From contig NZ_VDGG01000004.1 of the NCBI RefSeq assembly GCF_006861775.1, positions 62,001 to 126,000 on the forward strand: a stretch of 64,000 nucleotides of DNA, in the 5' to 3' direction. Each line of letters starts with the position of its first letter. Within the stretch, counting starts at the first letter, position 1. The notes beneath the pieces were generated by a model, which searched no databases, was not told where the DNA came from, and was given only the letters and a program-made list of their open reading frames with translations. This stretch comes from Psychrobacillus soli. GTDB taxonomy: Bacteria > Bacillota > Bacilli > Bacillales_A > Planococcaceae. A program made the translations under genes and the position numbers. Shown piece after piece: positions 1 through 64,000 of the stretch.

Positions 1-2
1 AT

Positions 3-1055
3 GGTGGTTGTGAGCATGTAGACGTTGTAGAAAATATTGCTCGTGATCGTCTGAAAGAAATTTTCGGAGCAGAACATGCAAACGTACAACCCCATTCAGG
101 TTCACAAGCGAACATGGCGGTTTACATGACTGCTTTACAACCAGGTGACACGATTTTAGGGATGAACTTGTCACATGGTGGGCATTTAACACATGGTTCC
201 CCTGTAAACTTTAGTGGAATTCAATATAACTTTATCGAGTACGGTGTGGATAAAGAAAACGAAACAATCGACTATGAAGATGTTCGTGCAAAAGCATTAG
301 AACATAAACCAAAAATGATCGTTGCTGGAGCAAGTGCATACTCACGAGTAATTGATTTCGCTAAATTCCGTGAAATCGCAGACGAAATTGGAGCATACCT
401 ATTTGTAGACATGGCTCATATTGCAGGATTAGTTGCTGCAGGTCTTCATCCAAATCCAGTGCCACACGCACATTTCGTTACATCAACAACGCATAAAACA
501 TTACGTGGACCACGTGGTGGATTAATCCTTACAACTGAAGAATTCGCGAAGAAAATTGACAAAACAATTTTCCCTGGAATCCAAGGTGGTCCATTAATGC
601 ACGTTATCGCTGCAAAAGCAGTTGCATTTGGAGAAGCACAACAACCTGAATTTAAGGAATACCAAGCACAAGTGATCGCAAATGCTAAGACACTAGCAGA
701 TAGCTTAGTAGCAGAAGGTCTTCGCATCGTATCTGGTGGTACGGATAACCACGTAATGCTAGTAGACGTATCAGCAATTGACTTAACAGGTAAAATTGCA
801 GAACACGTCCTTGACGAAGTTGGAATTACAGTAAACAAAAATACAATTCCATATGAAACACAAAGTCCATTTATTACTTCAGGAGTTCGTCTAGGAACAC
901 CAGCAGTAACTTCTCGTGGATTTAAAGAAGAAGAAATGAAAGAAATCGCTTCGATCATTGCGAAACTTTTGAAAAACCATGAAGACGCAGAAGTGATCCA
1001 AGAAGCAAAAGACAGAGTCGCTGCTTTAACTGATAAACTCCCATTGTATAACTAA
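3..1055 (+). CDS. glyA: Serine hydroxymethyltransferase, 3' part
   Basis: PLP enzyme that interconverts serine and glycine with tetrahydrofolate as one-carbon acceptor; cytoplasmic. The open frame runs in from the window edge: translation from base 3 gives [16 protein letters not shown], the conserved region around residues 65-80 of GlyA, so about 65 N-terminal residues are missing only because the window begins here. About 350 residues are present. The PLP lysine lies in the motif [13 protein letters not shown], preceded by the DMAHIAGL segment that contacts the cofactor. It is followed by upp, the usual Bacillus order. A good intrinsic terminator follows 16 bases after the stop. An internal ATG at 114 is not the start. 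Confidence 0.97.
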
Positions 1056-1071
1056 TACAAAATTTGAAAGT

Positions 1072-1106
1072 AGGCTACCTTTTTGGAGAAAGGTAGCTTA
1101 TTTTTT
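1072..1106 (+). terminator. Intrinsic terminator of glyA
   Basis: Nine-base stem AGGCTACCT / AGGTAGCTT with one mismatch, a ten-base loop, then a T-rich run. It starts 17 bases after the glyA stop. Confidence 0.85.
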
Positions 1107-1110
1107 ATGC

Positions 1111-1276
1111 TTTAGGAAATATTTGTAGTTAATGCGTCACAGTCATAGGCGTCTCACTTCAAGTAAACTTGCTATTTTAAGAATTGATTGCTTTCATCGG
1201 CAAATTGGTTGCTCTCAGTACTGGTTTGGTTGCTTTCGGAATAGAATTGATTGCTTTCCATGACCGATTGGTTGCC
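1111..1276. repeat. Direct repeat copy 1 (about 165 bp) carrying 21-bp-period array A1
   Basis: This stretch is repeated nearly exactly at 1474-1640. It contains units TTGATTGCT/TTGGTTGCT at 1184, 1205, 1226, 1247 and 1268, with a final TGGTTTCC unit at about 1289; each is exactly 21 bp after the previous one. The bases between cores differ from unit to unit. No coding capacity with a plausible ribosome binding site was seen. Confidence 0.9.
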
Positions 1277-1297
1277 CTAATCCATTTACTGGTTTCC

Positions 1298-1473
1298 GTG
1301 CGGCGGTGAAGGCTCATCGCTCACCCCACGGAAAGCGTCCGCCCTGCAGCGGAAATCCCAGCGGATACTTCATTTAGCTCATTAAGGTGCAGTATCTCTA
1401 TTATGTTCGACATTCCATTCATCGTTTCCGCTTGCCATATAGGTTAGAGACAGTCGCTTGCGCTTTTTTTGCG
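1298..1473. other. GC-richer spacer between the two direct repeats
   Basis: Contains a GC-rich patch (about 1298-1360) with CGGAAAGCGTCCGCC and CAGCGGAAATCC. From memory this resembles a dispersed intergenic sequence found in many Bacillaceae and Planococcaceae. No gene was seen. The family assignment is uncertain. Confidence 0.4.
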
Positions 1474-1660
1474 TTTAAGGAAATATTTGGAGTTAATGCG
1501 TCACAGTCATAGGCGTCTCACTTCAAGTAAACTTGCTATTTTAAGAATTGATTGCTTTCATCGGCAAATTGGTTGCTCTCAGTACTGGTTTGGTTGCTTT
1601 CGGAATAGAATTGATTGCTTTCCATGACCGATTGGTTGCTCTTAGCCATATTCTGGATTA
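1474..1660. repeat. Direct repeat copy 2 with 21-bp-period array A2
   Basis: Second copy of the 1111-1276 segment, offset by about 364 bp. Array units TTGATTGCT/TTGGTTGCT start at 1548 and recur every 21 bp up to 1632. After the last unit the flank reads CTTAGCCATATTCTGGATTA, very similar to the flank of the arrays near 41.2 and 41.46 kb. The rest of the gap up to 1880 holds no gene that I can support. Confidence 0.9.
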
Positions 1661-1880
1661 CTAACAATGAAAAGCTGCATCGTATTAGGATTTAAAACGG
1701 TGGTGCCGATAACCTCATACTTTATTCAGTGTAGATATTAATGTAGTCAGCAAATTCCCTTGATTGGAACGGAAAGTGCAGGCTTGAAGTGGACACTAAT
1801 TCGAACTTTTTATTTCAGTTTTGCGGTCAAGAATTTTATTTTTACAAACCAATGACGTCCGGGTAAATAGACGAAATATT

Positions 1881-1919
1881 AAAACGTAGGATTAGTAGTA
1901 TGTTTCCTGCGTTTTTTGT
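1881..1919 (+). terminator. Hairpin plus T-run just upstream of upp
   Basis: AAAACGTAGGA pairs with TCCTGCGTTTT (one internal mismatch), followed by TTTTTT. A TATAAT sequence lies immediately after at 1920-1925, about 40 bases before the upp start. The hairpin either insulates upp or acts as a leader attenuator. I could not find a convincing -35 for the TATAAT. Confidence 0.55.
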
Positions 1920-1964
1920 TATAATTAATAGAATTTCAAATAAAACCACGAAGGAGATAAAAAT

Positions 1965-2594
1965 ATGCCAAAAGTATTCGTATTTGATCACCCCCTTATT
2001 CAACACAAACTCACATATATCCGCAACATTGAAACGGGAACAAAAGAATTCCGTGAACTTGTGGATGAAGTGGCTACACTAATGGCCTTTGAAATCACAC
2101 GCGATTTGCCATTAGAAGAAACAGAAGTGGAAACACCAGTACAAATGACAAAATCTAAAGTGTTAGCTGGAAAGAAAATTGGAATCGTTCCAATACTACG
2201 TGCTGGAATTGGGATGGTTGACGGTATTTTAAAATTAATTCCTGCTGCAAAAGTTGGGCATGTCGGACTATACAGAGATCCGAAAACGCTACAACCCGTT
2301 GAATATTACGTGAAGCTTCCAGCAGATGTTGCAGAACGTGATTTCATATTAGTAGATCCAATGCTTGCAACGGGTGGATCTGCGATAGAGGCAGTTAATT
2401 CCCTTAAAACTCGCGGTGCAACTAGCATTAAGTTTATGTGTTTAATCGCAGCTCCAGAAGGTGTAGAAGCATTACAAAAAGCACATCCGGATGTAGATAT
2501 TTATATAGCGGCGCTTGATGAAAAATTAAATGATCATGGTTATATCGTCCCAGGACTAGGTGACGCTGGTGACCGTTTGTTCGGTACAAAGTAA
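1965..2594 (+). CDS. upp: Uracil phosphoribosyltransferase
   Basis: Pyrimidine salvage enzyme that makes UMP from uracil and PRPP; cytoplasmic. Its 209 residues match the usual family length. The PRPP-binding loop [10 protein letters not shown] sits near residue 131, and the uracil-binding region near the C-terminus contains [12 protein letters not shown]. The ATG at 1965 follows an AAGGAG ribosome binding site at 1951-1956. The position between glyA and the ATP synthase operon is the normal Bacillales arrangement. Confidence 0.97.
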
Positions 2595-2730
2595 TAACCT
2601 GCACTTTTGTATGTGAAACTGGAGACATAAAAAAAAAGCGTTTGACAATCATAGAATAAACGCAATTCTCTTAAATTTGTCAATACGATGTCAATTTAAA
2701 TCTATTTGTGAAGTATTTCACTCTTAGCAA

Positions 2731-2759
2731 TTGACATCAAATTGGCCCTATTGTATGCT
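2731..2759 (+). promoter_or_regulatory. Sigma-A promoter of the ATP synthase operon
   Basis: TTGACA at 2731-2736, a 17-base spacer, then TATGCT at 2754-2759, about 110 bases before the first gene of the operon. It is the best vegetative promoter in the 270-base gap after upp. The rest of that gap holds no gene. Confidence 0.8.
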
Positions 2760-2867
2760 TACAAAGGATATCAATGATAGGGGTTTCATGCTTGAAACAC
2801 CTATCGCATCAACTTTCTACTAGATTCGCAGTTTTTACTTAATAAGGAAAAACGTGAGGATTCATTT

Positions 2868-3086
2868 ATGCGTCAGACAAGACGTCCGTTACAAGGGATA
2901 GCATTATATTCGGCGATTCTCTCACAGCTTGTAGGTTCTATTTTAATAGGCACATTCACAGGAATGTGGATGGATAAAACTTATGGAACCACTTCAGTTT
3001 TTTTAGTAATATGTCTGCTACTTGGCCTTTTGGTCGGCGTAATGGCACTTATTACTACCATTCGAAAATATGATTCAGGAGACTAA
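2868..3086 (+). CDS. atpZ: AtpZ/AtpI-family small membrane protein
   Basis: A 72-residue protein with two predicted membrane helices (about residues 12-34 and 42-63), first in the ATP synthase operon. Its N-terminus is short and basic, and GxxxGxWxD-like spacing follows the first helix, as in AtpZ/AtpI-family proteins. AtpI/AtpZ are thought to help c-ring assembly or magnesium handling for the ATP synthase. Preceded by GTGAGG. The subfamily name is an inference from position and size. Confidence 0.75.
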   Translation: MRQTRRPLQGIALYSAILSQLVGSILIGTFTGMWMDKTYGTTSVFLVICLLLGLLVGVMALITTIRKYDSGD

Positions 3087-3092
3087 AGAACA

Positions 3093-3464
3093 ATGCTAGA
3101 AATGCAACGTATTTTTACGAAGCAGAAAAAATACATATTTTTTTTGCTAGCAGTATGTGCGCTAGGTTGGGGATTCACCCCTTATTCGACAATTTTTGCA
3201 GGCTTAGCACTAGGTTCGTTATTTGGTCTGTATAATTTCTGGATTCTAACTCGTAGAATGGAGAAATTTGATCGTGTGTTATCTGGTGAAAAAGGACGAG
3301 CAGGTTTAGGCACAGCAATCCGATTTGCATCAGGTGTTGCTGCCGTAGCAATTGCACTTGCCCTTCCAGAATATATTCATCTTATTAGCACAGTTATCGG
3401 TTTAATGATTCCCTATGTTCTGCTTGTTGTAGAACGTATTATGTTTCATGCAAGAAATCAGTAA
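3093..3464 (+). CDS. atpI: ATP synthase subunit I
   Basis: A 123-residue membrane protein with four predicted helices, located between atpZ and atpB. It matches the ATP synthase I family (LxxGxxFGLYNFWILTRRMEKF segment after the second helix). The family is associated with assembly of the c-subunit ring and is not part of the final complex. It starts six bases after the upstream stop, so the two genes are translationally close. Confidence 0.85.
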   Translation: MLEMQRIFTKQKKYIFFLLAVCALGWGFTPYSTIFAGLALGSLFGLYNFWILTRRMEKFDRVLSGEKGRAGLGTAIRFASGVAAVAIALALPEYIHLISTVIGLMIPYVLLVVERIMFHARNQ

Positions 3465-3490
3465 TGAGTATGTGAAAGAGAGGTGAATGA

Positions 3491-4204
<714 letters not shown>

Positions 4205-4269
4205 TATAACTGCTTAAAATTTAAGCAGAAATAAATAAAAACAAAACAACATTCCAAGGAGGAAATTAA

Positions 4270-4497
<228 letters not shown>

Positions 4498-4626
4498 TAA
4501 ACATAGACAAGTCTATAATGGCGGAAACTTATCCGCCATTCTCTTTATGAATTAGAAAACAATGATCAAATGTTTACATTATAGAAGCAAGATCTCTTAA
4601 TAGCGTTTGAAAGGAGTGAAACAATC

Positions 4627-5148
4627 GTGTCTTTTGATTACCTTATCCTTGGTGCTGGTGGTGCCGGGTTAAACATTTGGGATATCATCGCTACACTATT
4701 CTTCTTCTTATTACTTATGGCTCTATTGAAGAAAGTAGCATGGGGTCCACTTATGGGGATTATGACTCAACGTGAAGAGTTAATCGCAAGTGAAATCCAA
4801 GCAGCTGAAAATAGCCGCGGGGAATCACAGCGTTTACTTGAAGAACAACGTGACTTACTAAAAGAAGCACGTACGGAAGCATTAGCGATTGTAGAAAATG
4901 CGAAGAAACAAGGCGAAGCATCTCGTGAAGATATTATCACGACAGCTCGTTCTGAAGCAGCGCGTTTGAAAGAATCTGCTATCCGTGAAATCGATACAGA
5001 AAAAGAAAGAGCGATTGCGGCAGTACGACAAGAAGTAGTTTCACTTTCTGTACTTGCAGCGTCGAAAGTTCTTGAAAAAGAAGTTTCGGAAGAAGATAAT
5101 CGTGCGCTAATCGAGGCAACGATTGCGAAGGCAGGCGAAGTTAATTGA
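4627..5148 (+). CDS. atpF: ATP synthase Fo subunit b
   Basis: Peripheral stalk subunit: an N-terminal membrane helix (about residues 16-37) followed by a long charged helix rich in Glu, Ala, Arg and Lys. Its 173 residues are typical of Bacillus. GTG start at 4627 after GAAAGGAGTGA. The stop overlaps the start of atpH (TTGA), indicating coupled translation of b and delta, which form the stator together. Confidence 0.96.
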
Positions 5149-5681
5149 GTAACTCAACTGCTGCAAAAAGATACGCAATCGCTTTATTCGAACTAGCACA
5201 ACAAAAAAACGAACTTCCATCTGTAGAAAATGATTTACGTGAACTTAAACTTGTTTGGAATGGCAATAAAGACGTGAAGACATTATTCACTTCTCCTAAA
5301 CTGTCTCTAGATAAGAAAAAATCGTTAATTCGTGACATTTTCTCTGAGGCTAATCCAATCGTTATCAACACACTTCTAGTGCTTATTGATAAGAAAAGAT
5401 TAGATGAAGTATCAGATATTATTACTGAATTTATGGCACTTTCGAACGAAGCTCAAGGTATTGCAGACGCGAAAGTATATACTACACGTGAGTTAACAGA
5501 AGAAGAGCGTGCAAACGTTTCAGCTGTATTTGCGAAAAATGTAGGAAAACAATCATTACGTATTCAAAACATTGTAGATCCATCTATTATTGGTGGAATG
5601 CGCATACAAATCGGAAACCGCATTTACGACAGCAGTCTTAGCACGAAGCTAGACCGTTTAAAACGTAATTTGATCGGTTAA
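5145..5681 (+). CDS. atpH: ATP synthase F1 subunit delta
   Basis: Links the b stalk to the top of the alpha3beta3 head. 178 residues. The N-terminus [16 protein letters not shown] and the C-terminal segment [25 protein letters not shown] are characteristic. The start is a TTG at 5145 that overlaps the atpF stop by four bases, so translation probably depends on ribosomes finishing atpF. Confidence 0.96.
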
Positions 5682-5696
5682 TATTATGAATTTTGA

Positions 5697-7217
<1,521 letters not shown>

Positions 7218-7247
7218 TTCTAAAGTCTAAGTGAAAAAAAACGATAA

Positions 7248-9574
<2,327 letters not shown>

Positions 9575-9577
9575 TAA

Positions 9578-10003
<426 letters not shown>

Positions 10004-10024
10004 CTATAATTTAGTAATATGGAA

Positions 10025-10053
10025 CGGGCAGAACTAGTTCTGCTCGTTTTTTT
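10025..10053 (+). terminator. Intrinsic terminator of the atp operon
   Basis: Near-perfect inverted repeat CGGGCAGAACT / AGTTCTGCTCG followed by seven T. Confidence 0.93.
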
Positions 10054-10085
10054 CTTGAGTTGTGAAAAATGGAGGACGATGAAAA

Positions 10086-10322
10086 ATGGATTTATTAAAT
10101 AGCGAACAAGCAGTAATTGCGATTTTAGCAAATATTTTTTTTATCGGCATTTCTTTTTATGCATTACAGGCACTCATGGTGGACAGAATAATTAAAAAGA
10201 ATCATGTGTTTCAAGCACAACTTTTATTTATTTTGACTAGCATAACAATTGGTTCTTCTGTAGCAAATTTTTTCTTAAACCTCACTGCCTGGTCGGACCA
10301 ATTACAGTTTTTATTTAACTAA
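10086..10322 (+). CDS. ywzB: DUF1146 membrane protein (YwzB-like)
   Basis: A 78-residue protein with two predicted membrane helices (about residues 9-30 and 44-65). Sequence style and its position between atpC and murAA match YwzB (DUF1146) of Bacillus. Function unknown. TGGAGGACGA precedes the ATG at 10086. Confidence 0.8.
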   Translation: MDLLNSEQAVIAILANIFFIGISFYALQALMVDRIIKKNHVFQAQLLFILTSITIGSSVANFFLNLTAWSDQLQFLFN

Positions 10323-10333
10323 ATCAGATCCTA

Positions 10334-10371
10334 TATGCTCATGCAAATAATGGATAAGTTTGTATGAGCAT
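10334..10371. other. Hairpin in the 320-base gap before murAA
   Basis: ATGCTCATGCAAA pairs with TTTGTATGAGCAT across a 12-base loop, with one mismatch and no following T-run. A short in-frame stretch after it (about 10361-10505) has no credible start. The Bacillus ywmB gene expected here is not recognisable. Otherwise I see only AT-rich promoter-like sequence in 10372-10646. Confidence 0.5.
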
Positions 10372-10646
10372 GTAGAATCTGCACGTATTTCCTGGGAAAT
10401 ATTATGTCGAAAAGGTTTTGTACGAAGCTTTACGGGGTACTTAAAATTATCTACACGAAAAGCCTGGGTATTACGTATAATAGAACAAGAAAATATACTG
10501 AAATAGACATTGAAAATAGTGTTTTTGATGCTTGTATATAGTCGAATTACGTTGTATGATGAATATTGTTTTGAATACCTAAATATGACATCATACATAT
10601 TTCTTTTATATAAAGCAAATGAGGATAAGAACGCGGAGGGAACGAA

Positions 10647-11942
10647 GTGGATAAAATCGTTGTTAAAGGTGGCCAAACGTTAAACGGGAAAGTTCGAGTA
10701 GAAGGTGCAAAAAATGCTGTCCTACCAGTACTTGCAGCTGCATTGCTCGCGACAAACGGGAAAAACGTTATTAAAGATGTACCAACACTTGCAGATGTTT
10801 TGACAATAAACGAGGTTTTAAAAAGTTTAAATACAGAAGTAATATATAATCCTGAGAAAAACGAAGTGATTATTGATTCACAAAAGAAACTTTCGAGTGA
10901 AGCTCAATTTGAGTATGTGCGTAAAATGCGTGCTTCTATTCTTGTAATGGGGCCAATTTTAGCGCGCAATGGATTTGCTCGCGTTGCACTACCTGGTGGT
11001 TGCGCGATTGGATCACGTCCAATTGACCAACATTTAAAAGGTTTTGAAGCAATGGGTGCTGAAATTTCTTTCGGTAATGGATTTGTAGAGGCAAAAACAA
11101 ACGGTCGTTTACAAGGTGCCAAAATTTATCTAGATGTACCAAGCGTTGGTGCAACTGAAAACATTATGACAGCTGCGGCACTTGCGGTAGGTACAACAGT
11201 TATTGAAAACGCTGCAAAAGAACCGGAAATTGTCGATTTAGCTAACTTCATTAACGAAATGGGTGGAAATGTGCGTGGTGCTGGTACAGACACTATTCGT
11301 ATTGAAGGTGTTGCGGAACTTCACGGTACAGAGCATCATATCATCCCGGATCGAATTGAAGCAGGTACATTTATGGTAGCTGCAGCTATTACAAGAGGTA
11401 ATGTAATTATCGAAAATGCTGTTCCAGAACATATGACTGCGCTTATTTCCAAAATGCAAGAAATGGGTGTGGAAATTAAAGAAGAGGAACAGGGCCTTCG
11501 TGTGAAAGCTAGTGGCGATTTAAAATCTGTAGATATTAAAACAATGCCACATCCTGGTTTCCCAACTGATATGCAATCACAAATGATGGCATTGATGATG
11601 ACAGCACATGGTACTGGTATCATTACAGAAACCGTTTTTGAAAATCGTTTCATGCATGTGGAAGAATTCCGACGCATGAATGGCAATATGAAAATTGAAG
11701 GGCGCTCCGTTATTATGGAGTCACCATCTAATCTACAAGGCGCAGAAGTTGGTGCAACTGACTTACGTGCAGCAGCAGCATTAATCATCGCTGGCTTAGT
11801 TGCTGAAGGTATTACTCGTGTAACTGAACTTTATCATTTAGATCGCGGTTATGTGGACTTCGACAAAAAGCTCGCAGCACTTGGTGCAGACATTGAACGT
11901 ATCGGTACCGAAAGACCTGAAAAAGCAGTACAATTCGTATAA
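10647..11942 (+). CDS. murAA: UDP-N-acetylglucosamine 1-carboxyvinyltransferase
   Basis: First committed step of peptidoglycan synthesis: transfers enolpyruvate from PEP to UDP-GlcNAc in the cytoplasm; the target of fosfomycin. 431 residues. The catalytic cysteine is in [15 protein letters not shown], and the KNAVLP substrate-binding motif is near the N-terminus. GTG start at 10647 after GCGGAGGG. Its position downstream of the atp operon and upstream of spoIID matches Bacillus murAA rather than murAB. Confidence 0.96.
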
Positions 11943-11952
11943 TATAATATGT

Positions 11953-11988
11953 AAAGCACTGTACATGTATTCGTGTATAGTGCTTTTT
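11953..11988 (+). terminator. Intrinsic terminator of murAA
   Basis: AAAGCACTGTACA pairs with TGTATAGTGCTTT (small mismatches), followed by T5. The 21-bp-period array begins immediately after it. Confidence 0.85.
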
Positions 11989-11992
11989 GTGT

Positions 11993-12950
11993 TTGGTTGC
12001 TCTTGTTGGTGAACTGGTTGCTTAGCGAGGGAGATTGGTTGCTTATGACCACGAACTAGTTGCTTTCACAGTGGGATTGGTTTCCCTTTGCCACTTTTTA
12101 GTAGGCGAGAGCTCCCATTTCGGAGACGTAGCGGAATTGCAGTCGCCATTTGTAGTTGGTTGCTCTCGCCAGGGAACTGGTTGCTTAGCGAGAGGGATTG
12201 GTTGCTTACGACTGCGAATTAGTTGCTTTCACAGTGGGATTGGTTTCCCTTTGCCACTTTTTAGTAGGCGAGAGCCCCCAATTCGGAGGCGTAGCTGAAT
12301 TGCAGTCATTATTTGTAGTTGGTTGCTCTCGTCAGGGAACTGGTTGCTTAGCGAGAGGGATTGGTTGCTTATGACCACGAACTAGTTGCTTCCAAAGTCA
12401 TTTTAGTTGCGCATTGCCAATTACTAGTAGTCGAGAGCTCCCATTTAGGAGGCGTAGCAGAATTGCAGTCGTCATTTGTAGTTGGTTGCTCTCGCCAGGG
12501 AACTGGTTGCTTAGCGCGGGAAATTGGTTGCTTTCACCTGCGAATTAGTTGCTTCCACAGTGAGATTGGTTTCCCTTTGCCACTTTTTAGTAGGCGAGAG
12601 CTCCCAATTAGGAGGAGTAGCTGAAATTGCAGTCATTATTTGTAGTTGGTTGCTCTCGCCAGGGAACTGGTTGCTTAGCGAGAGGGATTGGTTGCTTACG
12701 ACTGCGAATTAGTTGCTTTCACGGTGGGATTGGTTTCCCTTTTCCACTTTTTAGTAGGCGAGAGCCCCCCATTCGGAGGCGTAGCTGAATTGCATTCGTC
12801 ATTTGTAGTTGGTTGCTCTCACCAGGGAACTGGTTGCTTAGAGAAGGAGATTGGTTGCTTTCGACCGCGAATTGGTTGCTTCTATAGTCGATTTAGTGTC
12901 CCTTTGCCAATTACTAGTAGGCGAGAGTCCCCATTTCGGAGGCAAAGCTA
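11993..12950. repeat. Array B: six 163/164-bp tandem super-units made of 21-bp units
   Basis: The landmark GTAGGCGAGA (or GTAGTCGAGA) recurs at 12101, 12264, 12427, 12590, 12754 and 12918: spacings of 163, 163, 163, 164 and 164. Each super-unit holds about five 21-bp units with core TTGGTTGCT (on the minus strand AGCAACCAA), the last being TTGGTTTCCCT, plus about 58 bases of linker. Because 163 is not a multiple of three, the open frames inside it shift from unit to unit, which argues against coding. The array ends about 20 bases from the stop of the adjacent NERD gene. Confidence 0.95.
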
Positions 12951-12971
12951 TTTTATTTCCCCTAGTACACA

Positions 12972-13919
12972 TTATTTATCAAATTTCATACTATATTTTC
13001 TGCTTCGGGATTGTCCAGTTTTGATTAGCATAGGATTGTTTAATATTTTTGTTGCTTCATACTTATTGTTTAGCTGTAAAAATTGTTGACATTCTTGGTT
13101 AGATATTGTGCTTTTATAGACGAGAAAGTAATCTCTTAGTGCGGCTTCATGTGCGTGGCGATGAGAGGATCTGCATCTTGGGCAATACCAATTTCGAATC
13201 ACTTTTTTCATTCCAATTAATCCGCAGTGCACACATTCGACACCTTTTCGAAGTGAGTTGGGATCAATACCAAAATGATTGGTCAATGGAAATGGCTGAA
13301 AATCGATACTTTCTTTTAGAAGAAAATATTTTAAGCTTTCTAACTGTGCATCTGTTAGAATACAAGCGTTAGCTGGGATATTTCGTATATAAGGTTTGAT
13401 TCCTCTTCGGAATACTATAGTTTTATTTTTTGGGGGGTCTTTAATAATGCTTGAAGAAAAGGCGAAAGCGACGGCACTAAAGATAGGCAATGAAATATGA
13501 TTTGCTTGAAATAATCGTTTCAATTGGGATTGGTAGTCTTCTGATTGAAGGAATGGATTGTCAAATGCATGTGTTTCGTTTGTTGCCAACGTTCTAATCA
13601 TTTGCTGGTCTGTAAATGTAATTTCGCCTTTAATATTTTTCACTTCTAAAATTAACGCATAGTACTGAGTAATGATTAGTATATCCATTTGAAAAAGAGT
13701 TTCGGAATACAATAAAATATTATGAAAAGCGTAAAATTTATAAGGCAAATCCAATTGCTCAATTACTTTCATCACGGCTTCTTCTCCGATATTACCAGCC
13801 ACTTTTTGATAGTATTCTTCTTGTATTTTAGAAAATTTCAAATCATTTTTAGGCATTCTTTTATATAGAGCATGCAAAGCTTCTACATATAGGGAAGCCG
13901 AATATTTTTTGATTATCAT
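12972..13919 (-). CDS. NERD-domain protein with C-terminal zinc ribbon (NERD-1)
   Basis: A 315-residue protein of unknown function. The N-terminal part matches the nuclease-related NERD domain: GEE at 45-47, Asp79 in QMDILI, and Glu92-Val-Lys94 in LEVKN form the D...ExK pattern of PD-(D/E)xK nucleases. A zinc ribbon follows (Cys229-x2-Cys232 and Cys246-x2-Cys249), then a C-terminal helical segment that could be a helix-turn-helix. No membrane helix or signal peptide. The start is the second of two adjacent ATGs after GAGGTG; an in-frame upstream ATG at 13946 precedes that ribosome binding site. The gene is bracketed by 21-bp arrays B (3' side) and C (5' side). A homologue lies at 46112-47080. 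Nuclease activity and DNA binding are inferences. Confidence 0.85.
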   Translation of the reverse strand: MIIKKYSASLYVEALHALYKRMPKNDLKFSKIQEEYYQKVAGNIGEEAVMKVIEQLDLPYKFYAFHNILLYSETLFQMDILIITQYYALILEVKNIKGEITFTDQQMIRTLATNETHAFDNPFLQSEDYQSQLKRLFQANHISLPIFSAVAFAFSSSIIKDPPKNKTIVFRRGIKPYIRNIPANACILTDAQLESLKYFLLKESIDFQPFPLTNHFGIDPNSLRKGVECVHCGLIGMKKVIRNWYCPRCRSSHRHAHEAALRDYFLVYKSTISNQECQQFLQLNNKYEATKILNNPMLIKTGQSRSRKYSMKFDK

Positions 13920-14076
13920 CATATCACCTCGCAAGTAGCTTAGCATAATCTACATGAAAACTAGAAATGCCAGAAATAGCGTTTTAGTATTAGTTTTTGC
14001 AAGGAAAGTAAGTGGAAATTGCATTTTGGCTTGAAATAAAGCATCAAAAATCAATTTTGCTATAATTTTTATTAGG

Positions 14077-14163
14077 TTGGTTGCTTTCATACATACGACG
14101 GAACTGGTTGCTTTCGGCTTACAAACAGTTGCTCTCCCGACTCATTTGGTTTCCCTTAGCTAT
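14077..14163. repeat. Array C: short 21-bp-period array upstream of NERD-1
   Basis: Cores TTGGTTGCT at 14077, CTGGTTGCT at 14104, CAGTTGCT near 14126 and a terminal TTGGTTTCCCTTAGC near 14146. Spacing is 27 and then 21 bp. The orientation matches array B on the other side of the NERD gene. The stretch 13947-14076 is AT-rich with no gene. Confidence 0.85.
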
Positions 14164-14257
14164 ATTTCGTTAAATGCTGGATAATAATTCCACTCCACTC
14201 TTGCTGTTCCAAAAAAATCTACTCATGAGAACTCCCTCCCTAGCATATAGTTGTCCC

Positions 14258-15199
14258 ATGAAACAAAATATCCTACTACTCATCCTTTGCATCGGACTCT
14301 TGTTATTACCCTTTTTATTGATCAAAGAAAAGCACGAGGCACAACCTGCACCAGAAGTCGAAAAAGTAATCGAAGTAGACTGCCCAATACTAATAGAAGT
14401 GGAAGGGGTCAAGGAGAAAATTCCTCTTGAAACATACGTACTAGGTGTAGTAGCTGCAGAAATGCCTGTTTCCTTCCATGAAGAAGCGTTAAAGGCACAA
14501 TCCATTGCGGCAAGGACGTATGTGCTAAGAGAAACAAACTATGGGAAAAAGTCGATCGATAAAACGGTGCAAAAACAAGTATACGCAACGCTAGAAGAGC
14601 GCAAGAAAAAATGGGGGGCCTCCTTTGAAGCATATGAGGACAAGCTTCAAAAGGTCGTCGCAGCTACAAAAGGAGAAATTATCGTATATAAAGATCAGCT
14701 GATTACGGCGATGTTCTTTTCCTCAAGCAATGGCCAAACAGAAAGCGCAGAAAATTACAGCGGGTATGCGATTCCGTATTTAGTTTCGGTGCCGAGTGGG
14801 GCAGAAGAACAATATGCTCCAAATGTAAAAAAACAATTCGAGTTTACGCATAAACAATGGGCAAATGCCTTTGGTCTAAAATGGTCTTCTAACATAGCAA
14901 CTAGTTTTCAAGTTACGAAGACAGATACAAACCGAATAGAGTCAGTTCAAATGAGTGGCAAAACATGGACAGGCAGAGAAGTTCGCGCATTACTTGGCCT
15001 CCCTTCCACAGATTTCGAAGTAACTTTCCAGAATGATAAGGTGGTAGTGGACACCGTTGGATACGGGCATGGAGTAGGGATGAGCCAGTACGGGGCCGAG
15101 GTGCTGGCGAATGATTCGGCAAGCGCTCATGATATTTTATTGCACTATTATAAAGGAACTGAAATAAAAAGTTTTTCGGCATGTTTAAAATCTCCTTGA
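14258..15199 (+). CDS. spoIID: Stage II sporulation protein D
   Basis: Lytic transglycosylase of the mother cell that, with SpoIIM and SpoIIP, drives engulfment of the forespore. The chosen ATG gives MKQNILLLILCIG, an N-terminal membrane anchor like that of the Bacillus protein (313 residues). Upstream in-frame ATGs at 14174 and 14225 would add a non-conserved leader. The SpoIID domain shows YVLGVVAAEMPVSFHEEALKAQSIAARTY, with the catalytic glutamate in AAEMP, and ends with the GYGHGVGMSQYGAE motif. The ribosome binding site is weak. Lies upstream of spoIIQ as in Bacillus. Confidence 0.93.
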   Translation: MKQNILLLILCIGLLLLPFLLIKEKHEAQPAPEVEKVIEVDCPILIEVEGVKEKIPLETYVLGVVAAEMPVSFHEEALKAQSIAARTYVLRETNYGKKSIDKTVQKQVYATLEERKKKWGASFEAYEDKLQKVVAATKGEIIVYKDQLITAMFFSSSNGQTESAENYSGYAIPYLVSVPSGAEEQYAPNVKKQFEFTHKQWANAFGLKWSSNIATSFQVTKTDTNRIESVQMSGKTWTGREVRALLGLPSTDFEVTFQNDKVVVDTVGYGHGVGMSQYGAEVLANDSASAHDILLHYYKGTEIKSFSACLKSP

Positions 15200-15229
15200 T
15201 TTGCCAAGAATGCAATTGAGGTGATGAAA

Positions 15230-15892
15230 ATGAGAGAAGAACAATCGAACAAGACTTCTCAGAAGAAGAAAACAAATCCGAAAAAGCCGTGGTTTTGGCC
15301 ACTAGTGTACACAGGTTTTTCGGTAGCTTTTGTAGGAATGATTTGGGGGTACAATGTCTATGTGAGCAATGATTCAGCAGAAGATGCTGAATGGACCAAA
15401 ACTGGTAATGAACCTGACAAAGTAGCAATCGAAACGAACGCTCAAGCAGAAACGATGAAATATCCTTTCAAAGAAGAACTGTTTGATAAAGTTGAGGTTG
15501 TACAACATTATTACGACATGGAAGCGGATGAAACGACACGTGAAAAATCCTTGCTCGTATTCAATCAAACTTACAGCACAAGCACAGGCGTATCTCTTTC
15601 TATGAATAGCGAACCTTTCGAAGTAGTAGCTGCAATGAGTGGAAAAGTAGAAGAAGTTAATTTAGATCCATTTGTAGGAGATGAAATCGTCTTATCGCAT
15701 GCAGATGGTAAGCAAACGAAATATCGCTCAGTCACTGGTATTCTAGTAAAAGTTGGAGACGAAGTAGAACAAGGTCAACCCCTTGCAACTACATCGGAAA
15801 ATGAATGGAATCCAACAGCAGGTATCCATTTGCAATTTGAAGTACTCGAAAACGGCGTACTTATTAACCCGGAATCATTACTAGCTTTTTAA
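15230..15892 (+). CDS. spoIIQ: Stage II sporulation protein Q (degenerate LytM domain)
   Basis: Forespore membrane protein that binds SpoIIIAH across the engulfing membranes. 220 residues from the ATG at 15230, which follows AGGTGA at a good distance; GTG 15221 and ATG 15224 lie inside the ribosome binding site. One membrane helix at about residues 24-44. The C-terminal half is a LytM/M23 fold (from about residue 110), but the zinc ligands are not intact: STGVSLS replaces the HxGxD-type motif and the end motif reads GIHLQFE. It is therefore probably a non-enzymatic scaffold, as proposed for the family. Confidence 0.92.
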   Translation: MREEQSNKTSQKKKTNPKKPWFWPLVYTGFSVAFVGMIWGYNVYVSNDSAEDAEWTKTGNEPDKVAIETNAQAETMKYPFKEELFDKVEVVQHYYDMEADETTREKSLLVFNQTYSTSTGVSLSMNSEPFEVVAAMSGKVEEVNLDPFVGDEIVLSHADGKQTKYRSVTGILVKVGDEVEQGQPLATTSENEWNPTAGIHLQFEVLENGVLINPESLLAF

Positions 15893-15960
15893 TTCATAAT
15901 ACCCTATACGTATGCATAAAGTGATGAAAAGTGTTCCTTTACTAACGAAAGGAAGAGTTG

Positions 15961-16236
15961 GTGCACGAAACGATTCGTCATAGATGTATACGTTTAGGTG
16001 AAATGGTCATTGAAACGAAAAAAACTGTCCGTGCCATCGCGAGCACAACCGGTCATTCCAAAAGTACCGTTCATAAGGACTTGACGGAAAGACTTCATTT
16101 AGTAGATCCGCAGCTAGCAAAAGAAGTGAAAGAAATTCTTGCGTATCATAAATCGGTCAGGCATTTGCGAGGTGGAGAAGCTACGAAAAGAAAATGGAAA
16201 ACAAAAAAGGAAGATAGGAAAGGTCGTGATTTGTAA
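15961..16236 (+). CDS. spoIIID: Sporulation transcriptional regulator SpoIIID
   Basis: DNA-binding regulator of the mother-cell line during sporulation. 91 residues from the GTG at 15961 (an in-frame TTG lies just before it). The helix-turn-helix is at about residues 21-42 (ASTTGHSKSTVHKDLTERL), and the conserved VKEILAYHKSVRHLRGGEATK follows. AAAGGAAGAG lies upstream. It precedes mbl as in Bacillus, but here with a 1.1-kb repeat array in between. Confidence 0.94.
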   Translation: MHETIRHRCIRLGEMVIETKKTVRAIASTTGHSKSTVHKDLTERLHLVDPQLAKEVKEILAYHKSVRHLRGGEATKRKWKTKKEDRKGRDL

Positions 16237-16253
16237 CAATCACGGCTTTTTCT
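16222..16253 (+). terminator. Intrinsic terminator overlapping the spoIIID stop
   Basis: GTCGTGATTTG pairs with CAATCACGGC, followed by T5. The left arm lies in the last codons of spoIIID. Confidence 0.85.
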
Positions 16254-16306
16254 TGTAGATTGGAATGCAAGTTAAGCATTGCCCAAAGATAAAAAGATTT
16301 CGAGAG

Positions 16307-17208
16307 TTGGTTGCTCTCGTAGGCAAACTGGTTGCTTTCCCAAGCGTTTTAGTTGCTATCACTATTCAATTGGTTGCTGTCCCTGCCAATTTGGTTTCCC
16401 TAAGCCAATTATTTCAAATAAATCATCGCTTTTCACTACATAAAGCGATTCTCCTACGGCAACAAGAATTGGTTGCTCTCGCAGACGAACTGGTTGCTTT
16501 CCCATGCATTTTAGTTGCTGTCACAGCCCAACTGGTTGCTCTCCCTGCTAATTTGGTTTCCCTAAGCCATTTATTTCAAATAAATCAATGCATTCCATTA
16601 CATAAAGTGATTCTCCAGCGGCAACAAGAAGCTATCGTTGAATTGGTTGCTCTCGCAGTCGAACTGGTTGCTTTCCCATGCATTTTAGTTGCTGTCACAG
16701 CCCAACTGGTTGCTCACCCCGCCAATTTGGTTTCCCTAAGCCAGTTATTTCAAATAAATCACCTCATTCCACTACATAAAGCGATTCTCCAGCGGCAACA
16801 AGAAGCTTGCATTGAACTGGTTGCTCTCGCAGACGAACAGGTTGCTATCCCATGCGTTTTAGTTGCTGTCGCAGCTCAATTGGTTGCTCACCCCGCCAAT
16901 TTGGTTTCCCTAAGCCAGTTATTTCAAATAAATCACCGCATCCCACTGCTTAAAGTGATTTTCCTGCTGCAACAAGAACTGGTTGCTCTCGCAGTCGAAC
17001 TAGTTGCTCTCCCAGACATTTTAGTTGCTGTCACTGCCCAACTGGTTGCTCAACCCTCCAATTTGGTTTCCCTAAGCCAATTATTTCAAATAAATCACCA
17101 TATTCCACTACATAAAGCGATTCTCCAGCGGCAATAAGAAGCTTGCATTAAACTAGTCGCTCCCGCAGACGAACTAGTCGCTTTCCCAAGCAATTCAGTT
17201 CCCCCCCA
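16307..17208. repeat. Array D: 162/174-bp super-units of 21-bp repeats between spoIIID and mbl
   Basis: The landmark GGTTGCTCTC recurs at 16309, 16471, 16645, 16819 and 16981, with a degenerate copy at 17155: spacings of 162, 174, 174, 162 and 174. Each super-unit has four TTGGTTGCT-like units 21 bp apart and a terminal TTGGTTTCCCTAAGCCA, then a linker with TTATTTCAAATAAATCA and CAGCGGCAACAAGAA. Both lengths are multiples of three, so one frame stays open for 290 codons (16265-17137), reading LVAxxxx heptads. That frame has no ribosome binding site, and I treat it as non-coding. Confidence 0.93.
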
Positions 17209-17276
17209 CATCAAATTGTCCTTTCTCACTATTTCCCGCAAATTCTGCATAATACGTTTCTAAAAAAAGTGTAATT

Positions 17277-17305
17277 CTGACAAAACTATGATAAAATTAT
17301 ATGTT
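17277..17305 (+). promoter_or_regulatory. Candidate promoter of mbl
   Basis: CTGACA at 17277-17282, a 17-base spacer and TATGTT at 17300-17305, 60 bases before the mbl start. Confidence 0.55.
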
Positions 17306-17364
17306 AGAGACATAACGCAAAATACATATTATAAGGTTCTAACAGGGAAGGAGAAACACTGTTA

Positions 17365-18357
17365 ATGTTTGCCAAGGATATTGGAATAGATTTAGGTACT
17401 GCGAACGTATTAATTCATGTAAAAGGAAAAGGGATTGTATTAAACGAACCTTCCGTTGTAGCTATAGATAGAAACACCAAAAAAGTGCTTGCAGTAGGCG
17501 AGGAAGCCCGTCAAATGGTCGGGAGGACTCCAGGTAACATCGTAGCGATTAGACCCCTTAAAGACGGTGTAATTGCCGATTTTGATATAACAGAGGCCAT
17601 GCTCAAGTATTTCATTAATTCATTGAACGTAAAAGGATTTTTGTCCAAGCCACGCATTTTAATTTGTTGTCCAACAAACATTACAAGTGTAGAACAAAAA
17701 GCAATTCGTGAAGCTGCAGAGAAATCTGGCGGTAAAAAGATATACTTAGAAGAAGAACCAAAAGTGGCGGCAATCGGTGCCGGCATGGATATATTCCAAC
17801 CGAGCGGTAATATGGTTGTGGATATTGGAGGCGGTACGACAGATGTTGCAGTACTATCGATGGGAGATATTGTAACTTCCGAATCGATTAAAATTGCAGG
17901 AGATGTTTTTGATAACGACATTCTTCAATATATTAAAAAAGAGTACAAGCTTTTAATCGGGGAACGTACAGCAGAAAATATTAAAATGACGATTGGGACG
18001 GTTTTCCCAGACGGCCGCAAAGAAGAAATGGATATCCGCGGACGAGATATGGTAACAGGACTTCCGAGAACGATAACGATCCATTCGGAAGAAATAGAAA
18101 AAGCATTACGTGAATCTGTTTCTGTAATTGTACAAGCTGCTAAAAATGTGCTCGAAAAAACACCACCTGAATTATCAGCAGATATTATTGACCGAGGTGT
18201 CATTATAACTGGTGGGGGAGCGCTTTTACATGGCATGGATCATCTACTAATGGAAGAATTGAAAGTACCTGTATTTGTTGCAGAAGCTCCGATGGATTGT
18301 GTCGCAATCGGAACCGGAATTATGTTAGACAATATAGATAAAATAACTAGACGCTAG
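17365..18357 (+). CDS. mbl: MreB-like cell-shape protein Mbl
   Basis: Actin-like ATPase that forms filaments under the membrane and guides lateral wall synthesis. 330 residues. Phosphate-binding motifs IGIDLGTANVLIH and VVDIGGGTTDVAVLSMG are present, with ITGGGALLHGMD near the C-terminus. The sequence closely follows Bacillus Mbl (MFAxDIGIDLGTANVLIHVKG start), and the neighbours spoIIID and flhO support Mbl over MreB or MreBH. AAGGAGA lies ten bases before the ATG. Confidence 0.96.
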   Translation: MFAKDIGIDLGTANVLIHVKGKGIVLNEPSVVAIDRNTKKVLAVGEEARQMVGRTPGNIVAIRPLKDGVIADFDITEAMLKYFINSLNVKGFLSKPRILICCPTNITSVEQKAIREAAEKSGGKKIYLEEEPKVAAIGAGMDIFQPSGNMVVDIGGGTTDVAVLSMGDIVTSESIKIAGDVFDNDILQYIKKEYKLLIGERTAENIKMTIGTVFPDGRKEEMDIRGRDMVTGLPRTITIHSEEIEKALRESVSVIVQAAKNVLEKTPPELSADIIDRGVIITGGGALLHGMDHLLMEELKVPVFVAEAPMDCVAIGTGIMLDNIDKITRR

Positions 18358-18388
18358 CTAAACATCAAATTAGAGTGGAGGCTTTCTC

Positions 18389-19228
18389 ATGTTTCGTGGA
18401 TTTCATACTGTTGCATCTGGAATGATTGCGCAACAACGTAGAACAGAGTTGCTGACAAATAATATGGCCAATGCCAATACACCAGGGTATAAAGCGGATC
18501 AATCGACGATCCGTTCTTTTCCAGACATGCTCCTGTCTCGGTTAGGAGCTACTAAAATACCAACGGAAAATGCTGTACAAGGAAAGTATGCAGCGGAAAT
18601 TGGTGAACTTGGTACAGGTGTGTATATGCAAGAAACGATTGCATTATTAACGCAAGGTCAATTGCAACAAACGGAGCTAAATACGGATATTGCTTTGATC
18701 GATGGTACACTTCCCGTAGACGCGGAAACTGGTCAAACAGGAGCAGTTTTTTATCGCTTGCAACATCCTGTAGAAGGCGAAGCATACACTCGAAACGGTA
18801 ATTTTACGCTAGATCCAGCAGGCTTTTTAACGAATGCACAAGGGTTGTATGTACTGGACAATAATGGAGAGACGATCCAACTGCAAAATGATGATTTCCG
18901 CGTGGCAGGGGATGGACAGATTTTTGTAAATGACGCTTCTGTTGCACAAATCGGGGTTTCATTTGCAGCACAACCAGATAGTCTGAGAAAACAAGATAAC
19001 GGTCTATTTCAAACAGCGGACGGTACTAACTTGCCATCCGCTTACAATACGGCAAACGTAAGCTTCTCTATGCAACAAGGGTATATTGAACGATCAAACG
19101 TCGATGCCGCAAGAACGATGACAGATCTGTTAACTGCATACCGAGCATTTGAAGCAAACCAAAAAGTACTGCAAGCATACGACCAAAGCATGCAAAAAGC
19201 AGTAAACGAAGTAGGACGCGTGAACTAA
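18389..19228 (+). CDS. flhO: Flagellar hook-basal body protein FlhO
   Basis: Rod protein of the FlgF/FlgG type. 279 residues. The N-terminal rod domain contains LLTNNMANANTPGYKADQ, and the C-terminal domain contains SNVDAARTMTDLLTAYRAFEANQKVLQAYD, both typical of axial flagellar proteins secreted through the flagellar export apparatus. Paired with flhP downstream, as in Bacillus. AGAGTGGAGG precedes the ATG. Confidence 0.93.
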   Translation: MFRGFHTVASGMIAQQRRTELLTNNMANANTPGYKADQSTIRSFPDMLLSRLGATKIPTENAVQGKYAAEIGELGTGVYMQETIALLTQGQLQQTELNTDIALIDGTLPVDAETGQTGAVFYRLQHPVEGEAYTRNGNFTLDPAGFLTNAQGLYVLDNNGETIQLQNDDFRVAGDGQIFVNDASVAQIGVSFAAQPDSLRKQDNGLFQTADGTNLPSAYNTANVSFSMQQGYIERSNVDAARTMTDLLTAYRAFEANQKVLQAYDQSMQKAVNEVGRVN

Positions 19229-19250
19229 TAAAGAAAGGAGGTCCACATAC

Positions 19251-20090
19251 ATGTTACGTACAATGATTACGGCAACAAACACGATGACGCAGCTACAAAG
19301 CCAACTAGATGTTATCGGAAATAACCTTTCCAACTCGGGCACGCATGGCTACAAAACAAAAGACGTAAAATTTCAAGAATTACTTTACCAACAATTTAAT
19401 AACGATAAATTGGACACAGCCGAAAGACAATCTCCTGTAGGAATTCGTTATGGAGTAGGTGCTTCCCTTGCCCAAGCGCAGATGAACTGGAAACAAGGAA
19501 GCTTGCAATCTACTGATCGTGACCTAGATTTTGCTTTTCAAGAACCGAAACAATACTTTAATGTCCTAATGCCAGACGGCGAAAATGGACAACAAACAGC
19601 ATATACACGTCAAGGAGCATTCTATGTATCGCCAGTAGAAAACGGTCAGTTAATGCTTGTAAACGGCGACGGCTATCCAGTGGCAGATAGTACAGGGCAA
19701 GCAATTATGATTCCAGAAAATGTTTCACGCTTTTCGGTAAATGAAACAGGTATCCTCACTGCGACGTACCCAGATGGTGCAACAGTTCAGCGCGAACTAG
19801 CGGTCTCTGTTTTACAAAAGCCGCAGTTAATGGAACAAATCTCTTCGACCTATATTGCCATGCCTACTAACTTAGATGAACTAGGTGTCAATGAAGATGA
19901 CGTGATGACGGATCTCCAAGGAGCAAATCGAGGCGAAATTGCACTAACCAACCAAGTGCTTGAAATGTCAAATGTAGATATATCAAAGGAAATGACGGAT
20001 CTCATGACAGCGCAAAAGTCATACCAATTCAATGCACGTTCGATTACAATAGCAGACCAGATGATGGGTCTCATCAATGGAATAAGATAA
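19251..20090 (+). CDS. flhP: Flagellar hook-basal body protein FlhP
   Basis: Second distal/proximal rod protein, a paralogue of FlhO. 279 residues. N-terminal LDVIGNNLSNSGTHGYKTKDVKFQ and C-terminal SNVDISKEMTDLMTAQKSYQFNARSI are the conserved rod motifs. Strong AAAGGAGGT before the ATG, 22 bases after flhO, so the two genes are co-transcribed. Confidence 0.93.
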   Translation: MLRTMITATNTMTQLQSQLDVIGNNLSNSGTHGYKTKDVKFQELLYQQFNNDKLDTAERQSPVGIRYGVGASLAQAQMNWKQGSLQSTDRDLDFAFQEPKQYFNVLMPDGENGQQTAYTRQGAFYVSPVENGQLMLVNGDGYPVADSTGQAIMIPENVSRFSVNETGILTATYPDGATVQRELAVSVLQKPQLMEQISSTYIAMPTNLDELGVNEDDVMTDLQGANRGEIALTNQVLEMSNVDISKEMTDLMTAQKSYQFNARSITIADQMMGLINGIR

Positions 20091-20114
20091 TCATTTCCGT
20101 AAGGAGTTAGGCTT

Positions 20115-20381
20115 ATGACAGAAGAAGTAAAAATCTCTGGCAGACGACAGCGACGATTAGAAAACGAACAAGCCCGAGCAGAAGAACCTAAAAAAATACA
20201 TTGGGTACAAATTCGTATGTTCCCTATTTGGCTGCGTATACTACTATGTATCGTACTTTTTTCTGGAGCTGCCGCTGCAGGATTAATGGTAGGATACGGA
20301 GTATTAGGTGGAGGAACACCGAAAGATGCACTTAAGTGGGAAACATACCAACATATTTTAGATATAAAAGATGGGAAATAG
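20115..20381 (+). CDS. EpuA-family small membrane protein
   Basis: An 88-residue protein: a charged N-terminus rich in Arg/Glu, then one membrane helix at about residues 41-65 and a short outside tail (PKDALKWETYQHILDIKDGK). The WLRILLCIVLF...GxGVxGGG pattern fits the EpuA family (PF11772), often mislabelled as an RNA polymerase beta subunit. Function unknown. It lies between flhP and fabZ with 12 bases to fabZ, probably one operon. Confidence 0.8.
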   Translation: MTEEVKISGRRQRRLENEQARAEEPKKIHWVQIRMFPIWLRILLCIVLFSGAAAAGLMVGYGVLGGGTPKDALKWETYQHILDIKDGK

Positions 20382-20393
20382 GAGGAAGATTCC

Positions 20394-20834
20394 ATGTTAA
20401 CAACAGAGCAAGTACAAGCACTTTTACCCCATCGTTATCCATTCTTAATGATTGACCGTATTTTGGAATTAGAAGAAGGAAAACGAGCAGTAGGATTGAA
20501 AAATGTAACAATCAATGAAGAGTTTTTTAATGGACATTTCCCTGGATATCCAGTAATGCCAGGTGTACTAATCGTAGAAGCACTTGCACAAGTAGGAGCA
20601 GTGGCCGTGTTACAAATTCCTGAGAATAAAGGAAGACTGGCTTTCTTTACTGGAATTGATAATTGCCGCTTCAAACGTCAAGTAAAGCCAGGCGATCAAT
20701 TAAAATTAGAAGTAGAACTGACGAAACTACGTGGTGTAATGGGCAAAGGACATGCTATCGCAACGGTAGACGGCGAGCTTGTTTGTGAAGCAGACATCCT
20801 ATTTGCATTAGGTCCTGTAGTAGATAAAGCTTAA
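20394..20834 (+). CDS. fabZ: 3-hydroxyacyl-[acyl-carrier-protein] dehydratase FabZ
   Basis: Dehydrates beta-hydroxyacyl-ACP in fatty acid elongation; cytoplasmic hot-dog fold. 146 residues. [14 protein letters not shown] and the catalytic stretch [22 protein letters not shown] (active-site His and Glu) are intact. AGGAGGAAG precedes the ATG. The location after flhP matches ywpB/fabZ of Bacillus. Confidence 0.96.
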
Positions 20835-20984
20835 TAATAGTATTCCTTTATTCGCTAAAAAATACAGATCCCAAACATGTAAAAACAGGCAAGTTTGCCA
20901 TGGGATAGTTCCTTCTTTTCTTGGACAACCTATCGTAAGTCACAAAAGTGTGACGAAGATAATCCAGAAAGGAGGAATTTTTTA

Positions 20985-21344
20985 ATGCTCAAAAAAGCAG
21001 TGCCAGTAGTGGCTATTTGTTCTGTTTTGTTAGTAGGATGTAATATGGACAAAACTGTTCCAAATAATAACGAAACTCCGATGGAAGAGGTTCGAGATAA
21101 TGTGGACAAAATTGTTCCGGATCCAGGTGTAAATACGCCTTCGCCAACGAACGAAAATGGTAATGATGTATACAACAATAACGGTGGAAACAACGGGATA
21201 AACGAAACACAACCAAATGTGCAAGACAAGATGGTACCAAATCCCAATGATGATCTCGTAACACCAAATGCTAATAACGAAGTAATTCCACAACCTAATG
21301 CGACAATTGACGACATTAAAGTTAAAGAAGACATCAATAAATAA
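20985..21344 (+). CDS. Small lipoprotein, Asn/Pro-rich
   Basis: A 119-residue protein with a lipoprotein signal: KKA, a hydrophobic core, and the lipobox LLVGC with the lipidated cysteine at residue 19. The mature part is polar and low in complexity, rich in Asn, Pro, Val and Asp, with loosely repeated DKxVPNxN-type segments. I do not recognise a family. The ATG at 20985 follows AAAGGAGGA; an in-frame upstream start at 20895 would bury the signal peptide. It is probably anchored to the outer face of the membrane. Confidence 0.7.
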   Translation: MLKKAVPVVAICSVLLVGCNMDKTVPNNNETPMEEVRDNVDKIVPDPGVNTPSPTNENGNDVYNNNGGNNGINETQPNVQDKMVPNPNDDLVTPNANNEVIPQPNATIDDIKVKEDINK

Positions 21345-21351
21345 TAAAAAG

Positions 21352-21390
21352 AAAGCTGATTCCAAGTGGTTTAACTTGGAGTCAGCTTTT
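21352..21390. terminator. Bidirectional terminator between the lipoprotein gene and ywpF
   Basis: AAAGCTGATTCCAAG pairs with CTTGGAGTCAGCTTT, with one mismatch and an eight-base loop. T-runs lie on both strands, so it serves both converging genes. Confidence 0.9.
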
Positions 21391-21819
21391 TCATTGATCT
21401 CTTTTTAAAGTAGGTCTAGTTTTCATATCATGTTCAAACTTCGTTAAAAGCGCTTCGCCAGTTAACCCTTCTTCGATTAAATCAGCAAGTAAAGACTCCG
21501 CATATTTTCTTCTTGCACGTTTTAATGTCCCGCGTAATAACACCGATAAATAATCCCCAATCCGCTTTACCGAATAAGTAACTACCTCAAAATGTGCAGG
21601 TTCATTTTCTGGATAAGAAATAACAACTTTTGTATTAAATAATTCACCAGAAGTTTTTAATTCATTAAAAAAAGCTTCGTATTTTTGATCGATAAATAAT
21701 TCTAAAACCCATGACCGGCTTGTATTCTCTTGATTGATGACAATTCCATCTTCCAGTGTAATCGGCATTTCTTTACTATCACGAATTAGATCAACGGAAA
21801 TCATTTTGAATGTTTTCAT
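21391..21819 (-). CDS. ywpF: YwpF-like conserved protein
   Basis: A 142-residue soluble protein of unknown function. The N-terminus MKTFKMISVDLI and the central GDYLSVLLRGTLKRARRKYAESLL segment resemble Bacillus YwpF, and it lies between fabZ and ssbB as there. AAAGGTGG is seven bases before the chosen ATG; an in-frame TTG two codons earlier is less likely. It is transcribed away from ssbB, so the two share an intergenic regulatory region. Confidence 0.75.
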   Translation of the reverse strand: MKTFKMISVDLIRDSKEMPITLEDGIVINQENTSRSWVLELFIDQKYEAFFNELKTSGELFNTKVVISYPENEPAHFEVVTYSVKRIGDYLSVLLRGTLKRARRKYAESLLADLIEEGLTGEALLTKFEHDMKTRPTLKRDQ

Positions 21820-21900
21820 ATTCAATCCACCTTTTCAGGATTAATTACTACCCATTATAGCACAGTAATACTACTGCAAAAAAATAAATACGAAAATGCT

Positions 21901-21967
21901 AAAATGGCATTTTGGATAGTGGTTTTATTAGTATTGAGAAGAATGAGGAAATACAAAACTCCATTTT
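21901..21967. promoter_or_regulatory. Two perfect ComK AT-boxes upstream of ssbB
   Basis: AAAATGGCATTTT at 21901-21913 and AAAACTCCATTTT at 21955-21967 both fit the AAAA-N5-TTTT ComK box exactly. They are 41 bases apart (54 bp start to start, about five helical turns), a longer spacing than the usual 8, 18 or 31. SsbB is a known competence gene in Bacillus, which supports a regulatory role. Confidence 0.65.
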
Positions 21968-21989
21968 GATAAAGAAAAACGTGCGAAAA

Positions 21990-22033
21990 TGAAATTGTTG
22001 ACTTTTGCTAACAATTTCATGTGCCGGTATGAT
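21990..22033 (+). promoter_or_regulatory. ssbB promoter with a palindrome over the -35
   Basis: Candidate -35 TTGCTA at 22005-22010, a 17-base spacer and TATGAT at 22028-22033. A perfect ten-base inverted repeat TGAAATTGTT / AACAATTTCA (21990-21999 and 22010-22019) straddles the -35 and could bind a second regulator. Confidence 0.55.
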
Positions 22034-22064
22034 AATGCCAATGAGACAAAAGGAGGTGACAAAA

Positions 22065-22484
22065 GTGAACACAGTTTCGATAATCGGACGAATGACAAAA
22101 GCTCCACAGCTCAAACATTTATCGGAAGGGAGAATGCAAACAAGTTTTGTCCTTGCGGTAAACAAAGGATATAAAACCGATGATGCGGATTTTGTGCTAT
22201 GCACGATTTGGGGAAAGCTCGCGGAAACGACCGTCAAGTATTGTGGGAAAGCCTCACTTGTTGGGATATCAGGTAGGCTAAATACGAGGTCATACGAAAA
22301 AGGCGATGGAACAAGAGTATTTGTAACAGAAGTAGTTGTGGAGGACATCCGATTTTTAGTGACTAAAAAACGAAACGAAGAAGAACAAAATAACACTCCA
22401 ACAAATGCTGCACACGTACAACCAAGGGATGAGGAAACCGATTTTGAATTTCCAGCAACACAATCCAATCAACTTCCAGTGTAA
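22065..22484 (+). CDS. ssbB: Single-stranded DNA-binding protein, competence type
   Basis: OB-fold protein that coats single-stranded DNA; in Bacillus SsbB protects incoming DNA during transformation. 139 residues from the GTG at 22065, preceded by AAGGAGGTGAC. The N-terminal OB fold (NTVSIIGRMTKAPQLKHL ... LVGISGRLNTRSYEKGDGTRVFVTEV) occupies about residues 1-105; a short acidic tail follows, without the DFDPF-like tip of SsbA. Location next to ywpF, ywqA and ywqB and the ComK boxes upstream support SsbB. Confidence 0.9.
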   Translation: MNTVSIIGRMTKAPQLKHLSEGRMQTSFVLAVNKGYKTDDADFVLCTIWGKLAETTVKYCGKASLVGISGRLNTRSYEKGDGTRVFVTEVVVEDIRFLVTKKRNEEEQNNTPTNAAHVQPRDEETDFEFPATQSNQLPV

Positions 22485-22523
22485 AAAGCGAAGACCGCAA
22501 AGCTTTGCTTATATCAAGAGAGA

Positions 22524-22556
22524 AAAACCTGACCGAAAGAAGCACGGTCAGGTTTT
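22524..22556. terminator. Bidirectional terminator between ssbB and ywqA
   Basis: AAAACCTGACCG pairs perfectly with CGGTCAGGTTTT around a nine-base loop; it serves the two converging genes. Confidence 0.92.
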
Positions 22557-22566
22557 ATAAAAAAAA

Positions 22567-25278
22567 TCAGATCGATAACGTTAACAAATCTTTTATATCT
22601 GCATCAGACATTTCCGTAATCCACTGGCTCGAATGAATGAGCTCTTCAGATAATGCTTGTTTTTCAACAAGTAATTTATCAATTTTTTCTTCAATTGTCC
22701 CAATCGTGATGAATTTATGCACATGCACAAAATTCGTTTGACCAATTCGATATGCACGGTCGGTTGCCTGATTTTCGACAGCGGGATTCCACCACCGGTC
22801 AGCATGCAGCACATGGCTTGCTGCTGTTAAATTTAAACCAGTTCCACCAGCTTTTAAAGATAAAAGGAAAACAGGGAATTCCTTCGCTTGAAAAGCCTCT
22901 ACTAAATGGTCACGCTGATTTTTCGGCATACTTCCAGTTAAAAATGGTGCATCCACATCATATAATTCCGTTAAGCAATGCTGCAATAAATGCCCCATGC
23001 CAATATATTGCGTGAAAATGAGACATTGTTCGCCACGAGCCGCAATTTCTCCTGCAAGTGTTACGATTTGCGCCAGCTTTTCAGAGCGTTCAAGCATGTC
23101 TTCCGCATCATCAAACGGCTCTTTTAAATAAAGTGCGGGATGATTACAAAGCTGCTTTAACTTACTAAGCATTTTTAAAATAAGTCCTTTTTTCTCAAAA
23201 CCAGTAAGTGTGTCAAGCTTGCTCACCGTTTCTTGGATAAGTGATTCATACAGTGCTGCCTGCTCGGTAGTCAATGCGCAGTATTCTCGTTGTTCCAGTT
23301 TTTCCGGTAAGTTCAGCAGTAGTTCTGGATCTTGTTTTGTTCTTCTTAATAAGAACGGCTGTATTTTTATCCGTAGCTTATGCTTCGTAGCATCTGAATT
23401 ATCTCGTTCAATCGGCGCAATATAGTTTTCCTGGAACTTACGGAACGAACCTAAATAGCCTTTATGAATAAAATCGAAAATAGACCATAGTTCAGACAAT
23501 CTATTTTCTACAGGAGTACCAGTTAAAGCAATATGATGCGCACCAGCAAGTTTTCGAATAGCACGAGACTGTTTCGTATGCATGTTTTTGATGTTTTGTG
23601 CCTCATCGAGTGTAATACTAGACCAAGTGACTTCTTCTAGTGATTCCACATCTTGCATAGCCGTACCGAATGTTGTAATAACAACATCTGCGGTCATATC
23701 TATTTCTTTCGTACGAGCGGACCCATAATGCGTTTGAACTTTCAAAGAAGGCGCAAACTTTGCCAACTCTTTTTGCCAGTTTCCTAAAACAGAAGTCGGG
23801 CAAATGATAAGCGAAGGGGTTTGTCGCTTTTCACTTTCATGCACATGCAATAAATAGGAGATTAATTGGACCGTTTTACCAAGTCCCATATCATCCGCTA
23901 AACAAGCACCAAATTGCTCGTTTCGCATAAATACAAGCCATTCTAGACCAAGTTGTTGATAAGGTCGAAGCGTTGTCAATAAACTAGGCGAAACCTCGAC
24001 AGCAGGAAATCCTTTTTTCTCTGAAAGTTGTTCCATCAGCGTTTGGAGTGATTTCTGCATTTCAAATTGGAATAAAGGATCCTCATCGGACTGGTCGTCA
24101 TCATCTAACATTAATGCCATTTCTTCTGGAATCTCGCGGAATAATAGCTCTTTCACTGTCCAGTTTTCATCTTCTGATTTCTTCATTAACTCCCTAATTT
24201 CATGCATCCAAGCAGCATCTATACGGAACCATTCATTTCCTGCTTGAATATACGAACGATTTTCATTTACAAGTCGCTGAAAATCTTCTGAAGAAATTTC
24301 TTGCCCGTTTAAAGAGAAACTCCAGTTAAATTGCAAAATTTCATTAAGCCCGGCGGTAGTTTTATACGTATTAGCCGTTTTCGCAATCGTTTTAACGCGC
24401 ATTTTCGTCTCTTTTACTGCTTTTAGCCATGCAGGAAGGACAATTTCAAATCCGAGCGCTTGTAATTTTACTAAGTCATCTCGAAGGAATACACGAACTT
24501 CTTCATCAGATAAAGTGGATGAGAAGAAACTTTCTGGATTTAGGCTATCAATCGAAGAAATAAGTGAAAACATTTTCGTTTGTATTTCTTCTATAAAATG
24601 GCTAAATTCATTCCATTTATCGGGTAATGCGTCTTTGATCGGTAGTGACTTTTTACGAAATGCAGGTGTCCAGTATACACTGCTTTTCTTCCCACGAACG
24701 ACGGTTTCGAGTAGCCATGTATCATCGAGTGCTTCTGGTTCGGATAATCGTAATGCGACGAGTACATTCGGGTGTGTAGTTTGCGATTTTATCGGCCATC
24801 CGCCTTCTTGGAAAAACGGGATAAGTGCAGGTACATCTTCCATCGCAAGACCAGCTTGATAAAGTTTTTGTGTTACAGCATTCGAAATAAGTGCCTTCGC
24901 TTTTTCTTCTATAGGAGCATTTACTTCAAACGTATTGTCTTTTAGTTGTAGTTGGTCCCATAAGTCTGGGCTCCCCCATACATTTGCAGCTTCTTTAAAC
25001 GTTTGCAGCCATTCTCTAGAATCCTCATTTACCCCGGAAAAAGTGACGAAAGGATGTGTTTTCCCAGAAAAAAGTTCAACCAATTCAACAGGTGAAGCAA
25101 TAAGTGCATTGTCTTCCAATTGTGCGGTTAGTCCAAAAAAACTTTCTCGATGGTCTATATATAAGTTAGGAACCCACTGTTCGACAGGGGTACTTGAAGT
25201 CGTTAAATGGAAATACCCGTTTTCAGTTGTATTAATTTTGAGCGAAAAGTCTTTTGTAATAGATAAAGGCTGGGTCAT
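22567..25278 (-). CDS. ywqA: SNF2-family DEAD/DEAH helicase YwqA
   Basis: A 903-residue ATP-dependent DNA translocase. The SNF2 core is in the C-terminal half: DDMGLGKTVQLI (Walker A), LDEAQNIKN (motif II), LTGTPVENRLSELWSIFDF (motif III region), and AGGTGLNLTAASHV with DRAYRIGQT (motifs V and VI). The N-terminal half carries the bacterial SNF2-associated domain. The start overlaps the stop of the upstream SWIM-domain gene by four bases, so the two are translationally coupled and probably work together on DNA. The role is not established; remodelling or repair is inference. Confidence 0.92.
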   Translation of the reverse strand: MTQPLSITKDFSLKINTTENGYFHLTTSSTPVEQWVPNLYIDHRESFFGLTAQLEDNALIASPVELVELFSGKTHPFVTFSGVNEDSREWLQTFKEAANVWGSPDLWDQLQLKDNTFEVNAPIEEKAKALISNAVTQKLYQAGLAMEDVPALIPFFQEGGWPIKSQTTHPNVLVALRLSEPEALDDTWLLETVVRGKKSSVYWTPAFRKKSLPIKDALPDKWNEFSHFIEEIQTKMFSLISSIDSLNPESFFSSTLSDEEVRVFLRDDLVKLQALGFEIVLPAWLKAVKETKMRVKTIAKTANTYKTTAGLNEILQFNWSFSLNGQEISSEDFQRLVNENRSYIQAGNEWFRIDAAWMHEIRELMKKSEDENWTVKELLFREIPEEMALMLDDDDQSDEDPLFQFEMQKSLQTLMEQLSEKKGFPAVEVSPSLLTTLRPYQQLGLEWLVFMRNEQFGACLADDMGLGKTVQLISYLLHVHESEKRQTPSLIICPTSVLGNWQKELAKFAPSLKVQTHYGSARTKEIDMTADVVITTFGTAMQDVESLEEVTWSSITLDEAQNIKNMHTKQSRAIRKLAGAHHIALTGTPVENRLSELWSIFDFIHKGYLGSFRKFQENYIAPIERDNSDATKHKLRIKIQPFLLRRTKQDPELLLNLPEKLEQREYCALTTEQAALYESLIQETVSKLDTLTGFEKKGLILKMLSKLKQLCNHPALYLKEPFDDAEDMLERSEKLAQIVTLAGEIAARGEQCLIFTQYIGMGHLLQHCLTELYDVDAPFLTGSMPKNQRDHLVEAFQAKEFPVFLLSLKAGGTGLNLTAASHVLHADRWWNPAVENQATDRAYRIGQTNFVHVHKFITIGTIEEKIDKLLVEKQALSEELIHSSQWITEMSDADIKDLLTLSI

Positions 25279-26891
25279 AATGGCAAGTTTCCTTTCTCTA
25301 TTTCTTGTTGTAATGCACGAAGGCGTTTGTATTTTTCACGTACGTTCTCTACATATGCATTCCAATAATCCGTGTCATTTGATTTCTTTGCTACTTGTTT
25401 CATCTTTTTCCAAATTCGAACGGCTTGTTTGTAGCTATACCGATTCTTTTCTTGGATAAAGCGCATCGCATAATGATGATAGAGCGGGAGCAATACATCT
25501 GGAGCTTCTTCTTTGACAATAGATAGCCCGCACGCCTCAGCATATTCAAGCGATGAATTTGCAGACTGATGTAGCGCCATCCAATCACGATAACGCTTCT
25601 CTTTTAACAACAAAGTCGAATAAGACTGTATCCCATACAGCCCAAATGATTGATATAGCTTTTCAAATTCTTCTGGTTCTAGCTGGATCGCTGCAAATAA
25701 TAATTCTAACCGGCGAATGAGCATAACACGGGATGGATTCGTTACTACTTCATTTAAATAGTGGGAAATATGCGGCAATAATTTTCTTGCAAGGTTATTC
25801 ACCATATCTTTGTTGGTCATCTGAAGCGCTTTTTCACACACTTCTAGCCATTCTAAAAGTTGCTCTGTTTCCATCTTTTCAGCTGCAGCAAGCAACTCAT
25901 CGGTCATCGATAGCGTGAGATAAAAATACGGCAAAACGATATTTAAAGGAATATCTTCATCGGTTTTATCTAGTTGCTCTAAATACTTAACCTCTTCTAT
26001 TCTTTTCGCTTTGTCTGTCACAAGCGCATCCCAAAATGCTAAATACACATGTTTTCGGAAACGAAAAAGGGATTCCGTTTCAAAATAAAATGTGCGAACA
26101 CGTTCCATCATATCGTCATAAAAGGGATCTGCCGCAAACATTCTCGGTTTGGAAGCAAGTTGTGCCAAATAGTCATCCACTTCTTCTACATAATCATGTA
26201 GAAAATGAAAAACACGATTACGCATATTAGAATCCGCAAACGGCTCTATATATGGCCAAATTTTAACGAGTATTGAAAGGTTTACATATACATCATAGAT
26301 TGGCTGCCATTCGCGCTCAAAAGGTCGAGACTTTCGAATTTGCGCTTTCAAATCATGCACAGCAAACTCTAACAAGTAAAAACTAGTAGGCGGATATTGG
26401 GAAATAAACTTCCGGAAAAAGTTTTCCACAATTAGCTCCCAATTTCTAGGACTACGTTCATCTTTTAACAAAGTTAACTGGGTCAAATCATCATTGGAAC
26501 GCCATTCCGAAATCCACGTCGACAACGAATCATTTTGTTGATACAAATAAAAAACAGCTGCCACTATATGCCGACAAGGTTTTTGCATCGGGCAAGGACA
26601 GTTAAAACGATCATGTAAAAGGCTATAAGATATTTCAATATTGCTCACATCACGAACCGTGAAATCGATTTTGTGCTCCTGTGGTGAATAATTAGAAATG
26701 GAAACCGCTCCATTTCGCACAAAAAAAGCGGCACGTCGAACAAGCTCCTCATCCTCTAAAATAGCAGGATGTAGCTTATCTTTTATCGTACCCATCGATT
26801 GGTTTATATATTTTTTATAATGCGCGGCAAGTTTTTGGTAAGAAGTAAGGGTCAAGGGAATCTCTCCTAAGAAAAAAGGCTTTCCTTCCAT
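25275..26891 (-). CDS. ywqB: SWIM zinc-finger protein YwqB
   Basis: A 538-residue protein with a SWIM motif (CPCPMQKPCRHIVAA, CxC...CxH) at about residues 98-112; the rest is mainly helical. SWIM proteins next to SNF2 helicases are a common pair and may guide the helicase to DNA or partner proteins. First gene of a two-gene operon with ywqA. In-frame ATG at 26891 after GAAAGCC with no strong Shine-Dalgarno; the true start could be slightly downstream. Confidence 0.88.
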   Translation of the reverse strand: MEGKPFFLGEIPLTLTSYQKLAAHYKKYINQSMGTIKDKLHPAILEDEELVRRAAFFVRNGAVSISNYSPQEHKIDFTVRDVSNIEISYSLLHDRFNCPCPMQKPCRHIVAAVFYLYQQNDSLSTWISEWRSNDDLTQLTLLKDERSPRNWELIVENFFRKFISQYPPTSFYLLEFAVHDLKAQIRKSRPFEREWQPIYDVYVNLSILVKIWPYIEPFADSNMRNRVFHFLHDYVEEVDDYLAQLASKPRMFAADPFYDDMMERVRTFYFETESLFRFRKHVYLAFWDALVTDKAKRIEEVKYLEQLDKTDEDIPLNIVLPYFYLTLSMTDELLAAAEKMETEQLLEWLEVCEKALQMTNKDMVNNLARKLLPHISHYLNEVVTNPSRVMLIRRLELLFAAIQLEPEEFEKLYQSFGLYGIQSYSTLLLKEKRYRDWMALHQSANSSLEYAEACGLSIVKEEAPDVLLPLYHHYAMRFIQEKNRYSYKQAVRIWKKMKQVAKKSNDTDYWNAYVENVREKYKRLRALQQEIEKGNLPL

Positions 26892-27088
26892 TATACTTAT
26901 AGTCGAAGCAGATTAAAAGCCACACCTTCAATTTTTAACTTTATTTAGCAAAAGTGTCCCACTTTTCTATGTGGGGAGAAGAATACAAAACGAGTAGACA
27001 TAGTAGGGGAAGGCCTAAAGTCAAAGCCTCACAGATCTTAAAAAAAGCTTTCACTCGTGCTCTCTTCAGAGCAGTCCAAGTAAAAACT
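26892..27088. other. Intergenic stretch, no supported gene
   Basis: Small overlapping open frames exist on both strands but neither has a ribosome binding site or recognisable domain. No terminator or repeat was seen. Confidence 0.5.
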
Positions 27089-27487
27089 TTAATGGTTTTT
27101 TCGTTTATTTTGAAGGAGACGTCTACGTTCTTTTTCATCAGAAGTAACAGTTATTACATCCATGACTAACTCTCGAAACTCTTTTAGGGGAATAAGTTGT
27201 GCAATATATTCTTCTTGAAAGGACTCCAGATATCGTTCTCTACTTTCTCTCGCTTCTAATCCAGGGTTATTCCTTTTTAATTTTGTACCTATTAGCATAT
27301 CCAAAAACTCTTTTTCTGGTATACGATACACGACAAAAAATTTGTCTAATAACTCAATTGGAATGGAAAGGTCCCCCCGCTCATATTTCGACAAGACAGA
27401 ATGATCGATGCCTAATCTTTTAGAGGCTTCGATTTGTGTAATTTCCAGTTGCTCACGATACTCGCGAATGCGCTCATAAAAGGCCAT
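27089..27487 (-). CDS. XRE-family transcriptional regulator
   Basis: A 132-residue protein. The N-terminal Cro/CI-type helix-turn-helix spans about residues 5-58 (IREYREQLEITQIEASKRLGI ... LSKYERGDLSIP); the C-terminal half is charged and probably used for oligomerisation. The ATG at 27487 follows GGAGGGA; an in-frame ATG at 27514 lies before it. It is divergent from the next gene, with an 8-base inverted repeat between them that may be its operator. Confidence 0.82.
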   Translation of the reverse strand: MAFYERIREYREQLEITQIEASKRLGIDHSVLSKYERGDLSIPIELLDKFFVVYRIPEKEFLDMLIGTKLKRNNPGLEARESRERYLESFQEEYIAQLIPLKEFRELVMDVITVTSDEKERRRLLQNKRKNH

Positions 27488-27584
27488 ACAATTCCCTCCT
27501 ATCCAATGAAACAAGAATATCGAAATAAGAGGGAAGAATAATGAAAATCGCCAAAATGGAGATTTTAATAGATCGTTTAAACTT

Positions 27585-27617
27585 TTGTAGTATATAGGTA
27601 TTAGTATCTTACTACAA
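27585..27617. promoter_or_regulatory. Inverted repeat between the XRE gene and its divergent neighbour
   Basis: TTGTAGTA at 27585-27592 and TACTACAA at 27610-27617 are perfect complements with a 17-base centre. An AAAATGGAGATTTT sequence (27553-27566) nearby is one base too long to be a perfect ComK box. Confidence 0.5.
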
Positions 27618-27663
27618 TGATGTGAAATTTAGGGATTAAATTGATAGAAAGGGATTGTAAAAG

Positions 27664-28032
27664 ATGAGGAAAATCGAATTGCATATACCTGATTTATTAA
27701 ATGTTCAAAATGACCAACCGATGATGGAACTAGAAAGAATAAAATTAGTTGGTGCTAAAACAAGCGATCTAAAGTATTTTATTAGAAATCCCGAAAAAGT
27801 TGAAACTAGTATTAAACAAATTGTAGCGGAAGATTTCACGATTTATGATTTGGAATTAGATTTTGAAACAGAAACGTTTTCGTTCTACTTAGAAAGAGAA
27901 GGAGAACTAACGGAATCGGAAATTTTGCAAAAAGTATTCCAAACATTTGCAGTTAGATATAGCCCTAGAAAGGTTGGTTTTTTTCATTATTCTAAAGAAA
28001 GAAATGAACCAACCGCTCTTCTAGTAAAATAA
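27664..28032 (+). CDS. Conserved hypothetical protein, 122 residues
   Basis: Soluble and acidic, without signal peptide or membrane helix. The order of predicted strands and helices (DFTIYDLELDFETETFSFYLEREG, then ESEILQKVFQTF) suggests a small alpha/beta domain. I do not recognise the family. AAAGGGAT precedes the ATG, and a terminator follows. It is divergent from the XRE regulator, which may control it. Confidence 0.65.
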   Translation: MRKIELHIPDLLNVQNDQPMMELERIKLVGAKTSDLKYFIRNPEKVETSIKQIVAEDFTIYDLELDFETETFSFYLEREGELTESEILQKVFQTFAVRYSPRKVGFFHYSKERNEPTALLVK

Positions 28033-28040
28033 TAAATTCC

Positions 28041-28072
28041 AAAAGCAAGTGCATCAAGCATTTGCTTTTTTC
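28041..28072 (+). terminator. Intrinsic terminator
   Basis: AAAAGCAAGTGC pairs with GCATTTGCTTTT around a five-base loop, followed by T-rich sequence. Confidence 0.88.
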
Positions 28073-28195
28073 TCATTAATTATTTACTATAAAGTCTCTG
28101 AAACAGCTAAGTGTAGAGCAAGATGCACTACACGAAATATGAAAAATATGATAAACTAATAGTAGTCAGAAAATTCTAACTAGAGGAGGGATGAC

Positions 28196-28657
28196 ATGTT
28201 ACTCGTACAATTGATGAAACCATTTTACACGAAGCTAGAAGGCAATCGAATAAAATTAGTATTTGCATATCAATACTTCTCCATCCGGAAAGATGATGAA
28301 TTGTTCCAGTTCATACCGGTGGAAGGGAAAGAAATTATTGTTCATACAGAAACATTGCAAGTGGAAAACCTAGCAGATATATTTGTCTTCCAAAAAGGGA
28401 ATCGATTTATCCGTCTACCACTTTATCAATTATTACTCGTTTCAGATATTCATATGCATTTACAAGTAATTATTGAAAATAGTGCTCAAATGAATTTAGG
28501 CTCTTCATCTTTGGAGGGCGTCTCAGAAGCTATAGAGGAATTTGAGGAAAAAAACTATGAACGCATGATCGACTATGCATTACTTCATAAAGACGCAGCC
28601 TTGTTCAATAAATTGCTACAATTTAAAGAATTTAACGGAGGTTTCCCAATTGAATAA
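28196..28657 (+). CDS. IDEAL-domain protein
   Basis: A 153-residue protein. Near the C-terminus, IDYALLHKDAALFNKLLQF fits the IDEAL domain (PF08858), a short helical motif found in several Firmicute proteins such as YpiB. The N-terminal 100 residues are a beta-rich region of unknown function. TAGAGGAGGG lies just before the ATG at 28196. It stands alone between two terminators. Confidence 0.65.
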   Translation: MLLVQLMKPFYTKLEGNRIKLVFAYQYFSIRKDDELFQFIPVEGKEIIVHTETLQVENLADIFVFQKGNRFIRLPLYQLLLVSDIHMHLQVIIENSAQMNLGSSSLEGVSEAIEEFEEKNYERMIDYALLHKDAALFNKLLQFKEFNGGFPIE

Positions 28658-28664
28658 TACGAAC

Positions 28665-28713
28665 ACATAAAAACACCTAACGAAAAAAAATCGATAGGTG
28701 TTTTATGTTTTTA
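28665..28713 (+). terminator. Intrinsic terminator
   Basis: ACATAAAAACACCTA pairs with TAGGTGTTTTATGT around a 15-base loop, then TTTTTA. Confidence 0.88.
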
Positions 28714-28952
28714 CAAAGTTATAACGATGTAAAAAAGTACAAAAATAAAACGAACCCACTTGATCCAAGTACACTAAAGAAAATATCCCCCAACTTAAAC
28801 CGTTCAATTTGTCGATTCTCATATATTTTAAACTCCTTTTCGTGTAAATTTCCCGGGAAATATCTCGATTTAATGTATAAGTCGAAAAATATGGCCAAAA
28901 GTTACAACCACCATCCCCTATAACCTAACAAATAATACGGATCTAATTGCGT

Positions 28953-29005
28953 AATATTACAAAGTTGTTACTGGTGCCTGGCACCAGTATCAACTTTGTA
29001 ATATT
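28953..29005. repeat. REP-like hairpin, copy 1
   Basis: Long palindrome centred on GGTGCCTGGCACC. Outer arms AATATTACAAAGTTG / CAACTTTGTAATATT pair with each other. The rest of the 380-base gap (28714-29095) holds no supported gene. Confidence 0.9.
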
Positions 29006-29095
29006 GATAATTTCGTTTAGAGAGCGGAGAATTTACTGCAGATGAAGGCTGTTTGAGGTAATATAGGTTTATACAGGCAAGAAAGGGGAATTGGT

Positions 29096-30475
29096 ATGAG
29101 GAGGATTACTGCAATAGCAGCAGTACTGATGATGACTGGCTTGTTGGGATTACCGATGAAAGCGGCGGCAGCTCCGTTAGATGAAGTAAAACAACTAGTT
29201 AGTGAAAATTATATAGGTGAGCTTCCTTCCAATTTACAAAGCTTGCCGACGATTGATGGCATAATAGAGCAACTGGATCCGTATTCTACATATTTTACGA
29301 AAGAAGAATTTGAAGCGTACACAAGCGGTATTAACAATACGACAACTGGTATTGGTGTCATAATTGAAGAGCATGAAAAAGGAATTCAAATAGTGAACAC
29401 GTTTGAAGGAGCAGCTGCAGCACTTGCTGGGATGGAGCCCGGCGATATTATTGTATCGATTGACGGTACAAATGCGAAAGGCATGTCGATTCATCAGGCA
29501 TCTTCGCTCATTACTGGTAAAGCGGGAACAACGGTGCAACTAGAAGTACTAAAAACTACTAATCTAACAAAAACGTACAACATAACACGCAGCCAATTTA
29601 CGGTTCCAGCTATGTCGAAGCAACTTTTATATGGAAATGTTGGATATATCGAACTGACTACATTTTCTGATGATGGTGCAACGCTTGTACAGCAGGCAAA
29701 AGAGGCACTTCAAAAACAAGGAGCAACTTCATTCATAGTGGATTTACGAAATAATGGTGGTGGCTTTGTACATACCGCGGAGGAAATGGTCGGTTTATTT
29801 CCAAACAGTCCTTATGCATATGCACTTCACACGAGAGCCCAAGATGGACTAGTGAAATCTGTGCAGCAATCATCCCTATTTCCGGCAAACACAAAAGTGC
29901 TCGTAAATGGGTATAGTGCAAGTGCTTCTGAAATGGTTGCTGGGGCACTACTTGACCAAAAATCTGCGACATTGTACGGTCAAACAACGTATGGAAAAGG
30001 TTCCATGCAATCATTTTACAACCTATCGGATGGTTCTTACTTAAAACTAACGGTGGCAAATTTCACAGGACCAAAAGGAACAATGATCCATAAAACCGGT
30101 GTGAAGCCACAAATTACGACAACAGTTGGGCAAGAACTAGTAAAAGCCCATTTAGACGCGATTGTTGAAGCAAATAAAACCTATAAAAAAATGCCAACAT
30201 TACAAAAGGTGCCAACAACGAAAGAATTTACCGTAACATTTTCAAATACCGTAATACCAACCAAACAGCAAAAAATGGAATTAATCAAACTGGGATCTGC
30301 GAGCAATGTGCAAGTCGACATTAAGCAAAAATCGCATAATCAGTTTGTCTTAACACCAACAGCACCACTTGAAAAAGGAGCAGCCTACTTACTACTCATT
30401 CATCCGACATTTCAAGCGAAAACTGGAGAAATGATGAAAACTGGTGCTTATGTGGAAGTAACTGTTCAGCCATAA
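29096..30475 (+). CDS. S41-family C-terminal processing peptidase
   Basis: A 459-residue secreted serine protease of the CtpA/CtpB type. Signal peptide at about residues 1-25, PDZ domain at about 78-155 (ending in GMEPGDIIVSIDG), catalytic core after it. Ser276 in GYSASASEMVAG and Lys301 in YGKGSMQ form the Ser/Lys dyad with the family's spacing of 25. The last 95 residues form a beta-rich domain resembling a bacterial Ig-like (SbsA/Big_5) domain, unusual for plain CtpB. GAAAGGGGA precedes the ATG. It heads a three-gene unit with a membrane protein and an HlyD-like protein. Confidence 0.88.
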   Translation: MRRITAIAAVLMMTGLLGLPMKAAAAPLDEVKQLVSENYIGELPSNLQSLPTIDGIIEQLDPYSTYFTKEEFEAYTSGINNTTTGIGVIIEEHEKGIQIVNTFEGAAAALAGMEPGDIIVSIDGTNAKGMSIHQASSLITGKAGTTVQLEVLKTTNLTKTYNITRSQFTVPAMSKQLLYGNVGYIELTTFSDDGATLVQQAKEALQKQGATSFIVDLRNNGGGFVHTAEEMVGLFPNSPYAYALHTRAQDGLVKSVQQSSLFPANTKVLVNGYSASASEMVAGALLDQKSATLYGQTTYGKGSMQSFYNLSDGSYLKLTVANFTGPKGTMIHKTGVKPQITTTVGQELVKAHLDAIVEANKTYKKMPTLQKVPTTKEFTVTFSNTVIPTKQQKMELIKLGSASNVQVDIKQKSHNQFVLTPTAPLEKGAAYLLLIHPTFQAKTGEMMKTGAYVEVTVQP

Positions 30476-30491
30476 GAGGGGGAACAATGGA

Positions 30492-31169
30492 ATGTTTTTT
30501 GAATTTCGATTTTGGAAATATCTTTTCAACCGAAATGAGTTAATTGGATCACTAAAAGATTCGAACATGCGCGGCTTTGAAAAGCGTGTATGGCTAGTCG
30601 CGATACTTGGGGTCCTCTTGTTTGCGCTTCGAGATATATGGGGCATGCATACAGAAGGTCTCACCACACTATTTGTAGGTGGCTTTGAAGATACATTCGT
30701 CATCGCGAGGGCGACTTCTTTAATAGGGGCGATTATTTGGTCTATCCTTTATATGGCGTTTCATTTTTTCGGAATCGCCTTTCTTTTACATAAGATAACG
30801 AATATTGAACTGTCGAAAGCTGCGGTAATACAGCTATTTGTAGTAGCACTACTTTTAATGGAAAAAGCATTTGTCTTTTTCTTATATGCAATCGCAGGCT
30901 ATACTACGGATTTTTCGCTTTTGTCATTTGGACCACTTGCAGCAACTTTTTTAGACAGTGAATTCTTTACTTATTTTTTCAATGAATTAACGTTAATTAC
31001 TGGACTTATAATTGCCATCCAGTTTCATTTTTTACGAGCATTTTCGGAAATGTCAGCTCGCAATCTATTCATTATTTTAATAGTAATCCAACTGATTCTC
31101 GCTTTATTCACAGCAGGAATCCAAGTACTTCCAATTGAAACGTGGATCGAAGGGGGGCAAGCCGTATGA
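30492..31169 (+). CDS. Polytopic membrane protein
   Basis: 225 residues with about five predicted membrane helices (near 32-50, 76-98, 108-130, 140-160 and 190-215). No clear family; the layout is loosely like Yip1-type proteins. It lies 16 bases after the S41 peptidase gene and overlaps the next gene by four bases, so the three should be expressed together. GAGGGGG lies upstream of the ATG. Confidence 0.7.
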   Translation: MFFEFRFWKYLFNRNELIGSLKDSNMRGFEKRVWLVAILGVLLFALRDIWGMHTEGLTTLFVGGFEDTFVIARATSLIGAIIWSILYMAFHFFGIAFLLHKITNIELSKAAVIQLFVVALLLMEKAFVFFLYAIAGYTTDFSLLSFGPLAATFLDSEFFTYFFNELTLITGLIIAIQFHFLRAFSEMSARNLFIILIVIQLILALFTAGIQVLPIETWIEGGQAV

Positions 31170-32413
31170 ATAGAGTGGTAACAATCGGTATTGCCATCGT
31201 GGTATCTACATTCATTGCAACAAATGCCATTCTTTTATTCTCCAATAAAAGCGAAATAGCAAGATCGTATTATGTACATGAATATGACCGCGTACATGAA
31301 AGTACATATGCGAAAGAACTCGAAAAAGAATCAGTTGTCGTGCCGGTAAATGAAATGACCGTCACGGTTGATGTGGATACTATTAGCGACATCGTTGTGT
31401 TAGAAGGTGACGCAGTCCAAGAAGGAACCGAACTTGCGCTACTAAATACAAAGTCAGCGGAGACACAGCGCGCAAACTGGGAAACCGAGCAACAGGCGTT
31501 TATGGAAGAACAATCAAAGCTTTATGAAATTCTAGATAATCTCGAATCGGAGCGTGGTGGGGCTAATTCGAATTCGACTAGCAACCATTCAACTGCGGAT
31601 GAGGAAAATGGCGTAAATGTACAAGTTGACGTGAACATTTCACCAGAAGGAAATTTTGCCCAAGCAATTGCACAAACAGAACAAAAAATTGCTGAAATAG
31701 ACCGCAAGTTACAAATGGTCAGCACCCAACTAAGTCAAGATTCGGGCGAAACGGCGTTACTAAGCCCAATAGACGGGAATATCGCTGCAATCGAAGAACG
31801 AAACGGAACTTACTTTATTACCATTTATTCGAATGAAAAATCAGTCATCACTTACGCAAAAGAAGCAGAATGGCACGAATTAAACGAAGGCCAACGCGTG
31901 AATAACTACTCGACCCATCGAGATGGCGTAGTAGAAGGAACTGTATATGCCAAAGCCCAAGTGCCAGCAAAAGAATCCAAATGGCTAAAAACATACGAAC
32001 AATTTGGCGCTGAAGCAAAAGAACCTGTATACGAAGTACTAATTCAACTAGACGAACAACTAGAAACATTGCCTTTTGCAGCCAATATAAACTCCGTCAT
32101 CATTACAAACGAAGCCGAAAACGCTATTCGCGTCAAAGGAGATTGGCTACTAAACCGGTCAGAAGAAACTGCAGAAGTATACACACTTTCAGAAGACGGG
32201 AAAATCATGCGAACACTCGTAACCGTACCGTTCGACTTAAAACAACACGCTATTTTAACAGAAGGATTACAAAGCGACAGCATCGTACTAAACGCGGACT
32301 TAAAAACCGACGAAGCACCAGCTTTTCTACCATTCCCACGTGATCTCCCATCTTGGAACAGCATCAAAGCAGTCGGATGGAAAGACTACGTCAAATACCT
32401 AACATACAAATAA
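31166..32413 (+). CDS. Membrane-anchored HlyD/efflux-adaptor-like protein
   Basis: A 415-residue protein with an N-terminal membrane helix (about residues 4-26). Then comes a biotinyl-lipoyl-like half (VTVDVDTISDIVVLEGDAVQEGTEL), a coiled-coil hairpin at about 95-195 and a second lipoyl-like half (LLSPIDGNIAAIEERNG), the layout of periplasmic-adaptor or HlyD-type proteins; beta-rich domains follow. The ATG at 31166 overlaps the upstream stop (ATGA) and follows AGGGGGGC. No transporter gene is attached, so its partner may be the preceding membrane protein. That pairing is inference. Confidence 0.72.
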   Translation: MNRVVTIGIAIVVSTFIATNAILLFSNKSEIARSYYVHEYDRVHESTYAKELEKESVVVPVNEMTVTVDVDTISDIVVLEGDAVQEGTELALLNTKSAETQRANWETEQQAFMEEQSKLYEILDNLESERGGANSNSTSNHSTADEENGVNVQVDVNISPEGNFAQAIAQTEQKIAEIDRKLQMVSTQLSQDSGETALLSPIDGNIAAIEERNGTYFITIYSNEKSVITYAKEAEWHELNEGQRVNNYSTHRDGVVEGTVYAKAQVPAKESKWLKTYEQFGAEAKEPVYEVLIQLDEQLETLPFAANINSVIITNEAENAIRVKGDWLLNRSEETAEVYTLSEDGKIMRTLVTVPFDLKQHAILTEGLQSDSIVLNADLKTDEAPAFLPFPRDLPSWNSIKAVGWKDYVKYLTYK

Positions 32414-32456
32414 ACAAATCCAGCCGTTGCCCCTGGCAACAGCTGGATTTGTTTTG
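32413..32456 (+). terminator. Intrinsic terminator
   Basis: AACAAATCCAGC pairs with GCTGGATTTGTT; an inner stem GTTGCC/GGCAAC extends the hairpin. Confidence 0.88.
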
Positions 32457-32471
32457 CATTTTGCAGTGTTA

Positions 32472-32518
32472 TTACAGGGATGTTACTGGTGCCTGGCACC
32501 AGTAACATCCCTGTAACA
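32472..32518. repeat. REP-like hairpin, copy 2
   Basis: Core GGTGCCTGGCACC with outer arms TTACAGGGATGTTACT / AGTAACATCCCTGTAA. The following bases to 32787 are AT-rich leader sequence with no gene. Confidence 0.9.
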
Positions 32519-32787
32519 ATCGATCCATCCTCTTGAATAAGCTATCAGTAAAGGAGTATAATGATATCCTTAGTTTCCCATTATTTTTTTGCTAATTCGT
32601 AGGGTCAATACTTGTGCTAACATAAGCTATAAAGGGCTAGTATGTCATACATTTATAATGAAGAGACCCAAAACTATTCGGCATATACAAAGTAGGAGTG
32701 CCGGTTACTTTATCGCTATTTGCAATAATAGCATTGAGTTTATAAATCTAGAAAACAAATGACGTATTTTAACAAGGAGGTCTTCAA

Positions 32788-33720
32788 GTGAAAGAATGGA
32801 AAATTTATGCCATGCTCGTGTTCGTCATGTTCGTTTGGGGAGCTAACCTTCCTATATTAAAATATTTAATAACCATAGTGCCACCCGTGACACTTACGGC
32901 TTTTCGAATACTATGCGCTGGTATAGTAGTTTTTGTGATTTTGTGGAAAATGAAACTATTACGTAAACCGACCAAACAAGAGTGGAAATTTATATTACTA
33001 GGCTCTTTAACAAACGTCGTCCTGCATCACTACTTCCTCAATATTGGCTTATCCATCACAAGCGGAACCCACGGCGGACTCATTTTAGGGACGGGTCCAA
33101 TGTTAACAGCAATTTCCGCAGCTATTTTATTAAAATACTTTCCAACTAAAATCCAATGGCTTGGTTTAGTATTTGGGCTTGCAGGAGTGAGCGTCTCCAT
33201 TTTAGTTGGTGGAGGCGAATCAAATGGAGCGAATATCGGAGACTTCTACGTATTCCTCGCTATTTTAGCGCAAGTACTCAGCTATATGGTCGTAAGTAAA
33301 GCAGCGGCAACACTTGATCCAAGACTGCTCACTGCATATATGCTGTTAATCGGTTCAGTCGTATTGATTATCATTAGCTTTATACAAGAACCAGGCGGCA
33401 TCTTTAAGTTTGCAGAAACGAACATATCATTTTGGACAATATTTCTAACATCTGCCATCATTTGCACGGCTATCGGACATATGATGTACAACTACGCAGT
33501 TGGGAATGCGGGCGCAACGAAATCGGCCATATTCATGAACCTAAATCCACTATTCTCTCTAATTCTCTCTGCTATTTTCCTAGGCGAAATACTGACAGGT
33601 CGTCATTTCATCGGCTTATTCCTTATCGTTATCGGAGTGATGCTTGGATCCGGAGCAGCCGAAGACATGTGGAAAAAACACAAACGAAAAAAAGCCACAT
33701 CCATAGAGAATAACTCCTAA
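32788..33720 (+). CDS. EamA-family drug/metabolite transporter
   Basis: 310 residues with ten predicted membrane helices in two EamA repeats (about 1-140 and 150-295). FVWGANLPILK in helix one and the ends MNLNPLFSLILSAIFLGE are typical of the DMT superfamily. Substrate unknown. AAGGAGGT precedes the GTG start at 32788. Confidence 0.9.
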   Translation: MKEWKIYAMLVFVMFVWGANLPILKYLITIVPPVTLTAFRILCAGIVVFVILWKMKLLRKPTKQEWKFILLGSLTNVVLHHYFLNIGLSITSGTHGGLILGTGPMLTAISAAILLKYFPTKIQWLGLVFGLAGVSVSILVGGGESNGANIGDFYVFLAILAQVLSYMVVSKAAATLDPRLLTAYMLLIGSVVLIIISFIQEPGGIFKFAETNISFWTIFLTSAIICTAIGHMMYNYAVGNAGATKSAIFMNLNPLFSLILSAIFLGEILTGRHFIGLFLIVIGVMLGSGAAEDMWKKHKRKKATSIENNS

Positions 33721-33781
33721 AATAGCTAATAGCTCTTGGATGCAACGAAATTGTTAGTTAGAGGATGGAGGTATATTATTA

Positions 33782-33976
33782 ATGACAATCGTTTCCTTTC
33801 TACTAATTGCTTGGATTTTAAGCTGGTTCAAATTTGAACAATTATTTATCCAAGCACTGAAAGAGCTTTTTAACAAAGAAGTAACAAAAGCAACCTATTA
33901 TTTCGTCTTTTTTTGTATAGGAGTAATAGGTGACATCACTTTACTTCTAAATGGCACCTTTTATGATTACCTATAA
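33782..33976 (+). CDS. Small membrane protein, 64 residues
   Basis: Two predicted membrane helices (about residues 2-18 and 38-58) joined by a charged loop. A GGATGGAGG sequence lies 11 bases before the ATG. I do not recognise the family. It could be co-transcribed with the EamA gene 60 bases upstream. Confidence 0.5.
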   Translation: MTIVSFLLIAWILSWFKFEQLFIQALKELFNKEVTKATYYFVFFCIGVIGDITLLLNGTFYDYL

Positions 33977-33984
33977 TCTAAAAT

Positions 33985-34014
33985 AATTGTTACTGGTGCC
34001 AGGCACTCGTAACA
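33985..34014. repeat. REP-like hairpin, copy 3
   Basis: AATTGTTACTGGTGCC pairs with GGCACTCGTAACAATT and is followed by ten T, so this copy could also act as a rho-independent terminator for the genes upstream. Confidence 0.85.
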
Positions 34015-34039
34015 ATTTTTTTTTTTGAAAAATATAGCT

Positions 34040-34100
34040 GAACGAGACAAAGCACGCCGTGAATGCGACAAACCAATCCGCGAACGCGACAAAACCCATC
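34040..34100. repeat. Three-unit 21-bp array with GCGACAAA core
   Basis: Units start at 34040, 34061 and 34082, exactly 21 bp apart, with GA(A/G)(C/T)G(A/C)GACAAA followed by variable bases. It lies between two REP-like hairpins. A single related unit (AACGCGACAAACCC) is found near 41671. Confidence 0.8.
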
Positions 34101-34110
34101 AAAAATCTAT

Positions 34111-34157
34111 ATTACAGACATGTTACTGGTGCCAGGCACCCGTAACATATCTGTAAT
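34111..34157. repeat. REP-like hairpin, copy 4
   Basis: ATTACAGACATGTTAC pairs with GTAACATATCTGTAAT around the GGTGCCAGGCACC core. Confidence 0.88.
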
Positions 34158-34176
34158 ATACTTTTCTTAACGCGTG

Positions 34177-34205
34177 ACCCCCATAAACGGAAATATGCTT
34201 ACGAA
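34177..34205 (+). promoter_or_regulatory. Candidate SigI-type promoter
   Basis: ACCCCCATAAA at 34177-34187 and CGAA at 34202-34205, 14 bases later. The CCC-rich, A-ending -35 and CGAA -10 resemble SigI promoters described in Bacillus and Clostridium. It lies 57 bases before a secreted-protein gene, 0.8 kb upstream of sigI itself. Confidence 0.5.
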
Positions 34206-34262
34206 TAATAGAGTGTCCGATCAAAGAAGCACGGACAAAATTCTATTCGAGGTGATTGGAAT

Positions 34263-34925
34263 ATGCATATGAAATTTAAGAAAACTGGAGCAGCTCTATT
34301 AGTGGCAACGATGACATTAACAGGTGCTGGCTATGCATGGGCAAATGAAAACTTGTTCGATACGGTTGATTTGAAAGATGTAATGAAAGAAAAAGCATCG
34401 GAAAAAACAACGGAGGTTACGACAAGTGACACTGTAAAATCTATTGTTACAACAGGCGACTCTGTTGGGATTGGCATTACAATTCCTGAAGGATACACAG
34501 CAGGAAACTTAGAAGCGCTCTCAAAAGCATATGATAATGCCGGAAACGAGACTGCAAAAGCGGCAATCAAACGTAATGCGGAGCGTGCAATCGAAAAATT
34601 TGAAGCATCTCAAGAAGAAGTGGAAGCTCCAAAAGTAGAAGAGCCTAAAATGGAGGAACCAAAAGTAGAAGCTCCGAAAACAGAGGTACCAAAAGTAGAG
34701 AAGCCAAAAACTGAAGTGCCAGTTGTTGAAGCTCCTGTAAAAGAAGAGCCTAAAGATCATTCCAATAAAGACGCACGTAAAGCACTTCAAGCAGAACAAA
34801 AAGCAGAGCGTAAAGCCCTTCAAGAAGAACATAAAGAAGAACGCAAAGCATTACAAGCAGAACACAAAGCGGAAAAGCACGAAAACAAAAAGAACAAAAA
34901 AGACGAAGATGAAAACGAAGATTAA
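34263..34925 (+). CDS. Secreted Glu/Lys/Pro-rich protein
   Basis: 220 residues. Signal peptide ending near residue 28 (GAGYAWA-NE). A short folded region at about 50-115, then a VE(A/E)PK repeat region (about residues 120-170) and a strongly charged helical tail with three RKALQxEHKxE repeats. Probably a surface or wall-associated protein. The candidate SigI promoter and the neighbouring sigI-rsgI genes suggest regulation by SigI. No recognised family. Confidence 0.72.
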   Translation: MHMKFKKTGAALLVATMTLTGAGYAWANENLFDTVDLKDVMKEKASEKTTEVTTSDTVKSIVTTGDSVGIGITIPEGYTAGNLEALSKAYDNAGNETAKAAIKRNAERAIEKFEASQEEVEAPKVEEPKMEEPKVEAPKTEVPKVEKPKTEVPVVEAPVKEEPKDHSNKDARKALQAEQKAERKALQEEHKEERKALQAEHKAEKHENKKNKKDEDENED

Positions 34926-35012
34926 TCATTTCACAAAAATAACCGCTTTTCATTTACCGATTAGCCCTTTACAATAAAAGGCAACAGGTCAAAGGGAGAA
35001 CGGAGGGTATGT

Positions 35013-35762
35013 ATGCTTTTGTCCATTATTCAAGGGTTATTCAAAACAAAACAAACAACGAATGAGCTTGCTCAAAAGGCGAAAGCAGGCGATGAGGAGG
35101 TTCTTAGTGACCTCCTTTTCGCCTTTACCCCATTCATAAAAAAAACGGCATCCTTTATTTGCAAAAGGCCAATTGATGAGCATGATGAAGAATTTAGTGT
35201 GGCGATGAATGGATTTCACGAAGCAGTGATGGCTTTTGATTCATCAAAAGATGCCTCTATTCAAACATTTGCCCATTTAATCATCAAAAGACGCATGGTC
35301 GATTTCATTCGAAAAGAAGCTGCTAGAAACGAGAAAGTGCTATTAATGCAAGCTTCCGAAGAACAAGCAGCTACATCGGAACAACATTTCTTATTGGATA
35401 AACAATCCATCAGTACATACATAGAAGAACAGCGAACAGCTACAAGACGAGAAGAACTAATCCATTACCGTGAATTATTAGCGGAATATAATTTATCATT
35501 TGAAGAGCTTACAAATGTAGCGCCGAAGCATGCGGATGCAAGAAAAACGGCATTTCAAATAGCACAAATTATTGCGGAAACCGAACAATTATATGATCAT
35601 TTAATGAAAACTAAACAACTACCATTGAAAGAAATCGAAGCAATCGTCGAGGTATCTCGAAAAACATTGGAACGGCATCGCAAATATATGATTGCCGTAG
35701 TAATACTGTTAAACAGTGACTTCGTTTATATAAAAGAGTATGTAAAAGGAGAAATCATATGA
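35013..35762 (+). CDS. sigI: RNA polymerase sigma factor SigI
   Basis: 249 residues. Region 2 is at about residues 24-100 (LSDLLFAFTPFIKKTASFICKRPID ... FAHLIIKRRMVDFIRKEAARN), and a C-terminal DNA-binding part contains LPLKEIEAIVEVSRKTLERHRKYMIAV. SigI responds to heat and envelope stress in Bacillus. The ATG follows CGGAGGG. The last four bases overlap rsgI, the anti-sigma gene, as in the known pair. Confidence 0.92.
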   Translation: MLLSIIQGLFKTKQTTNELAQKAKAGDEEVLSDLLFAFTPFIKKTASFICKRPIDEHDEEFSVAMNGFHEAVMAFDSSKDASIQTFAHLIIKRRMVDFIRKEAARNEKVLLMQASEEQAATSEQHFLLDKQSISTYIEEQRTATRREELIHYRELLAEYNLSFEELTNVAPKHADARKTAFQIAQIIAETEQLYDHLMKTKQLPLKEIEAIVEVSRKTLERHRKYMIAVVILLNSDFVYIKEYVKGEII

Positions 35763-36718
35763 TGCGCACATACAAGGGCATTGTTTGCGAGAAGAAAAAT
35801 GAATATATGGTTTTTCTGACGAAGGAAGGCGAGTTTCTACGTGGTATTCCAAACATCCCGAATCCGGAAGTGGGAGAGGAAGCGGAATTCCATTTAGTAG
35901 CAGTACCCACGCTCCGTCGAAAGCGAATGAAACCCTTCTTCGTTGGACCAGCGCTTGTCGCAGCAGTGTTGCTTGTATTTTTAGTGGCATCCTTAATTCC
36001 TCAAACGAGTAGCGCGTTAGCAGCTTATGTGCAGTTGGAAGGGGAAACAGCATTAGAACTAGGAGTAAATCAGAAAGGCAACGTTGTGTCTCTAAGGTCC
36101 TTAGATGAAACGCCAAGTGTAAATATAGATGAATGGGAAGGACTCCCTTTAGCGATTGTACTTGATAAAGCGGTAAGTCAGATGAATCCCAAAGTAGAAA
36201 AACTGGAAATAACCATGGTGTACGAAAACGAAGAACAGGCAGATACAAAGAAAATCGTAGAAGAAGCAGTCCGCACAGTTCAAAATGAGCACGCTGATCG
36301 GTCCTGGCACGTATCCGAAAGCACAGAAGAAGAAAGAACGAAAGCAAACAAAAACAATCAAACAATCAAACAACTGAGAAAAACGGAACAAGCACCAGAA
36401 CCAACAATAAAGAAAGAACAAAAGCCTGCACCGGTACAACCGCCTGTTTATGAAAATAAGAGTGGGGAGCAAGCACCAGCTAAGGAAAATCAACAGCCTA
36501 AAGTAGAAAAACAAGAAATCAAGCAAGAGAAGCAACAAGAAAAATTACAAAAGAAAACCGAAAAAGCAGAAAAAAAATTAGAGAAGAAAAACAACAACAA
36601 TCAAGGAAATAATAATCACAATAACCAAGGAAATCAAAACAACAATAATAATCAAGGAAATCAGAATAACGGCAATCAAGGAAATAAAAACAAAGAAGGA
36701 AACAATCACAACAAATAA
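35759..36718 (+). CDS. rsgI: Anti-sigma-I factor RsgI
   Basis: 319 residues. The N-terminal RsgI domain (about residues 1-55, GIVCEKKNEYMVFLTKEGEF) should bind SigI in the cytoplasm. One membrane helix lies at about 60-82, then an outside domain (about 85-180). The rest is low-complexity: Gln/Glu/Lys-rich, ending in Asn/Gly/Gln NNQGN repeats. The tail is probably a wall-reaching extension. Overlaps sigI by four bases. Confidence 0.92.
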   Translation: MMRTYKGIVCEKKNEYMVFLTKEGEFLRGIPNIPNPEVGEEAEFHLVAVPTLRRKRMKPFFVGPALVAAVLLVFLVASLIPQTSSALAAYVQLEGETALELGVNQKGNVVSLRSLDETPSVNIDEWEGLPLAIVLDKAVSQMNPKVEKLEITMVYENEEQADTKKIVEEAVRTVQNEHADRSWHVSESTEEERTKANKNNQTIKQLRKTEQAPEPTIKKEQKPAPVQPPVYENKSGEQAPAKENQQPKVEKQEIKQEKQQEKLQKKTEKAEKKLEKKNNNNQGNNNHNNQGNQNNNNNQGNQNNGNQGNKNKEGNNHNK

Positions 36719-36730
36719 TGATACACCAAA

Positions 36731-36769
36731 AAAGAGAGCGACTCCCCAGCGAATCGCCCTCTTTTTTTT
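36731..36769 (+). terminator. Intrinsic terminator of sigI-rsgI
   Basis: AAGAGAGCGA pairs with TCGCCCTCTT (one mismatch), followed by T8. Confidence 0.88.
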
Positions 36770-36780
36770 ATATCCGGGGA

Positions 36781-36811
36781 ATTGTTACTGGTGCCTGGCA
36801 TCAGTAACAAT
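36781..36811. repeat. REP-like hairpin, copy 5
   Basis: ATTGTTACTGGTGCC pairs with GGCATCAGTAACAAT; a trailing TCTGTAAT as in copy 4. Confidence 0.88.
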
Positions 36812-36859
36812 TCTGTAATATCTCAAAAACTACGAATTTCGAAATATATAAAAATACAT

Positions 36860-36887
36860 TTGACTTTATATTTATGCAGTATTATAC
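36860..36887 (+). promoter_or_regulatory. Candidate argC promoter
   Basis: TTGACT at 36860-36865 and TTATAC at 36882-36887 with a 16-base spacer. The spacer contains TATTTATGCAGTATTAT, which loosely resembles an ArgR/AhrC operator half-site. Confidence 0.45.
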
Positions 36888-36918
36888 TAATTTTAATATA
36901 AACGAAGAGGTGAACGAA

Positions 36919-37953
36919 ATGAAAGTTGGTATTATTGGTGCAACGGGTTATGGAGGACTAGAGTTGATTCGGCTTCTTCATAACCACCAAGAAGTTGAAA
37001 ACATTGATTTGTTCACTTCTTCGGAAGAGGGAATACAGTTTTCGAATAAATATACACATTTAATGAATATTCACGACCAGCCGTTATTAAAAATTGAAAA
37101 TGACAAACTAGCAAACTACGACGTCATTTTCACTAGCACGCCATCAGGGGTTTCTACAGAACTTTTACCTCCATTAATCGGAGCAGGACCGAAACTCATC
37201 GATTTGTCAGGTGACTTCCGTCTAAAAGATGCAACCGAATACGTGCAATGGTATAAAAAAACACCAGCACCACCGGAAGCAATCGCAAAAAGTGTATACG
37301 GCCTAACTGAATGGAACGAAGAAGCAATTCAACAAGCACAACTAATCGCAAACCCGGGTTGTTACCCGACGGCAGTGCTACTTTCCGTACTTCCACTTAT
37401 TAAAGAAAACCTAATTGATGCATCCGGTCTCGTAATCGATGCAAAAAGCGGAATTTCTGGTGCCGGCAACAAACCAAACCAAATGACGCATTTTAGTGAA
37501 ACAAACGAAAACACAGCCATTTACAAAATCCATGAACACCAACATATACCGGAAATTGAGCAAGCAATCAGCAACTTTGCAGGCAAAACATCACCGGTCA
37601 CATTCACAACTCATCTAGTACCGATGACAAGAGGGATTATATCCACTAGTTATGCACCCGTAACGTCAGGGGTAACAGAACAACAACTCACAAATGCATT
37701 AGAAGAAACATACGCCAACCACCCGTTTGTCCGAATCATTAAAGAAACGAACAAATTCGGCACGAACCAAGTGTACGGCTCGAACTTCTGTGATATACAT
37801 GTGAGACTAGACCCCAGAACGAACCGAGCGACTATCGTTTCGGTTATCGATAACTTAGTGAAAGGAGCAGCCGGGCAAGCGATTCAAAACATGAACGTAC
37901 AGTTCGGTTTGGATCAAATGACTGGCCTCCAGCAAGTCCCTTTATTCATTTAA
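36919..37953 (+). CDS. argC: N-acetyl-gamma-glutamyl-phosphate reductase
   Basis: Third step of arginine synthesis, NADPH-dependent. 344 residues from the ATG at 36919 (MKVGIIGATGYGGLELIRLL), preceded by GAGGTGA; an in-frame ATG at 36874 lies in the promoter region. The catalytic cysteine is in IANPGCYPTAVLLSVLPL. First gene of argCJBD. Confidence 0.96.
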   Translation: MKVGIIGATGYGGLELIRLLHNHQEVENIDLFTSSEEGIQFSNKYTHLMNIHDQPLLKIENDKLANYDVIFTSTPSGVSTELLPPLIGAGPKLIDLSGDFRLKDATEYVQWYKKTPAPPEAIAKSVYGLTEWNEEAIQQAQLIANPGCYPTAVLLSVLPLIKENLIDASGLVIDAKSGISGAGNKPNQMTHFSETNENTAIYKIHEHQHIPEIEQAISNFAGKTSPVTFTTHLVPMTRGIISTSYAPVTSGVTEQQLTNALEETYANHPFVRIIKETNKFGTNQVYGSNFCDIHVRLDPRTNRATIVSVIDNLVKGAAGQAIQNMNVQFGLDQMTGLQQVPLFI

Positions 37954-37970
37954 AACTAGGAGGAATTCAT

Positions 37971-39194
37971 TTGACAACAGTAACTACGATGAAATCAATT
38001 TCATATAAAAATATAGCATCACCAAAAGGCTTCAAAGCTACCGGGATCCACTGTGGACTTAAGCATAAGAAAAAAGACTTAGCACTACTAGTTAGCGACG
38101 TTCCAGCAAGTGTTGCCGGCGTATTCACAACAAACGTTTTCCAAGCAGCACCACTACTCGTAACAAAAGAAGTCGTGCAAACCACCGGCAAAATGCAAGC
38201 GATCATCGTCAACTCAGGAAACGCAAACTCATGTACGGGTAAACAAGGGATGGCTGATGCCTACACAATGCAACAAAAAACAGCCGAAAAACTAGGCATC
38301 AATCCAAACCTAGTAGGCGTTGCTTCTACTGGAGTAATCGGTGAAATTATGAAAATGGAGCCACTGCTCGAAGGCATTCAAAAACTCTACCCAATCGATG
38401 AACTAGAAGGAGCGATGGGATTCGCTCAAGCGATCATGACAACAGACACAGTTACAAAAAATACATCATACAAAACGACAATCGACGGGAAAGAAGTAAT
38501 CTTTGCTGGAACTGCAAAAGGTTCTGGAATGATTGAGCCGAACATGGCGACGATGCTAGGATTTATTACAACCGACGCGAACATCGAATCGAATCATCTT
38601 CAAGCGGCACTTAAATCGATCACCGACGTAACGTTCAACTCCATTACAGTGGACGGCGACACGTCGACAAATGACATGGTTGTCGTTATGGCAAATGGTC
38701 TAGCGGAAAATAACACGCTTACACCGGATCATCCAGAGTGGGAAAGCTTTGTCCAAACACTCCATGCAGTCTCACAAGATTTAGCGAAAATGATTGCAAA
38801 AGACGGGGAAGGCGCGACAAAGCTAATCGAAGTAGAAGTGCAAGGAGCAGCAACAGATGAGGAAGCACGCAAAGTTGCGAAAACCGTAGTAGGCTCTCCA
38901 CTTGTCAAAACAGCTATTTTTGGGAGCGACGCAAACTGGGGAAGAATCATCGCTGCTGTAGGTCGTAGTGGTGCTAAGTTTGATCCTAATGAAGTTAAGA
39001 TTAAAATCGGAGACGCCAACTTAGTCGAAAAAGGCGAACCAATTCCTTTCTCAGAGGAAGATTTATTTAATTATTTAAAGCAACATGAAGTGAAAATTAC
39101 CGTCGAACTAAACCAAGGAGACGGCCAAGGATTAGCGTGGGGGTGTGATTTAACATATGACTATGTCCAAATCAACGCAACCTACCGCTCCTAA
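37971..39194 (+). CDS. argJ: Bifunctional glutamate N-acetyltransferase / amino-acid N-acetyltransferase
   Basis: Recycles the acetyl group between N-acetylornithine and glutamate, allowing the cyclic arginine pathway. 407 residues. The autocleavage site is at GMIEPNMATMLGFI, where the threonine of MATM becomes the nucleophile of the beta chain. AGGAGG is seven bases before the TTG start at 37971; an ATG at 37989 is a less likely alternative. Confidence 0.96.
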   Translation: MTTVTTMKSISYKNIASPKGFKATGIHCGLKHKKKDLALLVSDVPASVAGVFTTNVFQAAPLLVTKEVVQTTGKMQAIIVNSGNANSCTGKQGMADAYTMQQKTAEKLGINPNLVGVASTGVIGEIMKMEPLLEGIQKLYPIDELEGAMGFAQAIMTTDTVTKNTSYKTTIDGKEVIFAGTAKGSGMIEPNMATMLGFITTDANIESNHLQAALKSITDVTFNSITVDGDTSTNDMVVVMANGLAENNTLTPDHPEWESFVQTLHAVSQDLAKMIAKDGEGATKLIEVEVQGAATDEEARKVAKTVVGSPLVKTAIFGSDANWGRIIAAVGRSGAKFDPNEVKIKIGDANLVEKGEPIPFSEEDLFNYLKQHEVKITVELNQGDGQGLAWGCDLTYDYVQINATYRS

Positions 39195-39933
39195 ACGCAT
39201 CGTCGTCAAACTTGGCGGCAGCATGCTCGAACGTTTGAACGAAAACCATATCGCGAACTTCAAAAGACTGCAAAAACAAGGAACCGACCTCATCATCGTC
39301 CACGGTGGAGGTCCAGCTATCAATAAACAACTAGCTGAAAATGGCGTCGCATCTACAACAATAGGCGGAATCCGCGTAACATCCAAAGAGGCTGTGACCA
39401 TCGTCCAGTCGGTCCTAGTCGGTCAAGTAAACCCTACTCTAGTTCACCAGTTGAACAAAGGTGGAATGACCGCAATCGGACTAAGCGGCTATGACAACTT
39501 ACTAACTTGTGATTTCCTGGACAAAGAAACATACGGCTTTGTCGGAGAAATAAAAGAAGTAAATAACAATCTCATAGAAACCCTGCTTGCAAACGGTATT
39601 ACGCCAGTTATTTCTTGCTTCGGTTGCGCCAATGACGGCACACCACTGAACATAAACGGGGACACAGTAGCGAGTAAAATCGCACTAGCAATAAAAGCAG
39701 AAAGCCTGCTACTAGTAACCGACACACCAGGCATTAAAATCAACGGGGAAGTGCAACAAGTCGTAACAGCATCTGCAATAAACAACTGGATCGAATCCGA
39801 AGACATATACGGAGGAATGATTCCAAAAGTAACTGCGGCACTAGACTGCCTGGCAGAAGGCATCCCGTCCGTCCAAATCGTCGGAGAATCACTCGAAGGC
39901 ACGACTATTTTACAGCAGGAGGTATTCGCATGA
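39157..39933 (+). CDS. argB: Acetylglutamate kinase
   Basis: Second step of arginine synthesis. 258 residues. VVKLGGSML near the N-terminus and VHGGGPAINKQL are the ATP- and substrate-binding motifs. The start at 39157 lies inside argJ, overlapping by 38 bases, an unusually long overlap for this operon; the next ATG at 39163 would change little. No strong ribosome binding site is visible, so translation is probably coupled to argJ. Confidence 0.95.
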   Translation: MTMSKSTQPTAPKRIVVKLGGSMLERLNENHIANFKRLQKQGTDLIIVHGGGPAINKQLAENGVASTTIGGIRVTSKEAVTIVQSVLVGQVNPTLVHQLNKGGMTAIGLSGYDNLLTCDFLDKETYGFVGEIKEVNNNLIETLLANGITPVISCFGCANDGTPLNINGDTVASKIALAIKAESLLLVTDTPGIKINGEVQQVVTASAINNWIESEDIYGGMIPKVTAALDCLAEGIPSVQIVGESLEGTTILQQEVFA

Positions 39934-41054
39934 GTGCATTATTTCAAAACTACGCACGCCGCCCAGTTCATCTCGTGCAAGGAAAAGGCACAATCGTAAC
40001 AGACGATACAGGAAAAGAATATCTCGATTTTACAAGTGGCATCGCCGTGCTAAGTCTCGGCCATGCACATCCTGCAATTGTAGAAGCCATTCAACAACAA
40101 AGCGAAAAACTATGGCACACTTCGAATTTATTCGAAAGTCCAGAACAAGAAAAACTAGCAGCGACACTGGTTGAAGATACGCATCTTGCACACGTATTTT
40201 TCTGTAACAGCGGAGCAGAAGCAAACGAAGCTGCGATCAAAATGGCGCGCAAGCATACAGGCAAACACGTCATTATCACTTTCGAAAAATCATTCCATGG
40301 TCGAACGTTCGGCGCCATGTCCGCAACGGGTCAAGACAAAATACGCCAAGGCTTCGGGCCATTACTCGAAACTTTTCGAACTGTCCCGTTCAATGACATA
40401 CCTGCTCTCGACGCTGTAATCGACGATGAAGTTGCAGCAATTATGCTCGAAGTCATCCAAGGAGAAGGCGGAGTAAATCAAGTTACACCAGCTTTCGCAC
40501 AAGCAATTGCAGATATCTGTGCACAAAAAGACATCTTGCTCATCATCGACGAAGTGCAAACAGGTATCACACGCACCGGAACTCGCTACGCCTACGAGCA
40601 AACCGTCCTAAAACCGGACATTGTGACGCTCGCAAAAGGTCTCGGCGGCGGCTTCCCAATTGGTGCCATGCTCGGCACAGGTGAGTTATATGACACATTC
40701 AGCCCCGGCACGCACGGCACAACATTCGGTGGAAACCCACTAGCAGTAGCTGTTGCACAAACCGTTCTAGACAATGTGTTCCAGACCGAATTTATAAACT
40801 CCGTGAATGAAAAGTCCGAGTACTTTTTGGGTAAATTAAAAGAAGCACTACCAACCCACAAAATAGTCGGCTCAGGCCTTCTACTTGGCATCGCATGCGA
40901 AGAAGATGTTTCAGCCTTAGTCACAAAAGCGGAGCAAGCAGGTCTATTACTAGTGTCAGCAGGCCCTAACGTCATCCGACTCCTGCCACCACTAACCGTT
41001 ACAACCGAAGAAATCGACCAAGCCGTTGACATACTTTCTTCTATATTAATATAA
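39930..41054 (+). CDS. argD: Acetylornithine aminotransferase
   Basis: PLP-dependent fourth step of arginine synthesis. 374 residues. FCNSGAEANEAAIKMARK and the PLP lysine in TLAKGLGGGFPIGAM are present. AGGAGG lies just before the ATG, which overlaps the argB stop by four bases. The operon ends here; carAB and argF are not next to it in this window. Confidence 0.96.
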   Translation: MSALFQNYARRPVHLVQGKGTIVTDDTGKEYLDFTSGIAVLSLGHAHPAIVEAIQQQSEKLWHTSNLFESPEQEKLAATLVEDTHLAHVFFCNSGAEANEAAIKMARKHTGKHVIITFEKSFHGRTFGAMSATGQDKIRQGFGPLLETFRTVPFNDIPALDAVIDDEVAAIMLEVIQGEGGVNQVTPAFAQAIADICAQKDILLIIDEVQTGITRTGTRYAYEQTVLKPDIVTLAKGLGGGFPIGAMLGTGELYDTFSPGTHGTTFGGNPLAVAVAQTVLDNVFQTEFINSVNEKSEYFLGKLKEALPTHKIVGSGLLLGIACEEDVSALVTKAEQAGLLLVSAGPNVIRLLPPLTVTTEEIDQAVDILSSILI

Positions 41055-41102
41055 CAAGCAACAAATTGAATTAAAGCGCTCAGCGAACCGCTATTCATAC
41101 CA

Positions 41103-41135
41103 AAAGACCGCCTCAAACCAGGCGGTCCTTTTCTA
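41103..41135 (+). terminator. Intrinsic terminator of argCJBD
   Basis: AAAGACCGCC pairs with GGCGGTCCTTTT around a short loop. Confidence 0.9.
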
Positions 41136-41180
41136 ATTTCTAAAATAAAGAAGCGAAAAGCCTCATATGCCCCAACTTAA

Positions 41181-41360
41181 TGCTAATATGAAGTAATTTC
41201 CCAATAAAATAATCCAGAAAATGGCTAAGCGCAACCAACAGACCGCTAAAAGCAACTAAACCTATCCCGAGAGCAACCAAATTACTCCTCTAAGCAACCA
41301 TCCAATAGCCGAAAGCAACCATTTCCCAAAGTAAAGAGTTTACTTAATATGAGATAGAGC
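41181..41360. repeat. Direct repeat copy 1 with 21-bp array E1
   Basis: Array units read AGCAACCAA-like on this strand (41221-41334), with five cores 21 bp apart and the flank ATGGCTAAG on the left. The same 180-bp block is repeated 240 bp downstream. No gene in the gap 41136-41768 apart from these repeats. Confidence 0.9.
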
Positions 41361-41420
41361 AGATTTACTAACAATCCCAAGCAAAACGATCGACAAGCCT
41401 AATGTTGCCCCTCGTCAGAT

Positions 41421-41601
41421 CCTAATATTAAGTGATTTCCCAATAAAATAATCCTAAAAAATGGCTAAGGGCAACCAACTGACCGCTGAAAGCAACTAAA
41501 CCTCCCCCGAGAGCAACCAAATTACTCCCCTAAGCAACCATCCAATAGCCGAAAGCAACCATTTTCCCAAAGTAAAGAGTTCACTTAATATGAGATAGGG
41601 C
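41421..41601. repeat. Direct repeat copy 2 with 21-bp array E2
   Basis: Array at 41461-41574, exactly 240 bp after E1, differing at scattered positions. The left flank ATCCTAAAAAATGGCTAAGG matches E1 and, inverted, the A2 array flank near 1640-1660. Confidence 0.9.
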
Positions 41602-41768
41602 CGACTTCCTAAGCACTCCCCATAACACCGAAACGATCATGCATATAAATTGCTAAAATAATCCCCATTCAACGCGACAAACCCGCAAAAACAAGCATTA
41701 CATTCACTCATAAATATGGTACACTTTAGAAAAAATGACCAACTATTACCTATAAAAGGAGCGCTCAC

Positions 41769-42236
41769 ATGCTAACATGGCACAAAGAAATCACGATCCC
41801 AGCCCCAATCGAAATATTATGGAATCTATTTGACCTCGACAACATCCAAAGAATCATGCCAAACATCGTAGAACACAAACCACTAGAAATAAAAGAAGGC
41901 GTCGTCGGCTCCACCTATCAGCAAACATACAAAGAAGGCAAAAGAACCCAAACGTATATCGTAACGGACATCGAGTACGAAAACACCACACACAAAAAAC
42001 ACAACAAAATCGAGTTCACATTAGCAAACCTATTTAAAATTCAAGCTGGCTTCACCCTCATAAAAGTTGACGAGCAAACAACTAGATTTATCTACACTGG
42101 TCAAAACGAAGGTGTCAATTTCATGGGACGCATGTTATCTAAGATGGGCAGCAAAAAACAAAACGAAAAAGTAGTAAATGACTTTATGGAGCTAGTACGT
42201 ACAGAAGCGTTAAAAGACGCAAATAAGGTGGGATAA
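41769..42236 (+). CDS. SRPBCC-family protein
   Basis: 155 residues with a START/Bet v 1-like pattern (polyketide cyclase/SRPBCC): N-terminal HKEITIPAPIEILWNLFDLDNIQRIMPNI and a long C-terminal helix. Such proteins bind small hydrophobic ligands; the ligand here is unknown. AAAGGAGCGC precedes the ATG. The next gene starts three bases after its stop. Confidence 0.8.
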   Translation: MLTWHKEITIPAPIEILWNLFDLDNIQRIMPNIVEHKPLEIKEGVVGSTYQQTYKEGKRTQTYIVTDIEYENTTHKKHNKIEFTLANLFKIQAGFTLIKVDEQTTRFIYTGQNEGVNFMGRMLSKMGSKKQNEKVVNDFMELVRTEALKDANKVG

Positions 42237-42238
42237 CC

Positions 42239-42616
42239 GTGTCAATCGATTGGAGCAATTTAAACTACATCGCCATTATAGCTGGAGGGCTATTGTATAT
42301 GGTGTACGGGGGAATCTATTACTCGGTTCTTCTATCTGGCAAAAAAGAGAATGCAAGCAATGGACCAGTTAAATATATTTACTCCGTCCTTATCGCATTC
42401 ATCAGTTCGTTTCTCATGGCGCTTCTCATTCAAATGACTGGAGCGGATACATGTCTGCAAGGAGCAATAATTGGTTTTATCATCGGAATCTTTATCAAAA
42501 TGGTGTACGTGAAAAATGCATTATTCGGCCTTCTTTCAAAAAGGTCAACACTCATCGCAATTTTTGATCATCTCATCATTTTTACATTACTTGGCGCTCT
42601 ACATGGCTGTTTTTAA
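42239..42616 (+). CDS. DUF1761-like membrane protein
   Basis: 125 residues with four predicted membrane helices. The N-terminal LNYIAIIAGGLLYMVYGGIYYSVL and the final FDHLIIFTLLGALHGCF fit DUF1761. GTG start directly after the SRPBCC gene, so the two are coupled. Function unknown. Confidence 0.7.
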   Translation: MSIDWSNLNYIAIIAGGLLYMVYGGIYYSVLLSGKKENASNGPVKYIYSVLIAFISSFLMALLIQMTGADTCLQGAIIGFIIGIFIKMVYVKNALFGLLSKRSTLIAIFDHLIIFTLLGALHGCF

Positions 42617-42634
42617 TAAATACGATAATAAAGC

Positions 42635-42664
42635 TAATGCCCTTTGCAAAAACAAAGGGCATTT
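42635..42664. terminator. Terminator between converging genes
   Basis: AATGCCCTTTG pairs perfectly with CAAAGGGCATT around a six-base loop. Confidence 0.88.
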
Positions 42665-42697
42665 CAGTTACTACTATAAATTATAAACGACAAACGC

Positions 42698-43252
42698 TTA
42701 AAAACTAGAAGTCATCGTCCAAACCGCAACGGCATCCTCATCCCCAACATTAAAAAAACGATGCGGTAGCGAGCTATCAAAGTAAATACTATCACCCTTA
42801 CAAATCGTATGAACGCCGCCTTCCAACTCCACGCGTAAACAACCCGAAAGCATCATGCCGCACTCCTCGCCACCATGAAACAAAAATGGCACATCCAAAT
42901 CCTCACCAGGCGCCACAATCATCTTGAAAAAACTCATCTGCTTCCCAGTACTTGGGGACAACAACTCATAACTCACATTCGGTCGTATCCGCTTCACCAC
43001 TTTAGCTTCGCCAGCCCGTGAAATGGTAACTGCAGAAGGTTCTTCCGTTTCGAAAAATGAAAACACCTGAACCTTCAAACTATGCGCCAACTTCCAAAGC
43101 GTCTCCAAAGAAGGAGAAACCAGTCCTCTTTCTATTTGGGAAATCATACTTTGACTCACTCCAGCAAGTTTAGCGAGCTCTTCTGACGTCAACCCTTGCA
43201 GCCTACGCAAATAGCGTATTCGTTTACCTATTTCTCCTTTTGGAAATTCCAT
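42698..43252 (-). CDS. XRE-cupin transcriptional regulator
   Basis: 184 residues. The helix-turn-helix is at about residues 8-62 (IRYLRRLQGLTSEELAKLAGVSQSMISQIERG), a cupin domain at about 110-180 (FHGGEECGMMLSGCLRVELEGGVH). It is divergent from an amino-acid ABC importer operon and most likely controls it, as many regulators of this class sense amino acids or polyamines. The ligand is not known. Confidence 0.88.
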   Translation of the reverse strand: MEFPKGEIGKRIRYLRRLQGLTSEELAKLAGVSQSMISQIERGLVSPSLETLWKLAHSLKVQVFSFFETEEPSAVTISRAGEAKVVKRIRPNVSYELLSPSTGKQMSFFKMIVAPGEDLDVPFLFHGGEECGMMLSGCLRVELEGGVHTICKGDSIYFDSSLPHRFFNVGDEDAVAVWTMTSSF

Positions 43253-43298
43253 TAAAACACCCCTTATGAATAAAGATTCAGTATACAGAATAATAAAA

Positions 43299-43340
43299 CA
43301 TATAATAATCTATAAATAGTTAACATATAATCTATTAATA
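43299..43340. promoter_or_regulatory. AT-rich direct repeat in the divergent regulatory region
   Basis: ACATATAATAATCTATAAATA at 43299 (shortened core ACATATAAT..ATCTAT) recurs at 43323-43340, a 24-bp period. It could be the operator of the XRE-cupin regulator. Confidence 0.4.
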
Positions 43341-43498
43341 ATTCTATTTTGCACCTTTTTGCATATAGATTCAATAATAAAAATATTATAACTATTTATT
43401 TTTTATGTAGACAGGTGAATAATAATAATTTATACTACTTATAATTCAATAGTTTCATAAGGGGAACTGAAGAATACAAAAAATGGGGGTAAAAATAT

Positions 43499-44320
43499 AT
43501 GAAAAAATGGTTAGCAGTAATACTGATGATTTCGGCTTTATTAATTGCCGGTTGTAGCGATAATTCAGCGGCAGGGGTATCAACAGAAAACTCAACGATT
43601 CAGAAAGCATTAAAAAACAAAAAATTAGTTATTGGGATGTCTACAGGATATTTTCCATTTGATATGAAGGATCCAAATGGTACTTTCGTTGGATATGACG
43701 CAGATACTGCGGAAGCGCTTGCAAAAGCACTAGGAGTAGAAATTGAGTATAAACAATTTACATTTGACGGTTTAATTCCTGCATTACAAACAGGGGAAGT
43801 AGATATGGTTTTCGCTGGTATGACAATTCGTGGGGACCGCGCATTGGCAGTAAGCTTTGCAAACCCATACTTCCAAACTGGTCAAGCAGTAATGCTACCG
43901 GGAACAGATACAGCGACTAAAACATGGCAAGAGCTTGATGTAAAAGGTAAGAAAATTGCAGTAGGAATCGGAACGACTGGTGCATTACTTGCAAAAGATG
44001 TATTTAAAAACGCAGAAGTAATGGATTTCGAAAACTTCCCGGATGCAGCAGCAGCTTTGGCGCAAGGGCAAGCAGATGGAATTGTATATGACGAGCCAGC
44101 AATCGCAGTTTGGAAATTACAAAATGGAGACAAAGTAAGACAATTAGAAGGTCTTATCTCTACAGAAAACCTTGGAATTGCATTGAAGAAAAACGACTTT
44201 GAAACAATTCAATGGGTGAACTCATTCCTAGATAGCTACCTAGGAAGCCCAACTGAGCTTGCATCTCGCGAGAAATGGTTCGAAACTTCTGACTGGTTAT
44301 CGGAAGTAGTAGAAGAGTAA
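43499..44320 (+). CDS. Amino-acid ABC transporter substrate-binding lipoprotein
   Basis: 273 residues. Lipoprotein signal with lipobox LIAGC (Cys19). The SBP_bac_3 fold is indicated by LVIGMSTGYFPFDMKDPNGTFVGYDADTAEALAKALG and DMVFAGMTIRGDRA. Binds a polar amino acid outside the membrane. First of three genes with matching permease and ATPase. The ATG at 43499 follows a TGGGGGT sequence. Confidence 0.92.
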   Translation: MKKWLAVILMISALLIAGCSDNSAAGVSTENSTIQKALKNKKLVIGMSTGYFPFDMKDPNGTFVGYDADTAEALAKALGVEIEYKQFTFDGLIPALQTGEVDMVFAGMTIRGDRALAVSFANPYFQTGQAVMLPGTDTATKTWQELDVKGKKIAVGIGTTGALLAKDVFKNAEVMDFENFPDAAAALAQGQADGIVYDEPAIAVWKLQNGDKVRQLEGLISTENLGIALKKNDFETIQWVNSFLDSYLGSPTELASREKWFETSDWLSEVVEE

Positions 44321-44351
44321 AACACTCTGGCAACTTAGAGGAGGAACAGCT

Positions 44352-45011
44352 ATGTATCAATACGACTGGAGTGTCATAAGTCGCAATATGGACGTCTTTA
44401 TCGAGGGTGCACTGAAAACGATTGAAATTTCAGCGTTAGCCATCCTCATTGCGATCCCGATAGGTATTATTTTTGGGATGGGGCGTATTTCGAAAAACGT
44501 AATCTTTAGATTAATTTCTTCCATATATGTAGAAATTATTCGCGGTGTTCCATTGCTTGTATTACTTATTTGGATTTTCTTTGTACTTGGACAATTCTTG
44601 AAGCTTGGTTCCTATTGGGGGGCAATCTGGGGACTTGCGATATTTGCTGGTGCATTCATTGCCGAAATCGTTCGTTCTGGTATTCAAGGTGTACCAAAAG
44701 GTCAGATGGAAGCAGCGCGATCACTTGGAATGTCTCATGCAAAGGCAATGACTCACATTATTTTGCCACAAGCATTTAGAAGAGTATTACCACCGCTTGC
44801 ATCACAATTTATCATGCTAATAAAAGACTCATCGCTGGTATCTGTCATTGCAGCGACGGAGTTAACACTAAACGCAAAAAACCTAGTAGCAACATCGTTC
44901 CGCTCAATCGAAGTATGGACATTCGTAGCACTAATCTATTTCATCATGACATTCAGCTTATCATTAATCATTCGATACTTCGAAAAACGATTATCGAAAA
45001 GCGAAGCATAA
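44352..45011 (+). CDS. Amino-acid ABC transporter permease
   Basis: 219 residues, HisM/GlnP type, with five predicted membrane helices. The EAA loop is at EAARSLGMSHAKAMTHIILPQAFRRVLPP. AGAGGAGGA precedes the ATG. Only one permease gene is present, so it probably works as a homodimer. Confidence 0.93.
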   Translation: MYQYDWSVISRNMDVFIEGALKTIEISALAILIAIPIGIIFGMGRISKNVIFRLISSIYVEIIRGVPLLVLLIWIFFVLGQFLKLGSYWGAIWGLAIFAGAFIAEIVRSGIQGVPKGQMEAARSLGMSHAKAMTHIILPQAFRRVLPPLASQFIMLIKDSSLVSVIAATELTLNAKNLVATSFRSIEVWTFVALIYFIMTFSLSLIIRYFEKRLSKSEA

Positions 45012-45032
45012 CGGCAAGGAGGGTGTACCCAA

Positions 45033-45761
45033 ATGATCTCAATCAAAAATGTCAATAAAAGCTTCGGTGCCCACCACGTCCTAACCGACGTTTCGCTCGA
45101 AGTACCCAAATCGAATGTAGTCGCACTAATCGGACCTAGTGGAGCGGGGAAATCAACCCTCATCCGAACAATCAATGCACTTGAGCCAATAAACAACGGA
45201 GAAATCATCGTTGACGGAATATCCATCCACGACAAGAAAACGGACATCAACAAAGCCCGACTAAATATCGGCTTCGTATTCCAAAGTTTCAACCTATTTC
45301 CGTTTTTAACGGCACTAGAAAACGTAACAATCTCACCGATGAAAGTAAAAGGACTTTCCAAAGAAGAGGCAGAAAAAAGAGGGAAAGAACTACTAATCTC
45401 ACTCGGGTTGGGAGACAAATTCGACTCGTATCCAAGCAGACTCTCAGGTGGTCAACAACAACGTGTAGCCATCGCACGAGCACTTGCAATGGACCCACAA
45501 GTCATGCTATTTGATGAACCAACATCCGCACTCGACCCAGAAATGGTAACCGAAGTACTAGATGCCATCCGCAAACTAGCAAAAGAAGGCATGACCATGG
45601 TCGTCGTAACACACGAAATGGGCTTCGCCAAAGAAATCTGCGACGAAATCGTCTTCATGGCAGACGGCAAAATCGTCGAACGCGCAGCACCAGAAAAATT
45701 CTTCACCAACCCAGACACACAACGCGCCCAAGACTTCTTATCCAAAGTACTAAACCACTAG
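45033..45761 (+). CDS. Amino-acid ABC transporter ATP-binding protein
   Basis: 242 residues, GlnQ/HisP type. Walker [10 protein letters not shown], signature LSGGQQQR, Walker [13 protein letters not shown] and switch His in VTHEMGFA are all present. AAGGAGGGTG precedes the ATG. Last gene of the operon. Confidence 0.95.
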
Positions 45762-45783
45762 ACATTTCTCTAGTGGTTTTTCT
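45753..45783 (+). terminator. Intrinsic terminator of the ABC operon
   Basis: AACCACTAGA pairs with TCTAGTGGTT, followed by T4. The left arm includes the stop codon. Confidence 0.88.
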
Positions 45784-45795
45784 TATGTTACAAAA

Positions 45796-45824
45796 GTGTT
45801 ACTGGTGCCAGGCACCAGTAACAC
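45796..45824. repeat. REP-like hairpin, copy 6
   Basis: Perfect palindrome GTGTTACTGGTGCC / GGCACCAGTAACAC. A 21-bp array starts five bases later. Confidence 0.9.
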
Positions 45825-45828
45825 TACT

Positions 45829-46034
45829 CAAGCTCGAGTACCAAATGTCTAAGTCGCACCACATAACCTGGCTCGAGTACCACATACCCAAGCTGAACAC
45901 CACATACCCAAGCTCGAGTACCACATATCTCAACCAGAGCACCACATAACCTAGCTCGAGTACCACATACCCAAGTCGACCACCACATACCCAAGCTTGA
46001 GCACCACATATCCAAGCCCAAACACCACATACCC
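45829..46034. repeat. Array F: ten units with core ACCACATA, upstream of NERD-2
   Basis: ACCA(A/C)AT cores start at 45840, 45858, 45879, 45899, 45920, 45941, 45962, 45982, 46003 and 46024: mostly 21 bp apart, some 20, the first 18. Many units are preceded by CTCGAGT. The sequence differs from the GCAACCAA arrays but the architecture is the same. Confidence 0.92.
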
Positions 46035-46111
46035 CAACCAAAAACAAACAATTGCCTTCCACCCAACATTCTGCTACTCTATACCCAGATCAATAGAAAG
46101 GAGCAATTACA

Positions 46112-47080
46112 ATAGAAATCCTCAGACCACAATCACCCAACCACCAAGCTCTAGCTCGACTAAAAGCCCGCCTGCCAAAACACCACGAAAAATACCCATC
46201 CATCCTAGAAAAACTAGACCAAACAAACGCAGGCTACCATGGAGAACTACGCGTAGACAAATTCATCGAAGAAGTACAATTTCCGCAACAAGTACACATC
46301 ATCCCAGACCTACACATCCGCCTCCACGCCAAAAGATACATCCAGATCGACACCCTAATCCTAACAAAATCCTATATCCTAATAACCGAAGTCAAAAACA
46401 TAACAGGCACCCTTCGATTCAAAGAATACCCAAATAAACTCGTACGCATCGTAGACAACAAAGAAGAAAAACCATTCGATTGTCCCGTCGTCCAACTAGA
46501 AAGAAACAGCGATGGAATCAGCAATATCCTAGCAAAAGTCAATCTAAAACTTCCCATTCACCAAGCGCTCGTCTTCCCATCCCAGAACACAATAATCGAA
46601 AATGCCCCCAAAAACCGCAATATCTTTTTCGTCAAACAATTCCCGTTATTTATCCAAAAACTAAATAAACTACCGCCAATTCTAACTGAAAGCCAACTCA
46701 CCTTTCTCGCAAACGAACTAATAAACATAAATAAAAAATTCCCATCTAAACCACTATGCGAACGATTGAACATAAATCCCGAGCACTTACAGAAAGGAGT
46801 ACTATGCAAACATTGTGACACAGCACTCCTAAGAAAATCCCTTCGCACCTGGATATGCAGCGTATGTAAAACCAAAGACACCAACCCAATCCCAAGGAAC
46901 ATAGAGGATCTATTTATACTAATCAAACCACACATATCCATTCAGGACTGCATGTACTACTTGCAAATAAACTCCAGATACACAATCTATAACAGTCTAC
47001 AAAAAATGCAACTAGAAAAAAGAGGTCACAAAAAATCAACCAAATACACCAAAATAACAAAACCATCCACGCAAAAATAA
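46112..47080 (+). CDS. NERD-domain protein with zinc ribbon (NERD-2), non-canonical ATA start
   Basis: A 322-codon open frame homologous to the NERD gene at 12972-13919. Counting the ATA as residue 1, GE44-45, Asp80 in QIDTLI and Glu93-Val-Lys95 in TEVKN match NERD-1 residues 45-46, 79 and 92-94, and the zinc ribbon (Cys232, 235, 249, 252) has the same spacing. No ATG, GTG or TTG lies in frame between the stop codon at 46094 and codon 219, yet AAAGGAG sits eight bases before ATA 46112. The start is therefore ATA (or ATT at 46106), or an original ATG has mutated. The frame is otherwise intact. It is bracketed by ACCACATA arrays. Function unknown. Confidence 0.75.
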   Translation: MEILRPQSPNHQALARLKARLPKHHEKYPSILEKLDQTNAGYHGELRVDKFIEEVQFPQQVHIIPDLHIRLHAKRYIQIDTLILTKSYILITEVKNITGTLRFKEYPNKLVRIVDNKEEKPFDCPVVQLERNSDGISNILAKVNLKLPIHQALVFPSQNTIIENAPKNRNIFFVKQFPLFIQKLNKLPPILTESQLTFLANELININKKFPSKPLCERLNINPEHLQKGVLCKHCDTALLRKSLRTWICSVCKTKDTNPIPRNIEDLFILIKPHISIQDCMYYLQINSRYTIYNSLQKMQLEKRGHKKSTKYTKITKPSTQK

Positions 47081-47114
47081 AAAGGAAGCCAATTTACAAA
47101 TCGGCTTCCTTTTC
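47081..47114 (+). terminator. Intrinsic terminator of NERD-2
   Basis: AAAGGAAGCC pairs with GGCTTCCTTTT around a 12-base loop. Confidence 0.9.
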
Positions 47115-47129
47115 ACACAAAAAACTTGC

Positions 47130-47166
47130 GAGCACCACATAACTAATTACAAGTACCACATAAACC
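47130..47166. repeat. Array F2: two ACCACATA units downstream of NERD-2
   Basis: CACCACATAA at 47133 and TACCACATAA at 47154, 21 bp apart, in the same orientation as array F. Confidence 0.75.
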
Positions 47167-47221
47167 TACCTAACCATCAGCATACTCAAAATAAAAACAA
47201 GCCACTTCCTTTGAAAAGAGA

Positions 47222-47320
47222 ATGCAGACGTATGAAGCAGTCAATATGCTATATCAGGTCTCTATATTCCTAGCACCAGCAGTTGTTGCCCTGATTGCAC
47301 TATACACTAATATAAAGTAA
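47222..47320 (+). CDS. Putative holin-like type I toxin, 32 residues
   Basis: A 32-residue hydrophobic peptide beginning MQTYEAVNMLYQ, with one membrane helix to the end. The M-x-x-YEA/YES start, hydrophobic body and size fit the putative holin-like toxin family of Firmicutes (relatives BsrG and TxpA), which are silenced by antisense RNA. GAAAAGAG precedes the ATG. A hairpin at 47571-47605 may end the mRNA or an antisense RNA. Function is inferred from likeness only. Confidence 0.55.
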   Translation: MQTYEAVNMLYQVSIFLAPAVVALIALYTNIK

Positions 47321-47570
47321 TCAACCTCCGCAAATGATCTAGAAAGCATCGTTCGTTTAATTTCTTCGTAACCGTTGTTGCTGCGTTATGGTAGTTGCAC
47401 TAACTAAGTGATTAACAGCTGTAGAAGATAGACAGATAAAAAGTTTTTCGCTATCAGTGATTGTAATATGTACATTCTTTTAAATAGAAGAAACTCATAT
47501 ATGTAAGATCTATATCCATCATCAATAAATAAAAAAACGCCCTCTGCAATAGCAAAAGACGATAAAATAA

Positions 47571-47605
47571 GAAAAGAAGCATCCGATGTTCAGATGCTTC
47601 TTTTC
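47571..47605. terminator. Strong symmetric hairpin
   Basis: GAAAAGAAGCATC pairs perfectly with GATGCTTCTTTTC around a nine-base loop; T- or A-rich on both sides, so it could end transcripts in either direction. Apart from this and the toxin, 47321-47992 contains no supported gene. Confidence 0.75.
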
Positions 47606-47992
47606 TTGAGCGATAAAACGAAGGAAGTAGAAGGCTGCACACTAATGAATGTACAAACAAGTTTACGGCGTTACACATCTATAAGTAACCTTCTATACTG
47701 TACATCATAACATAAATTTTAAAAAATGCACGCATTTACACAAAGAAATTTAAAATAAATTAATTCAAAAAGAGAAACCTTTCGTATTTAAAAATAAAAG
47801 AATAGTAAGAAAATTCTATTTAATTGAAAAAACAAGGGTAGGTAATCTATCATTCTAAAAATGGTAATAATTAATCAGAAAAAAAGGTAGCATAAATAGT
47901 AATATTCCTGTAATATGGAACTTGTAATAGAGTCCTTGGTGCTTTCAAAACATCATCCTCAAAAATAAACTGGTAATCTTATAGGTTTCTAG

Positions 47993-48021
47993 TTGATTTT
48001 AGCATAAGAGTTTTGTATACT
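47993..48021 (+). promoter_or_regulatory. S-layer gene promoter
   Basis: TTGATT at 47993-47998, a 17-base spacer and TATACT at 48016-48021. The predicted 5' leader is about 90 bases, which suits a highly expressed, stable mRNA. Confidence 0.7.
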
Positions 48022-48118
48022 CATATATTAGTTAGGGTGATGATATTGGACGCTATCAAGCGACCGGCGTTACACACTAAAAAATTGCAACACACAAGCG
48101 AAGGGAGATCACAAGTTT

Positions 48119-50107
48119 ATGAAAAAAGTTATCAAAATTGCAGCTTCAACTGCAGTAGCAGCTTCAGCATTCGTTGCAGCAGCACCAGCTAACCAAGCTG
48201 ACGCAGCAGTAAACGTAAATCAATTAGCAACAGACGCACAAAATGCAGGTACAGTATTAAAATGGGCTATCTCAGTAGAAGGTTCTGCTGATTTCGTAAC
48301 ACGTCCATACGACCAATTCAACGCTGCTAAAAAAGCAGTAGCAGCAGCAGAAGCAGCAGCTAAAAAGCTTTCTACATCTGAAAAGTTAAGCTTAGATGCT
48401 AAACTTGTAGATGCAAAATTACAAATCAAACGCGCAGCGGCTTATATCGATGCAATCACTTCAAGTGAAAAAATTAAAGATTTAACATCTAAATTAGATG
48501 CAGCTATCGCTTCTGGCGATATCGAAAAAGTTGAAGCTGCTTACCACACAGCAACTGCTGAGTACCGTAAACAAGCTAAACTTTTAGACCGCGTATACGG
48601 TCAAACTACTCGTGACGAAATTCGTAACGCAGTTAAACCAGCAATCGAAAAATCAGTTGCTTCAGTTAAAAACGAAGTAACAGTTAACATGCTTGTAAAA
48701 GCAGCAGCTAAAGACGTTGCAGCTGGAAAAATTGCTGATGCACACGCGAAAATCGCTGAAGCACAAGCAATCATCGATGCTAACAACCTTAAATGGGAAG
48801 CTGATTTACAAAAATCAGTAAATGATTCAAAAACAGATCTACCAGCTATTCCTGGTAACATTTCTGTAGAAACAGCTGCATTCCACGGTGAAACTAACCA
48901 AACTTACGCAGTAGTTGCTTCAGTTAAAACAACTTCAGGTGCTGCTTACAACGGTGTAGTTGAAGTTTCTTTTGACAAAGCTGGTTATAAATTTGTAAAA
49001 GTAAACGGAACTACTGTTGATACTAGCGATGTAACAACGGCAGATGTTGTTAATGGTCAATTAGTAATGACTGTTACAAACTCTACAACGGATGTACCAG
49101 TTGCAGGCGGGAAAATTAAAATTGCAACTAAGTCAGCTAATGGATCTACAATTGATACTCAAAATACAGGGACATTAAACTTCTACAAAAAAGTTGATTC
49201 GGCTGTACTTAATGTAAACGACAATTCTGGTAAAGTTAAATATGTAGATGTTGCTAACAATTATTTCGTTAATGAAAACCTTGAAAAAATTGTATTATCA
49301 GCAACAGGAAACGTATACCAAGATACTAACAATGCAGTTATCTCTTTAGATGCGTTTAAAGCTAAACTAACTAAAGGTGACATTGTTACTGGTACTTACT
49401 ACAAATCAATTGGTTCAACTCTACAACTTGCGCTTGATTATCAAGAAGGTTCAAAATTCGAGCTTAAGCAAGAAGTAGTTGAAGATACAGCATACCGTGT
49501 AGAAGGAAATACTGTTACATTATCAGGTACTGGCGAAGCTGGTAAACGTGTAGCTATTTACAAAACTGAAAATGCTGATGTGGTAGCAAATGGAACTGCA
49601 GCACTTACAGTAGTTACAGTAGGTTCTAATGGACTTTGGAGTACAACTCTTTCAGTACCAACTAAAACAACATTCGCTGCTTATCAAATTCCTTCTGTAA
49701 ATGATCTTGCTCCTGCATATTCATTCGAATTAGGAGAAGAAATTACAGTTGTTAATGGTAAATTTGAAGCAGAAGCTGCATTTAACGGTGGTTATGCTAC
49801 AGATGATTCATTAACTGGCGATGTATTTTTATTCACTTCTACTAAAGATACAAAAGAATTAAAGATTTCTTCAAATGCACAAGTTACATTAGTTGATGGT
49901 GATACAACTCGCGCTACTTATGTAAATGGTGTAAATGGAACGAAAATCGAAAAAGTGGATGGTACTGGATTTAAAATCACATTTGGTACTCCTTCTACAA
50001 TCACTGGTGGTAAATTAGAAGGTGCATTAACTGTTAGTAATGTATCTGGAATTGAAAATGCTTACGGATTAAAAGCTAATGTCAAAGGATTTGTATCTGG
50101 ATATTAA
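48119..50107 (+). CDS. S-layer-like surface protein with SbsC-type N-terminus
   Basis: 662 residues. Signal peptide of about 30 residues ending at ADAA. The helical N-terminal domain (about 31-245) contains YRKQAKLLDRVYGQTTRDEIR, closely resembling the ILDRVYGQSTRE segment of the SbsC S-layer protein of Geobacillus, where this part binds a secondary cell-wall polymer. The rest (about 250-662) is beta-rich and Thr/Val/Gly/Asn-rich, as in S-layer lattice domains. There are no SLH motifs. Codon use is strongly biased (GCA, AAA, ACA, GTA), consistent with high expression. A glycan cluster follows and may decorate it; that link is inference. Confidence 0.85.
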   Translation: MKKVIKIAASTAVAASAFVAAAPANQADAAVNVNQLATDAQNAGTVLKWAISVEGSADFVTRPYDQFNAAKKAVAAAEAAAKKLSTSEKLSLDAKLVDAKLQIKRAAAYIDAITSSEKIKDLTSKLDAAIASGDIEKVEAAYHTATAEYRKQAKLLDRVYGQTTRDEIRNAVKPAIEKSVASVKNEVTVNMLVKAAAKDVAAGKIADAHAKIAEAQAIIDANNLKWEADLQKSVNDSKTDLPAIPGNISVETAAFHGETNQTYAVVASVKTTSGAAYNGVVEVSFDKAGYKFVKVNGTTVDTSDVTTADVVNGQLVMTVTNSTTDVPVAGGKIKIATKSANGSTIDTQNTGTLNFYKKVDSAVLNVNDNSGKVKYVDVANNYFVNENLEKIVLSATGNVYQDTNNAVISLDAFKAKLTKGDIVTGTYYKSIGSTLQLALDYQEGSKFELKQEVVEDTAYRVEGNTVTLSGTGEAGKRVAIYKTENADVVANGTAALTVVTVGSNGLWSTTLSVPTKTTFAAYQIPSVNDLAPAYSFELGEEITVVNGKFEAEAAFNGGYATDDSLTGDVFLFTSTKDTKELKISSNAQVTLVDGDTTRATYVNGVNGTKIEKVDGTGFKITFGTPSTITGGKLEGALTVSNVSGIENAYGLKANVKGFVSGY

Positions 50108-50125
50108 TTAATAGTCTAATAGTTT

Positions 50126-50169
50126 AAAGAACTGTTTCCCAACTTTGTTGGGGAACAGTTCTTTTTTTT
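50126..50169 (+). terminator. Strong terminator of the S-layer gene
   Basis: AAAGAACTGTTTCCCAAC pairs with TTGGGGAACAGTTCTTT, followed by eight T. Confidence 0.95.
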
Positions 50170-50363
50170 GCGATTTATAGAAATATAAAAAAATTTAAAA
50201 AGAAAACTTTATTATAAAAGTTGTAAGATTACTTCCACCTAAAACAATAAAATTGCAAATCATAGGCTTCGAAAAAGTATATAAATTAAGGATATTTTTG
50301 TTTAAAATAATGGTACAATGTAAGGTGATAGTAAACTGATTTAGGAAGGTAGAGATTAATAGT

Positions 50364-50858
50364 ATGAATATTACCGATACAGCCACACGATATATTGTGG
50401 TAGGTATTATTGCGATGTTAATTCTTGGTCTCGGCTATACATCGTTTTCAGGAGCAAAACAGGACGAACAATATGAAGCAGAACAAGAAATTTATAAACA
50501 TTCGTTAGATCTTATCGAAGAAGAACAATTTGACCAAGCATTATTGTACTTGAAGCAAGTGGAGGAAAATTATCCAGAGTCTGCAAATGTCAAATACAAC
50601 CTAGCAATAACATATGCAAATATTGGTGAGTGGAATAATGCTGCTCAGGAATATAAAAGAGTACTTGATTTGAACCCATACAGAGTGGAAGACTCTTTAT
50701 TTATGTTACAGTATGGAAGCGTCCTTTTGAATGCAAACAAAAATGATGAAGCGAAAATTGTTTTTGAACGTTGCCAAACGCTGCCTATTCCAGAACAAAT
50801 GCCCAACTACCAAGAACAGGTGAATGAGTTGTTAATGCAAATTTCAACAAGTTCATGA
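50364..50858 (+). CDS. Membrane-anchored TPR protein
   Basis: 164 residues: an N-terminal membrane helix (about 10-28) and two to three TPR units (ALLYLKQVEENYPESANVKYNLAITYANIGEWNNAAQEYKRVLDLNP). Starts at the ATG at 50364 after TAGGAAGGTAGAG. It directly precedes the O-antigen-ligase-like gene by 16 bases; TPR partners of glycan ligases are common, so a role in glycan transfer is plausible. Confidence 0.78.
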   Translation: MNITDTATRYIVVGIIAMLILGLGYTSFSGAKQDEQYEAEQEIYKHSLDLIEEEQFDQALLYLKQVEENYPESANVKYNLAITYANIGEWNNAAQEYKRVLDLNPYRVEDSLFMLQYGSVLLNANKNDEAKIVFERCQTLPIPEQMPNYQEQVNELLMQISTSS

Positions 50859-50874
50859 TAAGGAGTTATAAGTA

Positions 50875-52464
50875 ATGAGTTATACTTTACATAGAAAAGT
50901 ACACATCAAGCGTGATAAAGAAGAAGATCGACGTTCGCAACAACAAGTAGATAAATGGATTTTATATTCGCTACTCGCCGCTATTGTTCTTGTACCGTTA
51001 CTTGTTGGAGGTCATGTTACAAATGTTGTGAGTCCACTAATAGCTGATGCCAGCCAACTTGTATCCGGCGAAAAAATTGACTTTTTTACATTTTATAAAT
51101 TTATTGCTCTTATTATTTTAACTGTAATCGCTACGAGTTTATTTTTGTATAAATTCTTCTTCTTAGATTATCGCTTACCCAAACGCCCTATTTTATGGTT
51201 TTTTGCACTATTTCTACTTGCTATTGTTTTAGCAACTACGTTTTCTCCTAGTAAGACAATAGCCCTGTATGGACAATACAATCGTACAGATGGTGCACTT
51301 TCATACATATGTTATATTTTATTAATGTTTGTTGCTATGCATATTCAATATCCTAAAAAAGTAGTAGAATACGTACTTTATGCATTCTATCCATTAGTTA
51401 TTATAAACTTTGTCGTAACAACGATGAATTTTACTAATCACGATGCATTAATGTATGGTCCATTAAAAACAGCTCTTACACTTTTTGCACCAGAGATAGT
51501 TGTAGGAGAAAATTCACAACTATTAGGAACGCTTAATCACTGGAATTATATGAGTGGAATGTTTGCAATAGTTACGATTATGTATTTATCATGGATAGTT
51601 ATTGATACGAACAAGGTGCGAAGAGTTATTAACTTTGTCTTTGCTATACTAGCTATGACTACAATGTTGATAGCAATGTCAGCAAGTGGTTTTGTAACGT
51701 TTGTATGCATTACACCTTTAATTATCTGGCTTGCTATTAAATCATCAAACAAAAAAATGGCTTTCATTTCACTCGTTATTTTTACTATATTAACGGCAGG
51801 GATACTTCATGTTTTATCTATGAAGGATCCAGAAGCTTGGGATGAATCAATAGGATTCTTTTTACCTGGAAATCCTTACATTGATGAACAATCAGTAGAC
51901 ACATCGCTTAATGATGATACTAGCTGGGCCCCTTCGATTTTACTTGGTGCTAAAGCTTTTGCAGCTGATGAAGTATTTCAATTGCCAGAGTTACCAGAAA
52001 GTGCTTGGGGTCCTGGTACCGGACGTATCTATATTTGGCAGAAAACACTTCATTTATTAAGTGAAAGACCATTGTTCGGTTATGGTTTAGATACACTCAT
52101 GTATAATTTCCCTCACAATGATATAGAAGCACGGTCTAATTTAACAGTGGTGACTATTGTTGATAAACCACATAGTCTTTATGTGGGGGTTGCTTATGGA
52201 ACGGGTATTGTTGGGATAGTGGGCTTTCTAGGTATAATAATTTATACTGTATGTGCGGCAGTAATGAGCATTATTCGTTTTAAGGTATTTTCAGGATTAA
52301 CAGTAATACTTTGCATAGGATGGCTCGCATTTTTAGTACAAGCCTTATTTAATGATTCATTACCCGGTACTACTGCTTCACTTTTTGCTATTGCTGGCAT
52401 CATGATGGCACAGTTGTACAACAAGAAAGAGATAAGCGGATCTATTAATGAAAGAAATATATAA
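50875..52464 (+). CDS. O-antigen ligase / polymerase-family membrane protein
   Basis: 529 residues with about ten to twelve membrane helices and a large outside loop (about residues 310-420). The WaaL/Wzy_C-like motif LHLLSERPLFGYGLDTLMYNFP, followed by VDKPHSLYVGVAYGTG, with a conserved His, lies in and after that loop. In S-layer-glycan loci of Geobacillus a protein of this type transfers the finished glycan to the S-layer protein. Ligase and polymerase cannot be told apart from sequence alone. AGGAGTTATAAGT precedes the ATG. Confidence 0.85.
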   Translation: MSYTLHRKVHIKRDKEEDRRSQQQVDKWILYSLLAAIVLVPLLVGGHVTNVVSPLIADASQLVSGEKIDFFTFYKFIALIILTVIATSLFLYKFFFLDYRLPKRPILWFFALFLLAIVLATTFSPSKTIALYGQYNRTDGALSYICYILLMFVAMHIQYPKKVVEYVLYAFYPLVIINFVVTTMNFTNHDALMYGPLKTALTLFAPEIVVGENSQLLGTLNHWNYMSGMFAIVTIMYLSWIVIDTNKVRRVINFVFAILAMTTMLIAMSASGFVTFVCITPLIIWLAIKSSNKKMAFISLVIFTILTAGILHVLSMKDPEAWDESIGFFLPGNPYIDEQSVDTSLNDDTSWAPSILLGAKAFAADEVFQLPELPESAWGPGTGRIYIWQKTLHLLSERPLFGYGLDTLMYNFPHNDIEARSNLTVVTIVDKPHSLYVGVAYGTGIVGIVGFLGIIIYTVCAAVMSIIRFKVFSGLTVILCIGWLAFLVQALFNDSLPGTTASLFAIAGIMMAQLYNKKEISGSINERNI

Positions 52465-52471
52465 TTTACAA

Positions 52472-52523
52472 GAATCTATTGTAAAATAAAGACATTTAAA
52501 TTGCCGATAGATTCACTTTTTTT
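52472..52523 (+). terminator. Weak possible terminator
   Basis: GAATCTAT pairs with ATAGATTC across a 27-base loop, followed by T-run. The long loop makes it uncertain. Confidence 0.35.
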
Positions 52524-52588
52524 AGCTTGGATAAGGAAGAAATTTTATTAAAACAGAATAGCAACATTTATTTAGAAGAAAATCTAAA

Positions 52589-52756
52589 TTGAAAACTGTA
52601 CTAATTACAGGACAGTCTGGCTCTTATTTAACGTATCTCTTATTAAAAAAGGGTTACAAATTTTACGGTTTAGTTAGAAGAGCAAGTAAATCAATTATGG
52701 TGAATATAGAATTTATAAAAAATCAAGTCGAATGGATGAAAATAATCAGTATATAA
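52589..52756 (+). pseudogene. Remnant of GDP-mannose 4,6-dehydratase (gmd)
   Basis: A 55-codon frame from TTG 52589 reading KTVLITGQSGSYLTYLLLKK, then GYKFYGLVRRASKSI. This is the N-terminal NAD-binding strand-loop-helix of Gmd (family pattern ALITGITGQDGSYLAEFLL...GIVRRAS), with the glycine loop shortened by three residues. The reading then loses similarity and ends after 55 codons, whereas Gmd is about 320-370 residues. No ribosome binding site. It suggests that a nucleotide-sugar gene was once in this cluster and has been deleted. Confidence 0.7.
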
Positions 52757-52772
52757 ATAAGGTGGACTAGAT

Positions 52773-54770
52773 TTGAAGAAAAAAGTTGCAGTGGTGATAC
52801 CATGTTTTAATTATGGGCAGTATATTGAAGAGGCTGTTGATAGTTGTTTATCTTCTACGTATGAAGAGCTAGAAATAATAGTGGTAGATGATGGTTCTAC
52901 AGATCCTTACACAATTGAAAAATTAAAACAGATTGCTAAAAAACCAAAGACAAAAATATGTCGGCAAGAAAATGGTGGTTTGTCAGCTGCTAGAAATTTT
53001 GGATTTAGAAATACGGATGCTGAATATGTTTTAACATTAGATGCAGATGATAAAATTGCGCCAACATTTATCGAGAAAGCTTTATGGATACTAGAGAAGT
53101 ATGATAACTACAACTATGTATACAGCTTAGTACAATTGTTTGGTGAACAGCAGAAAGTATGGGAGACGTTACCATATAACTTAAGCTATCTAAAATATCG
53201 TAATACAATTCCAGCAACTATTTTTATTAAACATTCTGCTTGGGAAACTATCGGTGGATATGATGAGAAAATGTTAAGTGGCTATGAAGACTGGGAGTTC
53301 ATCATTAGATTAGGGAAAAATAATTTAATTGGATTTCACATAAATGAAATTTTATTTTTCTATCGAAAACATCATGGAAGTATGTTAGGGGATTCGAAAA
53401 AGAAACATAGTGCCCTTGTTAAATATATTAGAGAAAAACATAGCGATATCTATAAGTATTATTCTTTTCCTTCTTTTCTGTTTTTTGAATGTAAACGAAG
53501 AGTCTCCAAATTAAAAAAGAATATATATATAACATTAAAAGAAGGCTCTTCAACGAGTTGGAAGCACATTTTCAAAAGGATTATTCATGGGTTTAACTCT
53601 AAATATAATGAGAAAGATATTTATTTAGAAAGTATAACCAAAGAAACAGTATTACAAGATAAAAAAGCGAATGAAAAAATGAGAGTATTAATAATTTTAC
53701 CATGGTTAAATGTTGGTGGTGTTGAAAAAGTATTTTTAAATCTTATGAAACAATTAAAAGGAACTGTGGACTTTTATGTTGTAACTACAGAAGGACAACT
53801 TAGCCATGTATGGGAAGAAAAATTTGGAGAGGTAGCAAAAGAAGTTCAACATCTAGGAATGTTTCTCTCGGATGATGAAGAAAGGTTAGCTTATTTGAAT
53901 TATCTTATTGAATCATTAAATGTGGACATCATACATCTGTCAAATAGTAGATTCGGATATAGAGCATTAAAATTTATAAAAGATAATCATCCTTCTATTA
54001 AAATAATTGATACACTGCATATGGAGGAGCCATGGAGTACGTGGGATTATTTTAGACTGAGTGCACCTTATGATTCGCTCATTAATCATAGAGTAGTTTT
54101 AACTGAATACCAAAGGGACAGATTAAAAAATATCACAGATAATAATAGAGCTAATATAATTCCAAATGGCATCGAGATAGAAGAATATGATTTTAAAGTG
54201 AAAAGTGAAAAAAATGAAAATTTTAATATTGCATTTATCGGTAGATTAACGAAACAAAAGCAACCTTTAATTTATTTAGAAACAGCGAGATTGGCAAAAG
54301 AAAAGAATTTGCCCTTCAAATTCCATTTAATTGGTAATGGAGAATTGTTAAGTAAATGCAAAAAATACATTAAAAAAAATGATTTATTTGACTATGTTAT
54401 TTTGCAAGGGTTTACGAATGATATTAACACTACATTTAAAAAAACTGATGTACTGTGCATGCCTTCTATTATTGAAGGTTTACCAATTACAGGGTTAGAA
54501 GCAATGGCTGTCGGAGTTCCAATCTTGGCAACGGATGTACCTGGGTGGAATGATCTTATAACACATAAAAAAAATGGAATGTTATCACAACATGATGCAA
54601 AAAGTTTACTAGTTAATTTAGAAAAATTGTATTCGAATGTAAATTTATACAATTCAATTAGAAAAAATGCAAAAAATGAAGTTATGAAATACTCCAATAA
54701 AAAGATGGCGGAAAGCTATTTAAAATTATATTCTAATCTTCTAGAAGATAAGGTGAGAATTAGTGACTGA
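52773..54770 (+). CDS. Two-domain glycosyltransferase (GT2 + GT4)
   Basis: 665 residues. The N-terminal GT-A domain (about 1-250) has VVIPCFNYGQYIEEAVDSCL, VVDDGSTD and the metal-binding LDADDKI of family 2. A GT-B domain (about 305-660) has ILPWLNVGGVEKVFLNLMK, IGRLTKQKQPL and PSIIEGLPITGLEAMAVGVP of family 4. It probably adds two different sugars in succession. TTG start at 52773 after GGTGGA. The next gene overlaps its end by eight bases. Confidence 0.9.
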   Translation: MKKKVAVVIPCFNYGQYIEEAVDSCLSSTYEELEIIVVDDGSTDPYTIEKLKQIAKKPKTKICRQENGGLSAARNFGFRNTDAEYVLTLDADDKIAPTFIEKALWILEKYDNYNYVYSLVQLFGEQQKVWETLPYNLSYLKYRNTIPATIFIKHSAWETIGGYDEKMLSGYEDWEFIIRLGKNNLIGFHINEILFFYRKHHGSMLGDSKKKHSALVKYIREKHSDIYKYYSFPSFLFFECKRRVSKLKKNIYITLKEGSSTSWKHIFKRIIHGFNSKYNEKDIYLESITKETVLQDKKANEKMRVLIILPWLNVGGVEKVFLNLMKQLKGTVDFYVVTTEGQLSHVWEEKFGEVAKEVQHLGMFLSDDEERLAYLNYLIESLNVDIIHLSNSRFGYRALKFIKDNHPSIKIIDTLHMEEPWSTWDYFRLSAPYDSLINHRVVLTEYQRDRLKNITDNNRANIIPNGIEIEEYDFKVKSEKNENFNIAFIGRLTKQKQPLIYLETARLAKEKNLPFKFHLIGNGELLSKCKKYIKKNDLFDYVILQGFTNDINTTFKKTDVLCMPSIIEGLPITGLEAMAVGVPILATDVPGWNDLITHKKNGMLSQHDAKSLLVNLEKLYSNVNLYNSIRKNAKNEVMKYSNKKMAESYLKLYSNLLEDKVRISD

Positions 54771-55890
54771 AAGTAAAAAAGTAATTAAAATAATGCATAT
54801 TTCCGAAGCGACTTCTGGAGGAGTATGGACTCATCTAAATCAATTAGCTGATAATTTACCGAAAAGTAGGTTTAAACAAACATTTATACTGTCATCTATT
54901 AAGAACCCAAAGTTAGAAGACGGATTAGAATTTCAGAATCATAATTTCCATGTAGTTGATATGGTAAGGGAAATTAATCCTATTGAAGATATTGTAAGTA
55001 TCATTAGAATATGTAAGATATTAAAAAAAGAAAAGCCAGATATTGTTCATTGTCATAGTTCCAAGGCTGGGTTAGTAGGAAGAGTAGCCACTGTTTTTAT
55101 GAAAAATGTAAAAGTAGTGTATACACCGCATGCATTTGCGATTCACCCACATAATGGTAAGCTCAAAAACGTCATATTTAGTATGGTAGAACGTTTCCTA
55201 GCATTTGTAACTACTAAAATCATCTGTGTATCATATGGGGAAAGAGAAGTTGCAATCAAATATGCGATTTGTGATTCGAATAAAATAAGCGTTATATTAA
55301 ATGGAGTCGAAGACTGGGAGTACACTGTCTCACTTTCAAAGGAAGAATGGTTACAAAGTTATAGTTTCACTGGTCAGGAGAAAATCATAGGTTTTTTAGG
55401 GCGACTAGCTCCTCAAAAAGATCCACTAACTTTTATAGAACTGAGTCAACAATTTAACTCTGATAAAAAAGTGGTTTTTGTGATGATAGGTGACGGTCCG
55501 CTCGAAGAAATAGTCCGACAAGAGGTTGGAGAAAATTGTGTAGTGATAGGCTATCATGCAAGACCGAGAGATATTATTCAGTATTTTGATATTTATGTAA
55601 TGACTTCTTTATGGGAAGGACTACCTTACACATTATTAGAATCAATGAATGACGGTATCCCAATTGTAGCAACAAATATTTCAGGGGTAAATGAAATAAT
55701 TCTCCATAACAAAACAGGTTTATTAGCCAATACTAAAGATGTGAATGAGTTAAGTCAACATGTTAGACGTTTGTTAGAAGACCCTTATGAAGCGACAAAG
55801 CTTAGTGAAAATGCAAAATATTTAATAAATAAAAAAAATAAATTAAATAAAATGATTAAAGAAACAGAGGTTTTATATTCTGAGCTTTAG
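54763..55890 (+). CDS. Family 4 glycosyltransferase
   Basis: 375 residues, GT-B fold. N-terminal HISEATSGGVWTHLNQLADNL, then VHCHSSKAGLVGRVA, and C-terminal IGFLGRLAPQKDPLTFIELS with MTSLWEGLPYTLLESMNDGIPIVAT, including the ExxxxxxxE-type motif that binds the nucleotide sugar. GTG start after AAGGTGAG, overlapping the previous gene by eight bases. Confidence 0.92.
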   Translation: MTESKKVIKIMHISEATSGGVWTHLNQLADNLPKSRFKQTFILSSIKNPKLEDGLEFQNHNFHVVDMVREINPIEDIVSIIRICKILKKEKPDIVHCHSSKAGLVGRVATVFMKNVKVVYTPHAFAIHPHNGKLKNVIFSMVERFLAFVTTKIICVSYGEREVAIKYAICDSNKISVILNGVEDWEYTVSLSKEEWLQSYSFTGQEKIIGFLGRLAPQKDPLTFIELSQQFNSDKKVVFVMIGDGPLEEIVRQEVGENCVVIGYHARPRDIIQYFDIYVMTSLWEGLPYTLLESMNDGIPIVATNISGVNEIILHNKTGLLANTKDVNELSQHVRRLLEDPYEATKLSENAKYLINKKNKLNKMIKETEVLYSEL

Positions 55891-55914
55891 TTTTTAAAAT
55901 CTGGAGAGATATAA

Positions 55915-56700
55915 ATGATTATTAAAAATTATGATTTAATCAAGCAGCTCCTGAAACGGGATATCTTATTAAGATATAAAGGATCAATGTTAGGATTTTT
56001 CTGGGCCATTATTCAACCAATTATTATGCTAGCAGTTTATACATTTGTGTTTAGTGTAATTTTTCAAGCAAAATGGGGCATGTCCGAAAGTACAAATCAG
56101 TTTGAGTACGCACTCTTATTATTTGTAGGTTTAATATTTTTTAATGTATTTAGTGATGTAATTAATCGTTCACCAGGAATAATTATTGCAAATACAAGCT
56201 ATGTAACTAAAGTTGTCTTTCCTCTTGAAATCTTAAGTATCGTGGCATTAGGTAATGCACTTGTACACTCTCTAATTAGTTTAGTAGTTTTATTGATTGC
56301 TGTACTTATAACTTATGGTTCAATCAACTGGAATATTGTATATCTTATACCAATGATTTATTTATCGGTAAGTTTACTAACACTAGGTTTAAGTTGGTTC
56401 CTTTCATCGCTGGGAGTGTTCATAAGAGATTTAAACTATTTAATTTCAATTATCGTTCAAGTTTTGTTTTTCATGACGCCAATTTTCTATCCTGTAACTG
56501 CAGTTCCGGAAGAATTTAGATTAGTAATGGGATTAAACCCTCTTACAGGAATTATTGAAAATGCTAGAAATATTATTTTATTCAATGAAATGCCGAACTG
56601 GAAATGGTACTTCACTTCGTTAGGCATATCTTTCATCATTGCCATACTTGGCTATGCATGGTTTAAAAAAACGAAAAAAGCATTTGCAGATGTTTTATAA
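55915..56700 (+). CDS. wzm: Polysaccharide ABC exporter permease (Wzm-like)
   Basis: 261 residues, ABC-2 type, six predicted membrane helices. The N-terminus LIKQLLKRDILLRYKGSMLGFFWAIIQPIIMLAVY and FLSSLGVFIRDLNYLISIIVQVLFFMTPIFYP are typical of O-antigen, teichoic acid and S-layer-glycan exporters. Its ATPase partner, the wzt-like gene, lies 5 kb downstream in the same cluster. Confidence 0.9.
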   Translation: MIIKNYDLIKQLLKRDILLRYKGSMLGFFWAIIQPIIMLAVYTFVFSVIFQAKWGMSESTNQFEYALLLFVGLIFFNVFSDVINRSPGIIIANTSYVTKVVFPLEILSIVALGNALVHSLISLVVLLIAVLITYGSINWNIVYLIPMIYLSVSLLTLGLSWFLSSLGVFIRDLNYLISIIVQVLFFMTPIFYPVTAVPEEFRLVMGLNPLTGIIENARNIILFNEMPNWKWYFTSLGISFIIAILGYAWFKKTKKAFADVL

Positions 56701-56712
56701 GGACGTGAAAAA

Positions 56713-58863
56713 GTGAAAAAGTACAATATAGCTTTCCTGTTAGGATATCCCGAAATCTCTGGAGGAACGAATGTAATTATGGAGCATGCAGTTGGCTTAA
56801 AAAAGAAAGGACACAACGTTGCAATAGTAACGGAACTTCCTTTTGAAAAGAAGCGGTTAGCATGGCACCCAGAGGCAATGATTTTAGATTGCTATAGTCA
56901 CGAGCAAGTAAAAGATATAGAATTTGATATTGCTATCGCAACGTGGTGGAGAAGTGTATATGACCTACCATATGTACAAGCAAAGAAATTCGCTTACTTC
57001 TGCCAATCAATTGAAACGAGATTCTTCGATTCATCTGACTTAGCAATGAAGGCGCTTGTAGAGTTTACTTACAGAATGAATTTACCGGTAGTTACTGAAG
57101 CTACTTGGATTGCGAATTATTTAAGAGACCATTATGGTATGGAGTCTACTTTAGTTAGAAATGGTCTAAAGAAGGATATTTTCACAATCGATGGTGAAAG
57201 TAAAGACAGCTCTCGTCCGAAGGGTCTTCGTGTATTAGTAGAAGGGCCAATGGGTGTCTATTTCAAGAAAACAGAAGATACAATTCGAATTTGCCAAGAA
57301 GCAGGCATCGAGGATATTTGGCTATTAACATCATCTGAAGTAGAGGAATATCCAGGTATTTCAAAACTATATTCAAAAGTACCGATGAAAGAAGTATCGA
57401 GTATTTATAGATCTTGTGACGTTTTAGTAAAGCTTAGTATCGTTGAAGGGATGTTTGGACCACCTTTAGAGATGATGCACTGCGGCGGAACGGCAATTAC
57501 TAATAATGTTACAGGGCATGATGAATACATGGTGAGCTACCATAACGGTATAGTTACGGATATGGGGAACGAGCAACAGGTAATTAAAGCATTACAAATG
57601 CTAAAAACAAATCCTGCGCTTCTACAAAAATTAAAGAGCGGCGCTCGTGATACAGCAATTAACTGGCCTGACTGGCCAAAAGCCATAAATGAAATGGAAC
57701 AGTTTATTATCGGTGTAATTGAACAAGATACAAGTGATTTAGATTTTAAAGAAACTCAAAAAGATGTGTTAAAGGCAGCCTTAAGATTTGCTGGTCCTTT
57801 AGAGTCAACGACAAAACAAACTTATAACAAAAAGGAATTATTAGAAATTTTTAAGAAACATTTGAAACTGTATGCAAATAAAAAATTCCCTACATTGTAT
57901 AATAATCTTAAAAACAAAAAGAATGAGAAAAATCGAGTTCAAAATGCACCTCTACCAGAATTATCGATACTCTCGCTAGAACAAAGTAAAGAAAAGTATC
58001 ATGTAGCATTTATTGGAGATAAATCTATTCACTCAATTGCTTTCAGACCAAAGCAAGAGAATTATTTAAGTTTATTCGTTGATTTTGAGAAATTAAAACG
58101 GGAAGATAGCATAAAGCGACTATTAAAAGAATTTAAACCAGATATACTTTTTGTATTCAAAAAGGAATTTATTGAGAATGAAGAATACAATCCAAACGTA
58201 AATGGAAAAATTATTTTCATATCGACTGAAGCGATTCATTCCTCAAATTTAAGTTTCTATAATAAATATTTTGCTAAAGGAAACGAGTCGAAGTACCTCC
58301 TACATATTAGTAGCAGGGATACAAGAGAATTAATGAAAAACAATTTAAATGTCATTGGCTCACTAGACTTACCTATATATGTTCAAGAAATAGAAATAAA
58401 CAATTGGAATTCTCGAATGATAAAGTATTTATTAATAGGAGAAATATCAAACTATAACAAAGACTTTGTAAGAGTAATTAAAGAGTCAGGTATCAACTAT
58501 GTGCATATAAAAGAATCAAGTGATACAGCTTTAGCAGCTAAAATGGTTTTAAATAGTAAATTCGTATTATATTTACCACAGGAAGATCAATGCCTGTTGA
58601 AATCTACAAATATAATGAGAGATATGCTTTGTGATGCAATTGTTATTACACAAGAATTTACGCCGAATTATGCAACAATGCCCAATGAGCATTATCTACA
58701 CTATGAAAAGCCAAGTCAATTAAGAACTTTATTGGCAACGCTAGAATCATTTGAAGATAAGTACATGCATATTCAATCTGTCGGAAAAGAAAAGGCTAAA
58801 GAATTTGTTGTTGACCAACAATTTATCAATATTATTAAGAACATAGATATTAAAGGAATATAA
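56713..58863 (+). CDS. Glycosyltransferase, WsaF-like N-terminal domain
   Basis: 716 residues. The first part (about 1-345) is a GT-B enzyme: AFLLGYPEISGGTNVIMEHAVGLKKKGHNV, FAYFCQSIETRFF and KLSIVEGMFGPPLEMMHCGGTAITNNVTGHDEYM. The CQSIETRFF segment resembles rhamnosyltransferases of the WsaF type from the Geobacillus S-layer-glycan locus. The C-terminal third (about 420-716) looks like a second Rossmann-type domain without a clear family. GTG start at 56713. Sugar specificity is unknown. Confidence 0.82.
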   Translation: MKKYNIAFLLGYPEISGGTNVIMEHAVGLKKKGHNVAIVTELPFEKKRLAWHPEAMILDCYSHEQVKDIEFDIAIATWWRSVYDLPYVQAKKFAYFCQSIETRFFDSSDLAMKALVEFTYRMNLPVVTEATWIANYLRDHYGMESTLVRNGLKKDIFTIDGESKDSSRPKGLRVLVEGPMGVYFKKTEDTIRICQEAGIEDIWLLTSSEVEEYPGISKLYSKVPMKEVSSIYRSCDVLVKLSIVEGMFGPPLEMMHCGGTAITNNVTGHDEYMVSYHNGIVTDMGNEQQVIKALQMLKTNPALLQKLKSGARDTAINWPDWPKAINEMEQFIIGVIEQDTSDLDFKETQKDVLKAALRFAGPLESTTKQTYNKKELLEIFKKHLKLYANKKFPTLYNNLKNKKNEKNRVQNAPLPELSILSLEQSKEKYHVAFIGDKSIHSIAFRPKQENYLSLFVDFEKLKREDSIKRLLKEFKPDILFVFKKEFIENEEYNPNVNGKIIFISTEAIHSSNLSFYNKYFAKGNESKYLLHISSRDTRELMKNNLNVIGSLDLPIYVQEIEINNWNSRMIKYLLIGEISNYNKDFVRVIKESGINYVHIKESSDTALAAKMVLNSKFVLYLPQEDQCLLKSTNIMRDMLCDAIVITQEFTPNYATMPNEHYLHYEKPSQLRTLLATLESFEDKYMHIQSVGKEKAKEFVVDQQFINIIKNIDIKGI

Positions 58864-58864
58864 T

Positions 58865-59575
58865 ATGCTAAAAGATAATTTTTTAAATATATTTTATAGA
58901 AGATATACTCATTTTATACACAATAAAAAATTTGGAAATGCACAAAGATTCCCTGGATGGTATATTACGCTAGTATTTTTCTTGTATGAAAAATTGCCAC
59001 TATCATATTTTAAAAATAGAGGTCATGAAGGCATTATTAGAGTTGGATTTATGATTAATAAATCTATTCGCTCAATTTACCTATTCATTAATCCTTTTGC
59101 AAAACTTTTAAAAATGTTAGTAAAATTTGCACGGAATTGTTTAATCAGCTTAAAAACGTTTCTGAAAATAATCGTAAATGGTAATGACAAAGCGCGTAAA
59201 ATTCCAGTTACATCGAAAACAGTGAACTTTGAAAATACGGTTTTATACCAAGGTATGGACTATTCAAATGAGCATCTTTATTTGTATTTCGAAAGAATTA
59301 AGAAAATGAAGGGTGACTATTTATTTTTCGTTCACTTATTTGCTGAAAAAACAAATGATTCTCGGGATATATTTTATAAAGATAGCTGGCCTGTGGAGCC
59401 AATTCGTTTGTGGGAAAAAGGAAAGACCATTACACAAAGTATTTATTTAGGTGATATTCCTAAAGGATATTACAAAATTAAGATGGGTATCTATAATAGC
59501 CAAACGTTTGAACGCTTAAGAGTTGAAGGAACTAGTGATAATAGTATGGACCTTGGTTGGAGAGAATTAAAATAA
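58865..59575 (+). CDS. Hypothetical protein of the glycan cluster
   Basis: 236 residues. The N-terminal half is basic and hydrophobic (about 35-125) and could be membrane-associated; the C-terminal half (about 130-236) is a beta-rich domain with YLYFERIKKMKGDYLFFVHLF and GDIPKGYYKIKMGIYNSQTFERL, a pattern seen in the outer beta-sandwich domains of some glycan enzymes. ATG two bases after the upstream stop, so it is part of the operon. No function assigned. Confidence 0.65.
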   Translation: MLKDNFLNIFYRRYTHFIHNKKFGNAQRFPGWYITLVFFLYEKLPLSYFKNRGHEGIIRVGFMINKSIRSIYLFINPFAKLLKMLVKFARNCLISLKTFLKIIVNGNDKARKIPVTSKTVNFENTVLYQGMDYSNEHLYLYFERIKKMKGDYLFFVHLFAEKTNDSRDIFYKDSWPVEPIRLWEKGKTITQSIYLGDIPKGYYKIKMGIYNSQTFERLRVEGTSDNSMDLGWRELK

Positions 59576-59636
59576 TTATTAAAATTCAGAGTGAAGTAGG
59601 AGTGCTTCATTCTAAATTTATTTAGGAGGAGAATTT

Positions 59637-61718
59637 ATGACCTCGAATTTGATTAATGTTGGAAATTTTGATAATTTGTATCAAACTGCGATGACTTTAT
59701 CAGCCAATAAAGAGGTTGTAGGCTTTGATATTTTTGATACAGTTCTAAGAAGAAAAGTCGAGCCAGAATATATTAAAGACGTTGTTGCTAATTATATGAT
59801 GGAACTATTGCAGCTCGAAGGTATCGTCATTGATTTGGAGTTACTTCGACAAAAAAGAAGAGACTTGGAAATCCATTTAGGTACTCAAAGTGAGCTGAAA
59901 GGTGAGGATCATGAATTTTTATATGATGATTTAATCATCGGACTTTATAAACAGCTCCCTGGTCTAAATGAAGAAAAGGTTGAGGAGCTTTATTTAAAGA
60001 CTAAAAAATTTGAAATTAGATTGGAAAAAGAAGCGCTTTGCTTAACGCCTAATATAGGAAATTTGCTTGGAGATTTAAAAGCAAGTGGCAAGAAATTATT
60101 TTTTATATCAGACATGTATCTTTCAATTGAAATGATTCGTGAACTATTGAATCATTTTGATGTTGAAAAGTATTTTGATAATGGTTATTGCTCTTCACAA
60201 TTCAACAAAAAGAAAATGACGGGTAAATTATTTGATTATGTATTGGAAGTAGAAACTATTAATCCATCTAAAATGCTATTTATTGGCGATAATTATTATA
60301 GTGACGTTGAGATGACATCACAACGTGGAATAACTGCCATCCATATTAATGATTTCAATGAAAAAAGAAGAAAAAGTGGCCTTCAATTAGTTGAGTGGTC
60401 TTTTAAAAAGGATGAGTTTTGGAGCGGAAAATTAATTCATCATATGATTCACGATATACCTAAAAGAGTGCAACCGGGTAAAAGTGATGACTACGATCTT
60501 GGAATATTAGTTGCGCCAATTTTAGTTCAATTTGTAGAAGACTTAATTGAAAAATGTCAGGTAATGAATATAAACCAGATATACTTTTTAGCACGTGAAG
60601 GAAAAGTATTTATGGATATTTATCATGAAATAATTAAGAACAATCCTGCAAACAAAACGTACCCAAATGCTAGCTATTTATATGTGAGTAGAAAAGCCAC
60701 TTTCTTACCTTCAATTGATTCATTAGAATGGGGAGAACTAAATCGATTTTTACATCAATATAGTACACAGTCAATTAATTCGTTTTTAAGTAATTTAAAC
60801 TTACCTGCGCATGAATATTATGAATATGCATTTAAAGCAGGATTTAAAGATTTTGATGTAAAATACGCGCATATTGAAAAAAATGAACAATTTAGATCAT
60901 TTATAGAAATGCTTGAGGTTAGAACGCTATTCGAAAAGCATCAAAAACAAGCAAAAGCACTGTTTATTCAGTATTTAGATGAGCATCAGTTGTTTGAAAA
61001 TGAACAAGTTGCTTTTGTTGATATTGGTTGGAAAGGTACGATTCAAGACAGTATTGCAAAGGCAATTGAAAAAGAAATAAAGATACCAACTATTTATGGC
61101 TTCTACATGGGATTATTAGATAGTCCAATGGGAACTACAAATAAATCCCTAAAGTTTGGCTTCTTTGCGGATTTCAGAAATAAGAACTACATTGAAAACG
61201 TCATTTTTAAAAACGGTTCTTTGTTTGAAATGTGCACGACACCAAATCATGGAACAACTATAGGGTATGAATTTGATGGGAAGAAAATTGTACCCATTTT
61301 AAAGAATTTTGAAGTGGAGAAGGAAAATTATAAAAAATATTTTGAAGATGTGTTTAAAGCAATTAATGACTACGTAAAAGATTACAGTGATATTCGAAAC
61401 TTACTCTTCTTTAGACCAGCTCAAAATAAACTATTTTTTACAGATCAAATTAGACGCTATATCCTATATCCTACAAAGAGAGAAGCGAGAAACTTTTTAC
61501 GATATTCACATGTAGAAAGTTTTGGCATCGATAAGGTGACAACATATGAGCTACAAGGCTCAATCGTAAAAGAATTATTTAAATGGCCGATTCATAAGGG
61601 CCCATCTAGAATTATTAATTTAGTTCGTATGCAAATTTGGCCAGAGGGTGTATTAAAAAGAAGTAATATTCCATTTGTAAATTTTGTATATGATTATTTT
61701 TCAACAAAGAGACAATAA
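59637..61718 (+). CDS. Large HAD-superfamily protein of the glycan cluster
   Basis: 693 residues. The N-terminal HAD domain (about 25-245) has FDIFDTVLRR (DxD nucleophile motif), FISDMYLS (motif II) and FIGDNYYSDVEM (motif IV), so phosphatase or phosphotransferase activity is likely. The C-terminal part (about 290-690) holds IYFLAREGKVFMDIYHEI, YLYVSRKATFLPS and FVDIGWKGTIQDSI, a conserved architecture found near surface-glycan genes but of unknown role. AGGAGGAGAA precedes the ATG. Confidence 0.8.
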   Translation: MTSNLINVGNFDNLYQTAMTLSANKEVVGFDIFDTVLRRKVEPEYIKDVVANYMMELLQLEGIVIDLELLRQKRRDLEIHLGTQSELKGEDHEFLYDDLIIGLYKQLPGLNEEKVEELYLKTKKFEIRLEKEALCLTPNIGNLLGDLKASGKKLFFISDMYLSIEMIRELLNHFDVEKYFDNGYCSSQFNKKKMTGKLFDYVLEVETINPSKMLFIGDNYYSDVEMTSQRGITAIHINDFNEKRRKSGLQLVEWSFKKDEFWSGKLIHHMIHDIPKRVQPGKSDDYDLGILVAPILVQFVEDLIEKCQVMNINQIYFLAREGKVFMDIYHEIIKNNPANKTYPNASYLYVSRKATFLPSIDSLEWGELNRFLHQYSTQSINSFLSNLNLPAHEYYEYAFKAGFKDFDVKYAHIEKNEQFRSFIEMLEVRTLFEKHQKQAKALFIQYLDEHQLFENEQVAFVDIGWKGTIQDSIAKAIEKEIKIPTIYGFYMGLLDSPMGTTNKSLKFGFFADFRNKNYIENVIFKNGSLFEMCTTPNHGTTIGYEFDGKKIVPILKNFEVEKENYKKYFEDVFKAINDYVKDYSDIRNLLFFRPAQNKLFFTDQIRRYILYPTKREARNFLRYSHVESFGIDKVTTYELQGSIVKELFKWPIHKGPSRIINLVRMQIWPEGVLKRSNIPFVNFVYDYFSTKRQ

Positions 61719-61744
61719 GTTTGTTAAAGAAAGTGGTGTAGTTA

Positions 61745-62998
61745 ATGTCTATAAACGACATAGCTGTAAAAGTAGAATCTATCAGTAAATGTTACTATAT
61801 GTATCAAAAGCCAGAAGATAGATTAAAACAGATGTTTCTTTCCAGATTTCCAATTGAAAAGTCCTTTGTAAAAGAGTTTTGGGCGTTGCGAGACGTATCC
61901 TTTGAAATAAAAAAAGGCGAAACACTTGGGATTATTGGACGTAACGGATCTGGTAAAAGTACGCTTCTACAGTTGATTGCCAATACATTATCCCCAACTT
62001 CAGGCAGTGTAAGAGTGAATGGCCGTGTTTCAGCGCTATTGGAATTAGGTAGTGGTTTCAACCCAGAATTCACAGGACGTGAAAATGTTTATTTAAGTGG
62101 TAGTATATATGGGATTTCTAAATCAGAAATGGACATGAAAATCGGTGAGATACTTGATTTTGCAGACATTGGAGAATTTATTGATCAACCAGTAAAAACT
62201 TTCTCTAGTGGTATGTTTGCTCGTTTAGCGTTCTCAGTTGCAATAAATGTGGATCCAGATATCCTAATTGTGGATGAAATTCTAGCTGTAGGTGATAGTG
62301 CCTTCCAAGCAAAGTGTAATCGAGCATTTCATAAATTAAGTGATGAAGGTTGTACAGTTTTATTAGTAACACAAGATCCATATATGGTACGAAATTTCTG
62401 CTCAAAAGCTTTATATTTGAAAAAAGGGAATGTCATTTCTTATGGTAATCCAACGGCTGTTACAGATAAATATTTAAGAGAAATTGAGCAGGCACAGTCT
62501 AGAGATATGGCTGTTGAAGATGGTTTAATTTCAAAAGAACAGGCACAAGAGATGGATTTAAATTCAGATTTAGTTGAGGGACCCATATTTAGAATTGAAG
62601 ATGTTAAAATATTAGATGCAAACTATCAACCAGTCGATAAATTCTACACAGGTGATGATATCATTCTACAGTTTAAATATTTAAACCTAGCGAAATCTAC
62701 TAAAGAGAAGGTAGTATTTGTATTCAGTTTATATAGACATGATGATTTTTATATTTGTGGTAATACAACCCTAATGGATGGATTATCTCCGTTTACGCCT
62801 AAAAATGAAGGAATTGTCGAAGTTAGATTCCCGAATATTAGGTTGTTATCAGGAAATTACAAATTTAGAGTTGCGGTTGATGACGAAAGGGGTATAGGGA
62901 TTTTTACAGAGGCCTTTACAAAACCTTTTGAAGTTGAAGATAATTTTGAAGCAGTAGGTCTTATAAACCTAGAGAGAAACTGGGAAGTTAAGGGGTGA
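61745..62998 (+). CDS. wzt: Polysaccharide ABC exporter ATPase with C-terminal carbohydrate-binding domain (Wzt-like)
   Basis: 417 residues. ATPase domain (about 1-245): Walker A GRNGSGKST, signature FSSGMFARLAF, Walker B ILIVDEILAVGD. The C-terminal domain (about 275-410) is a beta sandwich (FRIEDVKILDANYQPVDKFYTGDDIILQFKY), as in Wzt proteins that recognise the terminal modification of the finished glycan before export. The next gene is a methyltransferase, which fits a chain-end-recognition model. Partner of the wzm-like permease. Confidence 0.92.
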   Translation: MSINDIAVKVESISKCYYMYQKPEDRLKQMFLSRFPIEKSFVKEFWALRDVSFEIKKGETLGIIGRNGSGKSTLLQLIANTLSPTSGSVRVNGRVSALLELGSGFNPEFTGRENVYLSGSIYGISKSEMDMKIGEILDFADIGEFIDQPVKTFSSGMFARLAFSVAINVDPDILIVDEILAVGDSAFQAKCNRAFHKLSDEGCTVLLVTQDPYMVRNFCSKALYLKKGNVISYGNPTAVTDKYLREIEQAQSRDMAVEDGLISKEQAQEMDLNSDLVEGPIFRIEDVKILDANYQPVDKFYTGDDIILQFKYLNLAKSTKEKVVFVFSLYRHDDFYICGNTTLMDGLSPFTPKNEGIVEVRFPNIRLLSGNYKFRVAVDDERGIGIFTEAFTKPFEVEDNFEAVGLINLERNWEVKG

Positions 62999-63001
62999 CT
63001 T

Positions 63002-63970
63002 ATGGAAAGAATAGATCCATTAGGAGATAATAGCATAATCCTTGGCGAGCATTTCCATCGCTATAATTGGGCGAAAAAGCTAATTAAAGGGAATATTTGT
63101 GATTTGGCCTGTGGTATGGGATATGGTAGTCAAGTTTTAAAAGGCTCAGAACATTTCTCGTCTTATATTGGAATTGATATTGATAAAGAGTCAGTCGATT
63201 TTGCCATTGAAAACTATAAAGACGAGAAGATTAATTTTTCAGTTGGTACATGTGAAAACATACCATTGGCAGATCATACGATTGATACTATTGTTTCGCT
63301 AGAAACCTTAGAGCATTTAGACGATCCAGCATTAGCAGTTATTGAATTTGCTAGGATTTTAAAAGATGATGGTTTAATTATCGGTTCAGTCCCTTCGAAG
63401 CTATTCGAAGAAACTTGTACAGAAGCATATGGGCCGAACATTTATCATAAGCAAAAATTTACAATTTCAGACTTGCAAAATTTATTTGCTGCACATTTTA
63501 AACATATTCAATTTTTTGTTAGCTCGTTAAATGTAACAAGTTTAGTAAGACCAATTGAGAATGAATTGGATTTTAATATTTTTCTCGGCAATCAGCACCA
63601 ACTAGGTTCTCTTATATTTTTGGCTACAAACAATGAGCAACGATTTAAAGATAGAGAGTTGAAGAAAAGTGATCTTAGCTTAATTTCTTCGATTGTTGAA
63701 TATGATTTAACGTATTTAACTCCTAGAAATGAAACAATTGAAGCTCAAAGTAACCTTATTGATGAGAAGGATAAACTAATTGCTAGATTAGAAAATATGA
63801 TATCTAGTAGAGATGAAGCAATTGCAGCGCAGGCGAAACTGATTGATGCAAGAGATGAGGCAATTGCAGCGCAGGCGAAACTGATTGATGCAAGAGACGA
63901 AGCAATAGGAGCACAGGCGAAATTAATTGATGAAAGAGATATTTATATAAAAAAACTTCAGTCAAATTAA
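63002..63970 (+). CDS. SAM-dependent methyltransferase with repetitive coiled-coil tail
   Basis: 322 residues. The class I methyltransferase domain (about 1-220) has motif I DLACGMGYGSQVLKG and IGIDIDKESVDFA, then VSLETLEHLDDPALAVIEFARIL. From about residue 240 a coiled coil begins, ending in three almost identical 14-residue units RDEAIAAQAKLIDA. Placed directly after wzt, it recalls WbdD of Escherichia coli O8/O9a, where a methyltransferase caps the chain and a coiled coil sets chain length. The equivalence is inference; no kinase domain is present. Starts three bases after the wzt stop. Confidence 0.85.
   Translation: MERIDPLGDNSIILGEHFHRYNWAKKLIKGNICDLACGMGYGSQVLKGSEHFSSYIGIDIDKESVDFAIENYKDEKINFSVGTCENIPLADHTIDTIVSLETLEHLDDPALAVIEFARILKDDGLIIGSVPSKLFEETCTEAYGPNIYHKQKFTISDLQNLFAAHFKHIQFFVSSLNVTSLVRPIENELDFNIFLGNQHQLGSLIFLATNNEQRFKDRELKKSDLSLISSIVEYDLTYLTPRNETIEAQSNLIDEKDKLIARLENMISSRDEAIAAQAKLIDARDEAIAAQAKLIDARDEAIGAQAKLIDERDIYIKKLQSN
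63809..63934 (+). repeat. Three 42-bp in-frame tandem repeats
   Basis: Units at 63809-63850, 63851-63892 and 63893-63934, each coding 14 residues (two heptads). The first two are almost identical at the DNA level and the third is more diverged, which points to recent expansion. Confidence 0.92.
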
Positions 63971-64000
63971 TTTGTTTAATGTAGTATGGGTTGTAGAGTA

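Follow-up and report, generated by a model that had tools for sequence, protein, structure and literature searches.

In the REP/RAYT system, as described in passages of PMC2817692, a gene is flanked by its own repeats, and cognate pairs of gene and repeat co-evolve at fixed loci. According to the same passages, the copy number of the repeats tracks the presence of the gene, and in some species the repeats lie near it. The RAYT protein is presented there as a tyrosine transposase with an HxH motif and a catalytic tyrosine, related to the IS200/IS605 transposases, and the REPs as palindromes in inverted order around the gene. The NERD domain is mentioned in passages dealing with a rare defence system, a plasmid gene cluster, a casposon, an integron cassette and a figure legend, and arrays appear in none of these passages; an excerpt of PMC3262767 describes a Vibrio integron cassette protein that consists of a NERD domain and a C4 zinc finger. 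Among the matches listed in searches of open-licence PMC papers for NERD together with repeats, for NERD with winged helix and zinc ribbon, and for nucleases with cognate tandem repeats, there was no description of a linkage between such a gene and an array.

The window analysed here, a stretch of 64,000 nucleotides from Psychrobacillus soli (a genus placed in the Bacillaceae, order Caryophanales, in the NCBI taxonomy), contains a NERD gene, NERD-2, bracketed by short direct repeats. The upstream array (45829-46034, plus strand) has ten units of 20-21 bp, of which nine contain an exact ACCACATA (starting at 45858, 45879, 45899, 45920, 45941, 45962, 45982, 46003 and 46024) and the first is degenerate (AGTACCAAATG near 45837). 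Two further ACCACATA units, starting at 47134 and 47155, form the downstream array (47134-47162, plus strand). The window holds 12 copies of ACCACATA, all on the plus strand, 11 in the two arrays and one stray copy at 52167, while 100 shuffles gave a mean of 1.56 and a maximum of 5. This confirms the original prediction of ten upstream and two downstream units in the orientation of the gene. The 21-bp design that it described applies to six of the spacings among the nine exact upstream units, the other two being 20 bp, and its core, GTACCACA, has to be corrected: the constant part is ACCACATA, preceded by two variable bases (GT, GC, AC or CC).

The reading frame of NERD-2 extends from stop to stop over 46097-47080 on the plus strand. 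Its first in-frame ATG, GTG or TTG is found only at 46766, which leaves more than 200 codons without any of these starts. The likely start is an ATA at 46112 behind AAAGGAG, giving a protein of 322 amino acids, and the ATA is present in both orthologues (loci L058 and L060). A consensus scan of 45700-47250 found no promoter, and a terminator scan of the region around the gene found three sites compared to a shuffle mean of 1.4. A hairpin between the gene and the downstream array (47077-47116, no strand assigned) has a terminator-like score on the minus strand only. Immediately 5' of the upstream array there is a palindrome, GTGTTACTGGTGCCAGGCACCAGTAACAC (45796-45824), and palindromes of the GGTGCCAGGCACC type are also present in an intergenic region of another genome of the genus, G127. 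Four of the array spacers (at 45832, 45871, 45912 and 45954) hold GCTCGAG, in which CTCGAG is a palindrome, and this is probably why the upstream array folds as RNA better than its shuffles (z -4.48). RNA structure as a trait of the family was rejected, as no strand-specific fold was seen over 180 arrays, although the NERD-2 array folds.

The NERD domain of NERD-2 (PF08378; residues 46-161 of the 327-aa frame, 46232-46579, plus strand) is a nuclease domain of the PD-(D/E)XK type. Numbered from 46112 and compared over 65 sequences, D80 and K95 are invariant, and E45 and E93 are conserved in at least 90%; we take E45, D80, E93 and K95 to be residues of the catalytic type. The domain is followed by a zinc ribbon (C232-x2-C235 ... 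C249-x2-C252; 46805-46867, plus strand), the four cysteines of which are invariant in the 65 sequences, and by a C-terminal domain (46889-47050, plus strand). In the AlphaFold2 model (mean pLDDT 93.9, pTM 0.87) residues 260-313 form a winged helix, with helices at 260-270, 277-284 and 289-298 and strands at 302-304 and 311-313. The last helix, 289-298 (46976-47005, plus strand), is the recognition helix, and the wing lies between the two strands. Foldseek found no match in the PDB at an E-value of 0.001 or below, and re-alignment of Foldseek's own list indicated likeness to the winged-helix folds of AspA and of the MarR, ArsR and IclR types. The NERD nuclease domain had no match among PDB sequences at E-values up to 1.

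Five PF08378 proteins are encoded by the window's genome. Four of them share the zinc ribbon and the C-terminal domain, and each has 21-bp arrays with a core of its own, while the fifth, with an HRDC domain in place of these two parts, has no array. The array-linked proteins score 47.2 (NERD-2), 61.8, 64.4 and 59.7 bits against the Pfam NERD model (gathering cut-off 22.1), which is their sole Pfam match above cut-off. The cores are GCAACCA for NERD-1, ACCACATA for NERD-2, AATCGCAAGATA for the C69 copy (downstream only) and TTCCAACTAA for the C16 copy (both sides). NERD-1, a paralogue of NERD-2 in the same window (12972-13946, minus strand), has a downstream array (11986-12943, minus strand) in which a 163-bp block of GCAACCA-type units is repeated about 5.9 times, and an upstream array of four units that by eye are partly degenerate (14076-14156, minus strand). 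Dispersed GCAACCA arrays lie at 1188-1640 (minus strand) and at 16303-17200 (minus strand; five 174-bp blocks with an M23 peptidase gene and an MreB/Mbl gene on either side), and a dispersed element with two copies at 41231-41561 (plus strand). A third core, GCGACAAA, forms an array at 34039-34093 (plus strand), and is also seen at 41674; it is carried by none of the four array-linked NERD genes of the genome. NERD genes with a core of this type were found in loci L085 and L175, so the GCGACAAA units look like leftovers of a lost gene. A scan of ten proteins encoded near NERD-1, NERD-2 and the 41231 array identified EPSP-synthase (murA-like), SpoIID, M23 peptidase, MreB/Mbl, HTH-cupin, SbsC-type surface protein and aminotransferase types and parts of ABC transporters, with one lacking a match; there was no defence gene and no cas gene among them.

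The linkage of gene and array extends over the whole family. A profile of the four proteins matched in 245 of 261 genomes of the window's family. From 180 distinct reading frames of at least 60 bits, 16 (below 280 aa or 100 bits) were left out before counting, and 152 of the remaining 164 distinct full-length proteins with NERD domain, zinc ribbon and winged helix-turn-helix (wHTH), all from Bacillus-like bacteria, had an array of at least four units beside the gene; the other 12 had no array of four units. An array was defined as a chain of at least four units at 21±1 bp or multiples thereof, with one mismatch in 8 allowed, within about 450 bp upstream or 540 bp downstream. Such chains were found in 188 of 325 flanks, compared with one of 325 shuffled flanks and four of 257 windows located 1.1-1.6 kb away. 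Control spacings of 17, 27 and 31 gave chains of four units in 9, 53 and 79 of the 325 flanks, and we read the counts at 27 and 31 as multiples of 21 leaking into the test. When 2266 adjacent spacings were counted without assuming 21, 1412 fell at 19-22, 157 at 39-43 and 30 at 60-64, with just 18 at 30-32 and 23 at 50-54. The peaks at two and three units with few spacings between them indicate that the phase is maintained even over missing units. The named loci from GTDB genomes, in Psychrobacillus, Cytobacillus, Fictibacillus, Virgibacillus and others, are the best 80 of 107.

In addition, 398 genomes of the phylum were drawn separately, and 78 of them gave matches, mostly to the NERD part alone. 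All five full-length proteins of this draw, four from other families and one from the window's family, had arrays, locus L531 being the weakest. No array was found beside the NERD proteins that lack ribbon and wHTH (0/25; 24 of 29 loci from the phylum draw plus the HRDC protein, L001). A rough start-codon test flagged 43 of the 164 family members and is unreliable where the profile match starts late. By this test several other members seem to begin at ATA, ATC or ATT, and gene callers may truncate or miss family members with such starts. A phage or plasmid origin of the family was considered and rejected: no relatives of NERD-2 were found on plasmids, none of NERD-1 in phages, and none of the four-protein alignment or profile in viral contigs. 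Scans of the viral contigs for pairs of GCAACCA and of TTCCAACT returned at least 120 stretches each; the matches listed were single pairs, except for two contigs with two TTCCAACT pairs, and we read them as chance.

The core is a property of the locus. Upstream and downstream cores agree in 35 of 36 two-sided loci (above the 99th percentile of 3000 between-locus pairs) and in none of the 36 as reverse complement, and among protein pairs of at least 60% identity the cores are more alike on the same strand than reversed in 150 of 157. Protein pairs below 30% identity have cores with a mean similarity of 0.24; for pairs above 90% (8 pairs) the mean is 0.84. When all pairs of the 152 loci are taken together, protein identity and core similarity show a rank correlation of no more than 0.24, owing to the predominance of distant pairs, a value that no permutation out of 200 attained. 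The consensus G-Y-R-M-C-M-M-A, which had been proposed to unite the different cores, was not borne out: cores of different loci have a mean similarity of 0.25, against 0.22 for the reverse complement (3000 sampled pairs).

Within the protein, the covariation with the core is strongest in the winged helix and not in the nuclease domain. In a scan of 1077 pairs, with overall identity removed, the top columns were 289, 293, 309, 245, 288, 270, 165 and 290, so the peak lies in the recognition helix; columns 245 and 165 score as well and lie outside the wHTH. In 58 disjoint pairs of related proteins, 56 of which were usable for the helix (two lack helix residues), identity of the recognition helix predicted core similarity after correction for identity elsewhere (partial rho 0.52, p 4.6e-5). 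The corresponding values were 0.39 for the wing, 0.36 for the rest of the C-terminal domain, -0.01 for the NERD part and 0.00 for the zinc ribbon. The helix and wing ranges were fixed after the covariation scan had been seen; as a check on that choice all 103 sliding windows were scanned, and those starting at 285, 282 and 288 ranked first to third. In the clade with a helix that starts with KDK, CCAAC is part of the core in all seven proteins with Asn-293 and in the one with His-293, and in none of the eight with Ser-293 or the two with Tyr-293. This rule is confined to the clade, as ten proteins with Asn-293 outside it lack CCAAC.

There is also a case of natural exchange. Locus L113 (Bacillus sp. 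RAR_GA_16) and locus L131 (Pseudalkalibacillus spartinae) share 95% identity over the 3.8 kb that end at locus base 3817, and identity is back at 90% from 4034 to the end of the locus. The 217-bp block in between, comprising the last 35 codons and the whole downstream array, is only 51-58% identical, and the high identity breaks off at codon 289, with which the recognition helix begins. The core in the block is TTTGGCCAATA in L113 and TTCGCGGAA in L131, and two further loci, L115 and L108, keep the L131 form. Reader and site have thus changed together at syntenic loci. The identity trend, the partial correlation of the helix and this exchange support the original prediction that protein and repeat co-vary with matched specificities, and the comparison that it had called for, of cores with NERD phylogeny and C-terminal residues over many loci, gave a positive outcome. 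Within the region that it had named for this comparison, the zinc ribbon plus the C-terminal part, the pair test places the specificity signal in the wHTH and none in the ribbon, although the covariation scan over all pairs also picks out ribbon columns 245, 248 and 244.

Copies of the cores are also found far from the genes, and mostly where a cognate NERD gene is present. We counted exact core pairs at 21 bp in 19 genomes of the genus, including the arrays at the gene itself. GCAACCA pairs numbered 176 in the window's genome, 253 in G133, 50 in G129, 46 in G137, 18 in G127, 6 in G141 and 5 in G132, with none in the other 12; NERD-1 orthologues with this core are present in the window's genome, G137, G133 and G127 (core partly alike), while in G129 the only matches are fragments of 49 and 45 residues with 78 and 87% identity, in addition to NERD genes that are more distantly related. 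ACCACATA pairs numbered 9 in the window's genome (seven adjoining NERD-2), 67 in G138, 22 in G136 and 5 in G127, with none in 15; the NERD-2 gene is present in the first three. Genomes with a NERD gene of the same core held 47 (the window's genome), 39 (G129), 10 (G125), 15 (G131), 47 (G140) and 33 (G132) pairs of TTCCAACT, although some of these genes look broken and that of G132 is split in two; 30 pairs were found in G137, 18 in G142, 10 in G127, 8 in G141 and 1 in G133, and none in 8. TTACAACT, one base from TTCCAACT, gave 78 pairs in G133, 27 in G137, 16 in G129, 5 in G141 and 2 in the window's genome, with none in 14, and only in G133 and G137 does the orthologue of the C16 gene carry this core. 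A one-base change of the core is visible in these counts, the TTCCAACT/TTACAACT pairs being 1/78 in G133 and 47/2 in the window's genome, each with the matching NERD gene.

With a same-core NERD gene present, the median was 39 pairs (15 combinations of genome and core), whereas without it the median was 0, and 12 of 61 combinations were non-zero (1 to 50 pairs); the cells are not independent. The combinations were assigned by hand; the gene match contains a stop in G125, G131 and G137, the gene is split in G132, and the core is only partly the same in G127. Reversed control patterns gave 0, save for 2, 3 and 1 in three cells. Where a core is present in the absence of its gene, the copies are best interpreted as remnants from loss or change of that gene.

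Some dispersed arrays at least look like copies of a longer element. A lead motif, AAATGG[CT]T[AT]AG, was present at 12 of 34 GCAACCA clusters (fetched loci, overlapping ones being counted repeatedly), and the twelve copies picked by the motif, including one from the block array near mbl, share some sequence beyond motif and units, e.g. AATCC before the motif and, in most, a tail after the last unit. Of the GCAACCA clusters, 17 of 21 could be scored for gene context: in this small sample, 8 lay between convergent genes, 6 had both neighbours on the other strand, 3 had them on the same strand and none was divergent; three more fell within possibly spurious reading frames and one at a contig edge. 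The intergenic site of 41231-41561 is occupied by GCAACCA arrays in the window's genome, G129 and G137; in G141 and G132 the arrays there are of the GCGACAAA type, and G133 has none. In several genomes of the genus, the region between 41097 and 42699 of the window was seen to contain different NERD genes with different cores (L269-L288; e.g. L171, L173, L175, L176, L184 and L196). It was also observed that ACCACATA arrays cluster within a few hundred kb of NERD-2, nearly all on its strand (G138:C1, 1.0-1.4 Mb; G136:C1, 2.9-3.3 Mb); the GCAACCA arrays of G127 are on mixed strands.

The NERD-2 gene itself looks inherited rather than mobile, since in G136 and G138, too, the same ABC transporter genes are found about 2 kb upstream of it. 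Comparison with G141, G129 and G137 revealed no clean empty site or target duplication; even in these genomes the intergenic stretch behind the ABC transporter gene has diverged too far for insertion ends or a duplication to be read. In G127 two ACCACATA copies (by eye) remain at the intergenic site of NERD-2, suggesting that the gene was lost in this line.

We read the family as DNA-binding nucleases with cognate arrays that co-evolve and spread, to which we would give a probability of about 0.7 on the sequence evidence. NERD-2 is predicted to be a sequence-specific DNA-binding nuclease composed of NERD domain, zinc ribbon and C-terminal winged helix, the recognition helix and wing of which would read the 8-12 bp core of the gene-flanking 20-21 bp arrays. 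That each protein binds its own core is very probable. With a distance of two helical turns from unit to unit, the bound molecules would align on one face of the DNA. Protein and array would form a matched pair that changes jointly, with the gene-flanking arrays and many of the dispersed copies carrying the core of the resident protein. The nuclease may nick or cut at or near the arrays, and repair or recombination may then homogenise, amplify and spread them, as proposed for RAYTs and REPs; the chances that the protein drives the spreading are about even. Free cutting would damage genomes with a hundred or more sites, and the nuclease must thus be restrained, or nick, or act otherwise.

Restraint is the essence of the most serious rival, which we regard as improbable. 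Here the arrays would be operator and decoy sites that curb a toxic or defensive nuclease and regulate its gene, and loss of the cassette would free residual protein, as in an addiction module with a DNA antidote. The arrays do lie close to the gene, often with 4-5 units, the residues of catalytic type are conserved, and the lack of a standard start codon at the expected place in NERD-2 and two orthologues suggests low, controlled expression. The NERD domains also match the defence proteins MAD6 and PglW, though weakly and far under the NCBIfam cut-offs. In PADLOC, PglW was a weak match to the NERD part of two of the four proteins (E 2.7e-4 and 6.1e-3), a REase_II model was a further match for one of these two (E 0.038), and the remaining two proteins had no match. 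On the other hand, the approximately 250 array pairs of G133 exceed what decoys would need, the ten neighbouring proteins scanned include no defence gene, and plasmids (NERD-2), phages (NERD-1) and viral contigs (four-protein alignment) yielded no relatives. Moreover, in places the arrays outlast broken or missing NERD genes, unlike an addiction module.

Less likely still is a role of the family as chromosome organiser, in which binding to the dispersed arrays would make the proteins a nucleoid factor or one akin to partition proteins, with a nuclease domain of secondary importance. Against this, core, copy number and presence differ between close species, some cores have few copies beyond the gene (for ACCACATA, two of nine pairs in the window's genome), and the residues of catalytic type are conserved. 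An RNA-level system resembling type III toxin-antitoxin, in which the array would be transcribed into a repeat RNA that controls the nuclease, is very improbable. It would fit the orientation of the arrays with the gene and the folding of the NERD-2 upstream array, but over 180 of the 188 arrays the fold z averages -0.34 for the gene strand and -0.45 for the opposite strand, and the helical phase is held over missing units, which RNA would not need. In addition, among the 68 downstream arrays beginning at least 40 nt past the stop codon, 32 have a terminator-like hairpin between stop codon and array (L058 and L060 included), versus 14 of 68 shuffled, and the window has no Rfam match. Tandem repeats with variable spacers expand and contract easily, but ordinary minisatellites near NERD genes by coincidence are hardly credible in view of the covariation, the flank controls, the agreement of upstream and downstream cores, the 0/25 negative control and the L113/L131 exchange.

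Returning to cognate nucleases and arrays, we are somewhat inclined to see in the family a second, independently evolved REP/RAYT-like class: array-carrying nucleases with a modular, readable code, in which reader and site are swapped between loci as a single cassette, after which the incoming core supplants the previous one throughout the genome. In the proposed code, helix residues 288-293 would specify the first part of the core and wing residues 307-310 its end. If this is true, a class of unexplained intergenic repeats in Bacillus-like bacteria gains an owner, and the logic of RAYTs has evolved twice with unrelated enzymes. The 152 loci would then provide about 150 natural pairs of protein and site, a small winged helix against many cores of 8-12 bp, including a near-isogenic swap, so that the recognition rules of wHTH domains and the evolution of new DNA specificity would be directly testable. 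The function of a little-studied nuclease family would also become accessible to simple experiments.

Several known systems share single features with this family. Other NERD domain proteins (PF08378) have the same nuclease domain with its conserved D...ExK residues (D80 and K95 invariant, E93 in at least 90%), but the present family differs from them in its C-terminal ribbon, wHTH and private arrays. Winged-helix proteins that bind repeated sites as centromere-binding proteins or regulators, such as AspA and the MarR, ArsR and IclR types, share the fold and read their sites by helix and wing; here, the wHTH is fused to a nuclease and the core varies from locus to locus. The PD-(D/E)XK nucleases Cdn1, Can2, McrC, EndoMS and PspGI differ from the NERD family in their DNA-reading module. 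In type III toxin-antitoxin systems a repeat array also stands beside a nuclease gene, but there the repeats function at the RNA level and the fold of the toxin is a different one, whereas the evidence here points to DNA sites. CRISPR arrays are not matched either, as the spacers also repeat in long arrays (e.g. L092) and no cas gene was among the ten proteins scanned.

The closest likeness is to REP/RAYT. NERD genes are flanked by arrays of their own, gene and array co-evolve, the copies follow the gene with 12 exceptions in 61 combinations, and the ACCACATA arrays are clustered around NERD-2 in G138 and G136 as REPs are near some rayt genes. The enzyme, in contrast, is a NERD nuclease with zinc ribbon and winged helix, in which NERD is the sole Pfam match above cut-off (four array-linked proteins) and nuclease-type residues are the invariant ones. 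The repeats are direct and not palindromic and form arrays with a phase of 20-21 bp, on the same strand in 35 of 36 two-sided loci and never as reverse complement. The logic of NERD genes and arrays thus closely matches that of REP/RAYT, while the enzyme, the type of repeat and the recognition domain are unrelated.
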